Shown piece by piece: positions 1-35,601 of a stretch of 35,601 nucleotides of DNA (the first letter of the stretch is position 1; every line of letters starts with the position of its first letter). Made by a program: the position numbers and the translations under genes. The DNA comes from Saprospiraceae bacterium (GTDB taxonomy: Bacteria > Bacteroidota > Bacteroidia > Chitinophagales > Saprospiraceae): contig JANTGI010000015.1 in the NCBI GenBank assembly GCA_024762995.1, positions 1 to 35,601 on the forward strand, in the 5' to 3' direction. A model generated the notes under the pieces. It saw nothing but the letters and a program-made list of their open reading frames with translations, was not told the DNA's origin and did no database searches.

Positions 1-17
1 TACCATCGCTCTTCCCG

Positions 18-79
18 CCTTGTCTAATCTCAAAATAATCTCGCCTAATTATGGACATTTATTCTGATTGTGTCCCTTA
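18..79 (-). repeat. 62-bp dispersed repeat, copy 1
   Basis: Read on the minus strand, this segment begins TAAGGGACACAATCAG and ends GATTAGACAAGG. It matches 24099-24160, which reads the same way on the plus strand, with about five substitutions and one single-base indel by hand alignment. Similarity stops sharply at both ends. Both copies lie between genes. The nature of the repeat is unknown; a dispersed palindromic or insertion-sequence end fragment is possible. Confidence 0.75.
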
Positions 80-138
80 CTCTGCGTTGGTTTTTCCAAC
101 ATAGCTTGCTTTGACTTACAGTTGGGTTATACTTTTAT

Positions 139-183
139 CCCGCCACTACGTTGCGGGCTACAAAGATGTCACTCCTATGGAGT
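139..183. repeat. REP-like pair of hairpins
   Basis: Two short inverted repeats lie 13 bp apart: CCCGC (139-143) with GCGGG (153-157), and ACTCC (171-175) with GGAGT (179-183). The arrangement resembles repetitive extragenic palindromes. No second copy is present in this window, so the repetitive nature is an inference. Confidence 0.3.
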
Positions 184-250
184 TTGAATTGACCGAAATC
201 ATGAAAAAGGTGCAATATGTTATACCCATAAATAAATGTGCTGTACAGCA

Positions 251-287
251 AAAAGCCTGTAAAAACAAGTTGTTTTTACAGGCTTTT
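251..287 (-). terminator. Intrinsic terminator of the sigma-factor cluster
   Basis: A perfect 17-bp stem (251-267 with 271-287) encloses a 3-base loop. On the minus strand the stem is followed by a run of T, as expected for Rho-independent termination, 14 bp after the stop of the gene at 301-810. The flanking A and T runs mean it could act in both directions. Confidence 0.85.
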
Positions 288-300
288 AAGCGGGAGCCTA

Positions 301-810
301 TTAGTAGTCGTCACTCATCGGTGATGGAGGCGGTGGTGGAGACATAGGTGGACGTCGGTTGCGGCCTGCGCGCCCTTTGTCTTTACCCCTTCGACCTTCT
401 CGAAGGCGTTGTAGTAATTCTCTTTTAAACATTTTTTCGACAAACTCAAGCTTTACGATTTTCCGCAAGGGTAGGACCCCTTTTAAATCTTGGATGAGTT
501 GGCGTTTTAGTTGAAGTTGCTGCTCTTGGCGGTTGAGTAAGTCATCCAGTAACTTAGCCAATTCTTGGTCATTCATGCTATCGACTTTGCTTCTAGGGGC
601 TCTTTTTCCCAAAGCTTTTCTGTCGGCTTCAAATTTGTTGTATATCGGCCAAAACTTTTCAGATTCTTTGGCGGTCAGTTGCAATTGTTCGGTAATAAAG
701 CCGATTTTCAAGGCTTTTATTTTTTCTTTGCGCTGTGGCTGCGGTTGGGCAATGCTCACCGTGGATACAAGGAGGAAAAGGAAGATTCCCCAATTTTTTA
801 TTAGTTTCAT
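301..810 (-). CDS. Small exported Spy/CpxP-like protein, 169 aa
   Basis: The protein starts with a signal peptide (residues 1-21, hydrophobic core and cleavage near SIAQ). It then has a helical, highly charged body with LQLTAKESEKFWPIYNKF at about 43-60, a pattern seen in small Bacteroidota periplasmic proteins related in layout to Spy/CpxP. The C-terminus is basic, then rich in proline (about 150-165). It is the last gene of a minus-strand set with an ECF sigma factor and an anti-sigma-like gene, 17 bp after the latter, and a terminator follows. The context suggests an envelope-stress output or sensor of that sigma factor. Family assignment rests on layout and motif resemblance only; it could be an unrelated coiled-coil protein. 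Confidence 0.75.
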   Translation of the reverse strand: MKLIKNWGIFLFLLVSTVSIAQPQPQRKEKIKALKIGFITEQLQLTAKESEKFWPIYNKFEADRKALGKRAPRSKVDSMNDQELAKLLDDLLNRQEQQLQLKRQLIQDLKGVLPLRKIVKLEFVEKMFKRELLQRLREGRRGKDKGRAGRNRRPPMSPPPPPSPMSDDY

Positions 811-827
811 ATTTACGAGTTTATGGT

Positions 828-1277
828 TTATAATTGACCTTCCAGCAATTCTTCGCTGAAGTCATTAATGTCAATTTCGTTTAGAATGTCTTCGTCGCTA
901 AAGGAGGAAGATGATGCCGTCTCGGACTCTTGCAGTAGGTCTCCAAGTTCCATCTCCGAAAAGTCAGAAATGTTGTTGTCAATATAGTCTAAAATATCCG
1001 CTTGGGCGACTTGATTCGTATCATCGACCGTGACCAGATAAGGTTTGACTAAGAAGCCTAGCCCTATCAAAAGGAGGATGGCTGCGGCTATTTTGATGCT
1101 CACAAAAATAGATCGTTTTTTGGATTGAACAGGTTGATTTTCAATGGTTTGTGAAAATACTTTTTGATGCAAATCCTGAAAGTATCCATCCGGGACATCT
1201 TGTTGGCGCTGCTCCTTGATTTTTTTCAGCAAAGGGGCAAGTTGCTCAAGTTCTTTTTGTATGTTTTTGTCTTCCAT
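828..1277 (-). CDS. Anti-sigma-factor-like membrane protein, 149 aa
   Basis: This protein has a charged N-terminal cytoplasmic segment (1-57), one transmembrane helix (about 61-81, KIAAAILLLIGLGFLVKPYL) and an acidic, serine-rich C-terminal part expected outside the inner membrane. The start ATG lies one base after the TGA stop of the ECF sigma gene, so the two are almost certainly translated together. Its position and single-helix layout fit an anti-sigma factor that holds the sigma factor at the membrane. The N-terminal part has no cysteines and so no zinc-binding HxxxCxxC motif of the ZAS class. The role is inferred from context; sequence alone would only support a single-pass membrane protein. 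Confidence 0.75.
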   Translation of the reverse strand: MEDKNIQKELEQLAPLLKKIKEQRQQDVPDGYFQDLHQKVFSQTIENQPVQSKKRSIFVSIKIAAAILLLIGLGFLVKPYLVTVDDTNQVAQADILDYIDNNISDFSEMELGDLLQESETASSSSFSDEDILNEIDINDFSEELLEGQL

Positions 1278-1278
1278 C

Positions 1279-1827
1279 TCAATGGATATTATTGGTTGTT
1301 AAATAAGTCTCCAGCTTTTTTACGGCGTGGTGGTAGCTGGCTTTTAGAGCACCGATTGAAGTGCCCGTTATGTCCGCAATATCTTGGTACGTCATCTCGT
1401 CAAAGTATCTGAGATTAAAGACCAATTTTTGTTTTTCCGGCAGCAAATCAATGGCTGCATTTAGCTTGTGCATGGTGTTTTCTTCGTCATGATATGCCGG
1501 CGCATTTTTTTCATATTGCCCGATTGCTTCCATTGATTCTGTCTTTTTCTGTCTTTTCAGAAAAGTCAGAGACTCATTGGTTGCTATCCGATAAAGCCAG
1601 GTATATAATTTGGCTTCTGCCTGAAAACCCTTGATTCCTTTGAATACTTTTACAAATGTATTTTGCAGTACATCGTCTGCGTCACTGTGACTTTTGACGA
1701 TACTTCGAATATGCCAATAAAGTCGCCGGCTGTAGCTTTCTACAAGCATCTTGAATCCAAGCTCAACAGTTGCCTTATTTTGCAAAAGTTTGATAATCTT
1801 TTCTTCTTTTTCTTTACTATTCGGCAT
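1279..1827 (-). CDS. ECF-type RNA polymerase sigma factor, 182 aa
   Basis: This is an extracytoplasmic-function sigma-70 factor. Region 2 is at about 25-95, with the core-binding and -10 recognition helices (DADDVLQNTFVKVFKGI, then the tryptophan-containing YTWLYRIATNE). Region 4 is at about 125-176, with the helix-turn-helix YQDIADITGTSIGALKASYHHAVKKL. The length is normal for the family. The downstream gene is anti-sigma-like and starts one base after this stop. A lipoprotein gene ends 64 bp upstream on the same strand and may be transcribed with it. Target genes are not evident, although such factors often control their own cluster. Confidence 0.95.
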   Translation of the reverse strand: MPNSKEKEEKIIKLLQNKATVELGFKMLVESYSRRLYWHIRSIVKSHSDADDVLQNTFVKVFKGIKGFQAEAKLYTWLYRIATNESLTFLKRQKKTESMEAIGQYEKNAPAYHDEENTMHKLNAAIDLLPEKQKLVFNLRYFDEMTYQDIADITGTSIGALKASYHHAVKKLETYLTTNNIH

Positions 1828-1891
1828 TCAAACTGCGTATTTGGTGAGTATGACTAGACGAAGTAACAAAGGTTTAATGAGCAGCAAAAAA

Positions 1892-2533
1892 TCATAAGGC
1901 TATGTCGGCCGAATAGTATTCCAGTAGTACATTCATGGTGAATTGGTCAGTTGTATAAGGAAACCTTTTTTGGTAAATGGCCGATAGGCTCATTGGTTCG
2001 GTCAAGACATGATCGGGTAAGGTAATGACATGGGGCATCGCTATGCGGCCTACTAATTTGGCGGTGTAGTCCTTTCCATTGCTGTCAAAGAAGACGAGGA
2101 TGATTTGGTCTTGTTCATCGAGTGGGGTAGGGGTGTTGATAGTGACTTTTTGGCCGTCTTTTTTGGCCGAAAAGTTTTTGAGCATCGGAGGGGCGGTCGC
2201 AAAATCAAGGATATGGTCAATCTTTAGTTCAATTTGGGTCGGAAATTCATTTTCTCTCTTGACGACGTATTTTAGGGGTAGGTTTTTTCCGGGTTGTTTT
2301 TCTTCCATGGTGCCCCCGTTGTAGAATACACCTGCATTGAATTTGGCGGGTTTTTGTTGCCCGTCTTTTTGTTTTTCCACGGGGGTAAACTCAATCATAG
2401 ACTCTTGAATATCAGCGACATATCTAAAATACAGGTCGGCCAGATATTGTTTTTTTTCAGGAGCTGTTTTTTTTGATTTTGACTGACAACCCATCAAGGA
2501 GATAAAAAGAAGTAAAAAGAAAATCTGTTTCAT
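1892..2533 (-). CDS. Predicted lipoprotein of unknown function, 213 aa
   Basis: The N-terminus has a lysine, a hydrophobic stretch and a lipobox-like LMGC ending at Cys16, so the mature protein is probably lipid-anchored. The rest is a soluble, beta-rich-looking domain of about 195 residues with no motif I recognise; a segment near 148-165 (IILVFFDSNGKDYTAKLVG) looks like a strand-turn-strand unit. It precedes the ECF sigma gene on the same strand by 64 bp and is divergent from the dehydrogenase at 2654. Function is unknown. The -2 position of the lipobox is Met rather than the usual Ala/Ser/Thr/Val/Ile, which lowers confidence in the lipidation site slightly. Confidence 0.75.
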   Translation of the reverse strand: MKQIFFLLLFISLMGCQSKSKKTAPEKKQYLADLYFRYVADIQESMIEFTPVEKQKDGQQKPAKFNAGVFYNGGTMEEKQPGKNLPLKYVVKRENEFPTQIELKIDHILDFATAPPMLKNFSAKKDGQKVTINTPTPLDEQDQIILVFFDSNGKDYTAKLVGRIAMPHVITLPDHVLTEPMSLSAIYQKRFPYTTDQFTMNVLLEYYSADIAL

Positions 2534-2653
2534 ATTGTTGCTTTTTCCGCAAGGATATCAAGAATCACCAAATTTCTCAGTAATTTTGTGTAAAACTGTA
2601 ACTGTCCCCAAGTTTTGACCTGTACTTAGTGCACTTACGTAAAACAAATAAAA

Positions 2654-3619
2654 ATGCCACAAAAAAAAGCTATTCGGCGTGTTTATATAACGGATGATGT
2701 CCACCCGTTGTTGATAGAAGGGCTAAAAGAATTGGGCTATGAAGTAGATTATGCCCCAAAAGTGCCTTTGGCAACCGTCCGGAAAAAGATAAAAAACTAT
2801 GATGGAATCATCATTAATAGTAAAGTCTTGATGGATCGAGCGATGTTAGATGGCGCTCCCAAGTTGCGATTTATCGGAAGATTAGGTTCGGGATTGGAGA
2901 TTATAGATTTAGCTTACGCAAAAAAGAAAGGGGTGAAGGTATTTCGGGCACCCGCCGGCAATAGTAATGCGGTAGGGGAGCATGCTTTGGGCATGTTGTT
3001 GGCCTTGTCTAATAACTTGATAAAGAGCAACTTAGAAGTAAAATCCATGGTTTGGGATCGTGAGGGGAATCGAGGCTTTGAATTGAAGGGGAAGACCATA
3101 GGAATTATCGGTTTTGGGCATACGGGGAGTCAATTTGCTCGTAAATTGAAAGGATTCCAAACAAAAATTTTGGTATATGATAAATACAGGCAGCGTTTGC
3201 CGGATGAGTTTCGTTATGTGACCAGAATAAAAAACTTGGACACCCTTTTGTCGAGGGCCGATGTGTTAAGTTTTCATTTACCCCTTACGGAGGAGACCGT
3301 TGGTTTCTTTGATGAAAAGAAGCTGGAGAAATGTAAAGACGGAGTCATCATAGTGAATACTTCCCGTGGTTTGGTGATACCGACATCGGTTTTGATAAAC
3401 GGATTGGAGAGCGGTAAGATAAAAGGGGCCTGTCTGGATGTGTTCGAAAATGAAAAACCCAAAACCTACTCTGAGAATGAAAAGAAGACGTATCGGACAT
3501 TGTTGGCTATGCCCAACGTCATTGTATCACCACACGTGGCCGGATGGACAGTAGAGTCAAAAAGGAAGTTGTCCGAAATCCTACTGCGTCAAATAAAAAG
3601 GCTTGATAAGAACGGTTAA
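2654..3619 (+). CDS. D-2-hydroxyacid dehydrogenase (phosphoglycerate dehydrogenase-like), 321 aa
   Basis: This is an NAD-dependent D-isomer 2-hydroxyacid dehydrogenase. The nucleotide-binding motif GFGHTG is at 153-158, followed by Asp176 (VYDKY), which favours NAD over NADP. The expected catalytic residues are visible: Arg238 in NTSRG, Glu267 in DVFENE and His294 in SPHVAGW. The enzyme lacks the C-terminal ACT domain found in many serine-pathway SerA proteins. The substrate could be 3-phosphoglycerate or another 2-hydroxyacid; neighbours do not decide this. It stands alone, preceded by a possible -7 element TAATTTTG at 2581-2588 and followed by a terminator-like hairpin at 3627-3652. Confidence 0.9.
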   Translation: MPQKKAIRRVYITDDVHPLLIEGLKELGYEVDYAPKVPLATVRKKIKNYDGIIINSKVLMDRAMLDGAPKLRFIGRLGSGLEIIDLAYAKKKGVKVFRAPAGNSNAVGEHALGMLLALSNNLIKSNLEVKSMVWDREGNRGFELKGKTIGIIGFGHTGSQFARKLKGFQTKILVYDKYRQRLPDEFRYVTRIKNLDTLLSRADVLSFHLPLTEETVGFFDEKKLEKCKDGVIIVNTSRGLVIPTSVLINGLESGKIKGACLDVFENEKPKTYSENEKKTYRTLLAMPNVIVSPHVAGWTVESKRKLSEILLRQIKRLDKNG

Positions 3620-3626
3620 TCAGACG

Positions 3627-3652
3627 AAAAAAGTCCAAAAGAAGGCTTTTTT
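3627..3652 (+). terminator. Probable terminator after the dehydrogenase
   Basis: AAAAAAG and CC (3627-3636) pair with GG and CTTTTTT (3644-3652) around a 7-base loop, with one bulged T. A T run follows directly. Just downstream is a short tandem TTTTTTAACGA repeat (3647-3668). Confidence 0.55.
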
Positions 3653-3683
3653 AACGATTTTTTAACGATTTTTTGAAGTTTGT

Positions 3684-3714
3684 TTGTTTAATGAAGTACA
3701 ATTAAGTAACATTG
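3684..3714 (+). promoter_or_regulatory. Promoter of the TonB-receptor cluster
   Basis: A TTG at 3684-3686 is separated by 20 bp from TAACATTG at 3707-3714, one mismatch from the Bacteroidota -7 consensus TAnnTTTG. Transcription would start near 3721, giving a leader of about 44 bases before the ATG at 3765. Confidence 0.5.
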
Positions 3715-3764
3715 CGTCTTCAATTGCTGAAGAAATAATTTGTAATCAAATAAAATAGGACGAT

Positions 3765-6700
3765 ATGACAAGATCGATACTCCTCTTCTTTATCTTTTTG
3801 ACCATGGGTCTTTCACTTTCTGCGCAAGCTATTTTGCGGGGTACAGTGACAGATGATAAAGGTCAGCCGTTGGCATTTGCTAACGTGGCTTACGATAAAA
3901 ACGGCTCGATTAGTGGAGCTACTACGGATTTGGATGGCCATTATTCTATCCAGCTAGACCCCGGGACTTACGTAGTGACCTTTTCTTATACCGGTTATAC
4001 GGATGACAAGTATTATGATGTTGTTGTGAAGGCCGGCGGGGTGACCAAGTTGGATGGAAAACTAGTGGAAGGTGTCACGGTCACAGAGGTAGAGGTAAAG
4101 GGAAAGAGATTTGATGCTCCTTTGATTGAGAAGGATGGTAAAGATGGACAGACTTTTACGACGGAACAGATACAGAACTTGCCCGCAAAGACTTTATCGG
4201 GGATTATTGGTACGGTGCCGGGTGTAAATACCATTGATAATGGAAGCAGTGGTATTAATGTAAAAGGGGCACGGTCTAATTCTACCGTTTTCTATTTGGA
4301 TGATGTGCGTATTCGGGGGCCTTTACCACCGGCCACAGAAATTGAACAGTTGGAAGTAATGACCGGTGGTATTGAAGCTAAATATGGTGATACAGGTGGG
4401 GGGATTATCTCTGTTATATCTAAAGGTCCATCGCGGGATTTTTCCGGAAATGTAGAGGTGGAATCTTCTCAATTTTTGGATCCGTATGGCTATAATTTGG
4501 GCTATCTGAATTTGGCAGGACCTATTCTTTCTAAAAAGAAAGATGGAATTAAAAAGACCGTTTTAGGATTTAGAGTGTCCGGACAGTATAGATACCGCAA
4601 GGATGACAGACCGTCCATTGTACCTATTTATGTGGCTAGTGACGATGCGAAAAAAGAATCAGAAGCGAATCCGGTGTTTATTCGGAATCATTCTCAATTT
4701 TCGACTGCAGAAGAATATACCAGTATCGGTAAGGACGGAGAGTCCGGAGTAGATATCTGGAAGCTAAAGTATCGTCCGGATGAAGAAGAAAAAACACTTG
4801 CGCTAACGTCTAAAATAGATGCGAAGATTACGGATAATTTGCAGATGACCCTTACGGGAACATACAACAATAGTAAGGATAAATTTACCCCGTTTGGTTG
4901 GAGATTTATGAATTCGCATAATAATCCTACTTTTGATGACTCACGGGTACGGGGGATTTTTAGAATTAGACACCGTTTAGGAAAGTGGGGTGGTAGCTCA
5001 AAGGATGATGAACCCGGGTTGTTTCAAAATATGTCTTATACCATTTTGGCTTCTTTTGAGCAAAGAAAGACCGGTGTACAAGATAAGAGATTTGGTGAAA
5101 ACCTATTTCAATATGGGCACGCCAGTCAAATAAAATATTCTTATTTGCCTACAATAGGTCTTTCTCCGGATCCAATACCCGGAGCGGACCAAGTGCCTGG
5201 TCCCGGTGGTAATGTATTTTATATATTCCACAGTGGATATGCAGAAACCTTTGAATCATATAAACCAAGTACTTATAATCCGGGTCTTTCCGCTTATAAT
5301 GTCACGAGTTCAGATGCGATTACCGGTGTCAATCAATTATCCCGTTTGAATGGTGTCGCCACGAATACAACGGATGATATTTGGGGTCAGTTGACTAAGT
5401 CAGGAAGTCCTTTATATAAAAATGCCAACCAAGTCTATAATAGCTATAGCTATGGAAGTCAAAGTTTGTATTCGGGTCAAGCTAACTTGTCTTTTGATTT
5501 GCATCCCAAAAAAGGTGGGGTTCACTCCATTAATATGGGTGTACAATATGAGCAACGCTCAGATAAGAACTACTCTATTCGGCCGCAAGATTTGTGGAAT
5601 ATTGCCGGTAATGCCGTTAATAATGCCTTGCAATCCATTGATACCAATAATATCATAGGTCAAATCGACACGGTATTTAATGGGGCTACGGTTTCCATGG
5701 CTCAATATGCTCCCTTGTTAGATGGAAGTTTTAGCGATAATAAGTTGTTTTTTAAAGCCGTCAGAGACAAGTTTAATGTTCCTTATACGGAATATTTTAA
5801 TATCTATGACCTTTCTCCTAATGACCTGTCTTTGGATATGTTTGCCGGAGCAGAAATCATTGGCAATCATGAGCAGGGCTTCCGCACACTGGATTATTAT
5901 GGATATGATTATTTAGGTAACGTAGTCGATAAAAATACTGCGTTTGATGACTTCTTTACTTCAACGGATAAGAATGGAAATAGAAATTATCCGGTGGCGC
6001 CGTCACAGCCGATTTATATGGGTGGATACATCCAAGATAAATTCATTTATGATGAGATGATATTTAAAGTTGGATTGAGAGTAGATAGATATGATGCGAA
6101 TACGAAAGTGATGAAGGATAAGTACTCTTTATACGAAATCAAGGGAGCCAAAGACTTCCACGACGGTGTTCAAAGTAGTAAGCCGGCCAATATCGGAGAT
6201 GATTATAAGGTGTATCTAAATAGTCCAACCGGCGTGGCCGTAAAAGCCTATAGAAATGGAGATCAGTGGTACTATAGTAATGGGGCGGAAGCTGCAGATG
6301 GAAGTTTGATTTTTGGGGGTGAAGTAGTCAATCCGGCCTATGTGGATGGCGTAAAACCTATTGAGATACATGAAAAAGATTTTAATCCTAAAAAATCGTT
6401 TAAAGATTTTTCTCCGCAGTGGGATGTTTCTCCTAGATTATCTTTTTCTTTCCCGATTTCTGATGAAGCCAATTTCTTTGCACACTATGATATTTTGTCT
6501 CAGAGACCCACATCAAATACGGTGATGACTCCGCTGGATTATTTCAACTTTTTCAATGATGGAGGGGCGAGGAATAACCCTGATTTGAAGACCCAGAAGG
6601 CGATTGATTATGCGGTTGGATTCCAACAGAAAGTATCAAAGACCTCTTCTATTAAGTTGACTGCTTTTTATCAGGAAATGAGAAATTTGATACAAAGACG

Positions 6701-7457
6701 AACTATTTTGTATGTACCTATCGCGGGTAGATATACGACTTTTGATAATATAGATTTCTCTACAACTAAAGGTTTTACCTTTGAGTATGACTTAAGAAGA
6801 ACCGGCAACGCTTCCTTGTACTTGACCTACTCTTTGCAGTTTGTCAATGGTACCGGTTCTGATGCTAATTCGTCTCGTGGATTGGCGACGCGTGGTGTGA
6901 TAAGGACGACATCTCCATTAAACTTTGACCAACGCCATACCCTTCAAGCCATCTTGGATTATCGTTATAAGAAAGATGAAGGTCCAAGGTTGTTTGGGAA
7001 GTATATTTTTGAGAATGCAGGGGCTAATCTATTGGTTAGTACTTACTCAGGAAGACCTTATACCGCCAAAGCCATACCTACCTTGTATGATGGCTCTGTC
7101 ACGGAAGGTTCGTTGAATGGAGCAAGAAAGCCTTGGTCTTATTCTGTTGGACTCCGGGTAGATAAAGATTTTAACTTGACGAAAGAGGGCGCGAAGAATC
7201 CGTTGTTTATGAATATCTATTTTAGAGCGGAGAACTTGCTCAATACCGCCAATATTATTAATGTATATCCGGCTACAGGTTCTGCGTATGATGATGGATT
7301 TTTGACAACAGATCTTGGTCAAGGCGGATTGGAAACAATACGTAACTCCGGCCAAAATGTAGAATCCTACTTGAACTTTTACAAGTGGGGACTAGAAACT
7401 CCGGGAAATTTTGTACTCCCCAGAAGATTGTACATGGGGATTATTTTTGACTTTTAA
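3765..7457 (+). CDS. TonB-dependent outer-membrane receptor, 1230 aa
   Basis: The protein has a signal peptide (1-20, ending LSAQA). It continues with a carboxypeptidase-regulatory-like beta-sandwich (about 22-92, ILRGTVTDDKGQPLAFANV) and a plug domain (about 125-230, with IIGTVPGVN, VKGARSN and YLDDVRIRG). The rest is a long 22-strand-type barrel ending in the aromatic-terminated strand LYMGIIFDF. This is the layout of Bacteroidota TonB-dependent receptors that import large nutrients or act with surface partners. No SusD partner follows. Instead a 1342-residue exported protein starts 51 bp downstream, then a PorV-like barrel. Substrate is unknown. A weak ribosome-binding site (AGGA) precedes the chosen start. 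Confidence 0.93.
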   Translation: MTRSILLFFIFLTMGLSLSAQAILRGTVTDDKGQPLAFANVAYDKNGSISGATTDLDGHYSIQLDPGTYVVTFSYTGYTDDKYYDVVVKAGGVTKLDGKLVEGVTVTEVEVKGKRFDAPLIEKDGKDGQTFTTEQIQNLPAKTLSGIIGTVPGVNTIDNGSSGINVKGARSNSTVFYLDDVRIRGPLPPATEIEQLEVMTGGIEAKYGDTGGGIISVISKGPSRDFSGNVEVESSQFLDPYGYNLGYLNLAGPILSKKKDGIKKTVLGFRVSGQYRYRKDDRPSIVPIYVASDDAKKESEANPVFIRNHSQFSTAEEYTSIGKDGESGVDIWKLKYRPDEEEKTLALTSKIDAKITDNLQMTLTGTYNNSKDKFTPFGWRFMNSHNNPTFDDSRVRGIFRIRHRLGKWGGSSKDDEPGLFQNMSYTILASFEQRKTGVQDKRFGENLFQYGHASQIKYSYLPTIGLSPDPIPGADQVPGPGGNVFYIFHSGYAETFESYKPSTYNPGLSAYNVTSSDAITGVNQLSRLNGVATNTTDDIWGQLTKSGSPLYKNANQVYNSYSYGSQSLYSGQANLSFDLHPKKGGVHSINMGVQYEQRSDKNYSIRPQDLWNIAGNAVNNALQSIDTNNIIGQIDTVFNGATVSMAQYAPLLDGSFSDNKLFFKAVRDKFNVPYTEYFNIYDLSPNDLSLDMFAGAEIIGNHEQGFRTLDYYGYDYLGNVVDKNTAFDDFFTSTDKNGNRNYPVAPSQPIYMGGYIQDKFIYDEMIFKVGLRVDRYDANTKVMKDKYSLYEIKGAKDFHDGVQSSKPANIGDDYKVYLNSPTGVAVKAYRNGDQWYYSNGAEAADGSLIFGGEVVNPAYVDGVKPIEIHEKDFNPKKSFKDFSPQWDVSPRLSFSFPISDEANFFAHYDILSQRPTSNTVMTPLDYFNFFNDGGARNNPDLKTQKAIDYAVGFQQKVSKTSSIKLTAFYQEMRNLIQRRTILYVPIAGRYTTFDNIDFSTTKGFTFEYDLRRTGNASLYLTYSLQFVNGTGSDANSSRGLATRGVIRTTSPLNFDQRHTLQAILDYRYKKDEGPRLFGKYIFENAGANLLVSTYSGRPYTAKAIPTLYDGSVTEGSLNGARKPWSYSVGLRVDKDFNLTKEGAKNPLFMNIYFRAENLLNTANIINVYPATGSAYDDGFLTTDLGQGGLETIRNSGQNVESYLNFYKWGLETPGNFVLPRRLYMGIIFDF

Positions 7458-7508
7458 TTAATTTTGAACTGCAAAGTTCTACAACACTTTTTTTGAAAAA
7501 ATAGCCAT

Positions 7509-10500
7509 ATGAAGAAGATTTTATTTTTCATCATCTTAATGGGGGCATTACAGATGGGTTTTGCAAAGGAGCCGCCTTCTAGGCCAAGGCCTCCAAAACC
7601 GAATGCTGTCAACTTTAGGGCTGATTGCCAACCCGGTAACTCGTCCGTTGACTTGAATGTAAATAATGTCCGTGCACGTTTATTGTCACGGGGGGATTTT
7701 TGGTGGGATTATAATGACCCGAAATACATTGTTCCCAATGTAGAGGTCGGATCCGGCAAAGATGAGATTTCCTCTATCTTTTCAGGTGCCGTATGGATGG
7801 GCGGATTTGATGCTTCCGGTAACTTAAAAATGGCGGCATCAGATTATGCAAATAATGGCGATACGGATTACTATCCCGGACCACTAGATGATGTAACCGG
7901 CGAGACCGATGCTGCTACTTGTGCACAATGGGACAGGCATTTTGAAGTGAAAGGGTCTCATATTACCCAGTTCATTGCCAAGTGGAAACAAGCAGACCAA
8001 GCGGGAATCACCTTGGATGTTTCGGATATCCCTGACGATTTAAAGTACTATCCTGCTCGCGGTAATCCATATTTTGCTTCGCAACCTAATGGTTTCGCAT
8101 TGGAAGATCAAGACTTAGGAAGTTTTCACGATCATGATGAAGATGGGTTATATGATCCTTTGAAGGGGGATTATCCGGTTATTTCGATTCGACTATGTCC
8201 TGATATAAATTATGCTGACCAGATGTTCTTTCAAATATATAACGACAATGGTGGCCCCCATAATACGTCTCACGGTAATCCTATTCGTATGGAGGTTCAG
8301 GTTCAAGCTTTTGCTTTTGCAACAAGTGATGAATTGAATGATATGACCTTTATGCGTTATAAGTTGATTAATAAAGCGCAAGATACCATTACTGATTGTT
8401 ATTTTGCAATGTGGGTGGATGCTGACTTAGGGTGTGATAATGACGATTATGTAGGTTGTGACACCACCCGTTCTTTGGCATTCTATTATAATGCGGATGA
8501 TGTTGATGGAGAGCCCAACTGCTCTTGCCAATCAGGAGCAAAGACCTATTGTACAAGAATTCCATTATTGGGAATTGATTATTTCAGAGGTCCTTTAGAT
8601 GAATTTGGTAATGAGTTAGGGATGTCTTCTTTTACTTACATCAATCGTCAAGGGACAACTCCCGCACCTCCATCAGGTACGACAGACCCTAGTAGTGCAA
8701 CTCAGTACTATAATTATCTGACAGGACTATGGGGAGATGGTTCCCCCTTTTATGGAGGGGATGATGGCTATCAGGATACCCAGTTTCCTGTGATTAAGTA
8801 CGCATTTCCAGGTTTACCGGATGATCCTACTGGATGGTCAATGGCACAAATGGGCATCATCCCGGGTGACCGTCGTACCGTGCAGGCATCCGGACCATTT
8901 ACCCTACAACCGGGTAAGACTAATGAGTTGATTATTGGTCTTCCTTGGGTACCTAATGTGGACCATCCTGCTCCGGATATTTCTAAATTATTGGCAGCGG
9001 ATGACAAAGCACAGAACTTGTTTGATGCTTGTTTTACGATTACAGATGGCCCGGATGCTCCCGACATGGATGTCGTCGAGTTGGATAGGGAGATTATTAT
9101 GACCTTGAATAATAATGATCTTTTGTCGAATAATGCCAAGGAGGGTTATGTCGGAGAAGATTTGGCACATGCGGATGAATTTTATAAGTTTGAAGGTTAT
9201 CAGATTTTCCAGACAGTTTCGGCGAATGTAAGTCTTGCCGATTTGGATAATCCCGATTTGGCTCGGATAGTGGCACAAACGGATGTCAAAAATGGAGTTT
9301 CAGAGATTTACAATTGGGAAGCTTACGCAAAAAATCCGGATCCGGATAATCCTATTCAATTATATCGACCGGTCAAAATGGTTTCTGGTCACGATGAAGG
9401 AATTAAGCATTCTTTTAATTTTACCAAAGATCAATTCTCTTCAGGAGATGCTAGGTTGATTAATCACAGAAAGTATTATTACGTTGCCATAGCTTATGCC
9501 TATAATAATTTTAGACCTTTTGATCCGGAAAATCCTTCCGTTGGTCAGGCGCAGGCATATTTGGCCGGTCGAAAGACTGCTTACGGTACGAAAATTAAGC
9601 CTATTACAGTAATTCCTAGACCATCTACCTATACCTTGCTGCATTCAAGCTATGGAGAAGGTACTTTGATTACACGGCACTCCGGTAGTGGTACCGGTGG
9701 TAATTTCTTGAAGATTTCGCAAGAAACTAGAGATAATTCTATTGCCAATCCGGCAGGGGGTAATGTGACTTATTTGCCTGGTCATGCACCATTTAAAGTT
9801 AAAGTGGTTAATCCTTTGAAAGTGGAAGATGGAAAATATAGAATTACTATTTCAGATGGTACGACCGGTGCGGCACCACACAGTATTAAAGATTCTGTAT
9901 TGCATTGGGTGCTTGAAAAATTAGATGCATCCGGTAACGTTGTTAATACCATCACCTCTGATAGGGATTTAGATTACTTCAATGAGGAAGTTTTGCCGGA
10001 ATACGGTATTAGTATTGAATTGGGGCAAGTAAATGAGCCGGGAATGATTGAAGACGAAAATAGAGGAGCCACCGGTCAAGAAGTAACTTATGCTGATGGT
10101 GATAAATCGTTTTGGTTAATTACTGCAAAAGATAACCAAGGCGTGGGTAATTCTGTACTAGGGCAAGGGGTCATTGACTTTGTACGAAATACAGAGTTAA
10201 ATCCTGCGAAGTCTTTTGTTGAAGCGGTTACTCCTGATGTGGCGTTCTATCCTTTCTTTATGTTGAATACGGAGAGAGAAGATCCGGTGAATCCTTATTT
10301 TATTACACCTGGATGGGTGGATAACAAGGTAGGTTCAGTGCGTAAGTTAGACAGTATTTATCACTTGAATAATGTGGACATTGTGTTCACTTCGGATAAG
10401 TCAAAATGGAGTCGATGTGTAATTACAGAAGGTGCGAGTGTGCAATATGGATTGGCGAATGTAAGTATAAGTGAAATAAAGCCGGAAGGTAATAGAAAGC

Positions 10501-11537
10501 AGTTTTATTTAAGAGCAGCTCCATCCGTTGGTAAAGATGATGCCGATGGAGATGGATTGCCTGATCCGGATGGAGATGGAGAAGGAATGGGTTGGTTCCC
10601 GGGGTATGCAGTGGATGTAGAAACCGGTAAACGATTAAATATTTTCTTTTCAGAAAATTCAACGTATAGAGAGGATTCCTTCTTTTATCCGGATTCAACG
10701 ATGTTTGGGCCTGCCGGGCCAACAGGAGCAGATATGATGTTTAATCCGTCAGCGGTACAATTTATCAATATGGGAGGTGTGGTAGGAACTCCATTGTTCG
10801 TTCCTAATGCCAATTCCATGTATTTAGGTGGGCAGCATTTTGTTTATGTGACCTATGATGAATATGATGAGTGTGCTTACCTAAGAGAAGAGTTGTCTAA
10901 GCCACAGACCACTAAGCGGATTCGTCCACTGAGCCATATCCAGTGGGCAGGTCTGCCGATGGTTGCTATTGGTGAGCGGATGCTTTCTTACAAAGATGGC
11001 TTAATTCCAAATGATGTAGTAGTTTCCCTAAGGGCATCTAATCCTTATAATACGGTAGAAAGTTATTTGCCAATTTCTATTGGTAATGAGCAGATTACTT
11101 ATGGAGATTTGCCTTCTTATGAGTTTGAGCTAGAAGGAGTAAGCGCACAAGATGTGACTGCTGCTGCGGATGTCGAAACGGCTTTGGATGAAGTAAATGT
11201 GGTGCCTAACCCATATTATGGTTACTCATATTATGAGCGCAGTCAATTTACAAACATTGTGAAGATTTCTAATCTTCCTGCAAAGTGTACGGTGACTATT
11301 TATTCTTTGGATGGTAAGTTTATTAGAAAGTTTGATCGTGATGAAGCACCATCCGTGGATGTGGAAACCGGACTTACTAGACAGGTTACCCCTGATATTG
11401 AGTGGGATTTGAAAAACGCAAGTGGTATCCCTGTCGCAAGTGGCGTGTATTTGATACACATTGATGCGCCCGGTCTAGGAGAAAGGGTTATCAAATGGTT
11501 TGGAATGAACCGTCAGTTCGATCCTTCCGGATTGTAG
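7509..11537 (+). CDS. Very large exported protein with sorting-type C-terminus, 1342 aa
   Basis: The protein begins with a signal peptide (1-19, ending GFAKE), then a proline-rich stretch. The long body has no enzymatic motif I recognise. Two acidic loops look like calcium-binding or thrombospondin-type-3 turns: DHDEDGLYDP near 207 and DADGDGLPDPDGDG near 1012. The last 115 residues (from VNVVPNPYYG near 1229) form a FlgD/Ig-like fold with VTIYSLDGKFIRKF and SGVYLIHID, which resembles type IX secretion C-terminal domains. The protein then ends with an extra tail (IKWFGMNRQFDPSGL). It lies between a TonB receptor and a PorV-like gene, so surface display through type IX secretion is likely but inferred. 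A perfect palindromic terminator follows the stop. Confidence 0.8.
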   Translation: MKKILFFIILMGALQMGFAKEPPSRPRPPKPNAVNFRADCQPGNSSVDLNVNNVRARLLSRGDFWWDYNDPKYIVPNVEVGSGKDEISSIFSGAVWMGGFDASGNLKMAASDYANNGDTDYYPGPLDDVTGETDAATCAQWDRHFEVKGSHITQFIAKWKQADQAGITLDVSDIPDDLKYYPARGNPYFASQPNGFALEDQDLGSFHDHDEDGLYDPLKGDYPVISIRLCPDINYADQMFFQIYNDNGGPHNTSHGNPIRMEVQVQAFAFATSDELNDMTFMRYKLINKAQDTITDCYFAMWVDADLGCDNDDYVGCDTTRSLAFYYNADDVDGEPNCSCQSGAKTYCTRIPLLGIDYFRGPLDEFGNELGMSSFTYINRQGTTPAPPSGTTDPSSATQYYNYLTGLWGDGSPFYGGDDGYQDTQFPVIKYAFPGLPDDPTGWSMAQMGIIPGDRRTVQASGPFTLQPGKTNELIIGLPWVPNVDHPAPDISKLLAADDKAQNLFDACFTITDGPDAPDMDVVELDREIIMTLNNNDLLSNNAKEGYVGEDLAHADEFYKFEGYQIFQTVSANVSLADLDNPDLARIVAQTDVKNGVSEIYNWEAYAKNPDPDNPIQLYRPVKMVSGHDEGIKHSFNFTKDQFSSGDARLINHRKYYYVAIAYAYNNFRPFDPENPSVGQAQAYLAGRKTAYGTKIKPITVIPRPSTYTLLHSSYGEGTLITRHSGSGTGGNFLKISQETRDNSIANPAGGNVTYLPGHAPFKVKVVNPLKVEDGKYRITISDGTTGAAPHSIKDSVLHWVLEKLDASGNVVNTITSDRDLDYFNEEVLPEYGISIELGQVNEPGMIEDENRGATGQEVTYADGDKSFWLITAKDNQGVGNSVLGQGVIDFVRNTELNPAKSFVEAVTPDVAFYPFFMLNTEREDPVNPYFITPGWVDNKVGSVRKLDSIYHLNNVDIVFTSDKSKWSRCVITEGASVQYGLANVSISEIKPEGNRKQFYLRAAPSVGKDDADGDGLPDPDGDGEGMGWFPGYAVDVETGKRLNIFFSENSTYREDSFFYPDSTMFGPAGPTGADMMFNPSAVQFINMGGVVGTPLFVPNANSMYLGGQHFVYVTYDEYDECAYLREELSKPQTTKRIRPLSHIQWAGLPMVAIGERMLSYKDGLIPNDVVVSLRASNPYNTVESYLPISIGNEQITYGDLPSYEFELEGVSAQDVTAAADVETALDEVNVVPNPYYGYSYYERSQFTNIVKISNLPAKCTVTIYSLDGKFIRKFDRDEAPSVDVETGLTRQVTPDIEWDLKNASGIPVASGVYLIHIDAPGLGERVIKWFGMNRQFDPSGL

Positions 11538-11545
11538 AAAAAATT

Positions 11546-11581
11546 TGTATTCCGGCTACAAAATTTTGTAGCCGGAATACA
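11546..11581 (+). terminator. Perfect palindromic terminator
   Basis: A 36-base perfect inverted repeat (11546-11581) with its centre in AAAATTTT starts 9 bp after the stop of the 1342-residue protein and is followed by ATTTTAAATG. The symmetric form could terminate in either direction, or allow partial read-through into the PorV-like gene. Confidence 0.75.
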
Positions 11582-11621
11582 TTTTAAATGTCTTTATTAA
11601 AAACTGATTCAAGTAAAGTTG

Positions 11622-11629
11622 TATATTTG
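11622..11629 (+). promoter_or_regulatory. Possible -7 promoter element of the PorV-like gene
   Basis: TATATTTG matches the Bacteroidota -7 consensus TAnnTTTG and lies 47 bp before the ATG at 11676. No TTG is found 19-21 bp upstream, so the call is tentative. Confidence 0.35.
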
Positions 11630-11675
11630 AGCCAGAAATAAATTAAATACCTAAACGGTATAAAACGAAGTGATT

Positions 11676-12776
11676 ATGACCAGAAATTTACGCTTCTTAA
11701 TTTTGTTGTTATTTATTGCGCCTAGTTTATTTGCGGGTAATCCGGATAGACAAGGTGAAGCAGGAGCTTATGAGCTAGTACTAAATCCGTGGGCTCGATC
11801 TGCAGGTCTTCATTCTATCAACATCGGATCGGTGAGTGGAGTAGAAGCCATGAGAATTAATCCGGCGGGTTTGGATCGAATCCATAGTACGGAAATACTT
11901 TTATCGCAGACTCGTTACTTAGTGGGTGCGGATATCAATCTTAATGCAATGGGATTTGCAAAGAAGATAGGCAAACATGGAGCATTTGGTGTGAGCATCA
12001 TGGCTATTGATTTTGGGGAGATAAAGGTGACAACGGATGCCCAACCCGAAGGTACAGGAGTGACCTATTCGCCTTCGTTTTTTAATTTAGGGGTGGGTTA
12101 TTCCCACGCTTTTGACAAAGTGAATGTCGGCGTATTATTTAGAGTTGTTAATGAATCAACTTCGGATATCAAATCATCCGGAATTGCTTTGGATGCCGGA
12201 GTGCAATATGTGACCGGTGAACGCGATAACATTAAATTTGGTATTGCCATTAGAAATATCGGGACTCCCATGAAGTTTAGCGGGCCCGGTTTGGCGACAA
12301 ATACAGAAAATGCCGGGAAAGGTGGATATAATTTGACTTATTCTGTTCGTGGGGCTACCTATGAGTTACCCTCTTTGTTAAGTATTGGGTTGTCCATAAA
12401 AACCTTCTTGACGGATAAGCATACACTTACTTTTGATGGTGGCTTTACAGCAAATTCTTTTGCTCAGGACCAAATTGGTATTGGTGCGGAATATTCCTTT
12501 AATAACAAATTTATGTTGCGTGGAGCTTATAAATTGGAAATGACCGGTGGTGGTGAAAGTAAAATTCAATCCTCCGTTGATAATGGGCCAAGCTTTGGGG
12601 CTTCAATCGATATTCCTCTAAAAAAGAAGGATTTGTCTGATATTTTAGGGGAAGGCGATAAGTCGGAAGTAAAAGTAGAAAAGAAAGAACCTCCGCGTTT
12701 TGGTTTGGATTATGCTTATAAATTAACAAATCCTTTCGGAGGAATTCATACCTTGGGTATTCGCCTAAACTTTTAA
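11676..12776 (+). CDS. PorV/PorQ-family outer-membrane barrel protein, 366 aa
   Basis: The protein has a signal peptide (about 1-20, ending LFAGN). The family signature follows: GEAGAYELVLNPWARSAG, then GVEAMRINPAGLD, as in PorV and PorQ, which are FadL-like 14-strand barrels of the type IX secretion outer-membrane complex. Repeated strand patterns (GFAKKIGKHGAFGVSIMAI, IGIGAEYSFNNKFMLRGAY) and a final barrel strand (HTLGIRLNF) fit. ATG at 11676 is preferred over a GTG two codons upstream. Its place after the large exported protein suggests a dedicated shuttle or anchoring partner. An alternative is an unrelated FadL-like transport barrel; the family call is firmer than the partnership. Confidence 0.85.
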   Translation: MTRNLRFLILLLFIAPSLFAGNPDRQGEAGAYELVLNPWARSAGLHSINIGSVSGVEAMRINPAGLDRIHSTEILLSQTRYLVGADINLNAMGFAKKIGKHGAFGVSIMAIDFGEIKVTTDAQPEGTGVTYSPSFFNLGVGYSHAFDKVNVGVLFRVVNESTSDIKSSGIALDAGVQYVTGERDNIKFGIAIRNIGTPMKFSGPGLATNTENAGKGGYNLTYSVRGATYELPSLLSIGLSIKTFLTDKHTLTFDGGFTANSFAQDQIGIGAEYSFNNKFMLRGAYKLEMTGGGESKIQSSVDNGPSFGASIDIPLKKKDLSDILGEGDKSEVKVEKKEPPRFGLDYAYKLTNPFGGIHTLGIRLNF

Positions 12777-12780
12777 ACCC

Positions 12781-12811
12781 TTGTAACTATTGCAAAGAGT
12801 ACTTATCTTTG
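12781..12811 (+). promoter_or_regulatory. Consensus Bacteroidota promoter (TTG-N20-TATCTTTG)
   Basis: TTG at 12781-12783 is spaced 20 bp from TATCTTTG at 12804-12811, an exact match to the known pattern. Transcription would begin near 12818. The next element downstream is a strong terminator hairpin, so the product would be a transcript of only about 60 bases unless it reads through towards greA. Confidence 0.5.
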
Positions 12812-12833
12812 TAGTAGAGAAAAACAGTTTTTT

Positions 12834-12877
12834 AAAACAGGAACGTTTCTTCATTGGAAGAAACGTTCCTGTTTTAC
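12834..12877 (+). terminator. Strong hairpin terminator
   Basis: A perfect 19-bp stem (12834-12852 with 12857-12875) with loop ATTG ends in TTTT. It lies 57 bp after the PorV-like stop and 23 bp after the promoter at 12781-12811. It may terminate the PorV-like gene, a short RNA, or both. Confidence 0.85.
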
Positions 12878-13092
12878 ATAATCGTAACTATCTAGGTACT
12901 CGCAGGTTTTTGCCATAAAATGCCCTTTTTGCGCCTGCCTGCACTTGCAGGCTTGTTTTGCCCAATTTTTCTCACGTAGTTAGGCTACTCATCAATAAAT
13001 TGGGCCCTACCTTATTGGTAGGCAGGGTCAACATACGCAAAAATGACTATTTTCTGACGAAAACAGGGATACCTATACAGTTACCCATAATC
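12876..13092. repeat. Imperfect 8-bp direct repeat flanking MITE copy A
   Basis: The 8 bases left of the element are ACATAATC (12876-12883) and those right of it are CCATAATC (13085-13092). Seven of eight match, as expected for an ageing target-site duplication. An 8-bp duplication is the length made by IS66-family transposases. Confidence 0.65.
12884..13084. mobile_element. MITE-like element, copy A (201 bp)
   Basis: The element starts GTAACTATCTAGGTACTC and ends ACCTATACAGTTAC, so its ends are imperfect inverted repeats. The left 95 bp align with copy B (32551-32646) at about 85% by hand, and the right 48 bp align well too, while the middle differs. It has no open frame of note. Terminal GTAA and an 8-bp flanking repeat suggest a non-autonomous relative of IS66-family elements. 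It separates greA from the region upstream. Confidence 0.75.
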
Positions 13093-13106
13093 TAATTAGT
13101 GCAGTT

Positions 13107-13580
13107 ATGACAGATGTGAATTACATTACCAAAGAAGATTTTGAAAAGCTTCAAGCCGAAGTCCGCGAGCTAAAAACCAATGGCCGAAGAGAAGCGGCTA
13201 TCGCCATTGCGGAAGCAAGAGAAAAAGGTGACCTTTCGGAAAATGCAGAATATGACGCAGCAAAAGATGCTCAAGGTATGCTCGAACTCAAAATTAATGA
13301 ATTGGAACTGGCTATCGCCAAATCCAAAATAATTGATGTTTCTGACCTTGATTTGTCGAAAGTGACCGTACTCTCTAAAGTGACCATCAAAAATATAAAA
13401 AATGGTCAAATTATGAAAATGCACCTAGTCGCAGAATCAACTTCTGATGCCAAAAATGGTAAAATCTCCGTTTCTTCTCCGGTCGGCAAAGGACTGTTGG
13501 GGCATGAAGTGGGGCAGGTCGCAAAAATTCAAACTCCCGGTGGTATCATAGAGTTTGAAATCATGGATATTTCAATTTAG
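13107..13580 (+). CDS. greA: Transcription elongation factor GreA, 157 aa
   Basis: GreA binds the secondary channel of RNA polymerase and stimulates cleavage of backtracked transcripts. The N-terminal coiled coil (about 8-75) carries the family motif GDLSENAEYDAAKDAQ at 45-60, with the acidic residues that reach the polymerase active site. The C-terminal FKBP-like domain contains ISVSSPVGKGLLGHEVG at about 117-133. Length is normal. The HIT gene starts 4 bp after the stop, so the two are probably co-transcribed. The upstream promoter region is occupied by a MITE-like element ending 22 bp before the start codon, and no clear promoter is visible between them. Confidence 0.96.
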   Translation: MTDVNYITKEDFEKLQAEVRELKTNGRREAAIAIAEAREKGDLSENAEYDAAKDAQGMLELKINELELAIAKSKIIDVSDLDLSKVTVLSKVTIKNIKNGQIMKMHLVAESTSDAKNGKISVSSPVGKGLLGHEVGQVAKIQTPGGIIEFEIMDISI

Positions 13581-13584
13581 TATC

Positions 13585-13983
13585 ATGGCTTCCATCTTTT
13601 CAAAAATCATCGCCGGTGAGATTCCTTCCTACAAAATCGCCGAAGATGATGATTATTATGCTTTCTTGGATATCAATCCACTAAAGAAGGGACACACCTT
13701 GGTTATTCCCAAAAAAGAAGTCGATTATATCTTTGATTTGGATGACAAAACCATCGCCGGTCTCCATCTCTTTGCCAAGAAAGTGGCCGTTGCCATCAAA
13801 AAAGTTATACCTTGCCGGAGAGTCGGTGTGCTTGTTTTGGGTATGGAAGTACCACATGCTCACATCCATTTGATTCCACTCGAAAAAGAGACTGATATTC
13901 TCTTAACCAATCCAAAATTGAATCTGACTCCCCAAGAGATGAAGGGGATTGCCGCACGGATTCGCTTGGCGTTTGAAATTTAA
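13585..13983 (+). CDS. HIT-family nucleotide-binding protein, 132 aa
   Basis: The protein belongs to the histidine triad superfamily (Hint branch), small nucleotide hydrolases or transferases acting on purine phosphoramidates. It has the N-terminal IFSKIIAGEIPSYKIAEDD, the central PLKKGHTLVIPKK and the catalytic triad HAHIHLIPL near 93-101. The usual GQ-V before the triad is GMEV here. The ATG at 13585 is preferred over an in-frame start 30 bp upstream, which overlaps greA and is not part of the fold. It follows greA by 4 bp. The physiological substrate of bacterial proteins of this type is usually not known. Confidence 0.93.
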   Translation: MASIFSKIIAGEIPSYKIAEDDDYYAFLDINPLKKGHTLVIPKKEVDYIFDLDDKTIAGLHLFAKKVAVAIKKVIPCRRVGVLVLGMEVPHAHIHLIPLEKETDILLTNPKLNLTPQEMKGIAARIRLAFEI

Positions 13984-14063
13984 TCCACTAATTTAGCAAA
14001 ACAATCAGGATAGATGTCCATTTTGGGCGTGAGAATTCCAGCACAAAGTATAGGGAATGTGTC

Positions 14064-14639
14064 TTATTCCTTGGTCCGTTTAACATTCTGCTTCGCAAAA
14101 TCTTTCCAACCGGAATAACTCTTACCCCCAAACCGGCTGTCCCCCTTAAAATGATGGCAAACGGCGGCGCCTAGCGCATCGGTCGCATCTTCTGATTTGG
14201 TAGGGATGGGCACTTTGAGAATATGGCTCAACACGCCGGCCACCTGTCCTTTGGAAGCATTGCCATTTCCGGTAACGGATTGCTTGATGGATTTGGGGGA
14301 ATATTCTGTGACATTAATGGCCTTGTTGACAGCGGCGACCATGGCTACACCTTGGGCACGACCTAGTTTGAGCATAGATTGGACATTTTTTCCAAAAAAA
14401 GGTGCTTCTATGGCCATGTCATCCGGACCATATTGGGTAATTAATTCGGCCACTTGGTGGTATATTTTTTTGAGCTTGAGTGGCTGGCTATAGCCTATCG
14501 GTATTTTGAGCACTCCAATAGCAATAAGCCGGATGTCTTCTCCTTTGGCGTCTATAATCGCATAGCCCATGGCATTGGTACCGGGGTCAATACCTAAGAT
14601 TCTTTTGACTTGTTTTTTTTCTTTTGTGCTTATGGGCAT
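14064..14639 (-). CDS. ruvC: Crossover junction endodeoxyribonuclease RuvC, 191 aa
   Basis: RuvC resolves Holliday junctions with RuvAB during recombination. The RNase H-like fold carries four acidic active-site residues: Asp18 (ILGIDPGT), Glu78 (MAIEAPFF), Asp151 and Asp154 (SEDATDALGAA). Basic N- and C-terminal extensions are short. The ATG at 14639 is chosen over a GTG four codons upstream. The gene is convergent with the HIT gene, with 80 bp between them and no strong terminator seen. No ruvA or ruvB is present in this window, which is common outside the Proteobacteria. Confidence 0.95.
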   Translation of the reverse strand: MPISTKEKKQVKRILGIDPGTNAMGYAIIDAKGEDIRLIAIGVLKIPIGYSQPLKLKKIYHQVAELITQYGPDDMAIEAPFFGKNVQSMLKLGRAQGVAMVAAVNKAINVTEYSPKSIKQSVTGNGNASKGQVAGVLSHILKVPIPTKSEDATDALGAAVCHHFKGDSRFGGKSYSGWKDFAKQNVKRTKE

Positions 14640-14861
14640 AGGTACTTCCACATTTATTTGGGAGAAAGAGTCACCGGGTATTCTATCAAGCTACCACGTT
14701 TATTTTGCGAAAGCGGATAATACCCGTTTCAAAATGGCTCATCGACCGAGATTGCATAAAGCGGCATCTTATTCTCCGTATTTTAACAAGATTTCTCTTA
14801 AAAAGATGCAATTACCTTTTTTCAAGTATTACCAAATCTGTTTTCGGATAGAGGGAGTTGG

Positions 14862-14891
14862 TTGAAGGTTTCCCCAATTTTCCTATCTTTG
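14862..14891 (+). promoter_or_regulatory. Promoter TTG-N19-TATCTTTG
   Basis: TTG at 14862-14864 and TATCTTTG at 14884-14891 are spaced by 19 bp and match the Bacteroidota consensus. The predicted start point (about 14898) is just before the ATG at 14900, so the mRNA may be leaderless. This decides the start of the next gene, because an earlier in-frame TTG at 14858 lies in the promoter. Confidence 0.6.
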
Positions 14892-14899
14892 GGACAGAT

Positions 14900-15907
14900 A
14901 TGAAAAAAGAGAATAGCTTCCGCAAATTGACAAAAATTGTCCGATCAAAGCCGGCAAAAGCACTTTTTTTTATCTTTTTTCTGTGGGTTCTTTATCGTCA
15001 GTTAGATGCTCATGGAGATTGGGCGGAAATGATGGCCGAATTTAAAGACCACTTAGGGGAATCACCGGTTTGGTTGTTTTTACTTGCTTTGATGTTGACT
15101 TGGGTGAATTATCATGCGGAAACTTTAAAGTGGATGGTCTTAACCCGACCTTTTCAGAAAATAAGTTTTAAAACGGCCATCATGGCGGTCTATGCCGGTA
15201 TCAGTTTGGGGATGGTTTCTCCGGCTAGAATAGGGGAGTACGGTGGCCGAATGTTGGGGTTGACTCCGGCTAATCGGGCAAAATCTGTTTGGGCTTTATC
15301 CTTTGGTGCATTTTTGCAGAAAGTGGTTATTTTTTGGTTAGGAGTCGGTGTGTTGGTGACACCTGGTTTTGGAGGGGAGTTATTGCGGCAAAGTGAAAAT
15401 CCTTACCTGGATTCGGAGTATTTTTTACCGATTTTGATCTTTGTGGGTGTTTTATTGCTGGTGGCTTTGGTGTTTTATGATCCGATTATACGACATATTT
15501 TGCGCAAGCAGAGCTGGCTGGGAAAGAAAATATATCAAGGATATTTTAAATATGAGTGGCGTGATACTTGGCCGGCACTTGGATTGACGGCGATGAGATA
15601 TTTGGTCTATTCGGTACAATTATACTTGCTCAATCGCTTTTTTGGCTTACCTGATGATGCGTCCCTTCAGTTTTCAATTATTTTTGTGACCTATTGGGTG
15701 CAGTCCTTTTTTCCGATGCCTGCCGCACTAGGGCTGTTAATAAAGAGTGAAATTGCCCTGTTTTTATGGTCTGCCTATGGGGTCAATGAAATAAGCGTCC
15801 TGTCTGGCACGTTTTTTTTATGGATTATCAACGGAGTCCTGCCTTCGCTTATTGGGTTGTTATTTCTTGATAAAATCCTAGACAACAAAACTAAAGGAGA
15901 TGTTTAA
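14900..15907 (+). CDS. UPF0104 / lysylphosphatidylglycerol synthase-type membrane protein, 335 aa
   Basis: This polytopic inner-membrane protein has about eight hydrophobic segments and the family motif YAGISLGMVSPARIGEYGGR near 93-112, shared with the flippase part of MprF and with the UPF0104 family. The soluble aminoacyl-transferase domain of MprF is missing, so lipid lysinylation is unlikely; members without it are thought to move lipids or are uncharacterised. The start follows from the promoter at 14862-14891. The next gene begins inside its last codons (8-bp overlap), so translation is probably coupled and the two products may serve the same envelope process. Confidence 0.85.
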   Translation: MKKENSFRKLTKIVRSKPAKALFFIFFLWVLYRQLDAHGDWAEMMAEFKDHLGESPVWLFLLALMLTWVNYHAETLKWMVLTRPFQKISFKTAIMAVYAGISLGMVSPARIGEYGGRMLGLTPANRAKSVWALSFGAFLQKVVIFWLGVGVLVTPGFGGELLRQSENPYLDSEYFLPILIFVGVLLLVALVFYDPIIRHILRKQSWLGKKIYQGYFKYEWRDTWPALGLTAMRYLVYSVQLYLLNRFFGLPDDASLQFSIIFVTYWVQSFFPMPAALGLLIKSEIALFLWSAYGVNEISVLSGTFFLWIINGVLPSLIGLLFLDKILDNKTKGDV

Positions 15908-16715
15908 AGTATCACTATTTTCCATGATGTTCTTTTTAGGGGCGATTGTTCCTGTTGAGGAGGTGAGCCATGTGGCTGTCAGTGACAGTCAGTTTAGCCA
16001 GTGTGCTCCGTTGAATAGACCTTTTAAACACGGTGAAGAATTGACCTATAAATTATCTTATAGCCTAGGTATCATGAACTTGAACGCCGGGGAAGTGGTG
16101 TTTCGCCTTGAAGACAAAGGGGATACCTACAAATTGACCGCAAGGGGCAAGACTTACAAGGGATATGAATGGTTTTTTAAGGTACGTGATTACTATGAAA
16201 CCGAAGTGGATAAAGAAACTTTGCAGCCTATCCATGCCATTAGAGACATCAAGGAAGGAGATTATGCGATGTATGAAGAAACATCTTTTGAGAATGGCCG
16301 AGTGAAAGTGCAACGCGGAACAAATGCTTCGGATTTAGGTGATGTAGAAGTCATTGATGTCAAAAAATGTGTCAGCGACGTGCTATCGTTGCTCTATGTC
16401 TTAAGAACAGCCAACACGGGTACGTTGAAAAAAGGGTCTGAATTACCGATGAGTTTGTTTATTGACAAGGAAGAGTTTAACCTGAAAATGACCTATAAAG
16501 GCAACAATAAAAATAAGAAGATTCCGGGGTTGGGTCGGTTTAAAACCATGGTTTTCGAGCCGGAAGTGGTCAAAGGTACAGTGTTTAAAGGGGAAAAAGG
16601 TATGAAAGTTTGGGTCAGTGATGATGCAAACAAAATCCCGATGATGATAAAATCTCCCGTTTCCGTGGGAAGCGTTAAGGCGACCTTGAAAAGTTATAAA
16701 AATCTGCGGTATTAA
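15900..16715 (+). CDS. DUF3108 family exported protein, 271 aa
   Basis: An N-terminal signal peptide (about 1-18) is followed by a beta-rich domain that begins PFKHGEELTYKLSYSLGIMNLNAGE at roughly 40-65, the recognisable opening of DUF3108 proteins. The ATG overlaps the stop of the upstream membrane protein by 8 bp and AAAGGAG directly abuts it. A strong hairpin terminator ends the unit at 16767-16805. DUF3108 proteins are predicted to be periplasmic or outer-membrane associated and have no firm biochemical role. Coupling to the UPF0104 gene suggests a shared envelope function. Confidence 0.85.
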   Translation: MFKVSLFSMMFFLGAIVPVEEVSHVAVSDSQFSQCAPLNRPFKHGEELTYKLSYSLGIMNLNAGEVVFRLEDKGDTYKLTARGKTYKGYEWFFKVRDYYETEVDKETLQPIHAIRDIKEGDYAMYEETSFENGRVKVQRGTNASDLGDVEVIDVKKCVSDVLSLLYVLRTANTGTLKKGSELPMSLFIDKEEFNLKMTYKGNNKNKKIPGLGRFKTMVFEPEVVKGTVFKGEKGMKVWVSDDANKIPMMIKSPVSVGSVKATLKSYKNLRY

Positions 16716-16766
16716 TCTACCGTTTAAATTATCGCGAGCAAGTTGTGAGAAAGCTTAAACTCGTTT

Positions 16767-16805
16767 AAAAATGGTCATGGACATTGGTTTGTGACCATTT
16801 TTTTA
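16767..16805 (+). terminator. Intrinsic terminator after the DUF3108 gene
   Basis: An 11-bp stem (16767-16777 with 16792-16802) with a 14-base loop is followed by a T run. It separates the UPF0104/DUF3108 pair from the DUF4230 gene. Confidence 0.8.
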
Positions 16806-16871
16806 TATTCGGCTTCAGTGGGGCAAATCAATTTGTTCAATTCCTTGTTCTAAGTGTAAGATTACCGAAAA

Positions 16872-17495
16872 ATGAAGAAAAACATCATCATTATTCTCTT
16901 GGTCATATTGATAGCCGGCTATGCGGGTTGGAAATTGAGCCATTTTGCCGCAAGGCCATCTCGCACCGAAGTGACTTCTACCACCGTCATCAATCAGATA
17001 AAAAAAGTCGCTAAGCTCGTGACAGTGGAAGGGAATATCTCCGAAGTCTATACCCACAAAGACAAGGTGCCATTCATGGGGTGGGGGCCCTATTCTGAAA
17101 AGAAAGCGATGATACGAGTAGAAGCCAAAGTACTGGCAGGCTATGATTTGGAAAAAATGACTTACAAGGTGGATGAAAAAAGCAAAACCATCACCATTAC
17201 TTCTTTGCCGGAACCCGAAATCATGTCCATCGACGATGATTTGAGTTACTATGACATTTTGGAAGGCTATTGGAATAGTTTTTCGGAAGAAGATTACAAC
17301 AAAATCAATCGGCAAATCAAAGAATACGTCAGACAGGTGGCTAAGGAGGGTGAAGTGATGGATGTAGCCCGTCAGCAAGGGTTGGATTTGTTGATGTCCA
17401 TGCAAGATTTAGTCTCGCTAAGTGGCTGGAAATTAGTGCTTCCGCCCCAAAAATCCCCTTCTTTGCCCCCGGAAAAACCCCAAGAAATTCAATAA
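16872..17495 (+). CDS. DUF4230 family membrane-anchored protein, 207 aa
   Basis: One N-terminal transmembrane helix (about 4-24, NIIIILLVILIAGYAGWKL) anchors a soluble domain of about 150 residues. This contains VAKLVTVEGNISEVYTHKD, a segment typical of DUF4230 proteins. The C-terminal 20 residues are proline- and lysine-rich. The upstream neighbour ends in a terminator, so the gene probably has its own promoter, but I could not find a clean -33/-7 pair. The function of the family is unknown. Orientation of the single helix suggests the domain lies outside the inner membrane. Confidence 0.8.
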   Translation: MKKNIIIILLVILIAGYAGWKLSHFAARPSRTEVTSTTVINQIKKVAKLVTVEGNISEVYTHKDKVPFMGWGPYSEKKAMIRVEAKVLAGYDLEKMTYKVDEKSKTITITSLPEPEIMSIDDDLSYYDILEGYWNSFSEEDYNKINRQIKEYVRQVAKEGEVMDVARQQGLDLLMSMQDLVSLSGWKLVLPPQKSPSLPPEKPQEIQ

Positions 17496-17733
17496 AAAGT
17501 CTTCGTTTTTGCTTAGAATTTGGTTTTTTGACCGAATTGATGGGCAAATGGATATTTTTTAACACAATTTACCTGAAATTTAAGATTTTATTACGAACTT
17601 GGGGGCAAGAAATGTGGCTATTTTAGCACATTGTAACCCGAGTTTCATAGATGTGTCTCTTTGAGATGCTAAGATGACGTAGTTTTTGCCTGCTTTTTGG
17701 TGGGCATTATTTTTTAATCAGACCTTGAAAACA

Positions 17734-19089
17734 ATGAGCAAAGATATACTCGACGCACCGGAATCTACAGAGAAAACTTTATTTGGGCATCCGATTGGAT
17801 TGTATATACTGTTCTTTACAGAAATGTGGGAGCGGTTTTCTTATTATGGGATGCGGGCGATTTTGGTGTTGTATTTGGTGGCCAAGACTACCGAGGATAA
17901 CCCGGGATTAGGCTGGGGCAAAGGAGAAGCATTAGCGTTGTATGGTTGGTACACGATGTTGGTCTATGTAATGGCGATACCCGGTGGGATTATAGCAGAC
18001 AAATGGCTAGGTCAACGAAAAGCAGTTTTATACGGTGGGATTTTGTTGGTGATTGGACATAGTGTCTTAGCGGTGGAACAGATGTGGGCATTTTACACCG
18101 GTTTGGCCTTTATTGTATCCGGGGTCGGGATGTTGAAGCCCAATATTTCCACCATGGTTGGTGGATTATACAAAAAAGGAGACATTCGTCGAGATCAAGG
18201 ATTTACCATCTTTTATATAGGAATTAATGTCGGAGCATTTTTGTCTAGCTTAATTGTTGGTACCGTTGGGGAATTATACGGTTGGCATTATGGGTTTGGT
18301 TTAGCGGGTATAGGGATGGCCCTAGGAGTTATTCAATATTGGGCAGGTCAGAAGTATTTGCGGCACGTCGGTAACTATCTAGGAGAGTCTGAAAATGCAG
18401 AAGTAAAAGCCGCCATGAATCGACCATTGACAAAAATAGAGTGGGATCGTATATTAGTTCTGTTCCTTTCTTTTATCATGGTGATTGTGTTTTGGGGTGC
18501 ATTTGAGCAAGCGGGTGGCTTGATGAATATCTATACCAAGGAAAAGACTAACCGGATGCTGATGGGTTATGAAGTTCCAGCGACATGGTTTCAGTCTTTA
18601 AATGCCATGTTTATCATATTCTTAGGTACAGGGGTTGCTTCTTTTTGGGCCAAGCGAAAGCTCAATGGAAAGGTGGCAACTTCTTTATTTAAAATGACAA
18701 TTGGGTTAATCATTATGGGGACAGGCTTCTTTTTTATGACAGGAGCCACGGCGGAATATAATGCCACAGGTTCTTCAGGAATGGGGTGGTTAGTTATGGC
18801 TTACTTGTTTCATACTATCGGTGAATTATGCCTTTCTCCGGTGGCCTTATCCTTTACAACCAAGTTAGCGCCTATGAAATATGCGTCTATTATGATGGGG
18901 GTTTATTTTGCGATGACTGGTTTTGGCAGTAAACTAGCCGGACTACTTGGAGAGTGGTCAGAGAGCTTGGGTGAATACGCCATTTTTACGGGTATAGCGG
19001 TGTTTAGCGTAACGCTGGGTATATTGGTTTTGCTTATTAGGAAGCCGCTAGAGCGCTTGACGCATGGCGCCGAAGACGACGAGCATTGA
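17734..19089 (+). CDS. POT-family peptide transporter 1, 451 aa
   Basis: This is a proton-coupled oligopeptide transporter of the major facilitator superfamily, taking di- and tripeptides across the inner membrane. The ExxER proton-coupling motif (EMWERFSYYG) is in helix 1 near residue 30. The PTR2 signature FYIGINVGA is in helix 5 region near 160. The helix 7 glutamate in AFEQAGG and the helix 10 LSPVALS are also present. The ATG at 17734 (MSKDILD) is preferred over an earlier in-frame start, which would add a tail absent in paralogues. It is the first of three tandem transporters on this strand. Confidence 0.93.
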   Translation: MSKDILDAPESTEKTLFGHPIGLYILFFTEMWERFSYYGMRAILVLYLVAKTTEDNPGLGWGKGEALALYGWYTMLVYVMAIPGGIIADKWLGQRKAVLYGGILLVIGHSVLAVEQMWAFYTGLAFIVSGVGMLKPNISTMVGGLYKKGDIRRDQGFTIFYIGINVGAFLSSLIVGTVGELYGWHYGFGLAGIGMALGVIQYWAGQKYLRHVGNYLGESENAEVKAAMNRPLTKIEWDRILVLFLSFIMVIVFWGAFEQAGGLMNIYTKEKTNRMLMGYEVPATWFQSLNAMFIIFLGTGVASFWAKRKLNGKVATSLFKMTIGLIIMGTGFFFMTGATAEYNATGSSGMGWLVMAYLFHTIGELCLSPVALSFTTKLAPMKYASIMMGVYFAMTGFGSKLAGLLGEWSESLGEYAIFTGIAVFSVTLGILVLLIRKPLERLTHGAEDDEH

Positions 19090-19097
19090 TAATTTTG
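19090..19097 (+). promoter_or_regulatory. Possible -7 element between transporters 1 and 2
   Basis: TAATTTTG matches TAnnTTTG and starts directly after the stop of transporter 1, 50 bp before the next ATG. No TTG lies at the right distance. A small GCCC/GGGC hairpin sits at about 19115-19126. Confidence 0.3.
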
Positions 19098-19146
19098 AGC
19101 ATACAGAATCATTCGCCCTTTCGGGCAAAAGACTAAATAAAACAAA

Positions 19147-20622
19147 ATGAGTAACGAAAACAAAGAATTAGGATTTGGGGCTTTATTGAAATCATTTACC
19201 AAGCCATTTTGGTTGGCTAGTGTGATGGAATTGTTTGAGCGTTGGGCTTGGTACGGGCTTTTTGCGGTATTGGCTATTTATTTGACCGGCTCGACGGATG
19301 AAGGGGCCTTAGGATTTTCTCATGTTGAGCGTGGGGAGATTATGTCTTATGTCACGGCTATTCTTTATTTTTTGCCTATTATTACCGGGGCAATTTCAGA
19401 TAAAATCGGTTATAAGTTATCTCTGATAATTGCTTATTTATTGTTGGGTACCGGATATTATTTTATGGGGCAAGTGACCTCCTACTCGGCAGTATTTTTG
19501 ATGTTTTTAGTGGTGGCTTTGGGGGCCGCCATGTTTAAGCCGGTAGCATCGGCGATAGTCACCAAATCTACGAACAAGACCAATTCTTCCTTTGGTTTTG
19601 GGGTGTTTTATATGATGGTGAATATTGGAGGTTTCTTCGGTCCATTATTTTCGGCGAAACTAAGAGACACCTACGGTTGGAAAATCGTCTTCATTATGGC
19701 GACCATCTCTATTACTATTAACTTGATAATTGTGCTCTTTTTCTTTAAAGAACCTAATCGAGAAAAAACAGAAGAATCCTTAGGGGAGACGATAAGCCGT
19801 TCCTTTAAAAATATATTGGAAGCATTGTCTGATATGAAGCTGACTATGTTATTGGTGATTATGGTTGGTTTTTGGTTGATGTTTAATCAATTGTTTTATA
19901 CGCTTCCAGTTTTTATTGAAGAATGGATTAATACCACACCGATTTATGATTTATTTCATAAGATATTGCCACCCATTGCAGAGTTTTTGAAGAATAAAGA
20001 AGGGGCGATTAACCCGGAAATGGTGGTTAATTTAGATGCCTTTTTTATCATTATCTTCCAGATGTTAATCTCTATGATTATCTTAAAGTGGAAGCCAATT
20101 ACTGCGATGATGTCCGGTATCTTGATTGCTATTGTTGGTATTGCCTTATCTTTTTATACCAATAATGCGTTATATACGGTCTTGGGTATATTGATATTTG
20201 CGATTGGGGAAATGACATCCAACCCTAAATTTTCTGACTATATCGCTAAGATTTCTCCGAAAGGAAAAGAAGCCTTGTATATGGGGACTTACTTTTTGCC
20301 GGTGGCAGTGGCCAACTTATTGACCAAATGGATAACCGGTGATCTGTATGAGAAATATTCCGATAAAGTAGCCATTATCCGCAAGGAGTTAACCGAGAAA
20401 GGGCTAGAGTTGCCGGAAATTACCAAGGCCTACCCAAAAAATGAGTTTTATGCGGATGCGGCCAAAAAACTAAATATGACACAAGACCAGATGACTTCCT
20501 ATTTGTGGGATACTTATCATCCGGGTAATATTTGGTATATTATTGCGGGAATTGGGGTGCTTACCATCGTCGGTTTGATGGTTTATAACGCTGTGGTCGC
20601 CAAAAATGCTAAGGCAAAATAA
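19147..20622 (+). CDS. POT-family peptide transporter 2 (divergent), 491 aa
   Basis: This is a major facilitator with POT features, clearly more divergent than its two neighbours. The ExxER motif is MELFERWAWYG rather than EMWERFSYYG, and the PTR2 region reads FGVFYMMVNIGGFFGP. A roughly 60-residue stretch between helices 7 and 8 (about 259-290) replaces the short loop of transporter 1. It starts 57 bp after transporter 1 and ends with a strong terminator. Its substrate could differ from simple di- or tripeptides; conserved glutamates typical of helix 7 in POTs are not obvious, so proton coupling may differ. Confidence 0.85.
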   Translation: MSNENKELGFGALLKSFTKPFWLASVMELFERWAWYGLFAVLAIYLTGSTDEGALGFSHVERGEIMSYVTAILYFLPIITGAISDKIGYKLSLIIAYLLLGTGYYFMGQVTSYSAVFLMFLVVALGAAMFKPVASAIVTKSTNKTNSSFGFGVFYMMVNIGGFFGPLFSAKLRDTYGWKIVFIMATISITINLIIVLFFFKEPNREKTEESLGETISRSFKNILEALSDMKLTMLLVIMVGFWLMFNQLFYTLPVFIEEWINTTPIYDLFHKILPPIAEFLKNKEGAINPEMVVNLDAFFIIIFQMLISMIILKWKPITAMMSGILIAIVGIALSFYTNNALYTVLGILIFAIGEMTSNPKFSDYIAKISPKGKEALYMGTYFLPVAVANLLTKWITGDLYEKYSDKVAIIRKELTEKGLELPEITKAYPKNEFYADAAKKLNMTQDQMTSYLWDTYHPGNIWYIIAGIGVLTIVGLMVYNAVVAKNAKAK

Positions 20623-20645
20623 TTGACAATATAAAATAATCTTGG

Positions 20646-20680
20646 GAGCACTTCTTTGAAAATTGAAGTGCTCTTTTATT
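20646..20680 (+). terminator. Intrinsic terminator after transporter 2
   Basis: GAGCACTTC (20646-20654) pairs with GAAGTGCTC (20665-20673) around a 10-base loop and is followed by TTTTATT. Transporter 3 begins 32 bp later, so it should have a separate promoter, which I could not identify. Confidence 0.85.
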
Positions 20681-20681
20681 C

Positions 20682-20697
20682 AGGGACACAATCAGAA
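20682..20697 (+). repeat. Fragment of the 62-bp dispersed repeat
   Basis: AGGGACACAATCAGAA is identical to one end of the repeat copy at 18-79 read on its minus strand. Only 16 bases match, so this is either a truncated copy or a shared short motif. Confidence 0.4.
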
Positions 20698-20711
20698 AAA
20701 AACTACAAAAA

Positions 20712-22742
20712 ATGGACAATTCGACAAAATCAATGTTTGACAGTAAAGTGATGGGTCATCCGGCTGGATTATTTATCCTATTTTTCACCGAGATGTGGGA
20801 GCGGTTTTCGTATTATGGAATGCGGGCCATTTTAGTGTTGTTTTTGGTGAGTGCAGTTGGTATCGGTGGTTGGGACTGGAGCAGTAAGCAAGCTTTGGCG
20901 TTATATGGGACATATACTGCGATGGTTTATTTGACGCCCATATTAGGTGGTTATTTAGCGGATAATTTTATTGGTTATCGGAAAGCGGTGATACTTGGAG
21001 CGATTATTATGACGATGGGTCATGCGTCTATGGCTATGGAATTTGCGCATATTTTTTTGTATATTGGGATTGGTTTGTTGATTATTGGTAATGGATTATT
21101 TAAGCCGAATATGACGTCCATTATTTCTCATATGTACAAGGATACACCCGAAAAGAAGGATGGTGCCTATACCATTTTTTATATGGGCGTTAATGCCGGC
21201 GCCTTTTTGGGTATTTTGCTCTGTGGCTATTTGGGGGAGAAAGTAGGTTGGAGCTATGGCTTCGGAATGGCCGGGATATTTATGTTTATGGGGATGTTGC
21301 AGTTTTATTTTGCTCAAAATATCTTCGGGAAAATAGGTCTGGCGCCTGCAAAACTGGAAGAAGGCGAAGTGCACGAACCCAAATTAGAGTTTCCGGAAGA
21401 TCGTCTAAATCCTTTTACATCTTTCGATAAAATACTCATCGCCATTAGTGTAATTATAGGTGTGAGTTGGATTATTAATGACCCGATGTCGGCGATAGCC
21501 AATAAGAATTTCTTAAAAATTGGTGATTTTGATTTTTCTAATTATTACATTTTATTTGGGGTCATTACATTCTTGATCTTAATATTTTCAAGGATATTTA
21601 GATACCCTAAGCAGACTCGAGACCGGATGTTGGCGATTGTGATGTTTGCTATTTTTACGATATGTTTTTGGGCTAGTTTTGAGCAGGCAGGTGGTTCGAT
21701 GACTATTTTTGCCAAAGACTTTAGCAATCGGGTTATGTCCGGACAGTGGGCGACCATTTTTAATGTATTCAACATCATTATTACGGTAGTGCCCATTGGG
21801 ATTATCACCTACGTATTGTTTTTGTTGTTTAAGCAAACCTTCTCCAAATATCCCGTTGCCAATATCATTTTAGGATTTAGTTTTGTGATTATTTGGGGGA
21901 TTGTCTTTTGGATGATTAATCGAGATTTGGGTTCTACATCTTATGAAGTGAGTTATCAGGCCATTGAAACAATGAACGATGAAGGGAAACCCGTCTATAC
22001 AGCCATCACAGAATCCACCACAATACCGACTGATGCCAAGGTGGTGGAAAGGAAAGAAAGTATTATTGAGCCGATTAGCTTACAAGTCGGGTCAGAGTTG
22101 AACTTATTAAAAGTAAAAAAGAAATTTATTTATCTGAATGATGAAAAGTCCGCCAAGGTACTTTCCCTTTCGGAAAAATCACCCATTATCAAAGCTAAAG
22201 TGACACGACTCAAAGATAATGAAGTTGAGATTCCTGCTTCTTGGTTTTCTATCCTAAACTCTTTGTTTATCATCATGTTTGCCCCACTTTTTTCCAGGTG
22301 GTGGGAGAGTAAATACAATCCAAGTGCTGCCGTGAAGTACGGACTAGGATTGATTTTGTTAGGTGTTGGATTTGGAGCATTGGCCTTTGGTTCATTATCC
22401 ATTCCGCAAGGAGCGGCCGTCGCTTCTGTAAGTATTATGTGGCTGGTAATCGCCTATTTGTTCCATACCTTGGGTGAGTTATGTCTTTCTCCGGTGGCGT
22501 TGTCATACATCAGTAAGTTGGTCCCGGGGAGGATGATTGCCTTGATGTTTGGGGTATGGTACATCGCCGTAGCGATAGGTAATAAGACAGCCGGGAAAAT
22601 GGGTGGAGCCATCGAAGAGATAACCGCTCAATACTCGATGACGACCTTTTTCTTGATATTTACGGTAATTCCAGCAGGTTTGGGATTGATTGCTATATTA
22701 TTGAGTCCGGTTGTTAAGAAGTTGATGCATGGGGTGGAGTAG
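20712..22742 (+). CDS. POT-family peptide transporter 3 with large insertion, 676 aa
   Basis: This proton-coupled oligopeptide transporter has TEMWERFSYYG (helix 1, about 26-36), the PTR2 signature FYMGVNAGAFLG (about 156-167), SFEQAGGSM in helix 7 (about 322-330) and LSPVALSYISK in helix 10. It is about 225 residues longer than transporter 1. Most of the extra length lies between residues 344 and 506: two hydrophobic segments (about 348-372 and 381-402), then about 100 soluble, charged residues before EIPASWFSILNSLFI, where similarity to transporter 1 resumes. A further addition is the membrane hairpin near 240-297. The frame is intact throughout. Confidence 0.92.
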   Translation: MDNSTKSMFDSKVMGHPAGLFILFFTEMWERFSYYGMRAILVLFLVSAVGIGGWDWSSKQALALYGTYTAMVYLTPILGGYLADNFIGYRKAVILGAIIMTMGHASMAMEFAHIFLYIGIGLLIIGNGLFKPNMTSIISHMYKDTPEKKDGAYTIFYMGVNAGAFLGILLCGYLGEKVGWSYGFGMAGIFMFMGMLQFYFAQNIFGKIGLAPAKLEEGEVHEPKLEFPEDRLNPFTSFDKILIAISVIIGVSWIINDPMSAIANKNFLKIGDFDFSNYYILFGVITFLILIFSRIFRYPKQTRDRMLAIVMFAIFTICFWASFEQAGGSMTIFAKDFSNRVMSGQWATIFNVFNIIITVVPIGIITYVLFLLFKQTFSKYPVANIILGFSFVIIWGIVFWMINRDLGSTSYEVSYQAIETMNDEGKPVYTAITESTTIPTDAKVVERKESIIEPISLQVGSELNLLKVKKKFIYLNDEKSAKVLSLSEKSPIIKAKVTRLKDNEVEIPASWFSILNSLFIIMFAPLFSRWWESKYNPSAAVKYGLGLILLGVGFGALAFGSLSIPQGAAVASVSIMWLVIAYLFHTLGELCLSPVALSYISKLVPGRMIALMFGVWYIAVAIGNKTAGKMGGAIEEITAQYSMTTFFLIFTVIPAGLGLIAILLSPVVKKLMHGVE

Positions 22743-22805
22743 AGAAAAGGCATGCCTTGTCTCTACTATAACCCCTGCATGCAGCTAGTCCTTCTTTTCA
22801 ATAGT

Positions 22806-22837
22806 AAAAAAAGCATTCCAAGTGGGATGCTTTTTTT
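22806..22837 (+). terminator. Intrinsic terminator after transporter 3
   Basis: A 14-base arm (22806-22819) pairs with 22824-22837 with one G-T wobble, loop AAGT, and a run of seven T. It closes the transporter cluster. Confidence 0.85.
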
Positions 22838-22853
22838 ATATATAAAAAAACCT

Positions 22854-22861
22854 TAATTTTG
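22854..22861 (+). promoter_or_regulatory. Possible -7 promoter element of the glycosidase gene
   Basis: TAATTTTG lies 14 bp before the ATG at 22876, so a transcript would have a very short leader. The T run of the preceding terminator occupies the -33 position, and no TTG is seen there. Confidence 0.4.
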
Positions 22862-22875
22862 TCCAAAACAACCCC

Positions 22876-24072
22876 ATGAAGTTTCCATTTATTTTATTTC
22901 TAGTTTTGTATAGTTGCACGCTTGCGCAAAAAAGTAATCATGTACAAACCGAAGGTGTCCTGTCGATTTCCGAAAGGTCAAAGAATATTTCATCGCCTAC
23001 ATTTGCGGAAGTAATAGGCATCAATGGCGGTTTATTCTTGTCGGGAAGTGAAGAAACCTTGCGCAAGGCCGCTATTTTTAAAAATAACCGGATTTTTTAC
23101 CTGATGGGCCATGATATGAAGGGGCGTTTGCCGAAGGATTTTATACCCAAACCTTGTATGTCGAAATGCCCGAATATCAATTGTGACTGGGAAAATACCA
23201 ATGCGGCTTGGAAATTTCGGCTCTGTGATTGGTCTGTAATCTTTGAAACCAATACCATCGCACTCGAAGTTTTTGAAGGGACAGGACGTAATTATCCCAA
23301 CCGGTTTTATCGGGCGGATGAATTAGGAGACCCCTATAAAACGGGTTTTGCGTACGGTCAAACCATCGGTGAATCCTTAGAAGGTTTAATCACGACGGTC
23401 GAAGTGGGCAATGAGCCACATGGTACTCCCGGTATCAAAACCTTTAATCAATGGAGCAAGGGATTGGCCGAAGGAGTCCGCTCCAAGTCCAAAACCATGA
23501 AAATCTGTTCTGCAGATATACAAAATTCAGGTCCGGATAAGTTTGGTCAAACCTTGCTGAATAATCAAGTGAAGGATATAGATACATCGCTTTTTGATAT
23601 TTTGCAAGTCCATGCCTACGCTATCGATAAAAACTTTAAAGTTACCCTGCCACCGGAGACCTTACGGAAAGAACTGTCTGATATGTACCCGTATCGGGCT
23701 AAAACGCTTTGGTTGGGTGAAGTGGGTTGGGATTCTCAATTACTGGGAGAAGAAACGCAAGCGGCCTATCTTTTGCGGGCCATCGTGCTGGCGATGCGCC
23801 ATGATTTTGACAAAGTTTTTGTGTATAACATCATTGATGATGGTCCTTGGGCGGCACCTTTTGACCACTGTGGCCTATTGAACAAGGATAACACGGAAAA
23901 GAAAAGCTACAAATTGCTCAGAAGAATGGTCACGGAATTTGGCGACTACCACATCTCTAAAATCATCAAAGACGGGGAAAGCGGGGAGTTTGAATATGGA
24001 TTTACAAATGGAAAAAATAATATGACCGTTAGCTGGAAGGGAAGTGATCGTACTATTCCGGACATTCATTGA
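22876..24072 (+). CDS. Secreted TIM-barrel glycoside hydrolase-like protein, 398 aa
   Basis: The protein has a signal sequence (1-18, LVLYSCTLAQ). The Cys at 14 could be a weak lipobox; otherwise cleavage after TLA is likely. The body fits a clan GH-A (beta/alpha)8 glycosidase: Asn179-Glu180 in VEVGNEPHG would be the acid/base pair at strand 4, and Glu282 in LWLGEVGWDS the nucleophile at strand 7. His246 in VHAYAI and Trp325 in DDGPWAAPFDHCG are consistent strand ends. I cannot assign a GH family or substrate. It stands alone between the transporter cluster and a convergent gene, with the second 62-bp repeat copy downstream. Confidence 0.8.
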   Translation: MKFPFILFLVLYSCTLAQKSNHVQTEGVLSISERSKNISSPTFAEVIGINGGLFLSGSEETLRKAAIFKNNRIFYLMGHDMKGRLPKDFIPKPCMSKCPNINCDWENTNAAWKFRLCDWSVIFETNTIALEVFEGTGRNYPNRFYRADELGDPYKTGFAYGQTIGESLEGLITTVEVGNEPHGTPGIKTFNQWSKGLAEGVRSKSKTMKICSADIQNSGPDKFGQTLLNNQVKDIDTSLFDILQVHAYAIDKNFKVTLPPETLRKELSDMYPYRAKTLWLGEVGWDSQLLGEETQAAYLLRAIVLAMRHDFDKVFVYNIIDDGPWAAPFDHCGLLNKDNTEKKSYKLLRRMVTEFGDYHISKIIKDGESGEFEYGFTNGKNNMTVSWKGSDRTIPDIH

Positions 24073-24098
24073 ACCGAATGGACTTTTGCCGGAAGGCT

Positions 24099-24160
24099 AA
24101 GGGACACAATCGGAATAATTGTCCGTAATCTAGGCGAGATTGTTTTGAAATTAGACAAGG
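24099..24160 (+). repeat. 62-bp dispersed repeat, copy 2
   Basis: It begins TAAGGGACACAATCGG and ends AAATTAGACAAGG, matching the minus strand of 18-79. An internal AATCT/AGATT inverted repeat encloses AGGCG. It lies between the convergent glycosidase and the 190-residue membrane protein, where it may serve as a weak terminator; no T run follows. Confidence 0.75.
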
Positions 24161-24225
24161 TGTTCTTAGCAAACCATTTTTATCTTTTGGGGAACAAAAC
24201 ATAACACATTGGCGAGTATGGGTAT

Positions 24226-24798
24226 TTACATAAAAATGGAGAAAAGTAATAGACCGGCGACTAAAAGTAAAAGTATAATCATCAAAGTGAACAGCCAGTT
24301 GCCGCGATAAAGGTCATACATTTTGTCCATCAAGTCCAGCCAATCAAGTTTGCCGCAGGATTTTTCAAAACCAAGTACCAAGTATTTTTTCTTATTGATT
24401 CTTTTTTGGTTTCCATGTTTTTTCAAGATAAGAAAATCCTTATTAAGGAAAGCCAGATCAAATAATTCAGATTTTTGTTTTTTTCCGCCGCTCTCCAGTA
24501 TAAGCGTGTTTGATTTGGGTAGTACTTCCCAACTACCAACACCAATATTGCCATCTATTGATAGCAGAAGCGACCCTACTTCATCATCTTGGAAAATGTA
24601 CAACACGGCTTCGTGGAAGTCCTCATCGTCTCTAAATTCTTTCCAACGCTTATTTACATAGAGTTTTTGGTCTTCAAGGCTTTCGCTGTAAGGCTTGATT
24701 TTAGGAAGGATAAAATCAATATAGGCGTCCATATTGTCAAAAACAGGAAGCTCGCTTTTGAAAGAAGAACCAATAATATTATCGAAACTGAATTTCAC
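24226..24798 (-). CDS. Tail-anchored protein of unknown function, 190 aa
   Basis: I do not recognise this family. The protein has a soluble N-terminal part of about 165 residues, with many lysines and aspartates and no cysteine motif, and a single hydrophobic segment at the extreme C-terminus (about 169-190, LFTLMIILLLLVAGLLLFS). This gives a tail-anchored layout with the domain in the cytoplasm. There is no signal peptide. The start is fixed by a consensus promoter at 24807-24837 whose predicted start point falls about 2 bases before the ATG, so translation may be leaderless. The gene upstream on this strand is a histidine kinase 300 bp away, and a functional link is not evident. Confidence 0.75.
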   Translation of the reverse strand: MKFSFDNIIGSSFKSELPVFDNMDAYIDFILPKIKPYSESLEDQKLYVNKRWKEFRDDEDFHEAVLYIFQDDEVGSLLLSIDGNIGVGSWEVLPKSNTLILESGGKKQKSELFDLAFLNKDFLILKKHGNQKRINKKKYLVLGFEKSCGKLDWLDLMDKMYDLYRGNWLFTLMIILLLLVAGLLLFSIFM

Positions 24799-25099
24799 TT
24801 TTTTAGCAAAATTAGTCTAAACTTGTAAATTTCCCAAAAAAATAGCGGTAAAATGGAAGAAAACCTTTGTGTGGAGATATCCTGGTGTGACGGTTTTAGT
24901 TTTATGGGTCTGATCAAATCCGGAGTTGGTGACGGGTTAAAGAGTTCATTAGTTGTCACCGTAAAAATTTAGGAAACTTACTGGTAACCTTTTCTTTCGC
25001 GGTTTCGCTCAATGATCTATGGTCTGCATACCGGGGTCGCTTCCGCTGAAATCCGGAGATGGTCACATGCGCAACCATAATAAGGATGGAAAAAGATGA
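24799..25099. other. Non-coding gap with one promoter
   Basis: Apart from the promoter at 24807-24837 I see no gene, repeat or strong hairpin in this 301-bp gap between the 190-residue protein and the histidine kinase. Short open frames here are broken and show no family resemblance. Confidence 0.5.
24807..24837 (-). promoter_or_regulatory. Consensus promoter TTG-N20-TAATTTTG
   Basis: On the minus strand TTG (24835-24837) is followed after 20 bp by TAATTTTG (24807-24814). The predicted start point, near 24800, is almost at the ATG at 24798, so the message may be leaderless. Confidence 0.65.
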
Positions 25100-28000
25100 T
25101 TAGACCCTTTCGGAAACGGTATCATTCAAATTACTCATAATTCGGGAAGTTTTGAGTCGAACGGTGAAAATGGTTCCTTCTCCCCGGTTGGTGGTAAACA
25201 TAATGTCACCATTGTGAGATTCTACGATGCTTTTGCAAATGTGAAGCCCCAAGCCCGTGCCCGAATTTTTGGTGGTAAAATTAGGTGTAAATACCTTATC
25301 TGTCATGTGCTCAGGAATACCGACGCCATTATCTTTGATGCTGACGATGGCATAATTTTGTTCTAAAGTAAGGGATAAAACGATAACCCCCTGATGGTCA
25401 TCAGGAATCGCTTGGACGGCATTTTTTACAAGGTTGCTGAAAACCCTTTCGATTTGACCTTTATTTCCATTGACATAGACACTTTCTTCGGGTAATTGAA
25501 CGAATACATCGACATTGGTTTCATTTTCATGAAGCATCGCAATGTCTGTCAATATTTTGTTGATAAGGATATTTTCTCTAGCGCCTTCAGCGATGTTGGC
25601 GACATCTTGGAAATTAGCTACTTTTCTTAGCAAGGAGTTAATCTGGGTTAAAATAATCTCCGTGACGCGATCAGTCCGTTTTTCTACTTGATCCATATCC
25701 ATCTTGCGGTCTCTAATGCTACGTTGGAAGTGCTGGATATGGAGCTGAATGGGTGTTAAAGGATTCTTGATATCATGAGCCACTTGTCGCGCCATATCTC
25801 TCCAAGCACTTTCTTTTTCCATTTTTATGACCAACTGGTGGTGCATTTCTTTTTCCTTTAGACTTTCGTTATAAACATTGACAAAATCCTTAAACTCATC
25901 ATCATCTTCCCAAATAATGGGTTCGTTCTTGTTGCGTCTAATGGCATTACTAAGCCGCTTGATAGGGGCTGCAAGAAACCTGGAGCCAATCACGATAAAC
26001 CCAAGAGCAATAATGAATAGGGCTATATAAGCAATTAAAAGACGGCTTACAAAGTCATTAAAGGCATTGAGTCGTGCTTGTTCTTTGGTGTAGTAGGGGA
26101 TGCCTAAGTAGCCTATTACATCGCCGGAGTGTTTGACAGGGAAATAAGAGGACTTAAATTGGACATTACCGATATCTTCATTTTTTATTTGTTGTGATGC
26201 CCGATTTTGTGACAAATAAACGAAGGCGGACGCATCCATTTCCGGAGGAACTACCCCTTTGAGATACACTTCATTTTTTGAGGAGTAAATTAGTTGTCCA
26301 TTTAGTCCAAAAAAGTTGATGGCATCCATCTTATGAATGACAGACAATGGGTAGATGGCGGCTTCGACAACATCTTGCAAGGAGTCAATAGGAGTCGTTG
26401 TTGGATAATTTAAAAGGGTGTAGTAAAGATTGGTATGTATGGCTCCACTTTTTCTTAAAAGTCTTTTGTCGTGGTATTGTTTATTTGAATTATTAAAGTG
26501 AATGGCTGTAACAATGCCGATGGCAATGAAGGAAATGTACATTAGGATTAAAAAACCGGATTGAACTTTGGCATAAAAGGAGTGTCCGGGTAGGAGTTTG
26601 ATTTGAAGCCCTTCCGGAATAAAGCGGATTAATTTATTGATTAGATTAATGATGATGGCAAGGATAGAAATTAAAAAGAAGAGCATGGAGAAGAGTGATA
26701 AAAACTGCATCACTCCGCCTGCTTTTTTTCTCATTAGGACGACATTTCCATTTGGGCTGTGATATACATAGTTGATATAAGGGCCATTTTTGCTTTTAAC
26801 TCCTTCTCCCGGCGGAGGGATTTCTTCTAGTGAATAATACTTGTTTTGGATATTTCCTTTTTTGCGAATGCAGACGTCTCCTTTAAAAGTCGCATAGTCA
26901 TAGTCTCCAATCTCCTTCAGTTTAACATAGTCAGAACTAGAAGAGAAAATGGGAGAATTGATGTTTTCAGTGCCGAGAATTTCTGATTTTAATTCGATAA
27001 CCAAGGTTTCTTCAAAGTCCTTGATTCGTATTTTTTGTTCTACAAAATAGGAAAATCCACCGTTAGAAGTATTGAGTAAGTAGAGATTCTTATATGGGTG
27101 TATTTGGAGTGCATTGGCTATTTTGTTGCGGTATTCACTTTCTGTAAAGGACTGATCTAAGAAAGAGGGGCCGTCATCATTAAATAAATAAAAGTTATGG
27201 GAAAAATTATTAGAAAGATATTTGCTTTGTTGCAGATGATTAATAAGTAAGAGTTGCGCTTTGTCATACTTGTAAAAATAGGGTCTTGGAGCATATACAC
27301 TATCCCAGCTGGGGTCGATGACGATTTGGTGGAGTTGGTCAATGATCTCTTTTTCTGCGGTGGTATCTCTTTCTTCCGAAAGGGTTTGGGCATATTTTTC
27401 CATTTCTTCATACTCTCTGGTATTCTGGAAATAATAAATGGCCACAGCAGCAAATAAGGATGTCAATCCAAACCAAATATAAATCTCATACGGCTCTCGC
27501 CTTGGACGGTCTGAAATATAAAAATCCAGAGCAAAAGGCAATAAAATCGCCGTACCATAAAGAATGGAATTTCGATAAGGTAAGTTGAAAACGACCAAAG
27601 TGATTAGGACGAGAAAAAAGGCCAACGCAATGCAAAGGGCTCTTTCATAGCGGTTTAGGTTTAGTTTGCTGATAAATTTTATCATCCAAAGGGCAAATAA
27701 AACCAAGGCGGTTAAGGAAATAATCACGACGGTCAACCCAAGCAGACTGTCCATCTTGTGCTCAAGTAGTGCCAAAAAACTGATATTGACGTCTGACGAG
27801 ATGATGATTTGCTTATAAATAGCTAATACAACAATAATCCCCGTCATCAAAGCAATATTCAGACCGACACTAATGCCTATTTTCTGCCAATATTTTAGGT
27901 TGTTATCTTGTCGAAAGACATAGGTTTTGTTGAGATAGACCATTAACCAAACAAAAGTGACGGCATTGAACAGGACGACCGCCAAGGAAACATTGAGGAC

Positions 28001-28825
28001 TTTTAATTGAAGTGTGTCGGCAAGCGCACCAAGACCGTTGAGTTTTACGGCCGGGTCAAAAAAGTTAAGTAAAACGGTGATTATAGTTAGGATGGCTAAT
28101 AAAAACATAGTGCCCCGGGTGGGGTTGGTTTGGCTTAGCTTATTTCCTATTTGGTTGGCGATGCTCAGGAAGAAGAAAAAAGCCAAGCCGAAAAATAAGA
28201 TTAACCATTTTTGGGTCGGTGTATCGACGAAATCAGGCTCCGGGCTCAGATAGGTTTTGCCACTAGATGGTCCCCTTATGACATTGGGACTCTCCACTTG
28301 CCGGACTTTGATTTTGGCGGGTATATTGGGGTCTGCTCGGAATAGGTTGGATGGCTTTAATTTGTCAATTTGGTAGGCGTATTTTATTGGGATGATGCCG
28401 ATTCCAACCCTTTTTTTGTGGTCGTCCGAAGTGTATTCTTTTTTTACGATGTAGGTATAGGCGTTGGATGTTTTGTGAAAGCCATTATGGTCAAGCGAGC
28501 GAAAAATACTATCTGGCAGAAAAAGTTTGTTGTTAAACCACTTGACTAGTTGGCCATCTTCATAGGCCAGTAGGGTGTATGGTTGGTTGTAAAGGTGGTC
28601 AAACTTGTTGTTATTCGTTGTAGAATCGGGATAAAAGGCTAGGTTGAAAAACTCCGGGTCTTCTAAATTCTTTTTGACACTTAAGTAGTCCTTGTTGAGT
28701 TGTTTTTGAATGGTTTTGGTGTACTTTTTAAGTACTAAATCCGGTGTGTTGGAAAAATTCAAATAGATTCCTGCTCCTAACGAAAGAAGAAATAAAACAA
28801 CTAATATATAAAAGGAGTTTTTCAT
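25100..28825 (-). CDS. Large NtrY-like sensor histidine kinase, 1241 aa
   Basis: The N-terminal part has about twelve hydrophobic segments: one near 5-22, a block of about eight between 205 and 470, then pairs near 710-780 and 935-957. Large extracytoplasmic regions lie between them. A HAMP-like segment (about 960-1000) leads to the H-box VAHDIKNPLTP with phospho-acceptor His1017. Then come the N-box (VFSNLVKNAVQAI, about 1124-1136), G1 (DNGVGIPEH from 1165) and G2 (GTGLGLHICK from 1189). The HDIKNPLTPIQ form of the H-box is typical of NtrY-type kinases. No response regulator is present in the window. A consensus promoter is found at 28872-28902. The signal is unknown; most of the length is membrane and sensor. 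Confidence 0.9.
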   Translation of the reverse strand: MKNSFYILVVLFLLSLGAGIYLNFSNTPDLVLKKYTKTIQKQLNKDYLSVKKNLEDPEFFNLAFYPDSTTNNNKFDHLYNQPYTLLAYEDGQLVKWFNNKLFLPDSIFRSLDHNGFHKTSNAYTYIVKKEYTSDDHKKRVGIGIIPIKYAYQIDKLKPSNLFRADPNIPAKIKVRQVESPNVIRGPSSGKTYLSPEPDFVDTPTQKWLILFFGLAFFFFLSIANQIGNKLSQTNPTRGTMFLLAILTIITVLLNFFDPAVKLNGLGALADTLQLKVLNVSLAVVLFNAVTFVWLMVYLNKTYVFRQDNNLKYWQKIGISVGLNIALMTGIIVVLAIYKQIIISSDVNISFLALLEHKMDSLLGLTVVIISLTALVLFALWMIKFISKLNLNRYERALCIALAFFLVLITLVVFNLPYRNSILYGTAILLPFALDFYISDRPRREPYEIYIWFGLTSLFAAVAIYYFQNTREYEEMEKYAQTLSEERDTTAEKEIIDQLHQIVIDPSWDSVYAPRPYFYKYDKAQLLLINHLQQSKYLSNNFSHNFYLFNDDGPSFLDQSFTESEYRNKIANALQIHPYKNLYLLNTSNGGFSYFVEQKIRIKDFEETLVIELKSEILGTENINSPIFSSSSDYVKLKEIGDYDYATFKGDVCIRKKGNIQNKYYSLEEIPPPGEGVKSKNGPYINYVYHSPNGNVVLMRKKAGGVMQFLSLFSMLFFLISILAIIINLINKLIRFIPEGLQIKLLPGHSFYAKVQSGFLILMYISFIAIGIVTAIHFNNSNKQYHDKRLLRKSGAIHTNLYYTLLNYPTTTPIDSLQDVVEAAIYPLSVIHKMDAINFFGLNGQLIYSSKNEVYLKGVVPPEMDASAFVYLSQNRASQQIKNEDIGNVQFKSSYFPVKHSGDVIGYLGIPYYTKEQARLNAFNDFVSRLLIAYIALFIIALGFIVIGSRFLAAPIKRLSNAIRRNKNEPIIWEDDDEFKDFVNVYNESLKEKEMHHQLVIKMEKESAWRDMARQVAHDIKNPLTPIQLHIQHFQRSIRDRKMDMDQVEKRTDRVTEIILTQINSLLRKVANFQDVANIAEGARENILINKILTDIAMLHENETNVDVFVQLPEESVYVNGNKGQIERVFSNLVKNAVQAIPDDHQGVIVLSLTLEQNYAIVSIKDNGVGIPEHMTDKVFTPNFTTKNSGTGLGLHICKSIVESHNGDIMFTTNRGEGTIFTVRLKTSRIMSNLNDTVSERV

Positions 28826-28871
28826 AAAAGGAGCCGAGTCGTTTTGGTAGTGTATTCATTCTGCCAAGCTG

Positions 28872-28902
28872 CAAATATAGCAAAATCAAATATTAAAATC
28901 AA
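28872..28902 (-). promoter_or_regulatory. Consensus promoter of the histidine kinase gene
   Basis: On the minus strand TTG (28900-28902) and TATATTTG (28872-28879) are spaced by 20 bp. The predicted start near 28865 gives a leader of about 40 bases before the ATG at 28825. Confidence 0.65.
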
Positions 28903-29048
28903 TTAATATGTTGCTTGCTCTTCTTTTTAATGGGCTCATTTGCCTTTAAGCTTGGGTGATTGGAGGCTAAGTCATGGTCACTATACTGAAATTACTGAAA
29001 TTTGTTGCTTTTGTTGGGTGTTTTTTTTTGCCTTCGGCGCCCGCCTGC

Positions 29049-29086
29049 GACGGGCAGGTTCAGTTGTGACGGGCAGGTTCAGTTGC
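29049..29086 (+). repeat. Tandem 19-bp duplication
   Basis: GACGGGCAGGTTCAGTTG occurs twice in a row (29049-29067 and 29068-29086) with only the final base differing (T or C). It is preceded by CCTGC, which could pair with GCAGG in the first unit. Confidence 0.8.
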
Positions 29087-29305
29087 CTTCGGCAATGAGT
29101 CAATCAAATTATGATCTCCACTATTTGTCAGGCACTTATATGAATTTATTGTCTGCTCAATTGCTCGCCGCCTCCTACGGACAGACTCCCGAATATTTTA
29201 CACCGCCTTTGGGTTCATCTCTGTGCCAAAGCTCCATTGCCGCCAAAAGGCGTTTATCTTATCCCGTGTGGGAAACAAAAAGGCGTCTTGGGATGTTTAT
29301 TGACG

Positions 29306-29690
29306 GACTGCAAGTCGTTCTATCGCATCATTCTTGATGAGGAAAGTCCGGACAACGTAGAGCACCATACCATCTAACGGATGGGATTTTTTTGAAATAC
29401 AGATAGTGCCACAGAAATATACCGCCTGACTTGTCGGGTAAGGGTGAAAACGTGCGGTAAGAGCGCACGCGGCCTGTCAGTAATGGCAGGTTGGGGTAAA
29501 CCTTATGGGTTGAAATGTCACGTATATCTTAGTAATCCATTGAGGATTGTTGAGTTGCTCGCTCAACTAGTACGCTAGCTAAGAAGGGTAGGCAGATAGA
29601 GTCTAAGGGTGACTTTAGACCTAGATAAATGATAGAAACATTGAGTCTTCAATGTACAGAATCCGGCTTATAGGCTTGCAGTCTTTTTTT
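29306..29690 (+). ncRNA. rnpB: RNase P RNA (M1 RNA)
   Basis: This is the catalytic RNA that trims the 5' end of precursor tRNAs. The conserved core is plain: GAGGAAAGTCCGGAC at 29339-29353, then GGTAAGGGTGAAA and GTGCGGTAAGAGCGCAC (about 29436-29469). Near the 3' end are AGAGTC... and ACAGAATCCGGCTTAT (about 29657-29672). The closing P1 helix pairs GACTGCAAG (29306-29314) with CTTGCAGTC (29675-29683), which fixes both ends, and seven T (29684-29690) act as terminator. The length of about 378 bases to the end of P1 fits a type A bacterial RNA. A MITE-type end begins immediately after the T run. Confidence 0.95.
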
Positions 29691-29738
29691 GTAACTGTTT
29701 AGGTACTCGTTAGTTTTTGATATAAAATGCCCTTTTTG
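29691..29738 (+). mobile_element. MITE-like element, left-end fragment (copy C)
   Basis: GTAACTGTTTAGGTACTCG, a 3-base gap of similarity and then TTTTTGATATAAAATGCCC match the first 48 bp of copies A and B. Similarity stops after 29738, and no right-hand end is present before the pth gene. It begins directly after the rnpB terminator T run. Confidence 0.7.
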
Positions 29739-29787
29739 GTATTATTTTTTACTCCTTTGTTTTGGCTTTGATATTCAAGCACTTACC

Positions 29788-30348
29788 TTATTTGTTGAGC
29801 TCAGTCATCGTTTTTGCGATGCCCAAAAAGGGTAGGCCTAGGATGGCATCGACTGTTTTGTTGATGATTTCGGGGAGTTTTTCGTTTTCTTCATCGGACC
29901 ATTTTCCGAGCACATACTCCACTTGCTTGCCTTTGTGAAAATCATTGCCCACTCCAATACGGATTCTAGGGTAGTTATTTTGCCCTAAAACACTATTTAG
30001 ACTTTTTAGGCCATTGTGCCCGCCATCACTGCCTTTGGCTCTCAAGCGTATTTTTCCGAAAGGTAAATTCAAATCATCTACAATAATAATAACTCTGTCA
30101 ATGGGGATTTTTTCTTTTTGCATCCAATATCGGACTGCTTTCCCGCTAAGGTTCATGTAAGTAGAGGGCTTCAGCAAGATAAAAGTGCGCCCGCGATGCT
30201 TGAATTTAGCGGTTTCTCCTTGTTTGTTGGGCTCAAAAGAAGCTCCTTTTTTGTCCGCAAGGGCATCAACGACCTTAAAGCCGATATTGTGTCTTGTATT
30301 TTTGTATTCCTGCCCTATATTTCCTAGGCCAACGATAAGGTATTTCAT
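29788..30348 (-). CDS. pth: Aminoacyl-tRNA (peptidyl-tRNA) hydrolase, 186 aa
   Basis: Pth recycles tRNAs by hydrolysing peptidyl-tRNA released from stalled ribosomes. The N-terminus KYLIVGLGNIGQEYKNTRHNIG holds the conserved Asn and catalytic His (His20 region), followed by the motif YMNLSG, the aspartate in VDDLNLPFG and GSDGGHNGLKS. The length from the ATG at 30348 is normal. An earlier in-frame ATG at 30417 would add 23 basic residues and overlap the upstream TrpF-like gene by 14 bp, so a longer form is possible. The gene is convergent with rnpB. Confidence 0.93.
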   Translation of the reverse strand: MKYLIVGLGNIGQEYKNTRHNIGFKVVDALADKKGASFEPNKQGETAKFKHRGRTFILLKPSTYMNLSGKAVRYWMQKEKIPIDRVIIIVDDLNLPFGKIRLRAKGSDGGHNGLKSLNSVLGQNNYPRIRIGVGNDFHKGKQVEYVLGKWSDEENEKLPEIINKTVDAILGLPFLGIAKTMTELNK

Positions 30349-30403
30349 GGAAGTATCCTGTTCTTTTTGATGTTTTTTATGGATAAACTGCGCCAGCCAC
30401 TTT

Positions 30404-31021
30404 CTAAATAGGTTCATCTTGCAGAAATTCAAATAAAGTGTCCAATTCTTCAAAGGATTTTATGCCGACCACTTCCTCTTTGCCAACAGCATTTACGGTG
30501 ATGCCCGTAGGTTGAAATTCACGAATAAGCTGCGGAGATAAGTCATTATTTTTATTTTCTAAAAGTATATCGTAAGTCTCGCATAATTCTTTGATAATGA
30601 GCTTGTTGTCGTTTATGCCGGCAGGTATTTTTAGGACAAAGTAGTCCACAAAAGGAGCAGACCATTCAAGTATTCTAGCCCAGTCAGGGTTTGTGGTACT
30701 ATCAATTTCTTTAAATATCGTTGCCGAAAAACCATCTTGAATAATACCCAAAGGCGTATCCATGTCAAGCAAAATACCATCCAGCCCAAACCGAGAAATA
30801 GCTTCTTTGATTTCTTGTTGTGTCGGATTGATAAAGCGCCCAACGACGGCCGGGCCTTGAATCCAATTTTTTATTTCCGTTAAATCCGCCGATGCAATAG
30901 ATTCCGGTAGCCCCGGAGTTAACAAAAAGCTCACCCAATCCACTTCATGAGCCGCAAAAAAACGGGCATCAGCCAAAGAGGTCAGTTGGTTGGCAAGTAC
31001 TTTGTATTTTAACATGAGCAT
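30404..31021 (-). CDS. TrpF-like (beta/alpha)8 protein lacking catalytic residues, 205 aa
   Basis: Length and several segments match phosphoribosylanthranilate isomerase (TrpF): KYKVLANQLTSLADARFFAAHE aligns with the KICG-T-LEDA opening; VVGRFINPTQQEI with the FVN-- segment; and ITVNAVGKEEVVGIKSFEEL with the terminal VDVSSGVE region. The expected catalytic Cys is Leu9, the following Gly is Ala10, the second-half Asp is not present in VDYFVLKIP, and the phosphate-binding SGGL is ENKN. It is therefore unlikely to isomerise PRA. ATG at 31021 (or 31015) is used because the earlier TTG at 31069 lies in the promoter's -33 element. It may overlap pth. Confidence 0.7.
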   Translation of the reverse strand: MLMLKYKVLANQLTSLADARFFAAHEVDWVSFLLTPGLPESIASADLTEIKNWIQGPAVVGRFINPTQQEIKEAISRFGLDGILLDMDTPLGIIQDGFSATIFKEIDSTTNPDWARILEWSAPFVDYFVLKIPAGINDNKLIIKELCETYDILLENKNNDLSPQLIREFQPTGITVNAVGKEEVVGIKSFEELDTLFEFLQDEPI

Positions 31022-31038
31022 GTAGTTTGTGGTGGGAA

Positions 31039-31069
31039 CAAAGGTATGGTTATTTTGTTCTTCTGCCAA
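31039..31069 (-). promoter_or_regulatory. Consensus promoter TTG-N20-TACCTTTG
   Basis: On the minus strand TTG (31067-31069) is spaced 20 bp from TACCTTTG (31039-31046). Transcription would start near 31032, which supports the downstream ATG start of the TrpF-like gene and probably also serves pth. Confidence 0.6.
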
Positions 31070-31119
31070 GGTGAGTTAGGTGTAAGCTTGCGCAAAATGG
31101 GGAGGATTCGAGTTTTATT

Positions 31120-31149
31120 TTGTTGATAGACCTTTTTTACCTAATTTCG
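31120..31149 (+). promoter_or_regulatory. Possible recA promoter
   Basis: TTG at 31120-31122 and TAATTTCG at 31142-31149 are spaced 19 bp; the -7 element has one mismatch from TAnnTTTG. A leader of about 43 bases would precede the ATG. No LexA-type inverted repeat was recognised. Confidence 0.4.
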
Positions 31150-31198
31150 CTCCGAGTTTTGTCAAATGGTTGGCAAAGGAAAATGAACGAACTCAATT

Positions 31199-32218
31199 AT
31201 GTCAAAAGAATTAGAGAATAAGAAAAAATCTCTCGAATTAGTCATCAATAAGTTGGATAAGCTCTACGGCAAAGGGACGGTCATGCGTCTTGGTGACCGG
31301 CAAGTAGCAGAGGAGAATGTCATTTCTACGGGTTCTTTGGGCTTGGATATCGCTCTTGGGGTCGGTGGATTTCCTTATGGGCGGGTGATAGAGATTTATG
31401 GGCCGGAGTCGTCCGGTAAAACCACGCTGGCTATCCATGCCATCGCCGAATGTCAAAAATCAGGGGGCATCGCCGCATTTATTGATGCCGAACATGCTTT
31501 TGACCGTAATTATGCGGCTAATTTGGGGGTCGATGTGGAGAGTTTGCTTATCTCGCAACCTGACTTTGGTGAGCAGGCTTTGGAGATTACAGAAAATTTG
31601 ATAAGCTCGGCGGCGATAGATATTATTGTGGTGGATTCGGTGGCGGCTTTGGTGCCGAGAGCCGAAATCGAAGGAGAGATGGGAGACTCAAAGATGGGGC
31701 TTCAAGCCAGATTGATGTCGCAGGCGATGCGAAAATTAACGGCCATCGTGGGCAAAACCAATACAGTTTTGATTTTTATTAATCAATTGCGGGAGAAGAT
31801 AGGGGTGATGTTTGGTAATCCGGAAGTGACCACCGGGGGTAATGCTTTAAAGTTTTATGCCAGTATGCGTCTGGATATTCGCCGAAATGGTCAAGCCCTG
31901 AAAGATGCCGAAGGGAATGTTGTCGGCAATCACGTCAAAGTCAAAGTGGCCAAAAACAAAGTCGCCCCGCCGTTTAGAGTAGCAGAGTTTGACATCATCT
32001 ATGGTAAAGGTATTTCCAAAAATGGCGAAATTATTGATCTCGGTGTGGCGTATGATATCGTCGGGAAAAGTGGCTCTTGGTACAGTTACAATGGAACCAA
32101 AATTGCCCAAGGTCGAAATAGCGCCATTCAGTTTTTGGAAGACAATCCGGAATTGGCGGATGAGTTAGAAGGGTTGATTAAACAAGCCATTTTGGGAGAA
32201 GAAAACAAAGATTCATAG
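31199..32218 (+). CDS. recA: Recombinase RecA, 339 aa
   Basis: RecA forms filaments on single-stranded DNA, drives homologous recombination and triggers the SOS response. The Walker A motif GPESSGKTT is near 66-74, followed by FIDAEHAFD, the Walker B-like [15 protein letters not shown], and loop regions [21 protein letters not shown] and [17 protein letters not shown]. The length is normal and no intein or truncation is seen. An ATL gene starts 4 bp after the stop, so the two are almost certainly co-transcribed. The TrpF-like gene is divergent upstream. Confidence 0.98.
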
Positions 32219-32222
32219 CTCG

Positions 32223-32543
32223 ATGTCTGCCTACCAACAAGATATTTATGATATTGTCCGCCTTATTCCGAAAGGAAGGGTGACGACCTACGGGCGGATT
32301 GCAGATTATCTGGCGCTTGGCTCTGCTCGCATGGTCGGGTGGGCCATGAATCAGTCTCATAAAACGGATCCTTCTATTCCCGCTCATCGAGTGGTCAATC
32401 GTAAAGGGGAATTGACCGGGAGATTACATTTTGGGACCCCAACCAGAATGCAGGAATTGCTCGAAAAAGAAGGTATAACCATCAAAAACCATTGTATTGT
32501 TCACTTTGACCAACTTGTGTGGTCGCCAATAGAAATTGAATAG
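32223..32543 (+). CDS. Alkyltransferase-like (ATL) DNA-repair protein, 106 aa
   Basis: This is a single-domain member of the MGMT C-terminal family. It has the DNA-binding part (IPKGRVTTYGRIADYLAL, about 15-32; the arginine finger in SARMVGWAMN, 34-43) and the active-site region IPAHRVVN at about 57-64. The alkyl-acceptor cysteine of PCHR is replaced by alanine, which defines ATL proteins. ATLs bind O6-alkylguanine without removing it and hand the lesion to nucleotide-excision repair, so it is not a broken methyltransferase. It follows recA by 4 bp. A MITE-like element begins 8 bp after its stop. Confidence 0.88.
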   Translation: MSAYQQDIYDIVRLIPKGRVTTYGRIADYLALGSARMVGWAMNQSHKTDPSIPAHRVVNRKGELTGRLHFGTPTRMQELLEKEGITIKNHCIVHFDQLVWSPIEIE

Positions 32544-32550
32544 ATTTTAG

Positions 32551-32755
32551 GTAACTGTTTAGTTGCCCGCTAGTTTTTGCTATAAAATGCCTTTTTTGCG
32601 CCTGCCTGCCCCTTCAGGCCTGTTTTTGCCCAATTTTTCTCACGTAAGATGATACAAGGTATGCCTTGTATCTACGTATCAAAAGGCATAGGCAGGTTCA
32701 TCAGACACAAAAATGACTATTTTTTGCCTAAAAACAGGAGCACCTAAACAGTTAC
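32551..32755. mobile_element. MITE-like element, copy B (205 bp)
   Basis: The ends GTAACTGTTTAGTTG (32551-32565) and CACCTAAACAGTTAC (32741-32755) are inverted repeats with 14 of 15 matches, and similarity extends imperfectly about 50 bp inward. It aligns with copy A at both ends but has a different middle, which contains a palindromic ATACAAGGTATGCCTTGTAT near 32652-32671. Flanking 8-mers agree at only 5 of 8 positions, so any target duplication has decayed. It has no coding capacity. Confidence 0.75.
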
Positions 32756-32775
32756 TTTTTTTGATAAAATGAAAC

Positions 32776-33648
32776 ATGAAAGTAGCAGGTTTTACCTTTA
32801 TACGGAATGCCCTTTTGTATGATTATCCCATAAAAGAAGCGATTCTATCTATTTTGCCCGTTTGTGATGAGTTCGTCGTTGCGGTAGGTCAATCCGATGA
32901 TGATACACTCGGATTGATACGTTCTATCCGGAGTGACAAAATACGAATTATTGAAACGGTTTGGGATGACTCACTCCGTGAAGGCGGCAAAGTCTTGGCC
33001 GTAGAAACAGATAAGGCTTTTCAGGCGATCAGTAAGGAGATGGACTGGGCGTTTTATATCCAAGGGGATGAAGTGATTCATGAAAAGTATCTCCCCACTA
33101 TTGTCGCTGCCATGAAAAAGTGGAAGGATGATGATGGTGTCGATGGGCTTCTTTTTGATTATTTACACTTTTATGGGTCTTATGATTATATTGCTTTTAC
33201 GTCAAAATGGTATGCACACGAGATTAGGGTAATAAAAAATAATAAATCTTTTTATTCCTATCGAGATGCACAGGGCTTTCGCAAAAATGATAATGAAAAG
33301 CTTTGGGTAAAGAAAATTGATGCCTATGTGTATCATTATGGTTGGGTCAAGCCCCCGGAGAAACAGCAGCTTAAACAACAGACTTTCAATAAGTTATGGC
33401 ATGATGATACTTGGGTCGATAAGCATGTGGTGAAAGGGGAGAGCTTTGATTATACGGGGATTGATGCGTTGAAAAAATTTGAAGGAAGTCACCCCGCCGT
33501 TATTCAAAGTCGTATTGATGAGAAGAATTGGGTCTTTGATTTTGACATTTCCAACAACACCATCAGCACGAAGAATCGCCTTAAAAACTTTTTCAAAAAG
33601 TACTTGGGGTTGGATCTTAATTATCGGAATTATCGGATTCGTAGGTAG
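32776..33648 (+). CDS. Glycosyltransferase family 2-like protein, 290 aa
   Basis: The N-terminal half looks like a GT-A nucleotide-sugar-binding fold: VAGFTFIRNALLYDYPIKEA (1-21), then VCDEFVVAVGQSDDDT, and WAFYIQGDEVIHE near 92-104 where QGDE takes the place of the DXD metal site. The C-terminal part is rich in tryptophan, tyrosine and basic residues. There is no signal peptide or membrane helix. The acceptor is unknown; some related proteins act in lipopolysaccharide or surface-glycan synthesis. It follows MITE copy B and is convergent with uvrC. A nearby out-of-frame ATG 7 bp upstream should not be used. Confidence 0.8.
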   Translation: MKVAGFTFIRNALLYDYPIKEAILSILPVCDEFVVAVGQSDDDTLGLIRSIRSDKIRIIETVWDDSLREGGKVLAVETDKAFQAISKEMDWAFYIQGDEVIHEKYLPTIVAAMKKWKDDDGVDGLLFDYLHFYGSYDYIAFTSKWYAHEIRVIKNNKSFYSYRDAQGFRKNDNEKLWVKKIDAYVYHYGWVKPPEKQQLKQQTFNKLWHDDTWVDKHVVKGESFDYTGIDALKKFEGSHPAVIQSRIDEKNWVFDFDISNNTISTKNRLKNFFKKYLGLDLNYRNYRIRR

Positions 33649-33715
33649 GGGCAAAAGTATCGGTGCTTCGGTCTAACGGTTTAACGACACAACGTTGTCG
33701 CTCTCTATTGTTTTT

Positions 33716-35515
33716 TTAATTGCTAAAATAGGCGTTTAATTTGCCGGCGATGGCCTTGCCGACGACTTTCTCCCACTCTTCAAGATTAGATTCTCTGATT
33801 TTTTTGACCGATCCAAAATGGGCTAAAAGTTTTTCTATAGATTTTTGTCCGATGCCAGGGATGTCGTGCAACTCACTGTGCAACATTGCTTTAGAGCGTT
33901 TGAGCCGGTGGAAGTTGATGGCAAAACGATGGGATTCATTCCGTGCGTGTTGGATGAGTTTGAGAGATTCGGATTTTTTGCTGATATGAAGGGGGATGGA
34001 TTCTCCGGGAAAATAAAGCTCTTCTAATCTTTTGGCAATACCGACAATGGTGACTTTGCCGTATAGGTCTAGTTTTTTGAGACTGGCCACAGCGGCGCTG
34101 AGTTGTCCCTTGCCGCCATCGATCAAGATTAATTGGGGTAGGCTTTGTTGTTCGTCAAGGAGGCGTTTGTATCTGCGATAGACGACTTCTTCCATGGAGG
34201 CAAAATCATTGGGGCCTTCGACCGTTTTGACGTTGTAATGTCGATAATCTTTTTTGGAAGGTTTGGCATTTTTAAAAACGACGCAGGAGGAAACCGGATT
34301 GGTGCCCATGATGTTTGAGTTGTCAAAACATTCAATATGAGTCGGTAAGTCCTTGATTCCCAGGTCTTTTTGTAAGGTGGTCAGGATTCTTTCCGTGGAT
34401 GTTTGACGGCTGGCGTATTCGGTTGCCTTGCGCTGTTTTTGATGGATAAAGTATTTTAGATTTTTTTCCGAAAGGTCGAGCAATTTTTTCTTATCTCCGA
34501 TAGAGGGAATGGTTATTTGAATATCTTTTTGCGGAAGCAGCAACTCAAAAGGGACGACAATCTCTTGCGCCATGCTCTCAAACCGCTTGCGCAAAATAGG
34601 AATGGCAAAGGCTAAAAGTTGCTTTTTGTCATGGTTGAGATTCATGGTCATTTCGGACGTCTGTGCGTGGATGATGGCGCCGTCAATGATTTTTAGATAG
34701 TTGACAAAGGCGATCTGCTCTTCCAGTTTAATGGAAAAAACATCTAAATCTTTGATATTTGTGGAAACGACGGTCGATTTGCTTTGATAATTCTCAAAGA
34801 CAGTTAATTTCTCTTTGAGTGCTTGGGCTTTTTCAAAATTGAGTCGTTCGGCTTGGACTTGCATTTCTTCTTTTAGGAAGGATTTGACCAATTGGAAGTG
34901 GCCTTTTAGGATGTTTTTGATCTGCTTGATTTTGAGATTATATTCTTCTTCTGACTCGTATTTTACGCAAGGCGCATCGCAGTTTTTGATGTGGTATTCT
35001 AGGCAAACTTTGAATTTGTTGTCATTGATATTTTTTTCCGAAAGGTTAAGAGAACACGTGCGGAGCTTGAATAATTGCTTGATAAGGTCGAGAATGATGT
35101 CCACTTTATATTTGCTGGTATAAGGGCCAAAATAAGTGGAGCCATCCCGAATGACTCGTCGCGTAAGAAAAACTCTAGGAAAGCGCTCTTTTTTGATGCA
35201 GATATAGACATATGACTTGCCGTCTTTGAGCATGACATTGTATCTGGGTTGCAAATCTTTGATGAGTGTACTTTCCAGAAGGAGGGCGTCTGTTTCGGTT
35301 TCGACAAGGGTAAATTCCAAAGAATGCGCATGTTTGAGCATGGTTTTGGTCTTACCGGAAATGTGTTTTTTGTTGCCAAAATAGGAGGCAATACGATTTT
35401 TTAGATTTTTGGCTTTGCCGACATATAGGGTGGTCCCTTTGTCATCTTTGTATTGATAGACACCCGGTGTTTTGGGGATGGAAGGAGCGATTTTTTTATA
35501 ATCTTCGGAATCCAA
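33716..35515 (-). CDS. uvrC: UvrABC excinuclease subunit C, 599 aa
   Basis: UvrC makes both incisions in nucleotide-excision repair. The domain order is complete: GIY-YIG nuclease at about 13-95 (TPGVYQYKDDKGTTLYVGKAK), a cysteine-containing linker (CSLNLSEKN; CLEYHIKNCDAPC), a UVR motif near 205-240, an RNase H-like second nuclease (IECFDNSNIMGTNPVSSCVVFKN; LILIDGGKGQLSAA) and the C-terminal helix-hairpin-helix (LHDIPGIGQKSIEKLLAHFG). An in-frame TAG lies two codons before the chosen TTG start and no in-frame ATG precedes the nuclease domain, so TTG initiation is required. It is near ATL, whose known role feeds this pathway. Confidence 0.96.
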   Translation of the reverse strand: MDSEDYKKIAPSIPKTPGVYQYKDDKGTTLYVGKAKNLKNRIASYFGNKKHISGKTKTMLKHAHSLEFTLVETETDALLLESTLIKDLQPRYNVMLKDGKSYVYICIKKERFPRVFLTRRVIRDGSTYFGPYTSKYKVDIILDLIKQLFKLRTCSLNLSEKNINDNKFKVCLEYHIKNCDAPCVKYESEEEYNLKIKQIKNILKGHFQLVKSFLKEEMQVQAERLNFEKAQALKEKLTVFENYQSKSTVVSTNIKDLDVFSIKLEEQIAFVNYLKIIDGAIIHAQTSEMTMNLNHDKKQLLAFAIPILRKRFESMAQEIVVPFELLLPQKDIQITIPSIGDKKKLLDLSEKNLKYFIHQKQRKATEYASRQTSTERILTTLQKDLGIKDLPTHIECFDNSNIMGTNPVSSCVVFKNAKPSKKDYRHYNVKTVEGPNDFASMEEVVYRRYKRLLDEQQSLPQLILIDGGKGQLSAAVASLKKLDLYGKVTIVGIAKRLEELYFPGESIPLHISKKSESLKLIQHARNESHRFAINFHRLKRSKAMLHSELHDIPGIGQKSIEKLLAHFGSVKKIRESNLEEWEKVVGKAIAGKLNAYFSN

Positions 35516-35545
35516 GGGCTATTTTTTTTAATGTGACATCGTAAA

Positions 35546-35562
35546 AGTGCTGTTGCAGCACT
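35546..35562. other. Small inverted repeat upstream of uvrC
   Basis: AGTGCTG (35546-35552) and CAGCACT (35556-35562) form a 7-bp stem with loop TTG, 31 bp before the uvrC start. It could be an operator, or the terminator of a gene beyond the window; no clean T run is seen. Confidence 0.4.
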
Positions 35563-35601
35563 AGAAATACATCATTCTGTGTTAAAAAAAAAGTAAAATC
35601 C

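Follow-up and report, generated by a model that had tools for sequence, protein, structure and literature searches.

Miniature inverted-repeat elements with IS66-type ends form a genus-wide family with a copy before greA in a Saprospiraceae genome

The 201-bp segment at positions 12884–13084 (forward strand) of the window, the whole stretch of 35,601 nucleotides that was analysed, is a genuine inserted miniature inverted-repeat element (MITE) and one copy of a genus-wide family. It is short and without a transposase gene, has terminal inverted repeats, is flanked by a target-site duplication of fixed length (8 bp), occurs in many dispersed copies and is missing from orthologous sites in related genomes. 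To judge from their sequence and from the duplication length, the two ends are very probably acted on in trans by a DDE transposase of the IS66 family, from its single-ORF ISBst12 group.

Structure of the Element and its Site

The left arm (GTAACTATCTAGGTACTCGCAGGTTTTTGCCATAAAATGCCCTTTTTGCGCCTG) occupies 12884–12937 of the forward strand and is 96% identical to a hand-typed consensus of the left arms of the copies, with similar arms in congeners. The right arm (13028–13084, forward) has the terminus ...CTATACAGTTAC, one mismatch from the end motif of the family. Between the arms, the predicted fold places an inner stem, GCCCAATTTTT/AATAAATTGGGC, at 12960–13005 (forward), where the like region of the 163/164-bp copies is paired and compensated, and within this stem an apical hairpin, GTAG-TTAGG-CTAC, at 12976–12988 (forward). 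The termini read GTAACTATCTAGGTACTC... at the left and GTAACTGTATAGGTATCC... inward from the right, so that the imperfect terminal inverted repeats starting GTAAC, which an earlier sequence-only reading had described, are directly visible; its description of the element as non-coding also holds, no ORF of 80 or more amino acids overlapping it. The 8-bp flanking repeat which that reading had given as identical in seven of eight positions consists of ACATAATC at 12876–12883 and CCATAATC at 13085–13092, which differ in their first base.

The element folds nearly end to end with a predicted energy of -68.6 kcal/mol (z -5.1), which none of 200 shuffles equals. Searches of 12780–13130 against Rfam give 11 matches, none of which reaches the gathering score of its family. 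A sigma-70-type scan finds one promoter-like site against 1.2 expected, and one terminator-like site lies inside the element (12933–12952) against 0.4 expected; neither is clearly above chance.

The start codon of the ORF at 13107–13580 (forward), which from its similarity is probably greA, lies 22 bases past the end of the element. There is one full-length greA match in each of G000 (the genome of the window) and its congeners G001, G002 and G003, and there are two partial matches in G004. Upstream, TATCTTTG at 12804–12811 together with TTG at 12781–12783 resembles the Bacteroidota promoter pattern TTTG/TAnnTTTG, and similar TAnnTTTG words are seen by eye at a like place before greA in congeners. 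If this is the greA promoter, the element would lie in the greA leader. The insertion may affect how greA is expressed. Shortly before greA there is also a near-perfect hairpin, AAAACAGGAACGTTTCTTC/GAAGAAACGTTCCTGTTTT (12834–12875), which by eye is present in altered form in each of the five genomes of the genus (the window and L263, L264, L265 and L266). With the upstream TAnnTTTG, this hairpin could be a greA leader attenuator.

Distribution and Diversity of the Family

In the assembly of its genome (G000; 3.68 Mb in 241 contigs), the window forms contig C15. A search of this whole genome with 12884–13084, as the sequence-only reading had proposed, finds many further copies, some of them with 8-bp duplications. 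Among the 40 scored out of 150 first-look candidates, at least 44 matches have E <= 10, at least 43 are below 1e-4 and at least 20 span the whole length (positions 1 to 200 or 201). Among 40 related genomes, five match at E <= 0.001 (G000, G001, G002, G003 and G024), G024 with one short match alone. The end motif, with up to two mismatches, occurs at 195 places compared with 18 for a reversed control. A stricter pattern with at most one mismatch gives 77 sites in G000, 85 in G001, 272 in G002, 429 in G003 and 0 in G004, an assembly that is 79% complete, and its reversed control gives 0 in each of the five. Since each element has two ends, G003 holds roughly 200 copies. In 298 genomes of the family Saprospiraceae, the end-motif search finds matches in 17, of which 13 are outside the genus; 12 of these have one or two sites, about the control level, and G172 has seven. 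The left-end pattern is also present in at least two Saprospiraceae MAGs (JALVEF and CAMZKG records) in a scan of named genomes, and the exact end pattern has no match in IMG/VR.

The retrieved loci yield 153 distinct copies whose two ends are separated by 40–420 bp and for which 12 bp of flanking sequence is available (101 from G003, 36 from G000, 10 from G002 and 6 from G001); up to four mismatches were allowed at each end, so that decayed copies are among them. The common sizes are 58, 77–80 and 163/164 bp, and G000 has additional copies of 182–205 bp. In G003, 10 of the 48 copies of 57–59 bp are letter-identical, a sign of recent spread. The window itself contains a second copy of 205 bp at 32551–32755 (forward), recognised by sequence matches, in which the apex is swapped for a GATACAAGG...CCTTGTATC palindrome, and a fragment of a third at 29691–29739 (forward), recognised by the end-motif scan and the arm consensus and comprising the left arm only. 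For 119 copies with 700 bp on either side, crude ORF calls, which allow a rough picture only, place nine inside an ORF, 76 between ORFs of the same strand, 20 between convergent and 11 between divergent ORFs, with three undecided.

The retrieved loci also contain 119 ends with no partner within about 400 bp. Of the 65 that lie within 400 bp of the edge of the retrieved stretch, which is not always a contig end, 61 enter MITE-like sequence (4/5 in G000, 7/7 in G001, 3/3 in G002 and 47/50 in G003), as do 26 of the other 54. The remaining 32 show no common IS body by eye, as judged from those in which 70 bases or more follow the end.

Several palindromes accompany the family. A composite form of 322 bp in G003 (L073, 1501–1822), with an 8/8 duplication by eye and no ORF over 87 amino acids, contains a nested palindrome starting TGTACAGAGCGAATCGGTT, and the same start is found in L070 and L134 of that genome. 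A second dispersed palindrome, GTA-GATACAAGGCATGCCTTGTATC-TAC with variants, which we liken to the REP-like GTAG...CTAC, occurs outside MITE copies at 22742–22763 of the window and in L004, L025, L034, L038, L084, L085 (136) and L095; it replaces the apex in L013 (window position 32651), L014, L021 and L022. Another exchanged apex, GTAGGGACGCACGGCCGTGCGTCCCTAC, is found in L234 (1501–1662, G002), where the surrounding MITE is flanked by a perfect 8-bp duplication, and near position 1575 of L250.

Target-site Duplications and Empty Sites

The flanking 8-mers of the 153 copies are identical in 60 and agree in at least seven positions in 84, compared with 0.053% and 0.63%, respectively, when flanks are re-paired. 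Flank identity peaks at an assumed length of 8 only (0.725), with values of 0.38–0.46 for lengths of 4–7 and 0.34–0.42 for 9–12. In G000, eight of the 36 copies have a perfect duplication and 13 have at least 7/8; copies below that level number 69 of 153 overall and 23 of 36 in G000.

In the spacer before greA, G002 reads ...CCTGTTTT-ACATAATC-AAAACCGCAACTCT-ATG, without the element and with ACATAATC present once, and comparison with this site indicates that it is the right copy of the duplication in the window that has changed by one base. G001 is likewise uninterrupted (...CCTGTTTT-AATTATTC-TAAATAGTGCGACT-ATG), and G004 also lacks the element, in a spacer too divergent to align by eye. G003 carries a different insertion before greA, flanked by ATGTAGCG/ATGTAGAG, in which a 59-bp family copy with a 7/8 duplication is nested. 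As for the second copy in the window, the gaps orthologous to 32551–32755 lack the element in G001 and G002, whereas a search of G003 found no match to the neighbouring gene; the flanks of this copy agree in five of eight positions by eye and show no clear duplication. The proposal that the flanking repeat marks an insertion is borne out by the further copies and by the empty sites of the relatives, including the single ACATAATC of G002, and so is the MITE nature of the element. That the segment is immobile, a structured repeat or RNA conserved by descent in this intergenic region, would fit the strong fold and the base-pair covariation described below, but uninterrupted orthologous sites, 8-bp duplications and nested copies contradict such immobility, which we consider next to impossible.

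Terminal Sequences and the Candidate Transposase

The sequence-only reading had taken the element for a likely non-autonomous relative of IS66 from its GTAA ends and 8-bp repeat. The one complete IS66 of G000 (L080) is of the three-gene type (tnpABC) with ends GTAAGCGTCCGAGCAA; three-gene ends of this GTAAGCGTC-like kind are not matched by the element, and the two have GTAA alone in common. The assignment fails for the resident three-gene IS66, which its different ends rule out as the mobilising partner, and stands for single-ORF IS66 elements, probably of the ISBst12 group, whose ends the element does match.

These single-ORF elements come from other genera of Saprospiraceae. An IS in G055, reached through the end-motif search, has broken ORFs with matches to zf-IS66 and DDE_Tnp_IS66, and one of its transposase pieces, used as a query, finds nine of the 298 family genomes at E <= 1e-10. 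Pfam DDE_Tnp_IS66 is present in all nine elements, and the NCBIfam IS66 transposase model is over its cut-off in all eight that were scanned. In each of the nine, one end or both come close to the MITE end motif, and these ends are of GTAACTA(T/C)T(T/C)AG type. GTAACTA stands at both ends in six (L254, L255, L256, L258, L259 and L260) and at one end in L225 and L257, the other end being GTAACCATTC and GGAACTAGAC, respectively; a single end was found in L261. Three copies have 8-bp duplications: L258 of G124 (1497 bp, GTAACTATTTAGG at both ends, 7/8), L254 (1478 bp, end GTAACTACTCAGG, 8/8) and L255 (1465 bp, ends GTAACTACTCACG/GTAACTACTCAGG, 8/8). There is no clear duplication in L256 (5/8), L260 (3/8) or L225 (none by eye), and the sequence of L259 stops at its right end. 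Because they combine a single ORF, matches to IS66 models and GTAACTA-type ends, these elements probably belong to the ISBst12 group. The MITE shares with IS66/ISBst12 both the GTAACT-type terminal sequence and the 8-bp duplication, although its similarity to the ends of the IS extends over about 13–18 bp only.

The search for an IS66-like transposase with matching ends, which had also been proposed, thus succeeds in other genera and finds none in G000–G004, draft assemblies that could hide one. PF03050 has no match in G001–G004, and within the five genomes it is found in G000 alone, as the complete IS66 and one fragment; of two ISBst12-type pieces used as queries, one has no match in G001–G003 and the other none in G000–G004. 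The fragment, an IS66 remnant on contig C33, has no matching ends that could be seen. Among end pairs 0.8–5 kb apart in G000, an 851-bp pair in contig C1 encloses a 191-amino-acid ORF that by eye is not transposase-like, and the longer pairs in C17, C5 and C4 have partners that by eye are unrelated or decayed. No IS6/IS240 transposase is present in G000.

Other elements with related ends were encountered in the family. Different short elements with GTAACTATTTAGGT-type ends and, by eye, 8-bp repeats are present in G042 (L220 and L232, with GTTTTTTT and GAAATATC) and in G111 (L218, with ATTATTTT). G172 has a multi-copy element with GTAACTATTTAGGTAGCC ends, present as 94-base contig tips alone (contigs C30, C86, C89, C93, C122, C156 and C160), and no IS body could be located for it among the contigs. 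As this assembly lost the body of a repeated IS, the absence of such an IS from G001–G004 is weak evidence of true absence.

The segment is best explained as a gene-less transposon on whose two ends a transposase acts in trans, duplicating 8 bp of target on insertion. Most likely this enzyme is a DDE transposase of the IS66 family, from the single-ORF ISBst12 group, now lost or unassembled. At this site the element entered the short stretch between the conserved hairpin and the start codon of greA. This choice of enzyme is favoured because IS elements from the same family of bacteria have closely similar ends, with 8-bp duplications in three copies; as no matching transposase was found in the genus, we infer mobilisation by an ISBst12-type enzyme from these relatives. 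Several IS families beyond IS66 duplicate 8 bp, and a transposase of one of them could have moved the MITE, the GTAACT end then being common to both by chance. Such an enzyme would fit the lack of an ISBst12-type transposase in the genus genomes searched. However, at least one end near the motif in nine of nine sister-genus IS66 elements speaks against coincidence, IS6/IS240, the sole other family searched, is absent from G000, and the partnerless ends in the retrieved stretches share no longer body by eye. We regard another family as unlikely.

Predicted Fold of the Interior

The fold was examined in an alignment of 30 hand-picked copies out of 47 distinct copies of 160–166 bp. The 17 omitted are near-duplicates and irregular copies (among them L071, L183 and L234, with changed centres), and their omission favours a regular fold. 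RNAalifold pairs 54 columns, 98.0% of the cells of this structure pair, and 13 of the 54 pairs have changed on both sides. The covariation score is 0.140, compared with 0.055 in shuffles (none of 500 reaches it) and 0.02–0.04 when the structure is slid; the alignment scored here is also the one that yielded the structure, which gives the structure an advantage in the slid control, and the relatedness of the copies inflates the shuffle control. Further pair types number 20, fewer than the 23.3 in shuffles. Helices 5 and 6, the two stems adjoining the apical stem, contain nine of the 13 doubly changed pairs. Among 18 facing column pairs that lie outside the structure and were chosen by hand, six pair in at most three of the 30 copies (30/138, 32/136 and 57/109 in none, 49/117 in one, 41/126 in two and 59/107 in three) and three pair in at least 25.

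The interior may, tentatively, be kept as a folded strand, since doubly changed pairs are seen across four species and some mismatches between the arms have lasted. The hairpin may then be needed either as single-stranded DNA in transposition or as RNA, for instance in leaders and spacers like the one before greA. The compensatory changes may instead reflect correction between the palindrome arms at the DNA level by template switching, an account that is compatible with a MITE and calls for no selection on the fold. Copying from arm to arm is easiest near the apex of a palindrome, where nine of the 13 doubly changed pairs lie, but frequent correction should erase facing mismatches such as the six that pair in three copies or fewer. 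Arm correction is quite plausible, if short of probable.

Relation to Known Elements and Implications

The closest described relative appears to be ISDge4, placed in the ISBst12 group by its authors; according to the available passages of that report (PMC12898284), it has terminal inverted repeats GTGACTACTCAGCA/GTAACTGCTCAGCA, an 8-bp repeat and one transposase gene encoding 449 amino acids. The MITE resembles it in GTAACT..TCAG-like terminal repeats and 8-bp duplication and differs from it in being gene-less. In the same passages the case is presented as the first active transposition in the group, and one of the titles cited there, which concerns ISBst12 and S-layer loss, points to an earlier one. 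ISBst12-group elements of IS66 seem little studied in the literature sampled. As far as the accessible parts of their descriptions go, the IS982-derived MITE of Cardinium (PMC9769881) and MITEPye1 of IS1182 (PMC11578231) are likewise short and gene-less with the end repeats of a known IS, and MITEPye1 is also intergenic with a predicted long stem-loop. Both belong to other IS families and have a matching IS named in the same genome or species, whereas none was found for our MITE in the genus genomes searched. BrickBuilt of Porphyromonas gingivalis is also a MITE in Bacteroidota and, from the portions of its description at hand (PMC4596501), differs in an internal minisatellite, ISPg-type ends and duplications of varying length. 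The portions of the open-licence literature covered yielded no MITE of ISBst12 or IS66 origin, and the accessible text of PMC3189936, PMC8024623 and PMC3281130 names no IS66-derived one.

Such repeats may break assemblies, as the 61 of 65 partnerless ends near stretch edges that enter MITE-like sequence suggest. If the folded strand is indeed needed, an element that relies on a DDE transposase would be under an unusual constraint. The family offers 84 natural insertion records with a duplication and, as a genus-wide MITE family with forms of 58 bp, an indication of how little sequence may suffice.
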